A stretch of DNA of 53,624 nt, from positions 1 through 53,624 of the forward strand of contig LCCV01000006.1 in the NCBI GenBank assembly GCA_000998135.1, in the 5' to 3' direction. The DNA is from Parcubacteria group bacterium GW2011_GWA2_42_14 (GTDB lineage: Bacteria; Patescibacteriota; Minisyncoccia; Sungbacterales; GWA2-42-14). The position numbers and the translations under genes are program-made. The stretch's first letter is position 1. Each line of letters opens with the position of its first letter. The notes under the pieces were generated by a model. That model had not been told where the DNA came from. It searched no databases and saw nothing but the letters and a program-made list of their open reading frames with translations. This document shows, in pieces, positions 1 to 53,624 of the stretch.

Positions 1-110
1 ATTGTGAGATTTCAGTATGTGCTCTACCATTCTTTCATACTACCACCCTTCCTATTCGGTTCCTACCGATGCAAGCATCGGGGTAAAGTTAGAATTTATA
101 GTGATGCGAG

Positions 111-2426
111 CTAATTACACGTCAAACACACTCCCGGCGGCAATTCTCCCGAAGGCGACGGGTCTTTGGTTTCAATTTCGGTCCTTACATTCGTATCAAT
201 TACAACACCTATTTTATTTTCCAGTTTAGCGGTAGCCCCATCATCATCTTTGGCCAAATTCAAAACCTGAACCGACTTGGATTCGTCGCGATAAATCGTA
301 ATTCCTTTACACCCGGTGTCCCAAGCAAGCAAATATGCTTTTTTTACATCATCAACCGTGGCTGTTGACGGAAAATTTATGGTTTTGGAAACCGCATTAT
401 CAACATGCTTTTGAAAAACCGCCTGAGTTTTTACATGCTCTTCCGGCTTTAAATCATGGGCAGTAATAAAAACTTTTTTCCATTTTTCAGGAACTTCTTC
501 AATGTGGGCGACAGAACCGCGTCTCGCCACCTCTTTCATTACTTTTTCCGAATAAAATCCTACGCGTTTAGCCACATTTTCAAACTGCTTATCAACCTCA
601 ACAAGTTCAGCCCATTCATTTTCATTTTTGGCAATGCGCGATTTTCTTACGTAGGCCAAAGCGAATTTTGGTTCAATACCCTGGGAACATCCGGCTATAA
701 TGCCAATAGTGCCTGTAGGGGCAATTGTGGTAATGGCGCAATTTCTTAATCTTTCTCCACCCGGCTTGTCATAAACAGAATCGCGGAAATTAGGAAAAAC
801 TCCCCTGTTTTTGGCAAGTTCTATTGAGGCCTTATGACTTTCATTATTAATAAAACCCATTAATTTATCGCCTAACTCCATAGCTTTTTTGGAATTATAA
901 GGAATTTCAAGATTAACCAATAAATCCGCCCAACCCATAATGCCAAGTCCAATTCTGCGGTTTCCTCTGCCCATAGTGTCAATTTCCGGCAGAGGGTAGC
1001 GGTTCATTTCAATGACATTATCAAGAAAACGAACCGAAAGTTGAACCGTCTGTCTTAATTTATCCCAATCAACCCCATATTTATTTCCCTTTTTTTTAAT
1101 CATTTTGTTAACATCAATGCTTCCAAGATTGCATGGTTCGTTGGGCAGTAATGGTTGTTCTCCACAGGGGTTCGTGCTTTCAATCTTGCCGAGCTTGGGT
1201 GTGGGATTTCCGCGGTCATTATTCATTCGTTCAATAAACACAACTCCGGGGTCCCCGGTTTGCCAAGCCAAACGCACGATTTTATCAAAAACTTCGCAGG
1301 CATCCAGTTCTTTAACCGGTTGCATGGTTTTTGGATGTATCAATTTATAAGTCGCGCCCTTTTTAACCGCGTTCATAAACTCTTCAGTTATGGCAACGGA
1401 AATATTGAAATTCTGCAAAATTCCTTCTTCGGTTTTGGCGGAAATAAATTCTAAAATATCAGGATGGTCAACTTTTAAAATTCCCATCATGGCGCCCCGG
1501 CGCTTGCCGCCCTGTTTTACCACATCCGCAACTTTATCGAAAACAGTCATAAAAGAAACAGGGCCCGAAGAAACTCCTTGAGTTGTTTTAATAATGTCGC
1601 CCTTGGGGCGAAGACGCGAAAATGAATATCCTGTTCCGCCCCCTGATTTATGAATAATGGCGGTTCCCTTCACAGCGTCAAAAATGCTCTCCATAGAATC
1701 TTCAACCGGAATAACAAAACATGCCGACAATTGTTGCATCGGCGTTCCGGCATTCATAATTGTCGGGGAATTGGGTAAAAATTCCAAAGACGCCAAAAGC
1801 CGATAAAATTTTTCTTCAAATTTAAACAAATCCTCGTCGGTTAAATCAGGATTATAAACTTTCTCGGCCGCGGCAATATTAGAGGCAATTCTGCGAAATA
1901 ACTGCTGCGGGGTTTCAATAACTTTTCCATTCTCGTCTTTTCTAAGATAGCGGGACTCAAGAACCTTAAAAGAATTCTCGGTAATATTGGTTTTGACGTT
2001 ATGGTACAAAAGAAAATATTTGGCCTCCCTTATTTCCTGGCGTTTTTTGCGATATTCCGTATATGCGTCAGCGACATCCTTATATCCTTTGTCGTATAGG
2101 GTTTCCACAACCAAATCCTGAATTTGTTCAACGCGCGGAACGCGTCCGGCAAATTTCTGATTAAGGCGCGAACCAATTTCGTCCGTAAGAATTTTTACTT
2201 CTTTGCCATCGGATTCCCTTACGGCAATAAACGCCTTGTGGATGGCGCTGTAAATTTTCTCATCGTCAAAAGGAACGACCCGGCCGTCGCGTTTTTCTAT
2301 GCGCACAATCTTAAGAGACAGCTTAGGCATGACTCTTGTGAGGATTGATTTTGTTATTTTTATAGCTGTGGGCATAAATAAATTTTTAATTTGGTAGCCA
2401 AGCACTAATTCTGACCCCATCACCAC
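111..2426 (-). CDS. nrdJ: Adenosylcobalamin-dependent (class II) ribonucleotide reductase with N-terminal ATP-cone
   Basis: ORF protein has ATP-cone-like N-terminus (KRDGRVVPFDDEKIYSAIHKAF), NSPTIMNAG, STNPCGEQPLLPNEPCNLGSI, TIAPTGTIGIIAGCSQGIEP and C-terminal CLTC. Likely true start is 2330 or 2375. Confidence 0.93.
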   Translation of the reverse strand: MVMGSELVLGYQIKNLFMPTAIKITKSILTRVMPKLSLKIVRIEKRDGRVVPFDDEKIYSAIHKAFIAVRESDGKEVKILTDEIGSRLNQKFAGRVPRVEQIQDLVVETLYDKGYKDVADAYTEYRKKRQEIREAKYFLLYHNVKTNITENSFKVLESRYLRKDENGKVIETPQQLFRRIASNIAAAEKVYNPDLTDEDLFKFEEKFYRLLASLEFLPNSPTIMNAGTPMQQLSACFVIPVEDSMESIFDAVKGTAIIHKSGGGTGYSFSRLRPKGDIIKTTQGVSSGPVSFMTVFDKVADVVKQGGKRRGAMMGILKVDHPDILEFISAKTEEGILQNFNISVAITEEFMNAVKKGATYKLIHPKTMQPVKELDACEVFDKIVRLAWQTGDPGVVFIERMNNDRGNPTPKLGKIESTNPCGEQPLLPNEPCNLGSIDVNKMIKKKGNKYGVDWDKLRQTVQLSVRFLDNVIEMNRYPLPEIDTMGRGNRRIGLGIMGWADLLVNLEIPYNSKKAMELGDKLMGFINNESHKASIELAKNRGVFPNFRDSVYDKPGGERLRNCAITTIAPTGTIGIIAGCSQGIEPKFALAYVRKSRIAKNENEWAELVEVDKQFENVAKRVGFYSEKVMKEVARRGSVAHIEEVPEKWKKVFITAHDLKPEEHVKTQAVFQKHVDNAVSKTINFPSTATVDDVKKAYLLAWDTGCKGITIYRDESKSVQVLNLAKDDDGATAKLENKIGVVIDTNVRTEIETKDPSPSGELPPGVCLTCN

Positions 2427-2561
2427 AATTTTACTCTACTTCCGCGGCGAAGCGCTTCGCCCCAACTCAGGTTGGCCTATTCGGCCACGCGCTTCGCACC
2501 GCATACAATATTTTTCTTTTCCACGCACTTTCTAACAAACATGGGTAAAATTAATGAGAGG

Positions 2562-2623
2562 TTAATTTCGTTCTCCGCAATTCATTCCTCAACAAACATG
2601 GAATGAATTGCGGACGAAATTAA
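2562..2623. repeat. Imperfect inverted repeat (TTAATTTCGT..CCGCAATTCATTCC / GGAATGAATTGCGGACGAAATTAA)
   Basis: Arms of about 22-24 nt read directly, loop TCAACAAACAT; lies upstream of nrdJ. Confidence 0.8.
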
Positions 2624-2676
2624 AAATTTGGACAAAAATGGAGGACAAAAATGCCACCCTTCTTTTTGTGTCTAGA

Positions 2677-2746
2677 ATGATGAAAGTAGAGAGTAGAATG
2701 TGGAAGAAGTTTCTTCCACCTACCACCTGCTACACACCACAATCTA
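2677..2746. repeat. Heptad-phased hairpin repeat (GTGGAAGAA-GT-TTCTTCCAC core)
   Basis: GTAGAGA GTAGAAT GTGGAAG AAGTTTC TTCCACC TACCACC TGCTACA CACCACA read in 7-nt steps. Confidence 0.7.
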
Positions 2747-2997
2747 ACAAAGACGGATGGCAACGTAAAACTAAAAAATAAAGTTAAAGGTTTAAAGTTA
2801 CAAAATCTTCTTTATATTTTTATATTATCGCGTAAAAAAATTAATAGCAAAAATTTTTCTGTGGATAAGTGCCAATTTTGTCTGCGAGGCGCAGCCGAGC
2901 AGAAACAAAATTGAGCACCCAGCATATAATTTCCGAAAATTATGGGTGGGTAAACCATATTATAAAAACCTTCATAATCGAGAGGAAAAGATTGCTA

Positions 2998-3026
2998 TTG
3001 ACAAAATACTTTAAATTTGCTATAAT
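2998..3026 (+). promoter_or_regulatory. Perfect consensus sigma70-type promoter (TTGACA-N17-TATAAT)
   Basis: TTGACA 2998-3003, TATAAT 3021-3026, 17-nt spacer; RBS AAAGGAGAGG upstream of ATG 3088. Confidence 0.9.
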
Positions 3027-3087
3027 GGAATTAACAGTTTCTGTGCACCAAGTCCTACACCAAAACCCCAAAAAGGAGAGGAAAACA

Positions 3088-3399
3088 ATGTACTATCAGT
3101 ACACCCAGATGCTTCCCGGACTCGCCGAGTTTGTTCCGAAACTCGGTCCGGGACACAGGATTCCGACCGCCAAGCATCGCTGTATGTCCTGCCCGCCTAA
3201 CCGCACGGGCAAAGACCATGAAGTTTCCGGGTTGGACCGTTTCAAGGCGGCCACGCATTTTCTGCCGGATGGTCACGCCATGACCAAGAAAGAGCGTGAG
3301 CGGATTGTCGGCCGGTTCATGGTCGAGGCCGTCCGCGCCAAGGTTGGTCAGGATGTTCTCCAGGAGATCAGCGAGACCGACTCGGAGGACGAAAACTAA
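3088..3399 (+). CDS. Uncharacterised 103-aa protein (MYYQYTQMLPGLAEFVPKLGPGHR...CMSC...)
   Basis: ATG preceded by AAAGGAGAGG; own promoter and terminator; the longer ORF 2869-3399 includes non-coding leader. Confidence 0.8.
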   Translation: MYYQYTQMLPGLAEFVPKLGPGHRIPTAKHRCMSCPPNRTGKDHEVSGLDRFKAATHFLPDGHAMTKKERERIVGRFMVEAVRAKVGQDVLQEISETDSEDEN

Positions 3400-3417
3400 T
3401 CGGCCTAAGGCCGTCCA

Positions 3418-3453
3418 GGGGGTCGTTGAACGACGACCCCCGTTTTTTATTTT
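3418..3453 (+). terminator. Rho-independent terminator
   Basis: GGGGGTCGT TGAACG ACGACCCCC GTTTTTTATTTT. Confidence 0.9.
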
Positions 3454-3531
3454 CTCCGCAATTCATAAAAAATGCTATTACTTCAAATGTAAACTTCTCG
3501 ACTCGTTCCTGCCTCGCTCGAAGAATAAAAT

Positions 3532-3593
3532 TTGACAAGTATCTATAAAAATGTTACATATTACATCAGCAACTCATCAATCTTCTTTGACAA
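3532..3593 (+). promoter_or_regulatory. Promoter TTGACA-N17-TACATA followed by boxA-like leader TTCTTTGACAA
   Basis: TTGACA 3532-3537, TACATA 3555-3560, boxA-like 3583-3593. Confidence 0.6.
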
Positions 3594-3596
3594 AAA

Positions 3597-4568
3597 ATGA
3601 GCCCCATTACCCCAAACCAGAATAACCAAGAAATCCATAAAAACCATATCAAACCCCCCACGCTCCCAACCAACACCATGTGGGGTAACGGGGTAAACAA
3701 AATCATCGCACTAGTTGTATTCATTTTCCTGCTATTTTCTACGATTCCGGTATTTGCTCTTCAATTCCAGCCGATTAAGGAAATCACCGAATTTGAAAAG
3801 GAAATCATAAGCAATGCCGCCAAAAAGCCGGCCGAGGAAGTACTTAAAGACGCGGTTGAATTCAAAACAAACCGAGGCCTCGTCGTCCTCAAATTCCAAA
3901 ACGGCGATGAGGGATATTATGGATATGGCGGAAAAAACATTTCCTCAAAAACAGCCGCAGACCCTGAAAAAACAACGGAAGAATGTATATTGAATTCTCT
4001 TAAGTATGATGGTTATGATTGTTTGCCTAAAGATTCAAACAAAACCGTTTCTGACAATTCCTCTGAAGACGCTGCCTCTCGCGCAGGAAAAGTGTTTGAA
4101 GAATTTCTAAAAGTGTGGAACAAACCCCTGATAGCAAATGAACTAACCCCGGAAGAACTCGCCGAAGCAGACAATCTAATGCACACATATATTGGTCTTT
4201 TTTCACAATTTCCTGATGACAAAAGACAAGATATCTACTCCATTACCGGTAGCATTACCGCTAGGGGCAACAGATACGCGTCTCAATTTGAAAATACAAT
4301 TTCCTCCTTCGTTGATGCCAAAACCATGGCCGATTTTTATGACTTATATATCAGGGACGCCGAAGATTCTGATCTTCGCATGAGGAACGAAGACAGACCG
4401 AGTGAAAAAGATAAATACATGGCACTCCAAAAGCTCATTGACTATCTCCAGAATTGGCAAGAAGTGAGACCTTTCGCATTATTTGGTACAACTCAAATTT
4501 TTTTTGAAAAGAATGAACCGGCAGTATTGCAGGATTTAATTAACCAGGGAAAAGTAAGAAACATTTAA
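3597..4568 (+). CDS. Hypothetical secreted/membrane-anchored protein
   Basis: Signal/TM segment IIALVVFIFLLFSTIPVFA after a basic N-terminus; true start may be ATG 3678. Confidence 0.7.
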   Translation: MSPITPNQNNQEIHKNHIKPPTLPTNTMWGNGVNKIIALVVFIFLLFSTIPVFALQFQPIKEITEFEKEIISNAAKKPAEEVLKDAVEFKTNRGLVVLKFQNGDEGYYGYGGKNISSKTAADPEKTTEECILNSLKYDGYDCLPKDSNKTVSDNSSEDAASRAGKVFEEFLKVWNKPLIANELTPEELAEADNLMHTYIGLFSQFPDDKRQDIYSITGSITARGNRYASQFENTISSFVDAKTMADFYDLYIRDAEDSDLRMRNEDRPSEKDKYMALQKLIDYLQNWQEVRPFALFGTTQIFFEKNEPAVLQDLINQGKVRNI

Positions 4569-4570
4569 AA

Positions 4571-4701
4571 CCCTGAATTACGAAATACAGTTTCAGCGAG
4601 GTATCAGCGTACTAATCAGCGTCAAATCTGCTTCTATTTTCCATAGAAGCTGCTAAAGTACGCCAAAAATATGCTGATATTGATAGTTTCATAATTGGAA
4701 G
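4571..4701. mobile_element. MITE-like element copy A with TCAGCG iterons
   Basis: CCTGAATTACGAAATACAGTTTCAGCGAGGTATCAGCGTACTAATCAGCG...AGTACGC...ATGCTGATAT...TTTCATAATTGGAAG; matches reverse complement of 10227-10368 at both ends. Confidence 0.65.
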
Positions 4702-4712
4702 TTTAAAAACGT

Positions 4713-4741
4713 CTCCCGCAAACTTTTTGCGGGTTTTTTCA
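4713..4741 (+). terminator. Rho-independent terminator
   Basis: CCCGCAAACTTTTTGCGGGTTTTTTC. Confidence 0.85.
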
Positions 4742-4791
4742 CAACACAAAAACGCCATCATGGCGTTTTCTTTGTCTTTTTTAACGGCCGG

Positions 4792-5079
4792 CTATCTTGC
4801 CAAACCAACTTTTCTTTCAACACGATTAAGCCGCATGTGCAAACTTCTGATTACATTTTCCATATCAACAACTGTCCTGACCAAGGGACCCATCGCCACC
4901 TTCAAATCATGAACATCATCCCGTACAAGACGCAGTCCTTCGCTCAAAGCTTCTATTTTTCCGTCAATACCGCCAAGACGTTTTTCTATAGCAAGCAAAT
5001 CCTGCTTTGACGCAGTATTCTCGAACCCCTTTGCAATCATCTGGGCCAATTTTTCATTTGTCATTTGTTTTTTAGCCAT
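4792..5079 (-). CDS. Hypothetical coiled-coil protein
   Basis: 95-aa heptad-like sequence (ASKQDLLAIEKRLGGIDGKIEALSEGLRLVRDDVHDLK). Confidence 0.65.
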   Translation of the reverse strand: MAKKQMTNEKLAQMIAKGFENTASKQDLLAIEKRLGGIDGKIEALSEGLRLVRDDVHDLKVAMGPLVRTVVDMENVIRSLHMRLNRVERKVGLAR

Positions 5080-5270
5080 ATTTTCTATATTAACAAGTTT
5101 TTGAGAGGAAAAATTTATCTGCCAGCGAACCTGCTGTAATTTTCTGAACTCGAGGAGGAGTCAAAAGTGCCGAGGACGGCTATAAAATTGAGAGGAGCTA
5201 AGTTTTTTGCTTCTCGCAAAAACCCGGGGAAATTTTTAACGCCTCGGTCGGAACCAAAGCTAAATTTCCC

Positions 5271-5298
5271 GCTGAAAACCAAGTAGTTGGTTTTCAGC
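5271..5298. repeat. 12-bp perfect hairpin
   Basis: GCTGAAAACCAA GTAG TTGGTTTTCAGC, downstream of ftsZ. Confidence 0.8.
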
Positions 5299-5333
5299 CC
5301 CCCTTGGTGAAGAAAATTATGGCAGGCGAGCGA

Positions 5334-6461
5334 TTATTTTTTCCTCCTCAAGAACGCCGGTACCGCGTCCCATTCCGACTCCTCCTCGGCTGCGGCCTTG
5401 GCCGCGTGCGCTACTGTTCCACCATTCACAGTGATTTTTATTGGGTTGCCATTTCCTCCTCCATTCGACTTTTTTACTTCTTCTTTTCTCAGTAAATTAA
5501 CGCCATTGGGACCGAAACCAGTAGCAATAACCGTAATCTTCACCTCGCCTTTCTTTAATCGGTCATCATGAACAGCGCCAAAAATAAGTTTGGCGTCTTT
5601 ATCAACGGACTCCGTAATAACCTTGGCCGCCTCATTAATTTCCCACATGGTTAAATCCTGCCCTCCGGAAACATTAAACAACACGCCCTTGGCTCCGTTT
5701 ATGGAAATATCAAGAAGAGGAGAACTTATGGCAAGCTGTGCCGCCTGAACTGCTCTGTGCTCTCCCGTAGAAGAACCAACGCCCATAAGAGCCGAGCCAG
5801 CATCTTCCATTATTGTCCTGACATCCGCAAAATCCACGTTTACCAAACCGGGCATAGTTATCAAGTCCGAAATTCCCTGAACGGCATTTTTCAAAACATC
5901 ATCACAGAGCCGGAAAGATGCCACCAACGGAGTATTTCTTTCAATCAAATTCAAAAGATTATTGTTAGGGATAGTAATTAAAGCATCTACATTATCTTTT
6001 AAACGAGACCAGCCATCTTCCGCAATTCTCATTCTTTGAGTGCCTTCGAAAAGAAAGGGCTTGGTAACAACTCCGATTGCTAGGGCCCCAACATTTCTTG
6101 CCGCTTCAGCGACAACGGGCGCGGCACCGGTTCCGGTTCCTCCTCCAAGACCGCAGGTGATAAATACCATGTCCGAACCCTTAAGAGCATCCTGAATTTC
6201 ATCGCGGTTTTCTTCGGCGGCCTGTTTTCCAATTTCAGGATTCATTCCGGCGCCTAATCCCCTGGTTAAATTCTTGCCGATATGAATTTTGGAACTGGCT
6301 TTGTGGTGATGTAAATGCTGGGCATCCGTATTTATGGCAATAAAATCAACCCCGTGAATGCGGGAATCCATCATGCGGGTAATGGCTGACCCTCCGGAGC
6401 CGCCAACCCCCACCACTTTAATACGCGCGTATGTTTCTATGTCGGGTTTTATGTTAGGCAT
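5334..6461 (-). CDS. ftsZ: Cell division protein FtsZ
   Basis: [17 protein letters not shown] tubulin signature, [21 protein letters not shown]-terminal tail [12 protein letters not shown]. Confidence 0.97.
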
Positions 6462-6470
6462 ATTTTTATT

Positions 6471-6766
6471 TTATCTCTTTTTAGGTGGATATTTCCTGTC
6501 CAAATTAGCACGAAATTTAGCATGTTCGATCTCGTCTATGTGTCCTCGCAAATGTAAATATAATGCCACATCTGGGTGCTCTTGAAATGTTCTATAAAAA
6601 CGACCAGTTCCTACTCCAAACGCTGTGTCTTTAAGACGTCCGAGTTTACTCTCCATTTCATTAAATGCTTTTATGGAGGGGAATCACCCAAAACCCGAAG
6701 CGCTTCAGTCAATACTTCTTTCTCTCTTTCTTCGGAAGATTCTACTATTCTTTCTCTTTCTAACAT
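6471..6766 (-). pseudogene. Small hypothetical gene with apparent -1 frameshift
   Basis: Frame 1 from ATG 6766: MLERERIVESSEEREKEVLTEALRVLGDSPP*; adjacent frame continues SIKAFNEMESKLGRLKDTAFGVGTGRFYRTFQEHPDVALYLHLRGHIDEIEHAKFRANLDRKYPPKKR; the frame change is next to a CCCC run. Confidence 0.5.
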
Positions 6767-6974
6767 AATTTTCTAATATTTTTTAATAATTTAAACTACA
6801 ACTTTCTGTTTCAATATTGAAATGTCTTTTTCTTGGCGTTTATAATGCTTAACATTTAAACCTCTTGTCCTTATGAAAATTTCAAATTTTTTTAGAATGA
6901 TATTATGATTCTTAATAATCTTTTGGTATTCATTTAGTATAACTTCTTTCATTGATTTCAACCATTTAACTTTT

Positions 6975-7325
6975 TTATTTCCGAATCCCGACCTCTAACC
7001 TTTCAAGCCATTTTCCATGGCGGTCATGAAGTAATTTATCAGCCGCATGATCCTTTTCCGCTTTATCGAATTTCGTACCAATCCCGTCTACCGCCTGCAA
7101 AATTTTAACCTCGCTTTCCTTTACATTATCCTTAGTGGCAAAGTTCTTCAAATCTTCCTTGGTAGTAAAATTTTCAACCATGTTCCGGCTTAATTCTTTC
7201 AAATCATCCTTCGTAGCCATGTTTTTCCGAACAGCAAAAAACTCGTTAGCGGTCATGCGAGCCAGTTTATCCAGCGTCACTTTTGCTTTTTTAACAACTT
7301 TTCCCACTATCTTTAATTTAAACAA
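6975..7325 (-). CDS. Hypothetical coiled-coil protein with repeated TKxDLK motifs
   Basis: MATKDDLKELSRNMVENFTTKEDLKNFATKDNVKE. Confidence 0.65.
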   Translation of the reverse strand: MFKLKIVGKVVKKAKVTLDKLARMTANEFFAVRKNMATKDDLKELSRNMVENFTTKEDLKNFATKDNVKESEVKILQAVDGIGTKFDKAEKDHAADKLLHDRHGKWLERLEVGIRK

Positions 7326-7391
7326 AAATGCTTTTCAAGGCAATATGGACAAAAAATTGAAAATATGTCGTTATTTTATTTAGTAGCAAGA

Positions 7392-7424
7392 AACATGCTA
7401 CATGTCGCTTGTTTCATGTCGCTC
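7392..7424. repeat. Heptad-phased CATGTCN repeat
   Basis: CATGCTA CATGTCG CTTGTTT CATGTCG CT. Confidence 0.55.
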
Positions 7425-8661
7425 AGGGTATAAACACCTTAAACCAATTCTTGATTTTTGAACTGACCGATTCAAATGTTGGGTTATAAAAATAGCGATT
7501 GTCTCCGGACAATTGGTTTACCTGCCAGGCGACAAGGCCCAAAGCAACCGGATAAGTAAAAAGCAGCTCTTGCAGATTCTTGTCCGTGGGCTGGGGCAAA
7601 TTTACTTTTTTCCCGACTTCAATGGGCAGGCGCAGTTCTTTTTTGGCAATTTCTTCAATTCCGGGAATATGCGACGCTCCGCCGATTAAAACGACTCCGG
7701 CCGGCAAAAGGCCAAATCTGTCAATACGCTTAAGTTCTTTGGAAGCAAGCTCAAAAATGTCTTTAAACCGCGCTTCCACAATTTCGGCAATATGGCGCTT
7801 AAGATAAACATCATCTCCGTTTAAGCCAAAATCAGCAAGTTTAATAACGTCTTTTTTGGAAAATAACTCGGGAATTGCATGTCCGTATTCAAGCTTGATT
7901 TTCTCGGCAGTATCAATGTGCACTTGAAGCCCCACGGCAATATCATGAGTAATATGCGTTCCGCCAACAGGAAAAACTCCCGCCTGAACCAATCTTCCCT
8001 CCTCCCAAACGGAATAATTTGAAGTTCCTCCGCCAATATCAAGAAGCATAACCCCTAATTCTTTTTGGCGCCGAGAAAGCACTGCTTCGGCTGATGCCAA
8101 AGAGGAAAATATAAAGTCGTCAATTTCCACACCCGCCCCCTCAACGCATTTTATAATGCTTCTTAAAGCGGATTTGGAACCGTCAACAATCATGGCGTCC
8201 ACCTCAAGCCGTATTCCCGTCATGCCGACCGGGTCCTTAATCCCCGACTCATTATCAATTTTGTATTCCCTCGGAATAATATGGATTATTTCCCGATTAG
8301 GATTTTTAGGAATGGAATTTTCCGCGGCCTGAATAACACGCCTTACATCTTCTTCGGCAATTTCGCCATCTGCCCTGGATATGGCCACTACCCCTTTAGT
8401 GTTATAAGTATTTATATGAGTGCCGCCGACCCCCACTACCGCTTTTTTAATGTTCATGCCCGAGGCCTTAGACGCTTCCTGAATGGTTTTTTTGAGAGAT
8501 ACCGTAACTTCATCAATATCAACAACCGAGCCGCGCCTCATGCCGAAAGTCGGGCCTTGAGCCACGCCTAAAATCCGGATTCCTCCGTCTTTCTGCCTTT
8601 CGGCAACAATAGTGGAAATAGCAGTGGTGCCTATATCAATTGTGGTTATAATACGCCTCAT
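7423..8661 (-). CDS. ftsA: Cell division protein FtsA
   Basis: Actin-like ATPase motifs: TIDIGTTAISTIVAE, VMLLDIGGGTSNYSVWEEGRLV, GVVLIGGASHIPGI. Confidence 0.95.
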   Translation of the reverse strand: MRRIITTIDIGTTAISTIVAERQKDGGIRILGVAQGPTFGMRRGSVVDIDEVTVSLKKTIQEASKASGMNIKKAVVGVGGTHINTYNTKGVVAISRADGEIAEEDVRRVIQAAENSIPKNPNREIIHIIPREYKIDNESGIKDPVGMTGIRLEVDAMIVDGSKSALRSIIKCVEGAGVEIDDFIFSSLASAEAVLSRRQKELGVMLLDIGGGTSNYSVWEEGRLVQAGVFPVGGTHITHDIAVGLQVHIDTAEKIKLEYGHAIPELFSKKDVIKLADFGLNGDDVYLKRHIAEIVEARFKDIFELASKELKRIDRFGLLPAGVVLIGGASHIPGIEEIAKKELRLPIEVGKKVNLPQPTDKNLQELLFTYPVALGLVAWQVNQLSGDNRYFYNPTFESVSSKIKNWFKVFIP

Positions 8662-8666
8662 TACTT

Positions 8667-8736
8667 TTGAATTATGAATTAAGAATCATGCATTATGGCC
8701 GTTTCCTAATTCCTAATTCATAACTCCTAATTCACA
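8667..8736. repeat. Heptad-phased AATTCCT/TGAATTA hairpin
   Basis: TGAATTA TGAATTA AGAATCA TGCATTA TGG ... TCCTAAT TCCTAAT TCATAAC TCCTAAT TCA. Confidence 0.7.
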
Positions 8737-9125
8737 AAATCAATCTTGGAAAGAATTTCTTTCTCTATACGCTCTGTTTTTTTGGCTATATCGCCGGACT
8801 CCTCATGATGCATTCCCCCTAAATGTAGCATACCATGCAAAATCATCCATGTCATCTGGTATTTATAAGAATTGTCCTGCTCTTTTGCCTCTTTGCGGAT
8901 AACTTCCGGACACACCAAAATTTCACCATAATCCTTGCCGTAGCAAAACGATAATACGTTGGCCGGCTTATTTTTATGGCGATATTTTCGGTTAATTTCG
9001 CGCGATTCCCCTTTCGATACCTCTTTTACTATAATTTCTTTGGGCAGTTTTTTTATAACCGCTTTCGGCAATAATTTTTTAATAGTTTTAATTATTGTGT
9101 CCATTTTAAGCATTTCTATCCCCAT
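8727..9125 (-). CDS. ybeY: Endoribonuclease / rRNA maturation factor YbeY
   Basis: HGMLHLGGMHH metal-binding motif, NVLSFCYGKDYGEILVCPEVI; start chosen inside the longer ORF. Confidence 0.9.
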   Translation of the reverse strand: MGIEMLKMDTIIKTIKKLLPKAVIKKLPKEIIVKEVSKGESREINRKYRHKNKPANVLSFCYGKDYGEILVCPEVIRKEAKEQDNSYKYQMTWMILHGMLHLGGMHHEESGDIAKKTERIEKEILSKIDFVN

Positions 9126-9221
9126 TACCCATGACCCTCCTTCGCTAAAACTTCGGACGGGCGCAGCACTTTTTATATTTCCTAACGAGGCCATGCGAAA
9201 ATTTATTTTCGTGATGGCCGA

Positions 9222-9270
9222 GCGACGGAAATTTAAGAAATGCCGTGGCATTTCTTATATTTCTTGTCGC
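9222..9270. repeat. Long imperfect palindrome upstream of ybeY
   Basis: GCGACGGAAATTTAAGAAATGCC-GT-GGCATTTCTTATATTTCTTGTCGC; the inner 11 bp are perfect. Confidence 0.75.
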
Positions 9271-9296
9271 TACCCTACAAATATTACAATTGACTA

Positions 9297-9330
9297 ACAA
9301 AAATAGTACGGCTTAAACGTACTATTTTTT
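9297..9330. terminator. Bidirectional terminator
   Basis: AAATAGTACG GCTTAAA CGTACTATTT followed by TTTs. Confidence 0.8.
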
Positions 9331-9332
9331 CT

Positions 9333-9824
9333 TTATTCTGGCAACATCTTTTTAACCGCGGCGCTTACCCTATCGCCCGACGCCTGCCCTTTTACTTTTT
9401 TCATCATCTCTCCCATTACACGGCCGAAGTCCTTAATGGTAACACTCCCCAAACCGGCAACCGTGTCGTCAACTAATTTTTCCAATTCTTCGTCCCCCAT
9501 TTCCTTGGGCAAATACGCTTCCAAAATTTTAAGTTCAGCCGATTCTTTTTCAACCAAATCGGCCCTTCCGCCTTTTTCAAATTCTACGATTGCATCGCGC
9601 CGTTTTTTTGTTTCAGAACGTAAAGCGCCAAAGGCCTCCTCATCATTAAGTTCGCTTTCTTTTTCCAGGTTTTTGGTTTCCGGGTTTTTAGAAAGTTTCG
9701 TCCGCTTTTCAATTTCCCGATTCTTAATCGCCGCCAAGAGCATCCGCAAAACCGAAAGCCGCAGTTCTTCCTTATTCCGCATCGCTTCTTTTCTTTCACC
9801 CTCAATTGTCTGCTTGATATTCAT
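9333..9824 (-). CDS. GatB/YqeY domain-containing protein
   Basis: MNIKQTIEGERKEAMRNKEELRLSVLRMLLAAIKNREIE...EAYLPKEMGDEELEKLVDD...GRVMGEMMKKVKGQASGDRVSAAVKKML. Confidence 0.9.
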   Translation of the reverse strand: MNIKQTIEGERKEAMRNKEELRLSVLRMLLAAIKNREIEKRTKLSKNPETKNLEKESELNDEEAFGALRSETKKRRDAIVEFEKGGRADLVEKESAELKILEAYLPKEMGDEELEKLVDDTVAGLGSVTIKDFGRVMGEMMKKVKGQASGDRVSAAVKKMLPE

Positions 9825-9862
9825 AAAAAAATAATGTGGTTCGCCCACACTGCAACAATCAA

Positions 9863-10093
9863 TTATATCCCAACACGCATCAGTGGCTCATGAATAAGCG
9901 AAATGGCCTCGCAGATATTTTTTAGGGCCTCGTCAAGCGTTTTTCCCTGACTGTAACACCTTTCAAAAAGCGGGCATTCCACCACATAAAAACCATCCTC
10001 GTCTTTTTCCACAAAAAGCGGCAGCTGCAAATTATTTAATTTTCCGCCTGAGGCGGATCCGCCTTTGGCGGAAGATTTTGCCTGTATTGTCAT
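9863..10093 (-). CDS. HicB-like antitoxin-family protein (orphan)
   Basis: LPLFVEKDEDGFYVVECPLFERCYSQGKTLDEALKNICEAISL; no HicA-like ORF adjacent. Confidence 0.75.
   Translation of the reverse strand: MTIQAKSSAKGGSASGGKLNNLQLPLFVEKDEDGFYVVECPLFERCYSQGKTLDEALKNICEAISLIHEPLMRVGI
10044..10071. repeat. Double hairpin CCGCCTGAGGCGG-AT-CCGCCTTTGGCGG within hicB
   Basis: Two consecutive perfect palindromic hairpins, in frame with the CDS. Confidence 0.85.
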
Positions 10094-10226
10094 AACGATT
10101 CTATATTACCTAAAAAATCCCATAAAATCAAATCCTAATGTTGGTATGTTATTTGTTTGCCTTGAAACGGGCCGAAAGGGCTCGCCCTGAGATTGCCGAG
10201 GGGTTGCCGTTTCCGGATAATTTCTT

Positions 10227-10368
10227 TACTTTCGATTACGAAATTATATATCAGCGTAGATTCAGCGTACTCATCAGCGTTTTATCAGCGTTAACAACCT
10301 TTTCACGCCGATTTTTCGCTGATTATTACGCTGATACCTCGCTGAAATTGTATTTTGCAATTCAGGAT
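10227..10368. mobile_element. MITE-like element copy B with TCAGCG iterons (inverted relative to copy A)
   Basis: Four TCAGCG direct motifs at 11-12-nt spacing, then CGCTGA motifs on the opposite strand; ends match copy A. Confidence 0.7.
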
Positions 10369-10412
10369 TCTTTAACATTCGCAGGCACGTGTAAAATTTA
10401 CGAAAAATCAAA

Positions 10413-10447
10413 AAAGGTACCTGACACCAATTTTTGACACCAATTTC
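10413..10447. repeat. REP-like GGTACCTGACACC...TGACACC repeat
   Basis: AAAAAAGGTACCTGACACCAATTTTTGACACCAATTT. Confidence 0.5.
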
Positions 10448-10452
10448 CTTTT

Positions 10453-10884
10453 TTAACGTTTAGTAAAGAAAGCAAAGAAAAGCAATAATAACGCTATCCA
10501 CGTCAAAGATGTTAGTAAAATATCCCAAAGAGGCATACTTCGACTTTTTGATTTTATTGCTTTCCGAATTAAGTCTTTTGGTACTGGATATGCCACGCCG
10601 AGTTCTTTGGGAAGAATACGTACTTCCCAGTATAAATCAGGTATACGACTTATCATTATAAGAATGATGCTAATTAAAAATAAAACTCCCCACCAATAAT
10701 ATATGTAAAAACAAATTCCTATTGTAGCCAAAATGGATGTGAATGTAACTAAATGATTACCAGAAACCAAGGGTTTTTCAAAAAAGCCTCTTCCCACCAT
10801 ACCAACAAGGTTAGTTCCTAAATAAGTAATAATAAACCAAGTAATTACTGCCTTGAGTATTGAAATAAAAATAAAGGATATCAT
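10453..10884 (-). CDS. Hypothetical multi-pass membrane protein
   Basis: Several hydrophobic segments (ISFIFISILKAVITWFIITYLG, FTSILATIGICFYIYYWWGVLFLISIILI). Confidence 0.6.
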   Translation of the reverse strand: MISFIFISILKAVITWFIITYLGTNLVGMVGRGFFEKPLVSGNHLVTFTSILATIGICFYIYYWWGVLFLISIILIMISRIPDLYWEVRILPKELGVAYPVPKDLIRKAIKSKSRSMPLWDILLTSLTWIALLLLFFAFFTKR

Positions 10885-10934
10885 AGTTTTATATCAAATT
10901 TACGACCTGTGGCCATGAGACGATGTTGGAGCTT

Positions 10935-11504
10935 TTATAGTCCGAGTAACTTATGAATTGTGGCGGGGTCTAATCCGAAATCCGCCCCTATCCTTAAGGC
11001 CTTAGATAAAATATCGGTCGCGCTCTTAATGGTTGGCAACGCCGACTTTAACTTTTCGAGAAAACTCCTCTCTTTTGTGCCTTCGGCATATTTTGGAATT
11101 TCAGATATGATCTTTTCCTGCAATTCAAGCGCGAAATTTAAAAATTGGGACTGATTCTGCGATTGATTTTGGATGAAGGTATTTCCGTCGTTTTTTGTTG
11201 GCGTATCTAAACCGTATAATCCCTTTAGCCGACCAATAATAGAATTCAACTTGGCCTTAGCCGGAATTGGTTTTACTATATTTCCGCGGTCGTTAATATG
11301 CTCTGGCCTGATTCTATATGTAGCGACATCTTCAATTTCAGGACAAACAATAGGAACACGTTCGATAATAAGATTAGCATGAGCGCTAAAACCATTATCA
11401 TCGAACCAAGAATTTTTGCTCTCGATAGCAACCAGAAGGCCCTTTAGTTCTTCATATACACCTAGAATTGCTTTTTTATTTTTTTCGTCATCATTCATAC
11501 ACAT
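10935..11504 (-). CDS. Hypothetical protein
   Basis: 189-aa ORF with amphipathic C-terminal region; no family recognised. Confidence 0.6.
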   Translation of the reverse strand: MCMNDDEKNKKAILGVYEELKGLLVAIESKNSWFDDNGFSAHANLIIERVPIVCPEIEDVATYRIRPEHINDRGNIVKPIPAKAKLNSIIGRLKGLYGLDTPTKNDGNTFIQNQSQNQSQFLNFALELQEKIISEIPKYAEGTKERSFLEKLKSALPTIKSATDILSKALRIGADFGLDPATIHKLLGL

Positions 11505-11565
11505 TTATAATAGATTCAGTAACCGACCTCTTCGGGTGTCGAACCCATCTCAAGATGGCTAAAGA

Positions 11566-11600
11566 AAAAGGTGTCAGACAGCTTTTTGACACCTTTTTCA
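11566..11600. repeat. REP-like hairpin AAAAAGGTGTCA...TGACACCTTTTT
   Basis: 12-bp perfect inverted repeat read directly; also resembles a terminator. Confidence 0.75.
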
Positions 11601-11611
11601 TGCAAAATGTT

Positions 11612-12085
11612 TCAATCCATTTTTAGTTCAACTTCAAGGGGTATATTTGCTACCTGAGTAAATTCTTTTTCATCTTGGTCTTTAATATTCACTAAAATTT
11701 CATACTCACCATTTATTGTAATAGGCAAAGAGTTAAACCTATTTCTATACCTCATATTTTTTATTTCCTTTCTAAAATCAACCCTTTTGAGAAATTTTCC
11801 AATTTCTACTTTTTGAGGATCGATAATTACAACTTCTATATCAACGGAGATTGCCTTATCAGTATTTTTCTTAATTCTGGTAACCAATTCAAAATTAACA
11901 GGAACAACCAATTTTCCAATCTTTTTTTGTTTTTCAATTTCGGTAATTTGGTTTTTTGGTGGTGTAAAAGTAAGTTTTTCAACCAAATTGAAAAGACTTA
12001 AATTATTACTTTCTTGATCCAATACAGAATAAAGACAAAGTACTGACCATATGTGTCTGTATGTTTTATTTTCAACTTTTGCCAT
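11612..12085 (-). CDS. Hypothetical protein downstream of TA pair (possibly DUF6941-like)
   Basis: HIWSVLCLYSVLDQESNNLSLFNLVEKLTF N-terminus; beta-rich; co-directional with TA genes. Confidence 0.55.
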   Translation of the reverse strand: MAKVENKTYRHIWSVLCLYSVLDQESNNLSLFNLVEKLTFTPPKNQITEIEKQKKIGKLVVPVNFELVTRIKKNTDKAISVDIEVVIIDPQKVEIGKFLKRVDFRKEIKNMRYRNRFNSLPITINGEYEILVNIKDQDEKEFTQVANIPLEVELKMD

Positions 12086-12093
12086 ATAAATTA

Positions 12094-12531
12094 TTATTTT
12101 TTTATCGCTTTTAATTTTAAAATGCTATGTCCATTGATTAAATCATCTACTGTCAAATTACTGTAGCGTTTTGTATACGCCACCCCCGTCCCAACCACAC
12201 TTTCAGTAACTGTTGATTCTGGTAAAACGTTTTGTGTGACCGTGTCTGCTTTATCCATAAACCCAAATTTGATAATTAAATATGTGCCAAGCGCTTTTGC
12301 AATTTTATCCAAAAAACCTACATTTGGAAGAAATTTTCCGCTTTCAAGCCGGGCGATACTCGGTTGTTGAGTTTTAATTAATTTTGCCAGATCCTTTTGA
12401 CTAAATCCGCCATGTATTCTTGCGGCGGTTATTAGATTACTTACTTCCACATGAACATCGTGATCTAAATAAATCTTTTTAAAGGACGGCCTTTTTGCTA
12501 TTATTTTTTGTATGATTGAATCTAATGACAT
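12094..12531 (-). CDS. XRE-family HTH antitoxin (HigA-like)
   Basis: HTH: LITAARIHGGFSQKDLAKLIKTQQPSIARLESGKFLPNVGFLDKIAKALG. Confidence 0.85.
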   Translation of the reverse strand: MSLDSIIQKIIAKRPSFKKIYLDHDVHVEVSNLITAARIHGGFSQKDLAKLIKTQQPSIARLESGKFLPNVGFLDKIAKALGTYLIIKFGFMDKADTVTQNVLPESTVTESVVGTGVAYTKRYSNLTVDDLINGHSILKLKAIKK

Positions 12532-12568
12532 ATTTTTTTATTTTTTAATTATTAAAAATCCAATTTTG

Positions 12569-12946
12569 CTATCTTTGAAATCTTTTGTCCCAATCATCAG
12601 CTCGTTCACGAGCCTTTCCAATATATTTTAAAACCCTTCCATTACTTCCACTCCCCTTAAACATTTCTAGAATTATTATTTTATTACCTCGAACAATACA
12701 GACTGCCCGATACTGCGGAGAGCGTTTAAACTTCAATTCAAATAATTCTATATCCGTTCCCTCTATAACATCTAGGAAATCACTCCTGTTTTTAAGTTGT
12801 GAGATACGATATTCTTGAAAATTTATTAGTTTTTTCGCAATAAAATCGATGTCTTTGTCTGGAAGCGTGAGAAGAAAATCACCAAAAGGCGAGTTTCCTT
12901 GCTCGTCTTCGTAAGGCTCTATAAGCAGTTTTTCGTCGGTTTGCAT
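12569..12946 (-). CDS. RelE/HigB-like (phage Gp49-like) toxin
   Basis: FELKFKRSPQYRAVCIVRGNKIIILEMFKGSGSNGRVLKYIGKARERADDW; toxin-first order, followed by the HTH gene. Confidence 0.8.
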   Translation of the reverse strand: MQTDEKLLIEPYEDEQGNSPFGDFLLTLPDKDIDFIAKKLINFQEYRISQLKNRSDFLDVIEGTDIELFELKFKRSPQYRAVCIVRGNKIIILEMFKGSGSNGRVLKYIGKARERADDWDKRFQR

Positions 12947-12977
12947 ACACTATTTGGTTTGTTTTTTGAAGCATAGT

Positions 12978-13005
12978 TAATATATAACAAATTTGTTATA
13001 TATTA
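12978..13005. promoter_or_regulatory. 28-bp perfect palindrome, likely TA operator
   Basis: TAATATATAACAAATTTGTTATATATTA, 32 bp upstream of the toxin ATG. Confidence 0.8.
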
Positions 13006-13102
13006 GCAAGCAGGTATGGAATGTACAAGGGGCATTGTGTATAAGTGGTTCATTTGTTATAAACCAGAATTCAATACCTGGCAGCGTTTTTTTTGCAATA
13101 AT

Positions 13103-13420
13103 CTAAAATTTTTCCTCGTAATGATTGTCTTTGACGTATCCCTGTTCATCCTCATCTTCGGTATCTGCATAATGATAATCCAACAAGGCATTTATTAACT
13201 TTCCCGTTCTGTTCGCCCTAATTTGTAGAATATGCAAAGCGTCACTAGTTGCAATACTTCCCAACTCATCGTTTATATTCTTCAATTTGGCAGTTTCATG
13301 GGCGTAACGAAATATCTCCTTCCAAAGTCTGTTAATTTGGGCTTTGTGTCCATAAACAAAAAAATGTAACAAACCCCAAGTAATAACTACTATTAAAATA
13401 ATTAGTAACGAAATACTCAT
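13103..13420 (-). CDS. Hypothetical small membrane-anchored protein
   Basis: N-terminal TM (ISLLIILIVVITWGLLHFFVYG), acidic C-terminus. Confidence 0.55.
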   Translation of the reverse strand: MSISLLIILIVVITWGLLHFFVYGHKAQINRLWKEIFRYAHETAKLKNINDELGSIATSDALHILQIRANRTGKLINALLDYHYADTEDEDEQGYVKDNHYEEKF

Positions 13421-13656
13421 TTATTTTTTATTTAACATTAGTTAACCCAAAAATCTTGGATTCAAACTAACTTTTTTTATTCTCCCCCAAAACGAGGCGG
13501 TGCGGTCGAGGGCAATATGATTTAAAACAAATCAGAAAATAGCACCTGCCAATATTCCCTAAAAGCCCGCTTTTACCAGTATTTTTAGCCAATTTGTGGA
13601 TAAACTGTGGAAAGGCCTTGACTTTTAAGTAGGAAGGGTATAAACTTTAAGCATCA

Positions 13657-14229
13657 TCAGGAAAAGGCACTGCTTTGGGTTTCGTCCCCTAGTGGTGCCT
13701 TTTCATTTTCAGTTTTCACTATAAAAACATCTTCATTGGTTTTTAATATCTTCTCCCCCACTTCTTCCAAAAATTGTATCTTGTCTTGAGCGGCCTTTTT
13801 TAAAAGTGCCGAACACTTATCTTTATTAGGGCTTATAACGGCAGAAAGTTTCGACTTTTTTCTTAAGTATCTAACAACGGTGTCAAAGTCGCCATCACTA
13901 GTAATAAGTACTGCTCCATCATATTCCTTATAGTAACGCATTACACTAAATGCAAGATCAGCGTCTATATCGCCCTTGGGCTTCATTCCGTTCCTTGCCG
14001 GTAATACCGGTTTAAACTTCAAAAGATATCCTTGTTCTTGTAGTTCTGCGTATAAATCCTGATTTTCCGGTATATATCCTATAAAAAGATATGCCTTCTC
14101 AACATTATACTTTTCCTTCAAATATATACGAAGCTTCTTGTAGTCTAAATCTAGACCAGCTGCTCTTGTCCCCAAGTATAAATTTTGGCCATCAATAAAA
14201 GCATAATTTTTCTTTAACTTGTTCGGCAT
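13657..14229 (-). CDS. NYN-domain (LabA/PIN-like) putative ribonuclease
   Basis: YAFIDGQNLYLG, KGDIDADLAFSVMRYYKEYDGAVLITSDGDFDTVVRYL: conserved acidic NYN motifs. Confidence 0.85.
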   Translation of the reverse strand: MPNKLKKNYAFIDGQNLYLGTRAAGLDLDYKKLRIYLKEKYNVEKAYLFIGYIPENQDLYAELQEQGYLLKFKPVLPARNGMKPKGDIDADLAFSVMRYYKEYDGAVLITSDGDFDTVVRYLRKKSKLSAVISPNKDKCSALLKKAAQDKIQFLEEVGEKILKTNEDVFIVKTENEKAPLGDETQSSAFS

Positions 14230-14432
14230 AATTAAATTTCCAAAAAGGCTTTTTATAATTCAGTTTCTTTCCCTCAGTGCGAGCCCGCCGTAATTTTCCA
14301 TTTCTATTCCACCAAGCGAAACGGTGCAGTCGAAAATAATATAATTTTGAAACAAATCAAAAATCGCAACTCCTTTCACCTTTTTAAGCAGTCCTGATTT
14401 TATTAAGAAAACCATCTCGCAGGCCGAGCGGG

Positions 14433-14489
14433 GTCGCAAAGCGACGGGTTGTCCGGGGGACAACCCCGGGCTTTTGCGAAAAGCAAAAG
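14433..14489. repeat. Cluster of three consecutive hairpins
   Basis: GTCGC-AAA-GCGAC; GGGTTGTCC-GGG-GGACAACCC; CTTTTGC-GAAAA-GCAAAAG. Confidence 0.75.
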
Positions 14490-14508
14490 TGATTCCAAGA
14501 AAACTATT

Positions 14509-14548
14509 GAAGTCGGACTTCCATAGTGCGCTATTGAAGTCCGACTTC
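14509..14548. repeat. 13-bp inverted repeat with nested stem
   Basis: GAAGTCGGACTTC-CATAGTGCGCTATT-GAAGTCCGACTTC, just downstream of rpsU. Confidence 0.85.
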
Positions 14549-14551
14549 ACG

Positions 14552-14797
14552 CTAATACACCCGCTCTTTCATTTTTCCCAGCTTCACCAATCTTTCCCTT
14601 TCTTTTCTCGCCTTAAGCCGCCGCAGAGCGCCTACTTTCCTTGCGCGCTTATTCAACGGGCGTTTATATGACTTCATTTTTCGCGCCTGAAGCAAAACTC
14701 CCGACTGCTGGATAATGCGGGTAAAACGGCGAAGCATCGCCGAAGATGTTTCTTTGTCTTTTTTGATTACGTAAACCAAATTAGTGACATGTAACAT
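14552..14797 (-). CDS. rpsU: 30S ribosomal protein bS21
   Basis: SSAMLRRFTRIIQQSGVLLQARKMKSYKRPLNKRARKVGALRRLKARKERERL. Confidence 0.85.
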   Translation of the reverse strand: MLHVTNLVYVIKKDKETSSAMLRRFTRIIQQSGVLLQARKMKSYKRPLNKRARKVGALRRLKARKERERLVKLGKMKERVY

Positions 14798-14855
14798 GCG
14801 ACATGAAACATGTTAACCAAAAACTTGTCTCTTGTCTCTTGTCACTTGTCTCTTC
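14785..14855. repeat. Heptad-phased ACATGNN / TTGTCTC repeat
   Basis: ACATGTA ACATGCG ACATGAA ACATGTT ... TTGTCTC TTGTCTC TTGTCAC TTGTCTC. Confidence 0.75.
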
Positions 14856-14856
14856 T

Positions 14857-15204
14857 TTATACACGAAATTTATCCTGGTCTTTCTCCTTTCCCCATCCAC
14901 CAAGCAAATGCAGATGCAGATGGTCCACAACTTGACCTCCTTCCCTGCCCACATTAAAAACCAGCTTATAACCGGCCAGATCCTCATCTTGGGCAACTCT
15001 TTTGGCTACATAAATCAATTTAGAAATAATTTCATTGTGATTCGCTTCCAAATGGGCAATTGACTGAATGTGCGCTTTGGGCACAACCAAATGATGAATC
15101 GGCGCTTTGGGATGAATATCTTTGAATACTACAACATCGCTGTCCTCATAGACAATGTCCGAGGGTATTTCTTTTTTGATGATTTTGCAAAAAATGCAGT
15201 CCAC
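14857..15204 (-). CDS. HIT-family (histidine triad, HinT-like) protein
   Basis: CIFCKIIKKEIPSDIVYEDSDVVVFKDIHPKAPIHHLVVPKAH...VDHLHLHLLGGW; likely GTG start at VDCIFCK. Confidence 0.92.
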   Translation of the reverse strand: MDCIFCKIIKKEIPSDIVYEDSDVVVFKDIHPKAPIHHLVVPKAHIQSIAHLEANHNEIISKLIYVAKRVAQDEDLAGYKLVFNVGREGGQVVDHLHLHLLGGWGKEKDQDKFRV

Positions 15205-15208
15205 GTTT

Positions 15209-15280
15209 GAGAGACATGGGGTAAGAGACATGAGACAAGGACGACGTTTCCATGTCGCATGTCACATGTCACTTGTCGCT
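15209..15280. repeat. Heptad-phased GAGACAT / CATGTCG hairpin
   Basis: GAGACAT GGGGTAA GAGACAT GAGACAA ... CATGTCG CATGTCA CATGTCA CTTGTCG. Confidence 0.75.
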
Positions 15281-16709
15281 ATTTCTTTAGCTTCTTTTTA
15301 AGTATCTCAATCATTTTACTCTGCGGTATCACTTCCTGAATTCCGGAGGACATCTCACGGATTATTATTGTTTCATCAATCGCTTCTTTTTGGCCCAATA
15401 TCAAAGAAATGTCCGAGCCGGATTTATCCGCAAGTTTCAATTGCGATTTTACGGAATCGCGCCCCAGGGATTCGCCGACCGCAATTCCGTTCTTTCTTAA
15501 TTCTTCAAAAATCTTAAAACTTTTCTTCTTGCCCATGTCGCCGAGCTGGACAAAATATACCCGCTGTTTTGGTTCTCCCGGCACTTTTAACCCCAATGAC
15601 TTCATAAGCGCCACCAATCTTTCCATTCCCAAAGCGCCGCCTACCGCCGGTTCAGCGCGCCCGCCCAAAAGCGAAATAAGATTATCATATCTGCCGCCCG
15701 AACCCAAAGCAATACCCTTAAGAGCTTTCGGCTTTTCTTCTATTTTCACTTCCGCAATTACTTCCCCTTCAACTATCGGTTTTTCCGCTTCCTCGATTTT
15801 TTCCGGAACTTTTTCCAAAACGGCCCCCTTCTCTTTTTCACTTTCTAATTCGCCGGCCCAGTCCGAATCGGTAAAAATCTCAAAAACCGTTCTGGTGTAA
15901 TAATCTAATCCGCGAACCAAATACGGATTAAGAATATAAGGAATTCCGGCTTCATCCAAAAATTCAAGCAAAGACGTAAAATGTTTTTTGCAGGCCTCGC
16001 ATAAACTATCAAGCAATTGAGGAGCGTTCTTCTTAAAAATCCGGCATTTTTCTTCTTTGCAATCAAGAATGCGCAAAGGATTTTGTTTTAAACGCCTTTT
16101 GCAGTCCCGACAAAGGCCTTTGGCTTTGGGGCGATAGTATTGCAATAATTGTGAACGATATTGAGGTCGGCAATCACTGCAACCGACGCTATTTACGTGA
16201 AAATAAAATTCCGGAATGCCTAATTCGCGCAAAAATACCGAAAAAACATGGATAATTTCCGCGTCCACCACCGCGTTTTCATCTCCAATTATTTCAAGCC
16301 CGATTTGATTTAATTCGCGGAACCTAAGCCGCTGGGGAGATTCATGCCTGAAAAAAGAGCCAATGTAATAAAACTTTACCGGATGGGGCTCGGCTACAAA
16401 ACCATTTTGGAGATAAGCCCGGACAACGGAAGCGGTTCCTTCGGGCCGAAGCGTTAAGTCGTCCCCGCCTTCGGTTTGAAAAGAATACATCTGTTTTTCA
16501 ACAATATCCGTTTGGGTTCCCACGGCCTGCACAAAAAGCCCGGTTTCTTCAAAATGCGGGGTATCAATGCGTAAAAAATTATAATAGGAAAAAACATTCT
16601 TGGAAACACTGCGGATACGCTCCCAGTATTTCTGGTCTTGAGGAAGAATATCATGCGTTCCTTTCGGAGAGGAAAACGATTTTGGTTTTATTTTTCTATG
16701 ACGTCCCAA
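15279..16709 (-). CDS. hisS: Histidyl-tRNA synthetase
   Basis: GTHDILPQD, LRPEGTASVVRAYLQNG, YYIGSFFRHESPQRLRFRELNQIGLEIIG, RGLDYYTRTVFEI, GGRYDNLI. Confidence 0.95.
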   Translation of the reverse strand: MGRHRKIKPKSFSSPKGTHDILPQDQKYWERIRSVSKNVFSYYNFLRIDTPHFEETGLFVQAVGTQTDIVEKQMYSFQTEGGDDLTLRPEGTASVVRAYLQNGFVAEPHPVKFYYIGSFFRHESPQRLRFRELNQIGLEIIGDENAVVDAEIIHVFSVFLRELGIPEFYFHVNSVGCSDCRPQYRSQLLQYYRPKAKGLCRDCKRRLKQNPLRILDCKEEKCRIFKKNAPQLLDSLCEACKKHFTSLLEFLDEAGIPYILNPYLVRGLDYYTRTVFEIFTDSDWAGELESEKEKGAVLEKVPEKIEEAEKPIVEGEVIAEVKIEEKPKALKGIALGSGGRYDNLISLLGGRAEPAVGGALGMERLVALMKSLGLKVPGEPKQRVYFVQLGDMGKKKSFKIFEELRKNGIAVGESLGRDSVKSQLKLADKSGSDISLILGQKEAIDETIIIREMSSGIQEVIPQSKMIEILKKKLKK

Positions 16710-16710
16710 A

Positions 16711-16783
16711 ATTAACTAACAACTAACAACCTACAACCCACAACTTTTGTTGTTGGTTATTGGTTGTATGTTGTAGGTTAGTA
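16711..16783. repeat. Heptad-phased ACAACCN / TTGTTGG hairpin
   Basis: TAACTAA CAACTAA CAACCTA CAACCCA CAAC / TTGTTGT TGGTTAT TGGTTGT ATGTTGT AGGTT. Confidence 0.8.
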
Positions 16784-17374
16784 AACTGGTTCTGGAATCA
16801 ATCCGAATTTACTCGGTGGCCATGCCCTGAAAAAAGCCCTGCCCGTAATAAATTTTTTATCAAGCGGCCCCCAACTTCTTGAATCAGAACTATTGCGCCG
16901 GTTATCCCCCAAAACCAGATATTGAACTTTATCCAAAACATATTCTTTTTCGGGAAATGTTTTCAGGTCCGAAGGCAAATAATCCTCTTGAAGAAAAAAT
17001 GGCTCATTGGCTTCACTACCGCTCTTTATCAAAATTTGCCCGTTTTTAATAACAATCGTTTCTCCGGGCATTCCGATAATCCTTTTTATAAAAAATTCTT
17101 TGGGATTATTGGGATAGCGAAAAACAACCACCTCTCCTCTTTGGGGCTCGCGGAACTGATAAGTTAGCTCATCAATTACCAAATATTCCCTATCTTCAAA
17201 GGATGGCTCCATTGACTGCCCCTTAACAATAAACGGCTGGGCTATAAAATAGCGTATGGGCAGGGCGATTACCAGAGCCAGAAGAATTACCTTGCCAAAC
17301 TCCCAAATCTCCCGCCAGGCCGTTGTCTTTTCTTTGGGCTTTTCCTCGCTTAAAACTTTGTTTTCTTCAGCCAT
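16778..17374 (-). CDS. lepB: Signal peptidase I
   Basis: FIVKGQSMEPSFEDREYLVIDEL, GEVVVFRYPNNPKEFFIKRIIGMPGETI, LGDNRRNSSDSRSWG. Confidence 0.95.
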   Translation of the reverse strand: MAEENKVLSEEKPKEKTTAWREIWEFGKVILLALVIALPIRYFIAQPFIVKGQSMEPSFEDREYLVIDELTYQFREPQRGEVVVFRYPNNPKEFFIKRIIGMPGETIVIKNGQILIKSGSEANEPFFLQEDYLPSDLKTFPEKEYVLDKVQYLVLGDNRRNSSDSRSWGPLDKKFITGRAFFRAWPPSKFGLIPEPVY

Positions 17375-17431
17375 AAAGATGAGTATATACCATAAAAAAC
17401 ACTTTTGCAAATCATAAAAATCTATTATACT

Positions 17432-17499
17432 TAACTTACAACCTGCAACCAAAAACCTACAACGCGCGTTGTCGGTTATCGGTTGCTAGTTGTTGGTTA
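17432..17499. repeat. Heptad-phased ACCTACA / TTGTCGG hairpin
   Basis: ACTTACA ACCTGCA ACCAAAA ACCTACA ACGCGCG TTGTCGG TTATCGG TTGCTAG TTGTTGG. Confidence 0.8.
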
Positions 17500-17501
17500 A
17501 A

Positions 17502-18089
17502 ATGTATCTTTTCATCGGCCTCGGCAATCCCGGGCCAAAATTTGAAAATACCCGCCACAACATAGGGCGGGAGACACTAATGAAATGGCAGGTAAACCTC
17601 AAACTTGCCCCTTTTGAATTTGATAAAAAATGGAATGCCCTTGTTTCCAAAAATAAAAAAGCGATTTTATTATTACCCGAAACGTTTATGAATAATTCCG
17701 GGAAAGCAATTGCTCCGTCAATAAGTTTTTTCAAAATCAGGCCAAAAAATATTATCGCGCTTCATGATGATTCTGATATAGAATTCGGACGAACCAAGCT
17801 TTCCTTCGCCAAACATTCTGCCGGACATAAAGGAGTTGAATCAACCAAACGCGCCATCGGCACTTTGGATTTTTGGCGGCTCCGCATCGGCATTCAACCG
17901 CCCCTTCGGGCGAGTCTCACCAAAGGCGGAAAAAAGAAAAGAGTTGACGCCATGAAACTCGTTTTGCAAAAATTCAAACCGGACGAGGAAAAAACCCTTA
18001 AAAAGGTTATCAAAAAAATTCTGGAAGGACTTGAAATAATTATTGCGGACGGTCCGGAACAGGCGATGAATTTCTTAAATCAAAATTAA
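17502..18089 (+). CDS. pth: Peptidyl-tRNA hydrolase
   Basis: MYLFIGLGNPGPKFENTRHNIGRE, LLPETFMNNSGKAIAP, LHDDSDIEFGRTKLSFAKHSAGHKGVESTKRAIGTLDFWRLRIGI. Confidence 0.93.
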   Translation: MYLFIGLGNPGPKFENTRHNIGRETLMKWQVNLKLAPFEFDKKWNALVSKNKKAILLLPETFMNNSGKAIAPSISFFKIRPKNIIALHDDSDIEFGRTKLSFAKHSAGHKGVESTKRAIGTLDFWRLRIGIQPPLRASLTKGGKKKRVDAMKLVLQKFKPDEEKTLKKVIKKILEGLEIIIADGPEQAMNFLNQN

Positions 18090-18125
18090 AAACCCGCGCT
18101 CTTATCGAGCGCGGTTTTCTTTTTG
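18089..18125. terminator. Bidirectional terminator between convergent genes
   Basis: AAAACCCGCGCTC TTAT CGAGCGCGGTTTTC. Confidence 0.8.
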
Positions 18126-18650
18126 GTATTCTAGCATCTGCCGGAAAAGGTCTGCCTGCTCAAGCGCATCATCAAGCGCGTTATGCGTATGAGGAAAATC
18201 AGTTCTGAAAATCAAGTTACTTTTACTTGATTCCTGCCACATTTTTCCGGTTAATCCCATATAATAAGCTTTGGCGCAAAGCACAGCGTTTTCAAAAGGA
18301 TTATGCCCAAGAAAAGTTGCAAAATACCAATCAACGAACATGTGGTCAAAGGGAGCAAAGAAAGCCACAAAAACCGGTTTTTTACCTCCTGAAACCCGCT
18401 TAACCCATACTGCGAATTTTCTCATTGCTTTTTCCGGCGGAGTGCCGAATTGTTTCAAATGTTCCATATCAAGCCCGCAAACAGCAAGAGATTCCGGCTC
18501 ATAATTATCATTTAACGGCTTTAACTCAACATAAAATCTTTGGGAAGTATCATAAACAGGGCACGCGCCGATTGAAAGCATGTTGTAATATCCGGGCCGA
18601 TTCCTGCCGGAACATTCAACATCAACAGAAATATAAATTTCTTCCTGCAT
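18102..18650 (-). CDS. DEDD-family 3'-5' exonuclease-like protein
   Basis: YISVDVECSG (Exo I D-x-E), FDHMFVDW, HNALDDALEQADLFRQML. Confidence 0.75.
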   Translation of the reverse strand: MQEEIYISVDVECSGRNRPGYYNMLSIGACPVYDTSQRFYVELKPLNDNYEPESLAVCGLDMEHLKQFGTPPEKAMRKFAVWVKRVSGGKKPVFVAFFAPFDHMFVDWYFATFLGHNPFENAVLCAKAYYMGLTGKMWQESSKSNLIFRTDFPHTHNALDDALEQADLFRQMLEYQKENRAR

Positions 18651-18660
18651 TTTTCATTCC

Positions 18661-18719
18661 CTTTTTAAAGACCGGCAAAAACATATTTTTATTCTAAACG
18701 CCCCTTGTTAAATTGTCAA
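18661..18719 (-). promoter_or_regulatory. Promoter TTGACA-N17-TAGAAT plus boxA-like GGTCTTTAAAAAG leader
   Basis: -35 at 18714-18719, -10 at 18691-18696, boxA-like at 18661-18673 (complement). Confidence 0.6.
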
Positions 18720-18818
18720 ATGCGCAGGCAAACTATTCGCTTATTCGCGCGAACTGGCGAATGGTTGCTATGTCGAAATTTAAAAAATCCGCCGAGTTAA
18801 TTGCGGCGGATTGCTTTT

Positions 18819-19505
18819 TTAAAAAGCTATATTGCAAAGTTCAATAGAATATTTATGCCGATATCCTCGCTGTTCCAACAATTTTCGTTGATACCGCATA
18901 TGAGCCGCTCCAAATTTTACACCTATTGATTGAGGATTTTTCTCACGAATAATTTGATCAAACTTTCGAAAAACCATCTCATCTCGCGGCCGACCTATAG
19001 CGCCCGGAAGTATATCCATCAACACCTCATCCGACCACAAAAAAATAAATCCGTCTCCCCATTCTTTTTTTGAAAATTGATTATTTTCAACACGTTTTAA
19101 TGCGTTTTTAACATATTCAACAACATTCTTCTTTCTAAAAACAGAAAGGCGATTTAACCCCTCTTTCATCTTCTCTTCCGGAGAAAAATCAAATTTCTCT
19201 TCATCCCCGGCTTCCCACCCACTTCCCGCTACATCAAATTGGCCGCTCTCTGAAACAAGGTCTTTAAAATATTGCTGAATCACAATAAAGTAAGTGCGAA
19301 TTGCCGGAAAAAAGGCCTCATCAATTACTTCGCTGTTCATTTTTCTAAAATCTTCTTCCGTCTCTTTTTGAAAATCCTCATCAGAAATTGCCTCTTGCGA
19401 TGAGGGATGAATACAGTATTCATACAAAACGACTTCACATGGTTCTAATATTTTTTTAACATTTTCATAATATTTCTTATCGCCGACATGGTTCATGCCA
19501 ACCAT
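18819..19505 (-). CDS. Hypothetical protein, possibly TraB/PrgY-like superfamily
   Basis: MVGMNHVGDKKYYENVKKILEPCEVVLYEYC...GVKFGAAHMRYQRKLLEQRGY resembles the TraB/GumN pattern. Confidence 0.5.
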   Translation of the reverse strand: MVGMNHVGDKKYYENVKKILEPCEVVLYEYCIHPSSQEAISDEDFQKETEEDFRKMNSEVIDEAFFPAIRTYFIVIQQYFKDLVSESGQFDVAGSGWEAGDEEKFDFSPEEKMKEGLNRLSVFRKKNVVEYVKNALKRVENNQFSKKEWGDGFIFLWSDEVLMDILPGAIGRPRDEMVFRKFDQIIREKNPQSIGVKFGAAHMRYQRKLLEQRGYRHKYSIELCNIAF

Positions 19506-19801
19506 AATTACCCTTTCCCCAATTGCGGGTGTTCATAATAATGCGCATACGTATAAATTCAACCTGGTTTTATAACAAACTCACCGCCATCTTGAGAAAC
19601 TATTTCTGCCACTCTAATTTCCTATTTTTAAAAACCTATTTTTATCTTATTTCATAATAGAAAACCGCAATCAAGTGTCAACCAATAACAACCTAGCAAC
19701 CTAAACTATTTACTACTTAAAACAGCCAGACAACTGTTCTCTTATTCGTACGAATAAGCGAATAATTGCATGAACGATAGGAATAGTATACTGATAGCTA
19801 T

Positions 19802-20074
19802 ATGGATAATCATATGAAAAAATTAGAACGAACAATCAAGGCAATGGCCAATTATAGGAGACTTGCCATTCTTGCCTACCTTAAGGGTGAAAGGGAAGCG
19901 ACTGTGGGCAATATTGCCGCAGCCATTCACCTTTCGTTTCGATCAACCTCGAAACATCTTGGTGTCCTGGCAGCAGCTGACATTGTTGAAAAAGAGCAGA
20001 GAAGGTTAGAGGCGTTTTATTGGATAGCTCCGGCTCTTAAACCGGCTGCAAGCCGAATTATTTCTCTTCTATAA
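19802..20074 (+). CDS. ArsR-family winged-helix transcriptional regulator
   Basis: LERTIKAMANYRRLAILAYLKGEREATVGNIAAAIHLSFRSTSKHLGVLAAADIVEKEQ. Confidence 0.85.
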   Translation: MDNHMKKLERTIKAMANYRRLAILAYLKGEREATVGNIAAAIHLSFRSTSKHLGVLAAADIVEKEQRRLEAFYWIAPALKPAASRIISLL

Positions 20075-20186
20075 TTTTTTGTTTTCTATGTTATTTGTAT
20101 GATTACACCATTCGTACGAATTAGCAAATGATTGCTATGTCGAAATTTAAAAAAAATCCGCCGCCTTGATAGGCAGCGGGCTATTT

Positions 20187-20519
20187 TTATTTCTTCTTTA
20201 TGCGGCCGTATACCCTTTTATCGACTATTTTATTCTTTTTAATAAACTCGACTTCAATGTCAATTCCCAGTTCTATCCCTACTGCAAAAATCATATTTAT
20301 GACATCTGCGATTTCTTCTCCAACCGTCGCGGAAATCTCACGGTTTTGATCGACATGCATCCCGCTTATTTTTCTGCACGCATTTACTAATTCGCCCAAT
20401 TCTTCTGTCAATAAAAGCAATCGTTCCTGCAAAGTTTCATCTTCAAATCCGCGCTCTTTGATTTTACAAGCAACAAAGTACTGCAGATGTTTTATTGTAC
20501 CATTTTTTAATTTGAACAT
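20187..20519 (-). CDS. MazG-like nucleotide pyrophosphohydrolase-family protein
   Basis: LLLLTEELGELVNACRK...GEEIADVINMIFAVGIELGIDIE matches the MazG-like EExxE...D pattern. Confidence 0.75.
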   Translation of the reverse strand: MFKLKNGTIKHLQYFVACKIKERGFEDETLQERLLLLTEELGELVNACRKISGMHVDQNREISATVGEEIADVINMIFAVGIELGIDIEVEFIKKNKIVDKRVYGRIKKK

Positions 20520-20579
20520 TTTTTCTTATCAAAAATCTTGCTTTTTAAACCGTTTTTATGATATAATGTAAAAAGAAAA

Positions 20580-22760
20580 ATGTCAACAGGACCGCCGATA
20601 CGAGAATTTCTGATTGTTTCTATAACCCCCCAATTTTTGGAAAGGGGTGTTTTGTGGTTTCAGGAAAATTACGAAAAAGTTAAACACGCTATAAGAAGTC
20701 CTTCGGCAAGCTCAGGAAATACAATTGGGTTTTGGCAAAATAACGCGCTGATTATTGAAAAAGAGCTGGAAATAAAGCCCGGAGAATTTTTACGGCGCAT
20801 TTCCGGTTTCGGCTATGAAAAAACTGGGATGCTTTTCGGAAAAGGGGAATTCGCGCATCACGGAAATATAATTGATATTTGGCCGATAAACTCCGATGCG
20901 CCCTTCAAAATTGAATTTTTTGGAAATAAGATTGAAGAAATTTACCTACAACCTACAACCGACAACAAACAACCGACAACTACTACGCGATTTACAAAAA
21001 AATACGGAAGTCTTAAAAATTTAAAACCGGGTAATTATGTCGTTCACGTTGACCATGGTATAGGAATTTTTCGCGGTATTACCGCGAAAAATGAAATCCA
21101 AAATCCGAAATCCGAAATCCTAAACAAACCCAAAATTCAAAACCACAAAATACAAAACGAGTTTGGAAATTTAAAATTGGAAATTGAAAATTCCACCACA
21201 AAAAATGCCGATGCATTTTTTATGGTTGAATATGCTCCGCCCAGAGACAGAACCGAACCTGACCGGCTTTTTGTCCCGGTTGAACAGGAAAAACGCCTTT
21301 CCCCTTATATCGGCTTTGAAACGCCTGTAATCCATCGCCTGGGAGGAAATCTCTGGACAAAAATCAAAAAACGAATAAGAGAGGACGCCGAAAAATTGGC
21401 CAAAGAATTGCTTAAAATTTACGCGGTGAGGGAAAGCATTACAAGGCCTCCTTACCAATTTGACGAAACAATGGCGCGTGAATTTGCCGATGAATTTGAA
21501 TTTGTTGAAACCGAAGACCAAACCAAGGCCATTGAAGACATTAAAAAAGATTTTTTGCGGGAAAGCCCCATGGACAGGATTATTTGCGGAGATGTTGGAT
21601 TCGGCAAAACCGAAGTGGCTATGCGGGCCGTGTTTGACGCTGTCGCGAATAATTATCAGGTTGCCTTAATTTCACCAACCACGATTCTTGCCAATGAACA
21701 CAATAAAAATTTTGAAAAACGTTTTGCAAAATTCCCCGTGGAAATTTGTTCGCTTTCCCGTTTAACTCCGGCAAAAGAACTTAAAAAAACCTTGGAAAAA
21801 ATAAAAGAAGGGAAATGCGACATAGTTATAGGCACCCATCGCCTGCTTTCTCAAGACGTTGCATTCAAAAATTTAGGCCTAGTTATTATTGACGAAGAAC
21901 AGCGTTTCGGCGTCAAGCAAAAAGAAAAATTCAAAGAACTCCGCTCTTCCTGCGATATTTTATCGCTTTCGGCCACACCCATTCCAAGAACGCTTAACTT
22001 GGCCATGGCCAAACTTCGCGACCTTTCCATAATTTCTACGCCGCCCCCCGGCCGCCTGCCTATTAAAACATTCATTCTCCCGCATTCTTATAAAATATTT
22101 GCCCGGGCGATTATTTCGGAAATTAAGAGAAAAGGCCAAATTTATTTTCTTCATAACCGCATTGAAACAATTGAAAAAGTTAAAGAAAAATTGCAAAGAG
22201 CGCTTGAAAAAGAGAAAAAAAATAAAAGTAGCGCAAATTTTCGCACTCGTGAAAATTTGCGCGTCAATTCCACCTTCCACTTTCCGCTTTCCACCCCCCG
22301 TATAGAAATCATCCACGGCCGGATGGATGAAAAAACCATGATTAGAATCATGGATGAATTCCGCGCCAAAAAAATTGATATACTACTCGCAACGACAATC
22401 ATTGAAAACGGCCTAGATTTTTCCAATGCCAATACCCTGATAGTGGACGATGCAACCCGGCTTGGTTTGGCACAGGCCTATCAAATAAGAGGAAGAATAG
22501 GAAGAGGCGATAAAGAGGCCTACGCATATTTTTCCTATCGGCCAAATTCAATTACCGAAATGGCTATGGAGCGGCTTCTGGCTCTCAAAGAATTTGAAGA
22601 ACTGGGCTCGGGATATGAAGTAGCTCTTCGGGACCTTGAAATGCGCGGAGCGGGAAATATTTTGGGACGGGAACAATCGGGAGCCATTAACCGCGTGGGC
22701 CTTAACCTTTACTGCCAAATCTTGGCCGATGCGGTTGAAGAATTAAAAAAGACGGCGTAA
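20580..22760 (+). CDS. mfd: Transcription-repair coupling factor Mfd (short form)
   Basis: CarD/RID-like PGNYVVHVDHGIGIF, helicase motifs CGDVGFGKTEVAMRA, SPTTILANEH, IIDEEQRFGVKQKE, SATPIPRTL, RIGRGDKEAYAYF. Confidence 0.93.
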   Translation: MSTGPPIREFLIVSITPQFLERGVLWFQENYEKVKHAIRSPSASSGNTIGFWQNNALIIEKELEIKPGEFLRRISGFGYEKTGMLFGKGEFAHHGNIIDIWPINSDAPFKIEFFGNKIEEIYLQPTTDNKQPTTTTRFTKKYGSLKNLKPGNYVVHVDHGIGIFRGITAKNEIQNPKSEILNKPKIQNHKIQNEFGNLKLEIENSTTKNADAFFMVEYAPPRDRTEPDRLFVPVEQEKRLSPYIGFETPVIHRLGGNLWTKIKKRIREDAEKLAKELLKIYAVRESITRPPYQFDETMAREFADEFEFVETEDQTKAIEDIKKDFLRESPMDRIICGDVGFGKTEVAMRAVFDAVANNYQVALISPTTILANEHNKNFEKRFAKFPVEICSLSRLTPAKELKKTLEKIKEGKCDIVIGTHRLLSQDVAFKNLGLVIIDEEQRFGVKQKEKFKELRSSCDILSLSATPIPRTLNLAMAKLRDLSIISTPPPGRLPIKTFILPHSYKIFARAIISEIKRKGQIYFLHNRIETIEKVKEKLQRALEKEKKNKSSANFRTRENLRVNSTFHFPLSTPRIEIIHGRMDEKTMIRIMDEFRAKKIDILLATTIIENGLDFSNANTLIVDDATRLGLAQAYQIRGRIGRGDKEAYAYFSYRPNSITEMAMERLLALKEFEELGSGYEVALRDLEMRGAGNILGREQSGAINRVGLNLYCQILADAVEELKKTA
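20943..20990. repeat. Heptad-phased ACCTACA/ACCGACA repeat inside mfd
   Basis: ACCTACA ACCTACA ACCGACA ACAAACA ACCGACA ACTAC, translated in frame as YLQPTTDNKQPTTTT. Confidence 0.8.
21067..21200. repeat. Palindrome plus heptad-phased AAATCCN hairpin inside mfd
   Basis: TTTTTCGCGGTA-T-TACCGCGAAAAA then AATCCAA AATCCGA AATCCGA AATCCTA ... GGAAATT TAAAATT GGAAATT GAAAATT CC. Confidence 0.8.
22231..22299. repeat. 12-bp hairpin plus heptad-phased TCCACCT repeat inside mfd
   Basis: GCGCAAATTTTC-GCACTCGT-GAAAATTTGCGC; TCCACCT TCCACTT TCCGCTT TCCACCC. Confidence 0.8.
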
Positions 22761-22788
22761 TGCCGTCTCAAAAATCTAACTAAAAAAA

Positions 22789-24531
22789 TTAATTTTCTTT
22801 CGGGTTAAGATCATTTTCCTTGTTCTCTTTAACCGCTTCCACAAAAGCCTGAATAACCGGCGCGGAAATCGCATAAGTGGCATCACTGACATCCTTGGGT
22901 TCATTAGGGTCAATCCCTGTATTCATAAACAAACCGACAACCTCGCCCCGAACGTTAAAAATCGGCGCTCCCAAAGCGATATTTTTTACCTTAGCCGGAA
23001 AAATAAGCGCGGGTCCTACCCGATTAAGAAGGATTTCCGAATACGGCAGGGAATCACCGTTTCCGATATTTTTCAAAACCAGCGAAAAATAAATAGTGCC
23101 GACTTTTGTTTTTTCCGAAAAAACAACTGGCTTTTTATAATTAGGATACGGCTTTTCAAGTTTGAATAATGCCAACCCGATTTCTGATTCGGCAAACACC
23201 AGCTTGGCCGGAATACGATTAAAAAAGTAATGAGACCTATAGGCCTGCAACGGGTCTTTATTCAAAAACGAGGTAACACTAACAATATATTTTTCATCAA
23301 CCAAAAATGCGTTGGTGTAACGATAGACAGAATTCCCTCTCCAGTCAATAGAATCTTCAGTAAGCAGTCCCTGATTTCCGCTAATCACTTCGGCCACAGC
23401 CGGGGGAAGAAGCTCAAGCGATTCTCCGAAATTAGGAAAAGAATTTTTCTTTTTTTCCGGCAATTGGGGCGACTCACCGCCGCCGTTTTCTTCTTCCAAA
23501 CCCCTCATCGGGCGCTCGGTTAAAACAACGTTAAGTTTTAATTTCTGGCCGTTACGCAAAACCTCCATAGGCAGGGAAACTCCGACAGGAGAACGCGCCA
23601 CCAACCTTTGCAGATGGAACGCTCCGGTAATACTAACACCATTGAAAGAAACAATAATATCGCCATTGCTAACTCCGGCCAAAGCCGCCCCCGTATTTTC
23701 CTGAACGCCGACAATAAAAACGCCCTCATTTGCCGGAAGAGGCCAGGGAATATTTTTTGCCTTAGCCGTTTCTTCGTCTAAATCCTGTGTCAAATCAGTA
23801 ATTTCCACCCCTAGGTGCGCGTAAGTAACCTTGCCTTTCGCTATAATTTCCCGAGCCGATTTCAAAACATCATTAATAGGAATGGCAAAACCAATGTTGT
23901 TGGCTTTTTCTGGATTAATGATGGAAGAATTCATTCCAACAACTTCTCCCTTAATGCTAAATAATGGCCCGCCGGAGTTTCCCGGGTTGATTGCGGCATC
24001 AGTCTGAATAACTTCCTGGGTTCCGCCGAATGGACCGCCCCTATGAACACCGCTTACAACACCCACAGTAACACTCTGGTATAACCCAAAAGGAGTGCCA
24101 ATCGCGTATACCCATTCACCGGGTTTAACCTTGTCGGAATCTCCAAGCGGGACCGGAGCCAAATTAACCGGTTCATCAATCTTCACAACAGCGACATCAA
24201 GTTCCGTATCCGGTTTGCCTACCACCCGCGCCTTATAATATTTTTTCTCGGAAACATACACCTTAACTTCTTTGTCGTCCTTAACCACATGGGCGTTGGT
24301 CAAAATGAAACCATCTGCCGTCAAAACAAATCCGCTTCCCTGGCCCTTGCCGTTTACCGAAATCAAAACGGTGTGCTTAACGCTCTTTTCAAAAAGATTG
24401 GAAAAGGTATCAGGGTGGATGGTTGTATCGATTTTCTTGTTCTTCGAAGAAGCGGCATGGAGGTCATTAACCGTTACAAAAGTTGCTAATAAAACCATCA
24501 ATATAACCAACCACGTTTTTCCAAAACGCAT
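22789..24531 (-). CDS. HtrA/DegP-like serine protease with PDZ and a second degenerate protease-like domain
   Basis: VLTADGFILTNAHVV, DAAINPGNSGGPLFSIKGEVVGMNSSII, PDZ NTGAALAGVSNGDIIVSFNG; C-terminal ALGAPIFNVRGEVVGLFMNT. Confidence 0.9.
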   Translation of the reverse strand: MRFGKTWLVILMVLLATFVTVNDLHAASSKNKKIDTTIHPDTFSNLFEKSVKHTVLISVNGKGQGSGFVLTADGFILTNAHVVKDDKEVKVYVSEKKYYKARVVGKPDTELDVAVVKIDEPVNLAPVPLGDSDKVKPGEWVYAIGTPFGLYQSVTVGVVSGVHRGGPFGGTQEVIQTDAAINPGNSGGPLFSIKGEVVGMNSSIINPEKANNIGFAIPINDVLKSAREIIAKGKVTYAHLGVEITDLTQDLDEETAKAKNIPWPLPANEGVFIVGVQENTGAALAGVSNGDIIVSFNGVSITGAFHLQRLVARSPVGVSLPMEVLRNGQKLKLNVVLTERPMRGLEEENGGGESPQLPEKKKNSFPNFGESLELLPPAVAEVISGNQGLLTEDSIDWRGNSVYRYTNAFLVDEKYIVSVTSFLNKDPLQAYRSHYFFNRIPAKLVFAESEIGLALFKLEKPYPNYKKPVVFSEKTKVGTIYFSLVLKNIGNGDSLPYSEILLNRVGPALIFPAKVKNIALGAPIFNVRGEVVGLFMNTGIDPNEPKDVSDATYAISAPVIQAFVEAVKENKENDLNPKEN

Positions 24532-24686
24532 TTTCGTTCTCCTTTTTCAAGGACAAAAAAACAGGGATTTTCGCCTACTCCTTCCTATTCAAGCATGTCA
24601 AAGTGCCATGCTTTCTTAGGAATAGAGTCGAAGAGAAAACCCCCGTTTTCTTTGCCCTTTTCTTTCCAGAAAGCTATTGTAATTAC

Positions 24687-24714
24687 ATTATATCATGCTG
24701 GAATCTATTGTCAA
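24687..24714 (-). promoter_or_regulatory. Promoter TTGACA-N16-TATAAT for the DegP-like gene
   Basis: Complement of ATTATA (24687-24692) and TGTCAA (24709-24714). Confidence 0.75.
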
Positions 24715-24725
24715 ATTATTAACCG

Positions 24726-24805
24726 CTAATCAATCGCGAATTATTTCGCGAATGGTTCGATAAACTCACCATAAATATTCGCGAATAAAATTAGTGATTG
24801 ATTAG
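24726..24805. repeat. Long imperfect inverted repeat (CTAATCAATC...ATTCGCGAAT)
   Basis: Arms CTAATCAATCGCGAATTATTTCGCGAAT and ATTCGCGAATAAAATTAGTGATTGATTAG. Confidence 0.8.
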
Positions 24806-24831
24806 AGAGAATTGGACAAAAGAAAAAAATA

Positions 24832-24855
24832 AAGCCGCCCGTTAACCGCGGGCGG
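24832..24855 (-). terminator. Rho-independent terminator of VWA operon
   Basis: Complement: GCCGCCCG CGGTTAA CGGGCGGC TTTATTTTTTT. Confidence 0.85.
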
Positions 24856-25909
24856 CAAAATTAAATTTAAAGAACTTAGGAATATAATCGCGCAATCTTA
24901 TTTTGTGATTAATCTTAAAGAACAAAAAGAAGAGCATTAGGCCCAATGAACCAAGAGGAACATCGGCATCAGTCCACACCGGCACAGGCCGGGTAGCTTT
25001 CGTCTTCACATCTTCAAAAATTTTAGAAAGATGTTTCTTCAGCTCTCCGGAATTTTTGTAAGTGTAGGACTCGCCGCCTGTGTCTTTAGCAATTTTATAA
25101 AGGGTGGCTTCATCAACTTCAGTATATGTTGTCTCGCGATTCTCATTTTCCAGAAATCCGATTCCGCGGCGGCCGGGGACAGGAGACCTTGCGAAACCCA
25201 CCGCGATAGTATCAATCACGATTTTTTTCTCCCGAGCATAAGCAATGCCGAAATCAACGTCAGTTTCTTCTGACTCTGTTTTATCGCCATCGCTTTCCAA
25301 AATCAATCTCCTGATTTTTGCCTGCTCCGGAAACATATCTGCCGTCACCTTAATCGCCGCTTCAAAATTAGTTCCCTGATTTTCAAAAAAATCAGGAGTT
25401 ATAGCGTCCAATTTTTGCAAAAAAAGGTCATAGTTGGAGGTTGCTTCCTGCACGGGAATGGCTTCTCCCGCAAAAACAACAAGGCACTGTGGAATTCCTG
25501 CAGGAAAAGGAGGCGCTAAAAATTCCCGAATCTCGCGCTTGGATTGTCCTATTCTGCCATCCGGGCCAAAATGGCCTTCTTCCGCTCTGGTCGAGCCGGA
25601 AATATCTACAGACCAGCACATTACCACGTCTTCTTTGAAAAAATGCGGAACCCAGGCCTGATACTGCATACCGGACAAAAACATAACGCCGATTGCGAAC
25701 AAAAGGCCAAAAACAGCGCACTCTTTTAAATATTGCCGAAGCATCTGTTTTCTCAAAATCAAAAATTGCTCAAAAAATGCTTTGGAACCAGACAATCGTT
25801 TTCCTTTCATCAGTATTCTTAAATACGGAATAAAAAGAAAGGCGGGAAAACCCGCCAATAACCAAAGATAGCGCGGGTCCGTAAACTGAAAACCGGGCAA
25901 ACCGCCCAT
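24842..25909 (-). CDS. VWA-domain membrane protein (BatA/BatB-like)
   Basis: MIDAS VVMCWSVDISGSTRAEEG, GTNFEAAIKVTADMF, flanking TM segments. Confidence 0.85.
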   Translation of the reverse strand: MGGLPGFQFTDPRYLWLLAGFPAFLFIPYLRILMKGKRLSGSKAFFEQFLILRKQMLRQYLKECAVFGLLFAIGVMFLSGMQYQAWVPHFFKEDVVMCWSVDISGSTRAEEGHFGPDGRIGQSKREIREFLAPPFPAGIPQCLVVFAGEAIPVQEATSNYDLFLQKLDAITPDFFENQGTNFEAAIKVTADMFPEQAKIRRLILESDGDKTESEETDVDFGIAYAREKKIVIDTIAVGFARSPVPGRRGIGFLENENRETTYTEVDEATLYKIAKDTGGESYTYKNSGELKKHLSKIFEDVKTKATRPVPVWTDADVPLGSLGLMLFFLFFKINHKIRLRDYIPKFFKFNFAARG

Positions 25910-26595
25910 TAGTGCGCTCCCTTAATTGATTTTCCGGGAGATGCGCCGGGAATATAAAACGGCAACTTGTCGCCTTCCTGCGAGGAACTGCCGTCCTGGG
26001 CCGAACCATTTTCATCTCCAAAAAGATTTCCTAATCCCTGGCCTTCGCCTTTTCCGTCTTTATTTGAGGGAGGAACTCTTGTTAGCCAATCAATATTTTG
26101 TCCGACAAAAATCATGCAGGATACGTTGTTCCCGCAATTCTTGAGCGATGTCAGATAATCATCAAGAGCAGATTTTGCCAATTTCTTAATCATCGCCGGA
26201 TCTTCTTTTAAAATCATTCCCAAAAATACCTGATAAACTTCGGCATTGGCCTTATTGTTCCAAACCTGCCAAAGCCACGATACATCCTGAACGTTTTTAA
26301 GATTAAGGGAATCCAGCTGTCTTACGTAAGAAACATAAGACGCTTTAAGCTCTTCAATATTTACGGTTTCTGGCGCGTTGGGTTTCTCAGCAGCATTAAC
26401 CAATCCCCAGAAACGGGAATCGTCCTCGCGATATGCCTCATTGGCTTTCAAAAACTCATCAAAAGCCGAACTTTTCGGAATATTTTTCGCTTTTTCGGCC
26501 TCATATCCGAAATAGGAAAAAAAACCGCCGAAGCCGACCAGCATTATTCCGAAAAAAAACAATAAGAATTTTTTCTTGTTTTTACCCTTATTCAC
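25909..26595 (-). CDS. Hypothetical membrane-anchored protein of the MoxR/VWA operon
   Basis: GTG start overlaps the upstream VWA stop (GTGAATAA); basic N-terminus plus TM FLLFFFGIMLVGFGGFFSYFG. Confidence 0.7.
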   Translation of the reverse strand: MNKGKNKKKFLLFFFGIMLVGFGGFFSYFGYEAEKAKNIPKSSAFDEFLKANEAYREDDSRFWGLVNAAEKPNAPETVNIEELKASYVSYVRQLDSLNLKNVQDVSWLWQVWNNKANAEVYQVFLGMILKEDPAMIKKLAKSALDDYLTSLKNCGNNVSCMIFVGQNIDWLTRVPPSNKDGKGEGQGLGNLFGDENGSAQDGSSSQEGDKLPFYIPGASPGKSIKGAH

Positions 26596-27655
26596 CGGTG
26601 CTACCTCCTTTTCTGTTTCTTGTTTTTCTAAACCGCCAGATAAACTCTTCGGCCAAAAACATAAAAGCATAAAGGGCGGAAAAAAGCATGATTCCCGCTC
26701 CAAGTTCTCGGACAAAGGTACGGGGCCTGATGCCGGAAATAATGCTTGCTTCAAGAGGATTAAGGGTGCCAATATCCGCAAAAACGCTTTGTAATTCTTT
26801 TTCCAGAAGTGCTGGCTTGGAAACAAGCGCCGGGTCAATAAAATATTCTTTGCCGCCGGTATCTCTCACGGCCCTGATAACCGCATCCGGACTATTTTTG
26901 GTAAAAATCATGAAGTATGTCCTGATTCCCAGCTCCCGCATAACGGTTAAAACCTGAACGGGATAAATTCTTTCCGAATTAGGAAAATCCGCGTCGGTTT
27001 CCGCAATCACGATAAAACCAGAATGGGAATTTCTTTTTCCTTCGTTAATTTCCGGCATTTTTTTTCTCTCAAGGGTATTGAGCAAAATATCGCGTTCAGT
27101 TTGTTCATAAATGCCCGCTTCTTTCAGAATAATTTCCAGGGACATTAAAAGCCCTACACCCACCTCGGTTCCTCCGCCAAGAGAGGTGGCGCTAAAAGAT
27201 TTGTTCAGGTCTTCATTGGTAACCTTGGTAATTACTTTGGCTGATTCTCCGCAAAGAGTGCTGACGGCGGTATCGGAAAAATAAACTCCGCAGAATCTGT
27301 CTTGCCTTCGAAGATTCATAAAGGACTCGGAAACTTTTCCCAAAAAATCAAGAAGCTGGCCCATGCTTCCGGAACGGTCCTGCACCAGCACAATCACGTA
27401 ATTTTTAATTTTCGTGTAGCTCGCAACCTCACCCTTGAAAAGCCCTGAAAACAGCAACACCAGCAACGTGCCGGTAAAAGCAATGAAAAAATTGCGGAGG
27501 TGGCGGAAAAAAGATTTCTTTCCGGCACCTCCAGCCCTAACGACTCCGGCAAGCGGCCAATGAAATTCCGGCAGCGCCTTCACCCAAAACATCCATAAAG
27601 CAATGCCTAAAACCGGAATAAAAACCAACAAAAACCACGGTCTCAGGAAACCCAT
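26588..27655 (-). CDS. VWA-domain membrane protein (BatA/BatB-like)
   Basis: MIDAS NYVIVLVQDRSGSMGQLL; N- and C-terminal TM segments. Confidence 0.85.
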   Translation of the reverse strand: MGFLRPWFLLVFIPVLGIALWMFWVKALPEFHWPLAGVVRAGGAGKKSFFRHLRNFFIAFTGTLLVLLFSGLFKGEVASYTKIKNYVIVLVQDRSGSMGQLLDFLGKVSESFMNLRRQDRFCGVYFSDTAVSTLCGESAKVITKVTNEDLNKSFSATSLGGGTEVGVGLLMSLEIILKEAGIYEQTERDILLNTLERKKMPEINEGKRNSHSGFIVIAETDADFPNSERIYPVQVLTVMRELGIRTYFMIFTKNSPDAVIRAVRDTGGKEYFIDPALVSKPALLEKELQSVFADIGTLNPLEASIISGIRPRTFVRELGAGIMLFSALYAFMFLAEEFIWRFRKTRNRKGGSTGE

Positions 27656-27656
27656 A

Positions 27657-29207
27657 TTATTTCTCCCAACTGAAAATTTCCCGAATCAAGTTCCTGAAAT
27701 CAATATTGCTTTGACGGGCGTTTTCCACGTCATTGACGAACTCAAGGGATTTCAAAACCAACCCTAATGGCAAAACCATCTCCAGGCGATGCTTCCAATC
27801 CGCGGAATTGGCGCTGGCCAAGGGCCCGTATTCATTACCAAAGTAGTAAAGCCCCAGCATTCTCTTTAATAGTTTAAGGCGGTCAACGGCGTTCATAACA
27901 TCAACCTGTCCCCGGTATCTTTCCCAAAGCACGCGCGCCTTTTCTTCTTTAGACGCCTCAACTTTTTCATCCGGCTTCTTACCGGACTTGAACGCAAGAA
28001 TAATCAAAAAGGCGCCGGCGCAAACACCAATAATTCCCAGCCACCAGGGAACGAACTCCGACAATCCTTGTTCGCCTTTGTCCGAACTAATGACAGAAAC
28101 CGCGTTGGGAATTCCGTTAACAGTAATTTGGCTCTTCGGCGACAAAGGCGACACCAAAATTCGCGCTTCGGGAATAATACCTTCCAGCCGGTTCTTATTA
28201 TCTTCAACATTTCCCGCGATATTGTAGTAATAGCGAAGTAGCGGCAGAATAAATTCGCCCGAGCGCAAAATCCTGAATTTGTATTCAACAGTGTCCACCA
28301 CTTCACCTGTCGCCAATTTTTCTACAGCCGCCTTATATGTGCGGTCCCCTTCAAAACGGCGAAGGTTCTGGGGTAATCCCTGGGGTAACCAAGTCCTAAG
28401 AAGTTTGGTATTGATAGAAAGGTCATCGAAACTCACCTTGATATCCGGCGCCCTGAAAAACTTAACGCGATAACAAAAAACCCCTGTTGCCACTATGTTT
28501 CCCGCGCCGGCGCCGTTCAAACATTCGGCCTCCACCCTGGCTTCCGCCCGAATCGGAGATTTTACCCGAATAAATTCAACTCTTGAAGAAAGTACGCGAA
28601 ATTCGTTTTCTGGAGCAAACACAATCGCCCACAAAAATACATTCTTGCCCGATTTAACCGTAGGACGCGCCGTAGTCGTATTTGTTCCTTCGTTAAAATC
28701 CGTAATCTCCAAATTCATTGCCGCCATTAATTTTATAATCTCTTCTTTGGGGAAAAATTTTTTCCATTGAATGCGGATAACGCCAGAAAGGGCGAATGGA
28801 CCTTCCGGAAATTCAAAAACCGAAGAAGCAAACGGAACTTTTGCCGAAACCTCGTTCCAGCGAGCCAAAACCGCGTCAATCGTCAACGGGGTTTTAAGGT
28901 ACCGGAAACGGATAAAATCCGGCTTTTCATAAAGCGTATCGATTTTTTCCAGTCCAAACCGGACCTCAAGCGTTCTTTGCAAATCAGTTCTGGCCGCTTC
29001 ATCCAGCCCGCCAAAATAAACAACCAAAAAATTTTTATCAACTAACGGCAGTATATCCTGCAATTCTCCATTTATAACTCTCTTAATATTCTCACGGCTA
29101 AAAATCGGGAATTTTAGTTCTTCTGCCCAAACCGGCCCCGAACGGATAAATCCCGCTAAACACGAAAAAAAACCAATAAATATGACAACCTTAACCAAAA
29201 TTTTCAT
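27657..29207 (-). CDS. BatD-like/hypothetical large membrane protein of the MoxR operon
   Basis: Signal peptide, large extracytoplasmic region, C-terminal TM (FVPWWLGIIGVCAGAFLIILAF) and cytoplasmic tail; operon context. Confidence 0.6.
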   Translation of the reverse strand: MKILVKVVIFIGFFSCLAGFIRSGPVWAEELKFPIFSRENIKRVINGELQDILPLVDKNFLVVYFGGLDEAARTDLQRTLEVRFGLEKIDTLYEKPDFIRFRYLKTPLTIDAVLARWNEVSAKVPFASSVFEFPEGPFALSGVIRIQWKKFFPKEEIIKLMAAMNLEITDFNEGTNTTTARPTVKSGKNVFLWAIVFAPENEFRVLSSRVEFIRVKSPIRAEARVEAECLNGAGAGNIVATGVFCYRVKFFRAPDIKVSFDDLSINTKLLRTWLPQGLPQNLRRFEGDRTYKAAVEKLATGEVVDTVEYKFRILRSGEFILPLLRYYYNIAGNVEDNKNRLEGIIPEARILVSPLSPKSQITVNGIPNAVSVISSDKGEQGLSEFVPWWLGIIGVCAGAFLIILAFKSGKKPDEKVEASKEEKARVLWERYRGQVDVMNAVDRLKLLKRMLGLYYFGNEYGPLASANSADWKHRLEMVLPLGLVLKSLEFVNDVENARQSNIDFRNLIREIFSWEK

Positions 29208-29295
29208 TGAATCATCCCCGTTTATTATTTGTCAAAGACCGCTTTTTATTGTCTTAACTGGTAGCAGAAAAAAGGACGGATGTCAACCCCTCGTT

Positions 29296-29325
29296 ATAAA
29301 AAAGCGTCCGTTTAAGGACGCCTTA
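29296..29325 (-). terminator. Rho-independent terminator of DUF58 gene
   Basis: Complement: GCGTCC TTAAAC GGACGC TTTTTTAT. Confidence 0.8.
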
Positions 29326-30267
29326 CGTTCTTTTGATTTTTTGCAAAAGAAAATGAATCGGAACCAAAACATTGTCAGGGCTTGTTATTTTTGTAAAAAG
29401 GATGGCCGAATTACGGCACTGAACCTCAAATTCTTCAAGTTGTGCCGTGATCCTTTTTTCAATGACCTTTTTTTGCTTGTAAGAACCTCCGGAAAGCAAA
29501 AAGGTTTTTCCGTTTTCCGCGTCAAAAACAGCAAGCTCGCCAATATCGGGAATTTTTTCCTCGGCCGGATCGCGTATCGCAATCGCAAATATGGCAAATT
29601 CCGCCACTCTTAAATCTCGAAAAACACGGCCATATTCTTCCGGCGCAATAAAATCAGAAATAAGAACCAAATTTGCTTTAGTTGTTTCGCGTTCTAAAAG
29701 ATTCCTTAAATCTTCGGCAAATGCCCGGGGCGCGCGGCTATTTCGCTGTAAAATATTTTTTCTTACAGCAAAAATTTCTTTGGCAAGTTCTTTGACCCTT
29801 TCTTCATATTCTTTACGCCACTCTTTAATGGTCAGACGCAAATGCTCGGGCTGTAAATCCCTTTGCCCAACCGATGGGTCCGGCAGGTCAGCCCAATCAA
29901 TAAACCGAACCGGTCCGTCATGGACAAAAATTGAAGCTAAGCTCCATGCCGCAAGCAGGGCCGAATCAAGTTTATCTCCAAAATACATCGTTTTTGCCAT
30001 ATTAATAACGACATAAGCTGGGCGAATTTCTTCATCGTAATATAACCGCACGAGTTTTCGTTTATCCGGCTCCTGAGCCGAAAGTTCAAAATCAATATCG
30101 GAAAAGGCATGGATGGCCGGGTCATATTCGGCTATGCCGCTTGTTTGATACCCGGAGCCGACAAAAGGGCTCGGGTGTCGGCCGCGAAAAAGCATATCAG
30201 CCGCTAAAATCGGCAGTTTCATTTCCAAAATTAGAAGTTTTTCTTCAAACTCCTTTTCAGTAAGCAT
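29323..30267 (-). CDS. DUF58-domain protein
   Basis: RGRHPSPFVGSGYQTSGIAEYDPAIHAFSDIDFELSAQEPDKRKLVRLYYDEE...LVLISDFIAP; next to MoxR. Confidence 0.85.
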   Translation of the reverse strand: MLTEKEFEEKLLILEMKLPILAADMLFRGRHPSPFVGSGYQTSGIAEYDPAIHAFSDIDFELSAQEPDKRKLVRLYYDEEIRPAYVVINMAKTMYFGDKLDSALLAAWSLASIFVHDGPVRFIDWADLPDPSVGQRDLQPEHLRLTIKEWRKEYEERVKELAKEIFAVRKNILQRNSRAPRAFAEDLRNLLERETTKANLVLISDFIAPEEYGRVFRDLRVAEFAIFAIAIRDPAEEKIPDIGELAVFDAENGKTFLLSGGSYKQKKVIEKRITAQLEEFEVQCRNSAILFTKITSPDNVLVPIHFLLQKIKRT

Positions 30268-30275
30268 CTATTGTC

Positions 30276-31472
30276 TTACCACTCAACATTTTCAACAATG
30301 TGCTCCATAATCAGGCGCCGCATTATATATTCGCCCCCGAAATCATGCGCCAGAAGTTTTGCCGTAGGAGTCAGCCAAATGCGATGCGCCAAAACATCTA
30401 CCGCAATCTTTTGAACATCTTTTGGCAAAACCCGAAGTTCACTTCTGTTTTCCTTTTTATGAGCAAGGAAAGACGCGGCCTTAGAAATATTTTCAAGAAA
30501 CAAGGGTCCTCTGGGCGAAGAACCATTGGAAATAAGTTCTTCCAGCCCGTATTTTTCGGCAAATTTCGTTTCTTTCCAAATATATTCCCAATTCGGCCTA
30601 AATTCTTTTTCGCTCTTTAATGCCCGTTTCCTTTCGTCAAAAGAATGGGATTTGGAAGGATTGTGCGTGGCCCTTGTCAAATTAGTGATATAGGTGCGCA
30701 TGTCATCGGAAACAACGGCTTCTTCATAAATGAATTTCCTGCGAAACTGCAGATTTTCAATGGTTGACACCGGTTCTACCGTCATTTTGTCAAATTTCTT
30801 ATTTCGCGCCACAATCTCTTTTAAATCATCGGAAGAATAATCCGGCATTTTGGGCGCCATTCCGAATCGGTCAAGCTGGGCTTCAGGAAGCGGTTTTACG
30901 CCTTTTTGTTCAAGAGGATTTTGGGTGGCATAAAGCTGAAATGGATCAGGAAGCTGTTTCGTATTCTTTCTGCGGTCTTCGTCTTTTTCTCCGGGAATAG
31001 CGTAAGTTACAGTGCCCTCGCCCATAGCTTCAAGAAACGCGGATTGAGTATCTTCATCGGCGCGGTTAATTTCATCAACCAAAACAACATTGGCCCAAAT
31101 AGGTCCGTAATCAATATACCATTCATCATTGATAATGCGGGCGCCTCCCAAAACCTTGGATGCCCTAAGATCGGGGTTGCACTGAATGCGGCTGAATCTG
31201 CCACCGGTTAAATCTGCCATAATCTTGGCCCTAAGCGTTTTACCCGTGCCGGGAACTTCGTTAAGAAATACCGGAGGGCATGGTCCGAGCATAATCCTTT
31301 CTTTATAAGAATCAGCGCCGGATTTAGACATCCGGGGGGCAACAGCCAAACGGCACATTTGCAACCGGGCTATTTCTCCTGAATCGCCAACCACAAACTC
31401 ACGGATTTTTTCAAATTCCTTATCGGTGATAGCCAGATATTTTTCCAAATCCAGCCGAACATTTTCATCCAT
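30276..31472 (-). CDS. MoxR-family AAA+ ATPase
   Basis: NEVPGTGKTLRAKIMADLTGGRFSRIQCNPDL, VVLVDEINRADEDTQSAFLEAMGEGTVTY, ATQNPLEQKGVKPLPEAQLDRF. Confidence 0.93.
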   Translation of the reverse strand: MDENVRLDLEKYLAITDKEFEKIREFVVGDSGEIARLQMCRLAVAPRMSKSGADSYKERIMLGPCPPVFLNEVPGTGKTLRAKIMADLTGGRFSRIQCNPDLRASKVLGGARIINDEWYIDYGPIWANVVLVDEINRADEDTQSAFLEAMGEGTVTYAIPGEKDEDRRKNTKQLPDPFQLYATQNPLEQKGVKPLPEAQLDRFGMAPKMPDYSSDDLKEIVARNKKFDKMTVEPVSTIENLQFRRKFIYEEAVVSDDMRTYITNLTRATHNPSKSHSFDERKRALKSEKEFRPNWEYIWKETKFAEKYGLEELISNGSSPRGPLFLENISKAASFLAHKKENRSELRVLPKDVQKIAVDVLAHRIWLTPTAKLLAHDFGGEYIMRRLIMEHIVENVEW

Positions 31473-31568
31473 TGTTTTTTCTCCTTTCCTTGTCCTCCGG
31501 AGCCCTGGCAGAGGAGGATGTGGCTGTCTGCCTTTGGCAGATTAAGCCGTTTTTTGTTAAACCGGAAC

Positions 31569-32516
31569 TTAATATTGACCAATACAAGAAGGAAAATAAA
31601 AGCCATTGAAAATATCTTTAGCGGCTCTCTTGGCCGAACTTGCCAAACTCTCCGATTTAGAAAGTTCCACGGTAAAAAAAGAGGTTTCTTTTTCCAAACG
31701 GCCATAATTAATAATTTTCAGCCAATCCCTGCCGTTTTTTGAATTATATTCCAAAACGGCCCGGTTCCATATCGGAGAAATAATACCCACAAGTTCTTTA
31801 GGAAATTCAATAATTTCCAATCGGACAACGGGGTAAACTTCGCTTGCGCTAAAACGGAGATTATAAGAGTCCTTCAATTCTTTGAAAAGAAGGGAAATAA
31901 AAGCATCCGCTTTAATAGGAAATTTATTAAAGTATTCCGGCGTTAAACGGCTATTAGTCCCAGTAGCCCCCTTTAATTTCTTAGCGTCTTCGGACGGCGC
32001 TTCCGACCTGGAAACACAACTAATACCGGTTAGGCCGGATACTGTTTTATTTTTCATTTCAGCCAATATTTTTTCAGAATCAATAATCTTGCGCCAACCC
32101 GGAACATCTTCTTTCGCCAGACGCAGATAGTAAAAACCCGTGTATGCCGGTCTTACGCGCCCTTCCGAATCTTCATCCAAATAAGCGCGGACGGACAAAT
32201 ACAAAGCATTTTTGCTTTCTTCTGTTTCCGCGGAAAAAAAACGATGTTGCGATTCCCGGAAATATTTTTTCAGCGCGTCAGGATAAGTTTCTATGCGGAA
32301 TAATGTAATTATTCTTGATTGCGTATCGGATACAGTTATTACTTCAATTTTTTCCTTAACAAGGATAAAACCGGCTTTTTTCATAAAGAACTCAATATTT
32401 TTAACCGCGTAACCGTGGAATTCCCTATTATAGGTCAAGAAAGGCGAAGATTCAGCGATTTTACAAAATCCTGATATAAATAGGCCCAAAGCAAGAATAA
32501 ACCAAATTCTCCTCAT
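31569..32516 (-). CDS. Hypothetical secreted protein, paralogue of 32625-33530
   Basis: Signal peptide; shares YPDALKKYFRE, FISLLFKELKDSYNLRFSASEVYP, AAKDIFNGFYFPSC with its neighbour. Confidence 0.75.
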   Translation of the reverse strand: MRRIWFILALGLFISGFCKIAESSPFLTYNREFHGYAVKNIEFFMKKAGFILVKEKIEVITVSDTQSRIITLFRIETYPDALKKYFRESQHRFFSAETEESKNALYLSVRAYLDEDSEGRVRPAYTGFYYLRLAKEDVPGWRKIIDSEKILAEMKNKTVSGLTGISCVSRSEAPSEDAKKLKGATGTNSRLTPEYFNKFPIKADAFISLLFKELKDSYNLRFSASEVYPVVRLEIIEFPKELVGIISPIWNRAVLEYNSKNGRDWLKIINYGRLEKETSFFTVELSKSESLASSAKRAAKDIFNGFYFPSCIGQY

Positions 32517-32624
32517 TATTTATTGCCTTTCCGGCAAATTTACAAAGAACTTATTATCTAAATAAGTACATAAAAAAAGACCGCTTGTCAACCCTGTTAT
32601 AGGTTTAAGGCGGTCCCGATATAA

Positions 32625-33530
32625 CTACATCATATCATAATATTGCGGACAACTGGGGGCATAAAGACTAATAAAAATATTCTTAGCGGCTTCGGCCGCT
32701 TTTTTCCCCAATGATTCGCGGCCGTCAAACGTAACAATTACCATGCTATTTTGATTTCCGTAATATCGGTCTGTACGGCTTATAAAAACTTTTTCGGTAC
32801 GGTCAAACTGCTTGTTTTCAAGCAAAAAAAAGACGCTATTCGGTTCCGGCAAAAGAAGCGAAAGCTCGACGGGAAAACCAAAAACTCGCATCTCCATAAA
32901 CGGAAAACGTTCAGTAACAGTGTATCTTAACCCATAATATTTAAGCTCCCTAAAAAAAAGAGTGATAAATTCATCAACGTCATAAGGAAAATTACGAACC
33001 CGCAAGAATAAAGAATTTTCTCCTTCGTTTTTTCTGGCGAATCCGCCGTAACGCGACCGGCAATCAAGACCATAAAGCGCCAAAATCAATTCAGCTTTCG
33101 CTTCCCTAACCAGTTCCCCAATATCAAAATAATAAAAATCTTTTTTGTCTATATGCTTGAAAAAAGAAAGGCGTTCAGCCGGCTTCCCGTCTTTTATCGT
33201 TTTAACGGAAAACACGACGGTACTGTCAAGTTCCAGCAATTGAAGCGTAAAACCTTGAGGAACCGGCTCTCCAAAATATTTTTTGAGAGAATCGGGATAC
33301 TTTTTTATCCGTATTTCAACACTAACCCCTTGTCCATTGCCATCCGTTATTTCTTTGGAAATTCCGGTATCAAGCGCGAAACCGGCTCTTCGCAAATCTC
33401 CGGTAATCCGCTTTACAAAATCGCCATAGGCGGTTTTATATTCGTATTTGGAAAAAGAAGCCGCATCGGCAACAAAACTAAACACAAAATATGTTAAGAC
33501 AAAACAACTGGCCGCCAGAACCTTTTTCAT
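32625..33530 (-). CDS. Hypothetical secreted protein, paralogue of 31569-32516
   Basis: Signal peptide; YPDSLKKYFGE, FITLFFRELKYYGLRYTVTERFP, AAKNIFISLYAPSC. Confidence 0.75.
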   Translation of the reverse strand: MKKVLAASCFVLTYFVFSFVADAASFSKYEYKTAYGDFVKRITGDLRRAGFALDTGISKEITDGNGQGVSVEIRIKKYPDSLKKYFGEPVPQGFTLQLLELDSTVVFSVKTIKDGKPAERLSFFKHIDKKDFYYFDIGELVREAKAELILALYGLDCRSRYGGFARKNEGENSLFLRVRNFPYDVDEFITLFFRELKYYGLRYTVTERFPFMEMRVFGFPVELSLLLPEPNSVFFLLENKQFDRTEKVFISRTDRYYGNQNSMVIVTFDGRESLGKKAAEAAKNIFISLYAPSCPQYYDMM

Positions 33531-33647
33531 AAAACATCCTCTTTAAAAATTGCAAAGAACTGATTAATTTAAAAAGTGGACCAAAAAAGCAAAATTGTCA
33601 ACCCCACCGTTTGCAATTAAAAACGAAACCTACTATAGTTCGCGGTA

Positions 33648-34520
33648 ATGTCTGACATTAGCACAATATATGCCAAAGACAAAAATTTCCCCAAATTATT
33701 AAAGGAAATTCACTTGCCACCCCAATTATTATATGTAAGAGGCGTATTGAAGGCCGAGGAACATTGTCTTGCCGTTGTCGGCACAAGAAAACCGACAAGA
33801 TACGGCATTGAGGCAACGGAAAAAATAATCAGAGAATTAGCCAAACTCTCCAATCTTACGATTGTAAGCGGACTGGCAACCGGAATAGATACCGCAACGC
33901 ACCTTGGGGCGCTAAAAAATAATTTGAGAACCATTGCGGTACTCGGCACGGGGGTTGACTCAAAAACAATATTTCCTCCGCAAAATAAAAATTTGGCCGA
34001 GAAAATTATTCAAGCGGGCGGAGCGGTTATTTCGGAATATCCGGAAGGCGCGCCGGGACTTGCCCATCATTTCCCGGAAAGAAACAGAATAATATCGGGG
34101 CTGTCTTTAGGCACCTTGATTATTGAAGCCAAAGAAAAATCCGGCGCTTTAATTACCGCGCGCCTGTCTCTTGAACAAAACCGCGAGGTATTCTGCCTAC
34201 CCGGCTCAATTTTTTCCTCCAACTCATTCGGGCCGCATCTTTTTATAAAAAAGGGGGCGAAATTAGTCACTTCAGCGGAAGATATTGTTGAAGAACTAAA
34301 CCTGCCCAATCTTTTAGAAATCAGAAAAGAAAAACTAGAAATTCTTTTAACCAAAGAGGAAAAGTTTATTTTGGATGCAATATCAAACGAGCCCTTAACC
34401 GTCGACGAAATAAAAGAAAAAACGCAGTTTTCAACATCCGGTATTCTTTCAACTTTATCTATGTTAGAATTAAAAGGGTTGGTTAAAAGAGGAGATAATG
34501 GACAATGGATTGGATTATAA
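33648..34520 (+). CDS. dprA: DNA processing protein DprA
   Basis: AVVGTRKPTRYGIEATEKIIRELA, VSGLATGIDTATHLGAL, AVLGTGVDSKTIFPPQNKNLAEKI, ISEYPEG, FPERNRIISGLS, C-terminal winged-helix region. Confidence 0.95.
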   Translation: MSDISTIYAKDKNFPKLLKEIHLPPQLLYVRGVLKAEEHCLAVVGTRKPTRYGIEATEKIIRELAKLSNLTIVSGLATGIDTATHLGALKNNLRTIAVLGTGVDSKTIFPPQNKNLAEKIIQAGGAVISEYPEGAPGLAHHFPERNRIISGLSLGTLIIEAKEKSGALITARLSLEQNREVFCLPGSIFSSNSFGPHLFIKKGAKLVTSAEDIVEELNLPNLLEIRKEKLEILLTKEEKFILDAISNEPLTVDEIKEKTQFSTSGILSTLSMLELKGLVKRGDNGQWIGL

Positions 34521-34634
34521 AATCCCAAATCCCAATACCAAAATCACAAATAAATTCAAATATCAAAAGTTTTTGATAATTTAAATTTTGAAATTATTTG
34601 GAATTTGGGATTTTGAAATTTGGATTTTCTTTAA
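34517..34634. repeat. Heptad-phased AAATCCC / TTGGGATTT hairpin
   Basis: AAATCCC AAATCCC AATACCA AAATCAC AAATAAA ... GGAATTT GGGATTT TGAAATT TGGATTT. Confidence 0.75.
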
Positions 34635-34643
34635 TCCTAAATT

Positions 34644-36776
34644 ATGTCAAAAAGTTTGGTTATAGTCGAATCTCCAACAAAGGCAAAAACGATATCCAGA
34701 TTTCTGGGGGGCGATTTTATAATTGAATCCAGTTACGGCCATATACGCGATCTTCCGGCCTATAAATTGGGGGTTGATGTTGAAAAAGATTTTGAACCGC
34801 AATACGTAATTTCAAGAAAATCTCAGCCGAAAGTAAAAAAACTTAAAGAAGAATCTGAAAAAGCGGATAAAATTATACTTGCTACCGATGAAGACAGGGA
34901 AGGAGAAGCGATTGCGTGGCATTTAGTCCACGCGCTTGGCCTTAATAAGCCAACAGCCAACAAACCGCACGAGCGCATTGTATTCCACGAAATCACTAAA
35001 AAAGCCATAGAAGAGGCTCTTAAAAACCCGCGCCCCATTGATGAAAAACTTGTAAACGCCCAGCAGGCGCGGCGCATCCTTGACCGCCTGGTCGGTTATC
35101 AACTCTCCCCGTTTTTATGGAAAAAAATTACCAGAGGCCTTTCTGCCGGCAGAGTGCAATCAATAGCGGTACGCCTGATAGTTGAACGCGAAAGAGAAAT
35201 AAAGAAATTTAACGCGGAGGAATACTGGTCAATTGAAGCCCTGCTTCAATCGCAGGAACTTGCGCGGACAGGTACAGAGACAGACGCGGACAACTCTTTT
35301 CCCGCCGCATTGATAAAAATCGGGGATAAAACTCTTGATAAATTTGCCATAAAAAATGAAGCCGATGCTACAAAAGTTATTGAAGATATCAGTGATTCGC
35401 AGTGGAAAATTTCATCCGTTGAAAAAAGAGCCGTAACCAAAAAACCCTCTCCGCCGTTTACCACAAGCACCCTCCAGCAAGAAGCCTGGCGGCGCCTTCG
35501 GTTCTCCGCCAAACAAACAATGCTTATAGCCCAACAGCTTTATGAAGGCATTGAATTAGGAGAAGGTCCGGTCGGGCTAATTACTTATATGCGAACCGAT
35601 TCTATGAATTTATCAGAAGATTCGCTCAAGGGGGCAAAAGAATATATTGAAACTATTTTAGGAAAAAAATACAATTTGCCGGTACCCGCGCGTTTCAAAA
35701 CAAAATCAAAAGGAGCGCAGGAGGCCCACGAAGCAATACGCCCGACAGACCCGCAAAAAAATCCCGAAGTAATAAAATCATATTTAAACAAAAACCAATA
35801 TCGGCTCTATGATTTAATTTGGAGAAGATTTATCGCAACGCAAATGCCCGATGCCATTTTAAATTCTACAACCGCCGATATTGAAACAACAAAGGACGGT
35901 ATCGAGCCGCATATCTTCCGAGCCCACGGACAAACAATGCAATTTGACGGCTTTCTTAAAATTTATCCCTTAAAGATTGAAGAGGTTATACTGCCGGAAC
36001 TTCAAAAAGGAGAAAAATTGGATTTAAAAGAAGTAAAACCGTTCCAGCATTTTACCGAACCGCCTCCGAGATTCACCGAGGCCTCACTGGTAAAAATTTT
36101 GGAAAAATTCGGAATCGGCCGACCCTCAACATACGCGCCGATTATGTCAACGATTCAGGACCGCGGATATGTCATAAAAAATCAGGAAAAAAGATTTGAA
36201 CCGACGGATATCGGCTATGTAGTCAATGATATGCTGGTAGAACACTTTCCGGTAATTGTTGACGTACAATTTACGGCCAAAATGGAGGAGGAATTGGATG
36301 AAATTGCCGATGGCAAAAAAGAATGGAGGCCGGTTATTAAAGAATTTTACGAACCTTTTGCCAAAAATCTTTCAGAAAAAATGGAAGAAGTTATAAAACA
36401 AGTGCCCGAAGAAACTACCAGTGAAATTTGCGAGAAATGCGGGAAACCCATGATAGTCAGATTCGGCCGGTTCGGAAAATTTTTGGCCTGTTCCGGCTTC
36501 CCCGAATGTAAAACTACAAAATCCCTGAAAGCGCGCGAAGCCGCGCAAACTCTTGATATGGCCTGCCCCAAATGCGTTGAAGGACAAGTAATTATTAAAA
36601 AAACCCGCCGGGGAAAAATATTTTTCGGATGTTCGCGCTACCCCAATTGCAACTTTGCCTCGTGGGGAAAACCCATCGGAGAAAAATGCCCAAAATGCAG
36701 CCACCCACTGATTGAGGATACTAAGGGAGGGGTAAAATGCAACAGTAAAGAGTGTGATTATAAAATGAAAAAGTAA
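34644..36776 (+). CDS. topA: DNA topoisomerase I
   Basis: LVIVESPTKAKTISRFLG, ATDEDREGEAIAWH, GPVGLITYMRTDSMNLS, PPFTTSTLQQEAWR, three C-terminal zinc-ribbon-like Cys clusters. Confidence 0.97.
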   Translation: MSKSLVIVESPTKAKTISRFLGGDFIIESSYGHIRDLPAYKLGVDVEKDFEPQYVISRKSQPKVKKLKEESEKADKIILATDEDREGEAIAWHLVHALGLNKPTANKPHERIVFHEITKKAIEEALKNPRPIDEKLVNAQQARRILDRLVGYQLSPFLWKKITRGLSAGRVQSIAVRLIVEREREIKKFNAEEYWSIEALLQSQELARTGTETDADNSFPAALIKIGDKTLDKFAIKNEADATKVIEDISDSQWKISSVEKRAVTKKPSPPFTTSTLQQEAWRRLRFSAKQTMLIAQQLYEGIELGEGPVGLITYMRTDSMNLSEDSLKGAKEYIETILGKKYNLPVPARFKTKSKGAQEAHEAIRPTDPQKNPEVIKSYLNKNQYRLYDLIWRRFIATQMPDAILNSTTADIETTKDGIEPHIFRAHGQTMQFDGFLKIYPLKIEEVILPELQKGEKLDLKEVKPFQHFTEPPPRFTEASLVKILEKFGIGRPSTYAPIMSTIQDRGYVIKNQEKRFEPTDIGYVVNDMLVEHFPVIVDVQFTAKMEEELDEIADGKKEWRPVIKEFYEPFAKNLSEKMEEVIKQVPEETTSEICEKCGKPMIVRFGRFGKFLACSGFPECKTTKSLKAREAAQTLDMACPKCVEGQVIIKKTRRGKIFFGCSRYPNCNFASWGKPIGEKCPKCSHPLIEDTKGGVKCNSKECDYKMKK

Positions 36777-36847
36777 TGCAAACAATACAGCAAAATTGTT
36801 CATTCCCGAAATTAGAACTAAAAAAACCGAGCATGGCCCGGTTTTAA

Positions 36848-37258
36848 TTATTTTGCCGAAGAACGGTTAAAATCCCGAAATTCTTCCCTGGCAAATAAAA
36901 GCGCCTTATTTAAAAACTGATTCGCTTCGCCCCCCAGCGGTTCAAGCCGCTCTAACCATATCCTTTCTACTCCTTCGGACAATTTATATTCTTTAAATTC
37001 CGGACTAACCGTAATTATACATCCTATCCAGCATAAGGCCGATAAAAATCCGGAAAGCTCCGGAGATTCGGGATATGCTCCATCCCAGTTGAAACTAAGG
37101 TTTTCAAAGAACTTTGGCTTTCCCTCGGTTTCCGGCATCTTTTTCAAACGGTAAAACAAAAGATGCCACGGCCTTAAAGAAAGAAAAGAAAACTTCACAT
37201 CATTTCTCTGCATTAAAAGTATAAGAAACCTTACGAACTCGCCCAGCGAAAGTTCCAT
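36848..37258 (-). CDS. Hypothetical protein
   Basis: 136-aa ORF between terminators; no family recognised. Confidence 0.55.
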   Translation of the reverse strand: MELSLGEFVRFLILLMQRNDVKFSFLSLRPWHLLFYRLKKMPETEGKPKFFENLSFNWDGAYPESPELSGFLSALCWIGCIITVSPEFKEYKLSEGVERIWLERLEPLGGEANQFLNKALLFAREEFRDFNRSSAK

Positions 37259-37346
37259 TTTCCGCCCTTCTCCTTTTTTAACTCTTCAACAAAGATACCA
37301 AATCTGACAAAAAAATCAACAAAAAAGGAACGAAACCGCTTCCATA

Positions 37347-37622
37347 TTATTTACTTTCTTTACCTTCATTCAAAATATAGGATAACCATAAGACCGCCGG
37401 CACAATAATGATTGCAGCCAATACAGCATATAAAAGCCCAAAAACGACTGTAAAAGCGACTTCTTGAGACACATTATGAAACATTAACGGACCTTCTTTA
37501 AAATATTTTAAAACACTCGCGCCCGACCCGCCCGGCAAAAATAGCGAATATTCAAGCACGGCCAATACGGCCAAACCGAGCAAAAGAAAAGCAAGAGCAA
37601 AACAAAGTTTCAAGGTCCTCAT
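37347..37622 (-). CDS. Hypothetical two-TM membrane protein
   Basis: Two hydrophobic segments; upstream promoter with boxA-like leader. Confidence 0.6.
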   Translation of the reverse strand: MRTLKLCFALAFLLLGLAVLAVLEYSLFLPGGSGASVLKYFKEGPLMFHNVSQEVAFTVVFGLLYAVLAAIIIVPAVLWLSYILNEGKESK

Positions 37623-37643
37623 ACCTGGCCTTTTTTCCTTAAA

Positions 37644-37696
37644 TTTTTTAAAGAACCCTGCTTTTTATTAGTAGCAAAAGTATCGTTTAGTGTCAA
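37644..37696 (-). promoter_or_regulatory. Promoter TTGACA-N17-TACTAA plus boxA-like GGGTTCTTTAAAAAA leader
   Basis: -35 37691-37696, -10 37668-37673, boxA-like 37644-37658 (complement). Confidence 0.65.
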
Positions 37697-37762
37697 CCTC
37701 AAAAATGCTTTCATTTTCTGTTCCCTTATTCGCGCGAATAAGGGAATAAGAAAAAATTAAAA

Positions 37763-37788
37763 AAGCCGCAAAGTTTTCCGCGGCTGTT
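37763..37788 (-). terminator. Rho-independent terminator
   Basis: Complement: GCCGCGGAAAACTTTGCGGC TTTTTTAATTTTTT. Confidence 0.8.
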
Positions 37789-38554
37789 ATTTTTCAGCGT
37801 TTTCTTTTGGCACAACTATCGTCTTCAAAACCAGCGAAAATATCCAACTGAACGGAGGGATGTTCATCATATTCTTTAAATTGGCAAGAACAACGGAACC
37901 GGCGGCAATAGATGTGCCTTCCGGAAATTCATTAGGAGCAATTATGTTTGTATTAATGCCGGTAGAGCAATTCGGACCAAAAACGGTCTTATGTTTATTT
38001 TTTCCATCATAATTTGCCGTAATCGTTCCGGCGCCGATGTTAGAATCGTCTCCCACGGTCGCATCACCAAGATAACTATGATGAACATCTTTTACGTTCT
38101 TGCCCAAAATAGAACAATTTAATTCGGCCAAAGCGCCGATAACCGTTCCATTTCCTATTTTAGAATTCTTCTGGTGCGGAAGTCCGAGAGTAACTCCGTC
38201 TCCTGCTTCCACGTTTAAAAGAGTAGTATGGGGATAAACCAAACAGCCGCTTCCTAAACGCATTTCCATTTTTCCTTTGGCTTTCTCTTCTTTAGTGATT
38301 TCTTCGCCGATTAGCGCCGAACCCGGCATTATTACGCAGTTCTTCCCGATAGTAACCCTGCCCGCAATGACACAATTAGGGAAAATGATGGTTCTCGCGC
38401 CAATTTCCGCCCTTTCATCAACAAACGTACCGGATATCTCCCTTTTTACGAAAATCGGCAAATCGCCAACCGGAGTTGTCTGAAGTTTTAACCTCCACCA
38501 TTCTTGAGCGGTTAACATAGAATAAGCCATATACTGAGCTTCATCGTAGGTCAT
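37787..38554 (-). CDS. Left-handed beta-helix (hexapeptide) protein similar to GlmU C-terminal domain
   Basis: NCSILGKNVKDVHHSYLGDATVGDDSNIGAGTITANYDGKNKHKTVFG; no N-terminal pyrophosphorylase domain. Confidence 0.85.
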   Translation of the reverse strand: MTYDEAQYMAYSMLTAQEWWRLKLQTTPVGDLPIFVKREISGTFVDERAEIGARTIIFPNCVIAGRVTIGKNCVIMPGSALIGEEITKEEKAKGKMEMRLGSGCLVYPHTTLLNVEAGDGVTLGLPHQKNSKIGNGTVIGALAELNCSILGKNVKDVHHSYLGDATVGDDSNIGAGTITANYDGKNKHKTVFGPNCSTGINTNIIAPNEFPEGTSIAAGSVVLANLKNMMNIPPFSWIFSLVLKTIVVPKENAEK

Positions 38555-38698
38555 TTTCTGTCTCCAAATTTGTCAAAAAGCTTACTTTTCTATTATCATG
38601 AGTAAAAGAGTAAATCAAGGCGGCGGTCTAATTCAATGCCAATGCCTGTGGTTAGAGCTTTGATTGAGCTCAGCCGAAATCTTTATCAAACCATGCTA

Positions 38699-39694
38699 AT
38701 GAATATCAACGATACAAATAAAAAGGTATATCCAAAAATTGTAGTAATCGGCGGGGGCACCGGTGTTTTTACCGTTCTTTCGGGATTAAGAAATTATCCG
38801 GTTGATTTAACCGCTATTATTTCTATGTCCGACGACGGAGGCTCAACCGGAGCTCTTCGCGAAGAATTCGGAATACTCCCGCCGGGCGATGTGCGGAGAG
38901 CTTTAGTGGCCTTGGCGCATACCGACAACCGCCTGCTTTCAGAATTATTCAATTACCGATTTGAAGAAGGACAGCTTAAGGGGCATGCCTTTGGGAATAT
39001 CATGCTTACGGCCCTTGAAAGAATGACCGGAAATTTTGAATCAGCCCTTGACGAAGCCGGAAGAATTTTAAATGTGCAAGGCAGAGTTATTCCGGTAACT
39101 CTTGATAATATCCGCCTTTGCGCCGAATTGGAAAACGGAGAAATTGTGAAGGGTGAGACAAATATTGATATTCCCAAACACGACCCCAATATCAGGATTA
39201 AAAAAGTTTATCTTGAACCTAAAACCTACGCAAACCCAAGAGCCCTGGATTCAATTTTGAAAGCTGACCTCGTAATTCTCGGGCCGGGAGATCTTTTTAC
39301 GAGCGTCGTCCCTAATCTTCTGGTAAAAGGAATTCCGACGGCCATAAAAAAATCAAAAGCAAAAAAAGTTTATGTGGTAAGCTCCATGACTAAACCGGGC
39401 GAAACAAACAATTTTTCAGCAAATGATTTTCTTAATGTTTTAGAAAAATATCTCGGAACAGGAATTCTTGATTACATCGTAATAAATACCAAAAAACCGC
39501 CGCTCCCGCGGCTGAAAGATTACACGACCGAAGGAAAAATGATGGTTGAAGCGGAAAACTTGCCTGGAGCGACCGGCAATGGCCAAACTATTCCCCCAAA
39601 ACCAACACCGATTTATGGAGATTTCATCCGCAAATCCGGCTTTGTCCGACACGACCCGGAAAAACTGGCCAGGGTTTTAGTTTCCTTGATATAA
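38699..39694 (+). CDS. YvcK/CofD-family (gluconeogenesis factor-like) protein
   Basis: KIVVIGGGTGVFTVLSGLRNYPVDLTAIISMSDDGGSTGALREEFGILPPGDVRRALVALA; GPGDLFTSVVPNLLVKGI. Confidence 0.93.
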   Translation: MNINDTNKKVYPKIVVIGGGTGVFTVLSGLRNYPVDLTAIISMSDDGGSTGALREEFGILPPGDVRRALVALAHTDNRLLSELFNYRFEEGQLKGHAFGNIMLTALERMTGNFESALDEAGRILNVQGRVIPVTLDNIRLCAELENGEIVKGETNIDIPKHDPNIRIKKVYLEPKTYANPRALDSILKADLVILGPGDLFTSVVPNLLVKGIPTAIKKSKAKKVYVVSSMTKPGETNNFSANDFLNVLEKYLGTGILDYIVINTKKPPLPRLKDYTTEGKMMVEAENLPGATGNGQTIPPKPTPIYGDFIRKSGFVRHDPEKLARVLVSLI

Positions 39695-39713
39695 TACGAA
39701 TAACACGAACCAT

Positions 39714-40427
39714 ATGCGAACAACGCGAATAATTAAACTTAGCGGAGAAAATTACAAAAAGGCCATTGAAACTTCGATGGCTTTTTTAAAAAAGGGAGAA
39801 ACAATTGTTGTACCGACCGATACGATTTATGGTCTGGCTTGCGACGCCCTAAACGAAAAGGCAATTGAAAAATTGCTGAAAATAAAAGAGCGCGACCGGC
39901 AAAAAGGCCTACCGATTTTTGTAAACTCAATTGAAATGGCGCGCCGTCTCGCCTACATTGATAAAAAAAAGGAGGAATTTTTAAGAAGGATTTGGAATTC
40001 GGATTTGCTAAGGCCCGGCCTTGACATAAAAAGGCCGGGCCTTGATGATACGGCTGTCGGGAAAATCACTGTAGCGCTTTACGCAAAAGATGTTATTCCG
40101 AAAATCGCAACCGGCGGTCGAGAAACAGTGGCGCTCCGAATGCCTGATTATAAATTTATTCTGGACTTAATAACGGCGTTGGGCCGACCTATTACCGGCA
40201 CTTCGGCAAACATTTCCGGAAATAAGCCAATTAATTCAGCAACCGAAGCGGCAAAACAATGGAAAAGTAAAAAAAATGCTCCCGCCTTAATAGTTGACGG
40301 CGGAGAAATTATAAACAACGAACCATCAACAATTGTTGATATAACCGGCCCTTCCCCAATAATTCTTCGCTCGGGTATCGTTACCAAAAAAGAACTTGAT
40401 AATTTTTTTAGGCGGGCGTATATTTAA
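39714..40427 (+). CDS. Threonylcarbamoyl-AMP synthase (TsaC/Sua5/YrdC family)
   Basis: GETIVVPTDTIYGLACDALNEKAIEKLLKIKERDRQKGLPIFV; ALRMPDYKFILDLITALGRPITGTSANISG. Confidence 0.93.
   Translation: MRTTRIIKLSGENYKKAIETSMAFLKKGETIVVPTDTIYGLACDALNEKAIEKLLKIKERDRQKGLPIFVNSIEMARRLAYIDKKKEEFLRRIWNSDLLRPGLDIKRPGLDDTAVGKITVALYAKDVIPKIATGGRETVALRMPDYKFILDLITALGRPITGTSANISGNKPINSATEAAKQWKSKKNAPALIVDGGEIINNEPSTIVDITGPSPIILRSGIVTKKELDNFFRRAYI
40010..40043. repeat. 13-bp perfect inverted repeat inside tsaC/sua5
   Basis: AAGGCCCGGCCTT GACATAAA AAGGCCGGGCCTT. Confidence 0.9.
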
Positions 40428-40464
40428 TCCAGTTCCGCAAAAACAAAATATTAAGAGGGTAAAA

Positions 40465-40686
40465 GTGAAAAAACAAACCCATAATCGCTTCAAAAAACAC
40501 CCAACCCCTGACCTTGCATTGCTTTATGTGGCCATTAATACATCTCACCTCTGGAAAAACGAAGATGGCTTTCCGCGAACACTTAAGGTTTTAATGAACG
40601 ATCCTGAGAAAGAAATGCTCCGCCTTTCTAAAGAAATAGAAACGGAGTTGACAAAACGCGGCATTCACTATGAAAACCTCTGCTAA
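40465..40686 (+). CDS. Hypothetical small protein (GTG start)
   Basis: VKKQTHNRFKKHPTPDLALLYVAINTSHLWKNEDGFPRTLKVLMNDPEKEMLRLSKEIETEL; RBS-like AGAGGG; terminator follows. Confidence 0.55.
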   Translation: MKKQTHNRFKKHPTPDLALLYVAINTSHLWKNEDGFPRTLKVLMNDPEKEMLRLSKEIETELTKRGIHYENLC

Positions 40687-40724
40687 TTTTGGAACACTCT
40701 AAAACGGGTGTTTTTTATTTGTTA

Positions 40725-40754
40725 ACCCCCACACCCATGCATGGTTGTGGGGGT
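40725..40754. repeat. 30-bp near-perfect palindrome
   Basis: ACCCCCACACCCATG/CATGGTTGTGGGGGT (one mismatch). Confidence 0.85.
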
Positions 40755-40801
40755 GAATATTCTGTGGTTGTATTCTTCTTATTATTTCTATATTGTATAA
40801 A

Positions 40802-40845
40802 GCAACAAGCGACACGTAACATGTCTCTTGTCTCATGTCACCATG
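40802..40845. repeat. Heptad-phased CATGTCN/TTGTCTC repeat
   Basis: ACAAGCG ACACGTA ACATGTC TCTTGTC TCATGTC ACCATGC. Confidence 0.7.
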
Positions 40846-41523
40846 CTACTATCACGCGATGCCATTTTAAGACATCTCAAAAAAGGGACAATCATTATTG
40901 AGCCGTTTGACGAGCGGAAACTCAAAACAACAAGCTATGACGTAACGCTTGGAAATTTTTATTGGAAAGAAAAACACCCGGATGGCGGCGCAACATTGCA
41001 TAACGTCTATGACGAAGAGTCAACAAAACGGGTATGGTCGGGTCCGCACGAAGCCGAATGCGCCAAAGATGTCGCGAAAAGAACCGGGGTTCTGCTCAAA
41101 AATATAAAACCTGATGAAAAAGTGCTGCTTCTCCGCCCCGGAGAAACTGTTTTGGCGCATACACAGGAATTTATCGGCGGTAGAGATATTTGCGTCGGCA
41201 AGATGTATGCCCGCTCTTCTTTGGGCCGAAATTTTATTGAGGTCTGCAAAGACGCCGGCTGGGGCGATATCGGGTATTTCAACCGCTGGACAATGGAGGT
41301 GACAAATAACTCCCAACATTTTACCATACCGCTTGTTGTGGGCCGGAGAATCGCCCAAATGGTTTTTTACGAAGTGGAGCCGCTCGCCCAAGCCCCCGAT
41401 TACGTCAGTGAAGGAGGAAAATACCAGCTCTCGCAGGAAATTGAGGAAGTGAAAAATTCGTGGAACCCTCACATGATGATTCCGCAGATGCACAAGGATT
41501 GGGAAATTAAACTTACGTCTTGA
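40843..41523 (+). CDS. dCTP deaminase / dUTPase-superfamily protein
   Basis: MLLSRDAILRHLKKGTIIIEPFDERKLKTTSYDVTLG, MYARSSLGR, DAGWGDIGYFNRWTMEVTN, GRRIAQMVFYEVEPL. Confidence 0.85.
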   Translation: MLLSRDAILRHLKKGTIIIEPFDERKLKTTSYDVTLGNFYWKEKHPDGGATLHNVYDEESTKRVWSGPHEAECAKDVAKRTGVLLKNIKPDEKVLLLRPGETVLAHTQEFIGGRDICVGKMYARSSLGRNFIEVCKDAGWGDIGYFNRWTMEVTNNSQHFTIPLVVGRRIAQMVFYEVEPLAQAPDYVSEGGKYQLSQEIEEVKNSWNPHMMIPQMHKDWEIKLTS

Positions 41524-41551
41524 TGTAAGCTTTAATGGGAGATAAGACGAG

Positions 41552-41572
41552 GGCCGTCAACGGCCTTTTTAA
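41552..41572 (+). terminator. Rho-independent terminator
   Basis: GGCCGTCAACGGCCTTTTT. Confidence 0.85.
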
Positions 41573-41576
41573 TTAT

Positions 41577-41628
41577 TTGACAACATACCAATTAATTTGA
41601 TACTTAAAACTTAGCGCTCTTTAAAAAA
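41577..41628 (+). promoter_or_regulatory. Promoter TTGACA-N18-TACTTA plus boxA-like GCGCTCTTTAAAAAA leader
   Basis: -35 41577-41582, -10 41601-41606, boxA-like 41614-41628. Confidence 0.65.
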
Positions 41629-41642
41629 GGTGGACAACACAA

Positions 41643-41972
41643 ATGAACGCCAGAGAAAAAGCTCTCATATTGCTGAATGAGGCAAAAAAAACTGTTGAGG
41701 AATCTCAAGGAAAAATCTGGGGGTTCGAACCGGTCGGCGAGAATAGCATTATTCTTACTGGAGAAAAACTCTCGTCTGAAGAGCGAAACGCCTTTCTTTC
41801 CAAACTTCCGAGTTTTACAAACGTTTACTTTCTAACCGGTATCGCGCCGCAAACATATGCGGAAGATCCGACCCTAGTGCAACGGGTTTCTTTCTACGGA
41901 GGAACGCTACCCGGCTGGGAATGGGCAAGAGGCGCAGGAAAATGGGAACACTTTTATCAAGAGTGCAGTTAA
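41643..41972 (+). CDS. Hypothetical small protein
   Basis: 109-aa ORF with AAAAGG upstream and its own promoter. Confidence 0.65.
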   Translation: MNAREKALILLNEAKKTVEESQGKIWGFEPVGENSIILTGEKLSSEERNAFLSKLPSFTNVYFLTGIAPQTYAEDPTLVQRVSFYGGTLPGWEWARGAGKWEHFYQECS

Positions 41973-42044
41973 CCAATCTATAATATTGGGCCGTTTATTA
42001 CAAGCGGCTTTTTTCTTTTGTTTTTTTGTGATAGAGATATAGAT

Positions 42045-42680
42045 ATGGGAAGAGATAAAAAGAATCATTATATATCTGTTACCGGAATAATGGGCTCAGG
42101 AAAAACAACCGCGGCGAATCTTCTGGCGCGTAGGCTGGGTTTTCATTTATTTGAAGAAAACGTCAAAGAAAACGTTTTTTTGCCGCTTTTTTATAAAGAC
42201 GCCAAACGTTGGGCGCTTCCGGCCCAGCTTTTTTATCTTCGGGAAAAAACCCATCAGCTTGAAAAAATAAAAAATCTTTTGCCGCGAACAAGCATAATCC
42301 AGGACTCCCCTATTTATCAGGACCATTTTACCTATGCCAAAGCCCAATTGCTTCTTGGCAACATGAACAATGACGAATACGCCCTTTATCAAAAATTTTT
42401 TGATGTGTTTCATCAAAACCTGCCAATTCCTGACCTTATCATTGAACTCGAAACTTCTTTGCCTATAATTCAAAACCGAATCCAAAACCGGGCGCGCAAT
42501 TATGAAAAAGAGATTGCTCCCGCCTATATAAAACTGCTCTCCGTCCTCCAAAAAGATTGGATATCGCAAAGCCCTCATTTAAAAATTATCACCGTCAACA
42601 CCGACAATTTAAATCTTGTCGTAAATACTGCCCACCAAAAAGAATTTGTTGAAATGGTAAAGAAAAAATTAGCGCAATAA
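42045..42680 (+). CDS. Deoxynucleoside kinase-family protein
   Basis: ISVTGIMGSGKTTAANLLARRLGFHLFEENVKENVFLPLFY; SIIQDSPIYQDHFTYAK; LIIELETSLPIIQNRIQNRARNYE. Confidence 0.85.
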   Translation: MGRDKKNHYISVTGIMGSGKTTAANLLARRLGFHLFEENVKENVFLPLFYKDAKRWALPAQLFYLREKTHQLEKIKNLLPRTSIIQDSPIYQDHFTYAKAQLLLGNMNNDEYALYQKFFDVFHQNLPIPDLIIELETSLPIIQNRIQNRARNYEKEIAPAYIKLLSVLQKDWISQSPHLKIITVNTDNLNLVVNTAHQKEFVEMVKKKLAQ

Positions 42681-42691
42681 AACTCGAAAAA

Positions 42692-42741
42692 TTTCATCTT
42701 AACAAGTATTGGCCGATCGTTCAGTGTTTGTTAAGATGAAA
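42692..42741. repeat. 14-bp perfect inverted repeat, 22-nt loop
   Basis: TTTCATCTTAACAA GTATTGGCCGATCGTTCAGTGT TTGTTAAGATGAAA. Confidence 0.9.
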
Positions 42742-42754
42742 AAAAATATAAAAA

Positions 42755-42781
42755 AATCACCTATGAAATTAGGTGATTTAA
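42755..42781 (-). terminator. Rho-independent terminator of HAD gene
   Basis: Complement: AAATCACCT AATTTCAT AGGTGATTTTTTT. Confidence 0.85.
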
Positions 42782-43545
42782 ACTACTGTTAACAATTCTC
42801 CGATTGTCCGGATGGTAACGGCGCGTGGATGCTCAATGGATATAGATGTCCAATAGTCCATTCCGCGTTTACCGCGAAAATATTGCGAGGTAGAGCCGTG
42901 AGGAATATAAATTCCACGCCACCGTTCTGATATTTCAAGCGCGGGACGCACATCGCTTTCTCCGTTACCGACGGCATACCATGCGCTACTGGACGCAGAG
43001 CATTTTTCGCACCAACCGCTTACGGCAATAAAATCTTCCTTGGTTTTTTTAAATTCGGTAATCCTTACATGTTTTTCATCAAAAAATTCATGGAGGCCGA
43101 GAAATTCCGCTTTTTTGGAAAAAACTTTTTTGTCGTAGCTCGAAAGAAAACAAAGAGTATGCCCGTCGTTTTTAAGTTTCCCCAAAACTTCTTTTGCTCC
43201 GCTTGACCACTTCAATCTTTCATAATCAAAGGGCTGATCGCCGATTTTCCGGATTTGCTCTTCATGCTCAATGCTGTGCGCATCTTCGCCATATTCAAAT
43301 TTAACGCGCTTGCATAAATCCTGATACATTCTAACCATCGCTTCCGCCACACGCCCCCGTTTAACTCCCCATTCTTTGTATAGTTCGCTTTCTATCAGGA
43401 AATATCGTTCCCAAATCAAGTGCAGTGCAGGCGCTTTATTCTCAAAAACTTTATACATATAGCTTAAAAAGTTGGCATAGGCCTCGGAATACTGCCATTC
43501 ATTCATCCAAAGAGTATCATCGCCGTCAAACACAAAAACATCCAT
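42778..43545 (-). CDS. HAD-superfamily hydrolase
   Basis: MDVFVFDGDDTLWMNEWQYSEAYANF; LCFLSSYDKKVFSKKAEFLGL; YAVGNGESDVRPALEI. Confidence 0.88.
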   Translation of the reverse strand: MDVFVFDGDDTLWMNEWQYSEAYANFLSYMYKVFENKAPALHLIWERYFLIESELYKEWGVKRGRVAEAMVRMYQDLCKRVKFEYGEDAHSIEHEEQIRKIGDQPFDYERLKWSSGAKEVLGKLKNDGHTLCFLSSYDKKVFSKKAEFLGLHEFFDEKHVRITEFKKTKEDFIAVSGWCEKCSASSSAWYAVGNGESDVRPALEISERWRGIYIPHGSTSQYFRGKRGMDYWTSISIEHPRAVTIRTIGELLTVV

Positions 43546-43623
43546 TCTGGCCTCGTTTTTATTTTTAAAATATCTGAAAAGAGCATAACAAAATAACAAA
43601 ACCGCGTCAATTACCAAACGCTC

Positions 43624-43674
43624 TTGACAGCAAAAATTTGATTTGATACATATTAAATTACAGTTCTTTTTAAA
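43624..43674 (+). promoter_or_regulatory. Promoter TTGACA-N17-TACATA plus boxA-like GTTCTTTTTAAA leader
   Basis: -35 43624-43629, -10 43647-43652, boxA-like 43663-43674. Confidence 0.65.
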
Positions 43675-43695
43675 CCCAAAACCAAAAGCAGAAAA

Positions 43696-44043
43696 ATGCA
43701 AGAAATCCTAAAAATGGTCATTGAACCATATCTCATGCATCCTCCGGGATGGAAACTTCACTGGTTGCCGGTCCTCGGAACTACGGAAACAATGAATAAG
43801 CCGATTTCTATTGACTCAGAACATTTTCACAATGCCATTAGCATATTGCGCGGCCAACTTCCTTATAGGGGCATTGGAACAGCTTCAGGCGAAATGTATA
43901 TGTTTCTTGACAAAGGCATGACCCCGGATGATGCCCAAAGAATTCATGAATTCATCCAAGGCGCATATTGGCTTACGCTAAAAGAAACACATTCTTCTTA
44001 CGCGCTTGAGGTCTCACTCAAAACATTAGCTTCACAAAAATAA
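43696..44043 (+). CDS. Hypothetical small protein
   Basis: 115-aa ORF with its own promoter and terminator. Confidence 0.65.
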   Translation: MQEILKMVIEPYLMHPPGWKLHWLPVLGTTETMNKPISIDSEHFHNAISILRGQLPYRGIGTASGEMYMFLDKGMTPDDAQRIHEFIQGAYWLTLKETHSSYALEVSLKTLASQK

Positions 44044-44064
44044 CTGTGAAGCTTTTTTTATTTC
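44031..44064 (+). terminator. Rho-independent terminator
   Basis: GCTTCACA AAAATAAC TGTGAAGC TTTTTTT. Confidence 0.9.
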
Positions 44065-44179
44065 CACCCCTATTTGCTTCTGTGAGCCGCAAAACAATAT
44101 TGATAAAGAAGAACTTGTTACAATTCCTATTCTCAGTATCAATAGGTACAGCCATTTGAAAAAAGGGACAGGTTGAATT

Positions 44180-45544
44180 ATGATAAAAGGACGAAAAATG
44201 ATCAATTTAAACTCGATAAAAAAGAGATTTGATAATTACGAAAAACTGGAAGAAAAACGCCAGCATTTTACCTTAAATCTTACTGCCTCTGAAAATATTG
44301 CCTCAAAATATGTAAGAAGCGCTATGGCGTCTGTTTTTGCCAATAAATACTCGGAAGGCAGGCCGTTGAAACGCTACTACGGCGGGCATGAAATTATTGA
44401 CCTGATGGAGCTTGATGTTGAAGAATTGGCGCGTATGGCGTTCAAGGCAGAAGGATACCATGTAAACGTGCAACCCTATTCGGGAAGCCCGGCTAACTTT
44501 GCCTGCTACTCTGGAATTATTGAATACATCGCCCGACTTAAGAAAAAACAAACAGGAACACTTCCCTCGTTTCATGAAGTTGTCCAAAATACTATTTTTC
44601 TAGGAATGAAACTTGACCAAGGCGGCCATTTAACACAGGGCAATATTCCGAGTTTAACCGGCAGAATTTTTAATTTCGTTCATTACGGAATTAACCGCCA
44701 AACCTACCGCATTGACCTAAATGAAATCAAGGAATTGGTGAAAAAACATAATCCCAAACTTATAACCATCGGCCCGAGCTCTTATTCCCGCGCCTTAAAT
44801 ATATTTGAAGAACTTGCTAAAATTGCCCATGACAACGGAGCGCTTTTTATGGCGGATATCGCGCACACCGCGGGCCTTGTTGCCGCAGAGGTTCAACCAA
44901 GCCCATTTCCGCATGCCGATATAGTTACCATGACAACACACAAAACTCTCCGTGGACCCCGTGGTGCTTTGATTTTTGTTAAAGAATCAAAAAAGTTTGA
45001 TTCGGGCGAAAAAAATAAAAAAGACGAACCAATTATTATTTCTCTTGCCGACATGATTGATAAGGCCGTGTTCCCCGGACTTCAGGGCGGACCGCATGAC
45101 CACCAGACCTATGCTATTGGCAAAGCCCTGACTGAAGCGCTTGACCCGAAATTCAAAAAATACGCCGCACAGGTTGTAAAAAACATAAAAACGCTTGCTG
45201 AAGAACTGCAGGAACTAGGATACACGATTATATCCGGCGGCACAGAAAACCATCTTTTAGTAATTGACCTTCGCCCAAGCGGCCTTTCCGGAAAAGAAGC
45301 GGAAGACCGGCTCGCCAAAGCCGGAATTGTCGCCAACCGTAACGCCATTCCTTTTGACCCGGCTCCGCCATGGAATCCTTCAGGCCTTCGCTTAGGAACC
45401 GCGGCTCTTACCACACGCGGGATGAAAGAAAAAGAAATGAATATGGTAGCCATACTTATTCATAACGCCTTAACAAACAACCAGGCACCTGCTACCCTTA
45501 AGAAGGTTCATTCATTATGCAAAAAATTTCCCGGAGGGAAATAA
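44180..45544 (+). CDS. glyA: Serine hydroxymethyltransferase
   Basis: LTASENIASKYVRSAMASVFANKYSEGRPLKRYYGG; MADIAHTAGLVAAEVQPSPFPHADIVTMTTHKTLRGPRGALIF. Confidence 0.96.
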   Translation: MIKGRKMINLNSIKKRFDNYEKLEEKRQHFTLNLTASENIASKYVRSAMASVFANKYSEGRPLKRYYGGHEIIDLMELDVEELARMAFKAEGYHVNVQPYSGSPANFACYSGIIEYIARLKKKQTGTLPSFHEVVQNTIFLGMKLDQGGHLTQGNIPSLTGRIFNFVHYGINRQTYRIDLNEIKELVKKHNPKLITIGPSSYSRALNIFEELAKIAHDNGALFMADIAHTAGLVAAEVQPSPFPHADIVTMTTHKTLRGPRGALIFVKESKKFDSGEKNKKDEPIIISLADMIDKAVFPGLQGGPHDHQTYAIGKALTEALDPKFKKYAAQVVKNIKTLAEELQELGYTIISGGTENHLLVIDLRPSGLSGKEAEDRLAKAGIVANRNAIPFDPAPPWNPSGLRLGTAALTTRGMKEKEMNMVAILIHNALTNNQAPATLKKVHSLCKKFPGGK

Positions 45545-45545
45545 A

Positions 45546-45722
45546 ATGGCGATATACAACGTAATTACGAGCGACGGAAGCTGCGCTTTTGTTGGAACAT
45601 CAAAACTATTGGACTTGTTCCGCCAAACCTGCCAGGAAAAGAAGCCCCATAACACCGAAGAATATGCGGCAGCGTTTAATGAAGCAAAAAAGAGATTTGC
45701 GGAAAAAGAGAAAGGGTCATAG
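45546..45722 (+). CDS. 58-aa hypothetical protein coupled to glyA (absent from the supplied ORF track)
   Basis: GGAGGGAAATAAAATG: ATG one nt after the glyA stop; MAIYNVITSDGSCAFVGTSKLLDLFRQTCQEKKPHNTEEYAAAFNEAKKRFAEKEKGS*; terminator follows. Confidence 0.7.
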   Translation: MAIYNVITSDGSCAFVGTSKLLDLFRQTCQEKKPHNTEEYAAAFNEAKKRFAEKEKGS

Positions 45723-45770
45723 AGGAAGTTTCACGCTTCCTTTTTTTAATTGTTTATCTGCTATAATCTA

Positions 45771-45903
45771 GACCGTCCGAAAACTGCGAAAAAAGCGCTT
45801 TCGTCATTCTGAGCTAAGCGAAGAATCTCGTGTTTAAACCAATTTCGAAAGGCAGAAATTATTCACAAAGTTCAGAATGACAGTTTTTAAGACGGTCCGA
45901 ATA
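45771..45903. repeat. Composite palindromic element with GTCATTCTGAGC...TTCAGAATGAC arms
   Basis: GACCGTCCGAAAACTG...GTCATTCTGAG...TTCAGAATGACAGTTTTTAAGACGGTC. Confidence 0.7.
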
Positions 45904-45918
45904 CGGTTATTCATATTA

Positions 45919-45972
45919 TTGACAAATAATAATTCAAATAATATCTTAATAATATTGGTTCTTTGCAAAAAT
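45919..45972 (+). promoter_or_regulatory. Promoter TTGACA-N17-TATCTT plus boxA-like GGTTCTTTGCAAAAAT leader
   Basis: -35 45919-45924, -10 45942-45947, boxA-like 45957-45972. Confidence 0.65.
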
Positions 45973-46081
45973 TTCCGGCACAGGAAAAACCATGGCTATT
46001 CACAATTTTATATTGAGATAATATATAAACCAGCAAGAAGAAAAACCGGGGCTTTTTGACATATTACTTACTCGATTATTA

Positions 46082-46429
46082 ATGTTTGCCTGTTTCATGG
46101 CCGTTGTTTATGTATCCTGGCCACTATACCGGCAAATGGACAAAGCAGGATTTTTTCCGGAGCCGAGAATAGAAATTACCGGTTTTCAGCCGAATGAACA
46201 AGTGATAATTACACGCCCCCACTCTTTCTCCGGCATTTCACGCGAGGCATGGGCAGATAAATCCGGCAAAGCGGTATTTCATGATTTATCTCCTGGAAAT
46301 TGGGTTATAACAAAAGGGGGCACCGAAAAATTGCAAAAGACAACAATTTATATTCCCGACCGCTATGGTATTTTTATAAAACAGATTGAACAATTCGAAA
46401 TCCGGATAATTTTTCAACGAGGAGGTTAA
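46082..46429 (+). CDS. Hypothetical membrane-anchored protein
   Basis: N-terminal hydrophobic segment MFACFMAVVYVSWPLY; beta-rich remainder. Confidence 0.55.
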   Translation: MFACFMAVVYVSWPLYRQMDKAGFFPEPRIEITGFQPNEQVIITRPHSFSGISREAWADKSGKAVFHDLSPGNWVITKGGTEKLQKTTIYIPDRYGIFIKQIEQFEIRIIFQRGG

Positions 46430-46468
46430 ATGCTTCCTTTTTTCGTTATTTTGAGCTATTATTCAATT

Positions 46469-47326
46469 ATGATTTCACTTGACGGAAAAAAATTATCGCA
46501 AAAAATACTTGCTGAATTGAAACAGGAAATCGCCGATATGGCTAAAAAACTGCGGCTGGCAGTAGTAGTTATCGGGCAAAATCCCGTAACTCAAAAATTC
46601 ATCCAACAAAAACAAAAAGCCGCCCAATTTATCGGCGTTGATTTTAGAATCTTTCCATTTGAAGAAACTGTTGCTACCGACGAACTCCGCAAACGCATCG
46701 CCCAAATTGTTCACGAAAAGAAAAATACCGGAGTTATAATACAACTTCCTCTGCCCGAACATTTAAGCGTTCAGTATATTTTAAATTCGGTAACTCCGGA
46801 AAAAGATGTGGATATGCTTTCGGCCCGCTCCATCGGGAACCTCGTTGCCGGAAAATCAGAAATTTTGCCGCCTGTTGCCGGGGCCATAAAAGCGTTTTTT
46901 GAAGAATATGGCATTAACTATAAATCCAAATATATTACCGTTATTGGAGCGGGAAAATTAGTCGGCCTGCCTGTTTCACTCTGGCTTTTAAACGAAAAAA
47001 CAACATTCAGCGTTCTAAGAAGTACTACGCCCAATATTTCCGAATTCACCAAAAAAGCCGATATTATCATTTCGGGGGTCGGTAAACCAAAATTGATTAC
47101 CGGCGATATGATAAAAGAGGGTGCTGTCGTAATTGACGCCGGAACTTCGGAATCAGAAGGTCCCTCGACTGGGCTCGGGACAAGTAAAATCGTCGGAGAT
47201 ACTGATTTTGAATCGTGCGCAGAAAAAGCATCTTATATAACACCGGTTCCCGGAGGCGTGGGGCCGGTTACAGTGGCTATACTTTTTAGAAATTTGCTTA
47301 CGCTTGCCAAGGCACAAAAGAAATAA
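46469..47326 (+). CDS. folD: Bifunctional methylenetetrahydrofolate dehydrogenase/cyclohydrolase
   Basis: GVIIQLPLPEHLSVQYILNSVTPEKDVDML; VIGAGKLVGLPVSLWLLNE; YITPVPGGVGPVTVAILFRNLL. Confidence 0.95.
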   Translation: MISLDGKKLSQKILAELKQEIADMAKKLRLAVVVIGQNPVTQKFIQQKQKAAQFIGVDFRIFPFEETVATDELRKRIAQIVHEKKNTGVIIQLPLPEHLSVQYILNSVTPEKDVDMLSARSIGNLVAGKSEILPPVAGAIKAFFEEYGINYKSKYITVIGAGKLVGLPVSLWLLNEKTTFSVLRSTTPNISEFTKKADIIISGVGKPKLITGDMIKEGAVVIDAGTSESEGPSTGLGTSKIVGDTDFESCAEKASYITPVPGGVGPVTVAILFRNLLTLAKAQKK

Positions 47327-47456
47327 ACAAATAAATCAAATATCGTCCGGGTTTGCCCGCCCCGCTGAAATTTCTGCAAAGCTGGTCAAAGACATATTTT
47401 AAATGTAACTTCTAGATTTCACCGCGCTAAAATCGCGATTTTACTCGAAGAATAAA

Positions 47457-48041
47457 ATGGATATTCTTTTCAAAATTGATACACAAATTTTACTCTGGTT
47501 CAACTCCTGGGTTGGATGGTACGACTGGGTTGACATAACAATCGTTTTTCGGGTAGAGATACTTCCTTATTTTTTCATTGCGGGACTCATGTTTTTTGCC
47601 GTTTTTTACAAAAACGAGGAACAAAAAATCAAAAATAGGTTAATAATTTTGGAAGCATTGGCCGCAGGTTTAATTTCTCGTTACGTTATTACCGAAACAA
47701 TACGATTTCTTTACAATCGTCCGCGCCCCTTTGAGGCCGTGGAGGGACTTAATCAACTGCTCCAGCACTTGCCCGGATATTCTTTTCCCTCTGGACACGC
47801 GACGTTTTATTTCGCGCTTGCCGCAACAATATTTCTTTACCACAAAAAAGCCGGCATCTTATTTCTTTTTGCCGCGTTTCAGTTAACCCTAACCAGAATC
47901 GCCATAGGATTTCATTGGCCGTCGGATATTTTAGCGGGGGCAATTCTTGGAATTACCATATCTCTCGTTGTCCACTATCTAGAAAAATATACTCCTTACG
48001 GTTTTAAAAAAATATTTATTGATATTCTCAAAAAATATTAA
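47457..48041 (+). CDS. PAP2-family phosphatase (membrane)
   Basis: NRPRPFEA, YSFPSGHATFYFALA, RIAIGFHWPSDILAGAILG: the three PAP2 motifs. Confidence 0.93.
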   Translation: MDILFKIDTQILLWFNSWVGWYDWVDITIVFRVEILPYFFIAGLMFFAVFYKNEEQKIKNRLIILEALAAGLISRYVITETIRFLYNRPRPFEAVEGLNQLLQHLPGYSFPSGHATFYFALAATIFLYHKKAGILFLFAAFQLTLTRIAIGFHWPSDILAGAILGITISLVVHYLEKYTPYGFKKIFIDILKKY

Positions 48042-48106
48042 AAAGAACGGCCTGACAAAGGCCGTTACTTCAAAAATTTTTATCATACGAAAAAATGGCT
48101 AATTTT

Positions 48107-48331
48107 CTAACCCGCCAAGACCAAGATGATCGCTACCACTAAAATAATCGGAGAAAAAAGAACTACCAACATCATAAACGGTATCACAACCATTGCCGCC
48201 AGATAATAATGCGCAAAAGTCAGGTTTTCAGCATTTCCCCAACCGGGACCAAACTGAAACAAAACAAAAGGAATAACCGCATAAACCAGAACAAAAATAA
48301 GTGAACTAATAACCACCCACCTTTTATCCAT
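48107..48331 (-). CDS. Hypothetical two-TM protein
   Basis: Two hydrophobic helices; boxA-like GGTCTTTAAAAAAGG directly upstream. Confidence 0.5.
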   Translation of the reverse strand: MDKRWVVISSLIFVLVYAVIPFVLFQFGPGWGNAENLTFAHYYLAAMVVIPFMMLVVLFSPIILVVAIILVLAG

Positions 48332-48340
48332 TGCGTTTTT

Positions 48341-48355
48341 CCTTTTTTAAAGACC
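48341..48355 (-). promoter_or_regulatory. boxA-like GGTCTTTAAAAAAGG leader
   Basis: Complement of CCTTTTTTAAAGACC; TATTAT-like -10 upstream. Confidence 0.5.
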
Positions 48356-48411
48356 TTATCTACATAATACAATAAATCGTGAAAAAAACAAGGGTAAGCC
48401 AAAAAAATACC

Positions 48412-48434
48412 GTCCCGCTTTCAGCGGGACGCGT
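48412..48434 (-). terminator. Rho-independent terminator of iscA-like gene
   Basis: GTCCCGCT TTC AGCGGGAC; the complement is followed by GGTATTTTTTT. Confidence 0.75.
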
Positions 48435-48436
48435 TT

Positions 48437-48829
48437 TTATTCAGGAGAAAATGATGTTCCACAGCCGCAACCTGATTTGGCATTGGGATTTTTAAAAACA
48501 AAACCGGCCTCAAGTCCGTGAAAAACATAATCAATGGCAGTACCGTTCAAATAAAGGTAGCTTTTAGCATCCACCACGATTTTAAATCCCCAATCAGCTC
48601 CCTTGCCTTCGGCAAGCATTTTTTCATTGGGAAAAATTTTATCATGCTTCTCTACTTCCGCATCAAGTTCAAGGATGTAACTTAACCCCGAACAACCGCC
48701 GCCCTTAACGCCGAACCTCAAAAAAATTTCTTTGTTAAAATTAGGGTCTTCAGCTTTACGCTTCTTTAAAAACCACTCAATTTCGCCTTTAACCTTATTT
48801 GCCGCCGCTTCGGTAACGTCAATCGCCAT
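48437..48829 (-). CDS. HesB/IscA-family iron-sulfur assembly protein
   Basis: FGVKGGGCSGLSYILELDAE ... NAKSGCGCGTSF. Confidence 0.93.
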   Translation of the reverse strand: MAIDVTEAAANKVKGEIEWFLKKRKAEDPNFNKEIFLRFGVKGGGCSGLSYILELDAEVEKHDKIFPNEKMLAEGKGADWGFKIVVDAKSYLYLNGTAIDYVFHGLEAGFVFKNPNAKSGCGCGTSFSPE

Positions 48830-49064
48830 TTTTGTTCTCCTTTCTTTTTGGGTTTTTACCGGTACCTCCGCAATGCTCGCAATTTACCGCCTGAAGATCT
48901 TGAGAATCGTGAACATCGGCCCATTGTTTCCCGCTACCCCCGCAAAAGGGGCACGTTTCCGTCTTTGGGTCCGCAATTTTACATACCAGCCAAAGCAAAA
49001 AAATAAAAACCGCAATGAAAATCGGAAACCACCATGCCCTAAGAAACAAAATAAAATCATTCAT
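48819..49064 (-). CDS. Small membrane protein with CxxCxGxG-type motifs
   Basis: TM FLRAWWFPIFIAVFIFLLWLV, then CPFCGGSGKQW...CEHCGGTGKN (DnaJ-like zinc-ribbon half-motifs). Confidence 0.7.
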   Translation of the reverse strand: MNDFILFLRAWWFPIFIAVFIFLLWLVCKIADPKTETCPFCGGSGKQWADVHDSQDLQAVNCEHCGGTGKNPKRKENKNGD

Positions 49065-49454
49065 TTATTTTCCCTCCTTTTTGGCTCTATAGTCGGCAAT
49101 CGCCGCCTTAATCGCGTCTTCGGCTAAAACAGAACAATGAATTTTTACCGGCGGAAGCTTTAACTCATTAACAATATCGGTATTTTTAATTTTTTGAGCA
49201 TCTTCAACTGTTTTGCCCTTTAACCATTCGGTAGCAAGCGAAGAAGAAGCAATAGCCGAACCGCAACCAAACGTTTTGAATTTGGCATCTTCAATAATGC
49301 CCGTTTCCGGGTTTACCCTGATCTGGAGCTTCATGACATCTCCGCATTCGGGAGCGCCCACAAGACCCGTACCGACATTCTTCACGTCTTTAGGAAATGA
49401 ACCAACGTTCCGGGGATTACTATAGTGGTCAATAACCTTGTCGCTGTAAGCCAT
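49065..49454 (-). CDS. iscU: IscU/NifU-like Fe-S scaffold protein
   Basis: MAYSDKVIDHYSNPRNVGSF, GAPECGDVMKLQI, TFGCGSAIASSSLATEWLKGKT, KLPPVKIHCSVLAEDAIKAAI. Confidence 0.93.
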   Translation of the reverse strand: MAYSDKVIDHYSNPRNVGSFPKDVKNVGTGLVGAPECGDVMKLQIRVNPETGIIEDAKFKTFGCGSAIASSSLATEWLKGKTVEDAQKIKNTDIVNELKLPPVKIHCSVLAEDAIKAAIADYRAKKEGK

Positions 49455-49559
49455 TATTCACCTCCTTTTTTCCGTTCATTTTTTCATTTTCAATGAAACT
49501 GTAATTAACGATAGCAAACCAGACCAAAAAAGAAAAGACCGCGACATCGGTCAAGACAC

Positions 49560-49830
49560 AAAAAAGCTCCTCGCGAAAATTCGGAAAGGCGGCGCTTGCC
49601 CGCCGAAGCCCCTGCCTGTGCCGTCGGCACGGCAGACAGGTCGGCGCAGGCAGAGAGCCGCACCGACTTGTCCGTCCGAATCTTTAGCGAAGAAGGATGA
49701 CAATTTTCCTTCGACTTTGCTCAGGATGATAAGCCTGGACTTCGGCCGAGCTCAGTTGAGGTCTCGAACCACAAGTTTTTCTTTGTTTACACTGAACTTG
49801 TCGAAGTGGCGGCAAACTCTCCTACGAAAA
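49560..49830. repeat. Composite of dispersed palindromic motifs
   Basis: CCTGCCTGTGCCGTCGGCACGGCAGACAGG; CCTTCGACTTTGCTCAGGATGA, ACTTCGGCCGAGCTCAGTTGAGG and (complement) CCACTTCGACAAGTTCAGTGT. Confidence 0.65.
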
Positions 49831-49834
49831 GTTG

Positions 49835-50296
49835 TCAAAAAAGAAACACATAGAAAACGACGAGACCGACAGAAGAAAGTATCAATTCTACTTTTGTTCC
49901 CGAATAAAGCCATCCCCAATATTTAAATTTATTGAAAGGCACAAATGGTTTGTGCTCATAGCGCATCACCGAATCGAGCGCGATATGTAATAAAAGAAAA
50001 GCTGGGAAAATCCACCATCGTACAGGGAGCCAAAAAGATGAAATCAAAAAACCAATTATTATCCCCGCAAAAGTTCCAAACATAATTTCCTGTAGCCAGC
50101 TATGTTGTTTTGTGCCGTAAGTAATTTTCCGCTCTCGTAGAAAGTCCTTGATGTCTTGAGCCCATTTTCTATTTACAAAAACATGATCTATATCTACGCC
50201 GACGCCGGCAAGCAATGCCACATATAATTCCGGGGTCTCGATTGATAGGGCCTTACCGAACACCAATGTTCCTAAAATATGTGAGATAATTAGCAT
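49835..50296 (-). CDS. Putative membrane-bound metal-dependent hydrolase (DUF457/YdjM-like)
   Basis: MLIISHILGTLVFG...LLAGVGVDIDHVFV...HSWLQEIMFGTFAG...LLLHIALDSV; His/Asp pattern between TM helices. Confidence 0.6.
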   Translation of the reverse strand: MLIISHILGTLVFGKALSIETPELYVALLAGVGVDIDHVFVNRKWAQDIKDFLRERKITYGTKQHSWLQEIMFGTFAGIIIGFLISSFWLPVRWWIFPAFLLLHIALDSVMRYEHKPFVPFNKFKYWGWLYSGTKVELILSSVGLVVFYVFLF

Positions 50297-50562
50297 AAAA
50301 GCTGTGAATTACAAAAATGAAATTATTCTTGAAAAATTTTATTTTCCTAAAATGCAGAATCGCCAACTGATTCCCCCAAAATCCAATACAAATTAGTCGC
50401 CGAGCCCTTCCTTTGTCAGGATAAACTCCGCGAGGCGAACCAAAACTCTTTGGCTTTTCCTACGTGGTGTATTTATACAACCACACTCGAACTCATTTTA
50501 TCAAGAATTGCTGAACGAAACCAGTCGCTTCGCCCCGCCGCCGCTCGCTAACGCTCGCCCCC

Positions 50563-50643
50563 ACCAAAGAAAAGTTTTGTTTGCGGTTTTTGATTTGCGC
50601 GCGATCATTTTCTTTTAGAAGGAAAACAAAACTTTTCTTTGGT
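50563..50643. repeat. 20-bp perfect inverted repeat, 41-nt spacer
   Basis: ACCAAAGAAAAGTTTTGTTT ... AAACAAAACTTTTCTTTGGT. Confidence 0.9.
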
Positions 50644-50767
50644 GTCCTGCCCTGAACGAGCAGGGCGGCGGGCTTGGCTTCTATTTTTTGCAAGAACACG
50701 GCGGAATTCCCCCCACACCCCCCTTCCGCCGTATTCTTGCGGGGACGGACGGGATTTTTGGCGACGA

Positions 50768-52099
50768 CTAAAATGTTCTGATTTCTCCCTTGAATAACCA
50801 ATCAGGAACTTCAACTGATTTCGTATTCCGATGATTCGCTAAAATAAGCCGGAGTGTCCGTATTGCTGTGTATGCCTGTTTTATCAATTTTTTCTGATCT
50901 TCATAAAATCTTAAATTCCATTCGTTTTTAAAATGAGAATGTGCGGGTTTAGAACGAAGACCGCGTATTTCACGAAAAGTTTTAAACATTTCATCTTTTG
51001 GCCCATGATCGGAAAATCTAACAGTCTTGTTAATCCAAATTTCCAATTTCCGAATAAGTTGATTATCAATCTTTTCCATAGTTTCGCCGTCCGAAAGATC
51101 AGATTCACTAATTTTATCTTTAAAAAATTCTTTATTTAAATTATCACTCATCATGCGATCTAATGTATGGCAGAATAGTTCATATTCCCGCAATGTCGGC
51201 AAGATGAGAAAGCCAAAATTTTCAGGTTTTTCATCGTATTCAAAAGTTTTGTTTATCAATGAAATCCCGCCAATTTTTTCTGACATTTCTTTTATAATCT
51301 CCAACTCTTTAAGAAACGCAGAAAAAATTGACTCTTTTTCGTAGAAATCTCCAAGAATAGACCTCCGAAATTCTGGGTGTAGCCGATATTTATAATATCC
51401 GCCCAGCATTTTTGCCTTCCAAATTTGCTGATGTTCCGGTGTCAATTTTGCCAAATCAGTAAGTAAAATAGCAACTGCGCGAATTCCACTATCCCCAAAA
51501 CCGAAGCCGAAATGCTCTATAAAAATTTGATCCGACGGATTAAGTAATTTTTCGTCCACATATATTATTGAACCGGTTATATCATCTGTCCGATATTTAT
51601 AGCGTGGGTCATTTCTATAAATTGCTAAAATACCAAGCTCAAAAAAATAGGGTCGCAACTGCCATTCACCCATCGCCAAGCGCAAAGTAAATGGCCGAGA
51701 AATATATTTTTTCCAATCCACTATATTTTTCAGGTGATCTGGTGCTGGATAAACACAGCAGCCAATTCCTTGAACAAATTTAATTTTAATATCTCCTTCA
51801 CCAAATGTTTCCGCACCTACTTCCGATTGTTTTATATGATCGTCAATTTGAAACTGGTGCAGCTTTTCAATTTGTTTTTCTATGGCTGGCGCAGGAAATG
51901 GTTTAATATGCGGATTTGGAATATCGCCCTCATAAATCAAATCGATCTTTCGATTCTTGATTAACGCAGTAATTTTTTCCTTAAATTTGTTTTCTAAAAG
52001 AGATGATTTTTTATATAAGTCCTCAATCGATATTCCATTGAAATCTCTTGAGTTAAGGTAGAAACTTGTTATCTCATTTAAAATGTTTTCCTTGTCCAT
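50768..52099 (-). CDS. Hypothetical 443-aa protein with HEPN-like C-terminal region
   Basis: C-terminal helical segment FKTFREIRGLRSKPAHSH contains R-x4-H; 9 nt downstream of the DUF262-HNH gene. Confidence 0.6.
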   Translation of the reverse strand: MDKENILNEITSFYLNSRDFNGISIEDLYKKSSLLENKFKEKITALIKNRKIDLIYEGDIPNPHIKPFPAPAIEKQIEKLHQFQIDDHIKQSEVGAETFGEGDIKIKFVQGIGCCVYPAPDHLKNIVDWKKYISRPFTLRLAMGEWQLRPYFFELGILAIYRNDPRYKYRTDDITGSIIYVDEKLLNPSDQIFIEHFGFGFGDSGIRAVAILLTDLAKLTPEHQQIWKAKMLGGYYKYRLHPEFRRSILGDFYEKESIFSAFLKELEIIKEMSEKIGGISLINKTFEYDEKPENFGFLILPTLREYELFCHTLDRMMSDNLNKEFFKDKISESDLSDGETMEKIDNQLIRKLEIWINKTVRFSDHGPKDEMFKTFREIRGLRSKPAHSHFKNEWNLRFYEDQKKLIKQAYTAIRTLRLILANHRNTKSVEVPDWLFKGEIRTF

Positions 52100-52108
52100 A
52101 AAGAGATT

Positions 52109-53218
52109 TCATATTCCAGATTTAGTTCGATTGTGTTCCTTGCATAGCATTTGGCAATTCTCTGCAATCGTTTTTCCACCCTCGTGCCAAGGCGTTATGT
52201 GATCAGCTTCCATTTCTGAAATATCCCACTTTATCTTTTCCTTTTTCTGCTTCTTACAGAACTGACAAATTCCATTTTGCCGTTCATACGCTTCGCGCTT
52301 CATCTTTTCGGTGAAAGCACGAATATTCAAAAATTTTTCATTTCTAGTTAAAACATATTCGTAAATACCGGATTTTTTGGTCACATCTTCGTCTTGCATT
52401 AACTCGGTTGTTTCCTTTTCCAGTTTCTTTGAATCAAATTTTTTATCTTTGAATTGGTTATACAACTCGCCCCACGGCACATTGTTCATTTCTCGGCGAT
52501 AATTCGGAAAAATCTTCCGCGTCCAAGTAATCACATCTTGGAAATAATCCCATAAATCGTCAGCATTTTTGTCATGTTGATGCTTGGCCATGTAATCTTC
52601 AATCTTGCCGTCATTTATCCACGAAAGCGCAGTTTCTAAATACTCCTGCCGTATCGGCGAGCCGCTCACTAATTGTCCGCCGTCATTTGCGAGTAAATAT
52701 GCGGCACAATTTGATTTGCTAAATTTCAATTTAGCGTCGGAAAGCCACGAGCCGGTATAAACTGCGTTACGAATTTCTTGGTCGGTCAATTTTTCTCCAG
52801 CGATGTTGATAACCCTGAACCAGTCCAGCCGTTCTTTGTCCGTGCCTTCACAAAAGTAAATCATCAATTCGTAATCCAAAATTTTATCCTGCTCCTCTTT
52901 GGTTAGATTATGAAAAAAGCGGTCGTTCAACGAAAAATCACCAGTAACATACTGCCCAATGCTGATGGTACGCTGTTGGCCGTCTAGCACTTCGTATCCG
53001 CCGTCATCCCTAATCATCCAATACATCACATTCAACGGAAAGCTGTTTTTGATAGTTTCTATCACGGCATTGCGTTGCTTTTCCTTGTACACAAACTCAC
53101 GCTGGTATTTTGGACGAATATCCAATTTGCCGCCATAAGCCACAACACCTTCTTCGGCACTGTCTTTGTAACTGGCAATTACTTTTCTGACTTTAATTTT
53201 ATGGAGATCAATTTTCAT
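52109..53218 (-). CDS. DUF262 (ParB-like/GmrS-like) protein with C-terminal HNH nuclease
   Basis: YEVLDGQQRTISIGQY (DGQQR) and CQFCKK...MEADHITPWHEGGKTIAENCQMLCKEHNRTKSG (HNH). Confidence 0.88.
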   Translation of the reverse strand: MKIDLHKIKVRKVIASYKDSAEEGVVAYGGKLDIRPKYQREFVYKEKQRNAVIETIKNSFPLNVMYWMIRDDGGYEVLDGQQRTISIGQYVTGDFSLNDRFFHNLTKEEQDKILDYELMIYFCEGTDKERLDWFRVINIAGEKLTDQEIRNAVYTGSWLSDAKLKFSKSNCAAYLLANDGGQLVSGSPIRQEYLETALSWINDGKIEDYMAKHQHDKNADDLWDYFQDVITWTRKIFPNYRREMNNVPWGELYNQFKDKKFDSKKLEKETTELMQDEDVTKKSGIYEYVLTRNEKFLNIRAFTEKMKREAYERQNGICQFCKKQKKEKIKWDISEMEADHITPWHEGGKTIAENCQMLCKEHNRTKSGI

Positions 53219-53219
53219 A

Positions 53220-53624
53220 CTATTTTTTGCGTTTAATTAAAATGCGGTTGTATATTTTCCTTCCCCGAATAAGGGTAAGGCATCTATAACCAATCCATCT
53301 TGCAGAATTAGCTACACCCAGCATTTCAAATTGTTTTGGGTTATATTTATCAACAAACGTAATTGGAACGCCCATCACACCATTGTAATTCATTGGAATA
53401 TCAGAAACCTTGTCAATGTTTATGACATCGTAGTTGTCATACTTGGGAAATTCCTCTGGCGTATATTTTTTATACAACACGATATTCTCGTGTCGTTTAG
53501 TAGTATCAAGATTTGTAAACCACAAAATTCTTCCCATGCTGAAATATTTCACACCATTTACAATTTTCTTTCTTGATTCTGTAGAAATGTCGTAATCCAT
53601 CGGAACCTGAAACCATTTTGTGCC
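53220..53624 (-). CDS. EcoRI-type adenine-specific DNA methyltransferase, C-terminal part (truncated by window edge)
   Basis: GTKWFQVPMDYDISTESRKKIVNGVKYFSMGRILWFTNLDTTKRHENIVLYKKYTPEEFPKYDNYDVINIDKVSDIPMNYNGVMGVPITFVDKYNPKQFEMLG; open frame to base 53624. Confidence 0.8.
   Translation of the reverse strand, partial: GTKWFQVPMDYDISTESRKKIVNGVKYFSMGRILWFTNLDTTKRHENIVLYKKYTPEEFPKYDNYDVINIDKVSDIPMNYNGVMGVPITFVDKYNPKQFEMLGVANSARWIGYRCLTLIRGRKIYNRILIKRKK

Follow-up and report, generated by a model that had tools for sequence, protein, structure and literature searches.

The mfd gene analysed in this study carries in-frame additions derived from repeats, and in related bacteria other palindromes or heptads occupy the same loops of the Mfd protein. 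We consider it probable that several dispersed families of small repeats insert blindly, and that genic copies survive when they are in frame, free of stop codons and located in disordered loops. The families, which consist of arrays of about four heptanucleotide units, often paired as hairpins, and of short palindromes, would place new copies at many sites irrespective of genes, presumably by some mobilising activity. A copy within a gene would be translated, and it would persist if the frame was kept, a stop was absent and the site was a disordered loop or linker, where the insert would be nearly neutral and the protein would still fold and work. Because only copies in disordered loops or linkers would survive, the same few loops would be hit again and again, by unrelated repeats in different lineages.

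The source genome is 1.24 Mb in 19 contigs (95% complete), and the window, that is, the whole stretch of 53,624 nucleotides that was analysed, comprises bases 1-53624 of contig 6. Copies were counted in a 744-kb sample of the same genome, part of which was chosen around AAATCC matches and in which ORFs were called mechanically. The features of the window are summarized in Table 1.

Table 1. Repeat-related features of the window
Feature	Position	Strand	Basis or remark
CCGCC..GGCGGATCCGCC..GGCGG double hairpin, intergenic; in frame in Mfd of two relatives	10044-10072		Sequence match
AACNNAC heptad hairpin, intergenic; arm, 4-nt loop, arm	16713-16781		Array, DNA fold
Another AACNNAC heptad hairpin; overlaps start region of following ORF	17431-17500		Array, DNA fold
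mfd ORF (726 aa, short Mfd)	20580-22760	+	UvrB_inter, RID, DEAD and Helicase_C domains
Insert i, SPSASSGN, with CTTCGGCAAGCTCAG word (20701-20715)	20697-20720	+	8-aa gap in all relatives; word family dispersed
Segment ii, ACCNACA heptad array in variable linker, little length gain	20944-20980	+	Heptad array; alignment
Palindrome at 5' edge of insert iii; left arm is conserved IFRG coding sequence	21066-21092		13-bp arms, 1-nt centre
Insert iii, heptad element (AAATCCN)4-AAAC-... with inverted arm, in RID loop	21093-21192	+	Repeat, alignment
Insert iv, 12-bp-arm hairpin GCGCAAATTTTC..GAAAATTTGCGC	22231-22262		DNA fold; single copy in genome
Insert iv, TTCCACY heptads	22268-22292	+	Array; no other copy in 744 kb
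Composite heptad hairpin element of insert iii, intergenic copy	34518-34630	+	Sequence match, DNA fold
Insert i word, copy with one mismatch	49792-49806	-	Sequence match

Repeat-derived segments in mfd

The identification of the ORF as mfd in an earlier note on this DNA was borne out: the ORF has the RID, the two helicase domains and the motor motifs, and a PDB fold search with the predicted model gave the solved Mfd structures 6ac8 and 2eyq as top matches. A scan of named genomes gave mainly distant Mfds; the closest named relative that we found was the Mfd of Candidatus Giovannonibacteria, a parcubacterial lineage. The Mfds of this order (window and L010-L037) are all short (about 650-740 aa) and stop directly after the helicase region, with the C-terminal domain absent and the N-terminus reduced; recruitment of UvrA by these proteins may differ from that in E. 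coli.

The earlier note had proposed four independent insertions of palindromic elements into this gene. The first segment, SPSASSGN, occurred only in the window Mfd among 26 aligned Mfds, and its word family (CTTCGRCNNGCTCAG) gave 16 raw matches, or 15 merged sites, in the 744 kb, compared with 0.018 expected. Together with the copy near 49.7 kb, these results confirmed that the segment is a repeat-derived in-frame insertion. In segment ii, the heptad array is real and its start is common to a relative (G004), but the linker, variable in sequence, exceeds that of relatives by only about 2-3 aa, and the segment can hardly be called an insertion.

Segment iii had been described as a palindrome with AAATCCN heptads and an inverted arm, in a loop that is short in most Mfds before the LEYA/VEYA strand. 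The heptads were located at 21094-21124, and the alignment agreed: the RID loop between the FRG and VEYA strands has 54 aa in the window, about 34 more than the 20 of most distant Mfds. Insert iii has 23 matches in its own genome, counting itself. The spacer copy at 34.5 kb folds as an imperfect hairpin (z = -3.4); within mfd, it is chiefly the palindrome at 21066 that folds. In segment iv, the hairpin has a DNA fold with z = -5.5, and the loop before IIHGRM has 47 aa, compared with 19 in nearly all distant Mfds, so that the segment is a true insertion of 28 aa made of a hairpin and heptads. By sequence, however, it does not qualify as a dispersed repeat, since neither a search of the genome with its DNA nor one of the 744 kb for its heptads yielded a second copy.

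In the AlphaFold model of the window Mfd, residues 127-144, 175-210 and 559-568 had pLDDT values below 50 and the ten-residue block holding insert i had a value of 58, while the rest was mostly predicted to fold confidently. All four segments coincide with dips in the confidence of this model. Segments i, iii and iv are lineage-specific, while other parts of Mfd are conserved among relatives, and the repeat classes reported for the spacers at 16.7, 17.4 and 34.5 kb are real copies. Segments i, ii and iii have intergenic family members and segment iv has none. Results from these comparisons indicate that the additions are repeat-derived and in frame, but that the number of independent insertions was overstated and that the term palindromic elements is too narrow, most of the material being heptanucleotide arrays or hairpins built of heptads.

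We regard an assembly or sequencing artefact as extremely improbable. Repeats do break assemblies, and an N gap in one relative (G022) falls exactly in the RID loop, but the window ORF continues unbroken through all four segments, and many separate genomes have comparable inserts. The frame breaks in the mfd of G004 fall at N gaps; in G016, the mfd frame is broken at a point outside the repeat sites where there are no Ns.

Related Mfds and other proteins

Among Mfds of the order, the RID loop reaches 54 aa and the loop before IIHGRM reaches 62 aa. The occupants differ from relative to relative: a hairpin with arms of at least 16 bp (G004), a perfect palindrome of 42 nt (G015), a multi-hairpin insert (G014), AAATCC heptads (G007), ACGAAT-type heptads (G010 and G011, with the similar peptide NKRIRIFEGD in the TsaD of G007) and one palindromic motif occurring twice (G017). 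The CCGCC..GGCGGATCCGCC double hairpin, intergenic in the source genome, is present in the Mfd of G018 and twice in that of Giovannonibacteria. Likewise, one loop of PheT contains three different heptad tracts in three genera. Strict hairpin and heptad thresholds recovered only 6 of the 26 Mfd inserts, while about 3% of control segments passed them; hairpins with long loops escaped a stem test that was confined to short ones. For TsaD, the result was weak (4 of 16, compared with 12% in controls). A BLAST test for inserts relative to orthologues in neighbouring stretches mainly sampled mfd again and included overlapping gaps in its counts, and was left out of the genome-wide evidence.

Several relatives have the same RID loop cut down to 12-16 aa. 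Since the E. coli Mfd substitution L499R was reported to abolish stable RNA polymerase binding (PMC5910403) and insert iii begins next to the residue that aligns with T498 of that protein, the neighbour of L499, the segments might be selected functional parts of the protein, for instance an altered contact between RID and RNA polymerase or flexible linkers, rather than tolerated selfish DNA. The shortened loops would also fit a selected function. However, the sequence and length of the inserts are unconserved even inside the family, the same peptides occur in unrelated enzymes, and pLDDT is low at the segments, so that we consider selection for function improbable. As a separate hypothesis, the usual contact with RNA polymerase may be absent or different in the Mfds of this order, because the loop is so short in several of them.

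Dispersed repeats across the genome

The presence of such repeats in genes extends far beyond mfd. In 411 kb sampled independently of the repeats, we found 32 tandem arrays of period 7, compared with none in a second-order Markov control; other periods gave 0-6 arrays, apart from the multiple 14 (21 arrays). The commonest length of heptad arrays is 31 nt, corresponding to four units and three further bases, whether or not the family has G runs; the AACNNAC, AATTCNT, CATGNTT and AAATTCA families have no G runs, and AAATCCC gives GGG on one strand. In the spacers, many copies consist of two inverted arms with a short loop between them. Perfect hairpins, with an arm of at least 11 and a loop of at most 25, numbered 133 (36 of them in ORFs) compared with 14 in the Markov control.

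All 20 array-bearing ORFs that were scanned match known families. These include the Ile, Leu, Val, Met, Cys, Glu and Arg tRNA synthetases, PheT, GatA, DnaK, TsaD, UvrA, UvrB, UvrC, RecG, alanine racemase and others, and in several the array sits in an inter-domain linker. The effect reaches many core genes of the source genome and also other genera in the order, an extent that the earlier note had understated. It had also spoken of a gene of essential type; mfd itself is usually dispensable in laboratory bacteria, and the case for essential genes is carried instead by the aminoacyl-tRNA synthetases and PheT. In two of the synthetases we also observed additional domain matches: the IleRS ORF L041:7852-11643(-), of 1262 aa, has a His_Phos_1 (histidine phosphatase) domain between parts of the synthetase match, and the LeuRS ORF L040:11238-14282(-) has a NUDIX match inside (residues 440-535).

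The composite element (AAATCCN)4-AAAC-(AAATTCA)n was found in nine copies that align in register, in mfd, IleRS, LeuRS, CysRS, YfhO, two further loci (L044 and L049) and two spacers, one of which is that at 34.5 kb in the window. The word AAATCCNAAATCC has 19 sites in the 744 kb, 13 of them in ORFs. Of 23 genomes of the order that were searched, 10 have the three-unit pattern, as do 31 of a phylum sample of 192.

A 7-nt unit runs through all three frames, so that one without stops can enter a gene irrespective of frame, and the expected filter is seen in the data. Arrays with a unit that is stop-free on both strands were found 26 times in ORFs and 7 times outside, compared with 12 and 27 for those with stops on both strands (P = 5.5e-5), as expected under blind insertion filtered by coding sequence. 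The same bias bears on another explanation, namely that the inserts are removed from the RNA or skipped by the ribosome, in the manner of introns or bypass elements. The elements do form hairpins, but the inserts in intact Mfd ORFs are all in frame and without stops, neither of which removal needs, the preference of ORFs for stop-free units would be equally needless, and an Rfam search of the elements gave no family and no intron match; we consider removal or bypass very improbable.

Comparison with known repeats

The Rickettsia palindromic elements (RPE), invoked in the earlier note as a precedent for in-frame repeats in genes, are hairpin-forming palindromes of 105-146 bp in spacers and in frame in conserved genes (Ogata et al. 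2000; PMC2229807), and the precedent is supported. By this description the two are alike in having hairpin-forming repeats in spacers and in frame in conserved genes (here Mfd, PheT and the 20 array-bearing core ORFs), tolerated by the host protein. Unlike RPE, the present repeats are mostly 7-nt arrays or heptad hairpins, several families occur together, and the host is Patescibacteria-like. Intragenic GTAG/CGTC REPs lie in frame in uvrA, uvrB, recB and tRNA synthetase genes; close to one site in recB, REPs of two kinds were found, and some REP families are associated with RAYT genes (PMC3733652). The location in repair and tRNA synthetase genes and the presence of different repeats at one site are shared with our case; however, no GTAG/CGTC-tagged palindrome was identified in the window mfd inserts, no GTAG tag was seen at the ends of the palindromes that we read, and a CGTC-type repeat was found only in the TsaD of one relative (G009).

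Dispersed heptamers of Xanthomonas and Nostoc are mostly intergenic, with a four-unit preference attributed to G-quadruplexes (PMC4692102), and those of Beggiatoaceae (TAACTGA) are mostly intergenic as well (PMC4679880). The present arrays resemble the former in their dispersed 7-nt units and four-unit preference, but here the preference also holds without G runs, the arrays pair as hairpins and the AAATCC family lies mostly in ORFs. These data indicate that G-quadruplexes are not required for bacterial heptads to favour four units. The repeats in P6b of the Nostoc tRNA-Leu intron are reportedly heptanucleotides too. P6b of that intron is described as a variable stem-loop with repeat motifs of two alternative classes at one site (PMC4476775); it resembles the Mfd loops in having alternative repeats at one variable site, and differs in being an intron loop that is non-coding for protein.

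Protein-coding palindromes, intragenic REPs and dispersed heptamers have all been described (PMC2229807, PMC3733652, PMC4692102, PMC4679880), and our literature search, which covered few subscription journals, found no paper uniting the three or reporting the phenomenon in Patescibacteria. What is new is the heptad hairpin element as a protein-coding insert, the scale in a reduced genome and the fact that unrelated repeats have invaded the same loops again and again. One would expect a reduced genome to be cleared of repeats of this kind, but they are present in its core enzymes, among them many aminoacyl-tRNA synthetases. The inserts provide a natural scan of insertion-tolerant loops in core proteins, and stretches like IPNPKSQI and NNQQPTT in these proteins are explained as repeat DNA.

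Origin and spread of the repeats

Local generation, in which the heptad arrays arise in place by polymerase slippage and the hairpins by template switching at quasi-palindromes, would require no mobile element. Insert iv is single-copy, the palindrome at 21066-21092 takes the host IFRG codons as one arm, and heptads are over-represented in many bacteria, for which slippage was proposed (PMC4692102). ORF hairpins at L040:15467, L051:10744 and L162:4007 share the core ATTCGCGCGAAT, and their outer arms differ yet stay complementary, which suggests local palindrome extension. On the other hand, the nine loci with the composite element in register, the peak of array lengths at 31 nt in place of a steady decay, and the identical words at unlinked sites all need copying. 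We therefore consider local generation unlikely as the general source: slippage accounts for changes in unit number, not for the shared composite element, while the insert iv hairpin and the 21066 palindrome may have arisen by local template switching.

If the repeats were spread by copying, a RAYT-like Y1 transposase is a candidate mobiliser for some of the palindromes. An intact ORF of this type (L176:1240-1968(-)) has GAAGTCGGACTTC palindromes on both flanks and one within its frame, which makes REP-like mobilisation of GAAGTCGGACTTC-type palindromes plausible. We found no link between the heptads and this gene or any mobilising enzyme. It is conceivable, and we advance it tentatively, that the heptad hairpin elements, whose arms measure about 31 nt, whose number of units hardly varies and whose stop-free versions are concentrated in core genes, form a distinct class of small self-spreading elements in Patescibacteria, with a copying mechanism of its own that differs both from simple slippage and from any described transposase.

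Two further observations were made among these repeats. The intact transposase ORF adjoins a degenerate Y1 transposase gene (L176, about 2196-2820(+)) flanked by inverted repeats of GGTGTCAGGTACC, a word with 12 sites in the 744 kb. At L058:900-8100, six copies of CTTCGACAAGCTCAG are clustered, several with the same flanks ending in CCCTGAGCGA.
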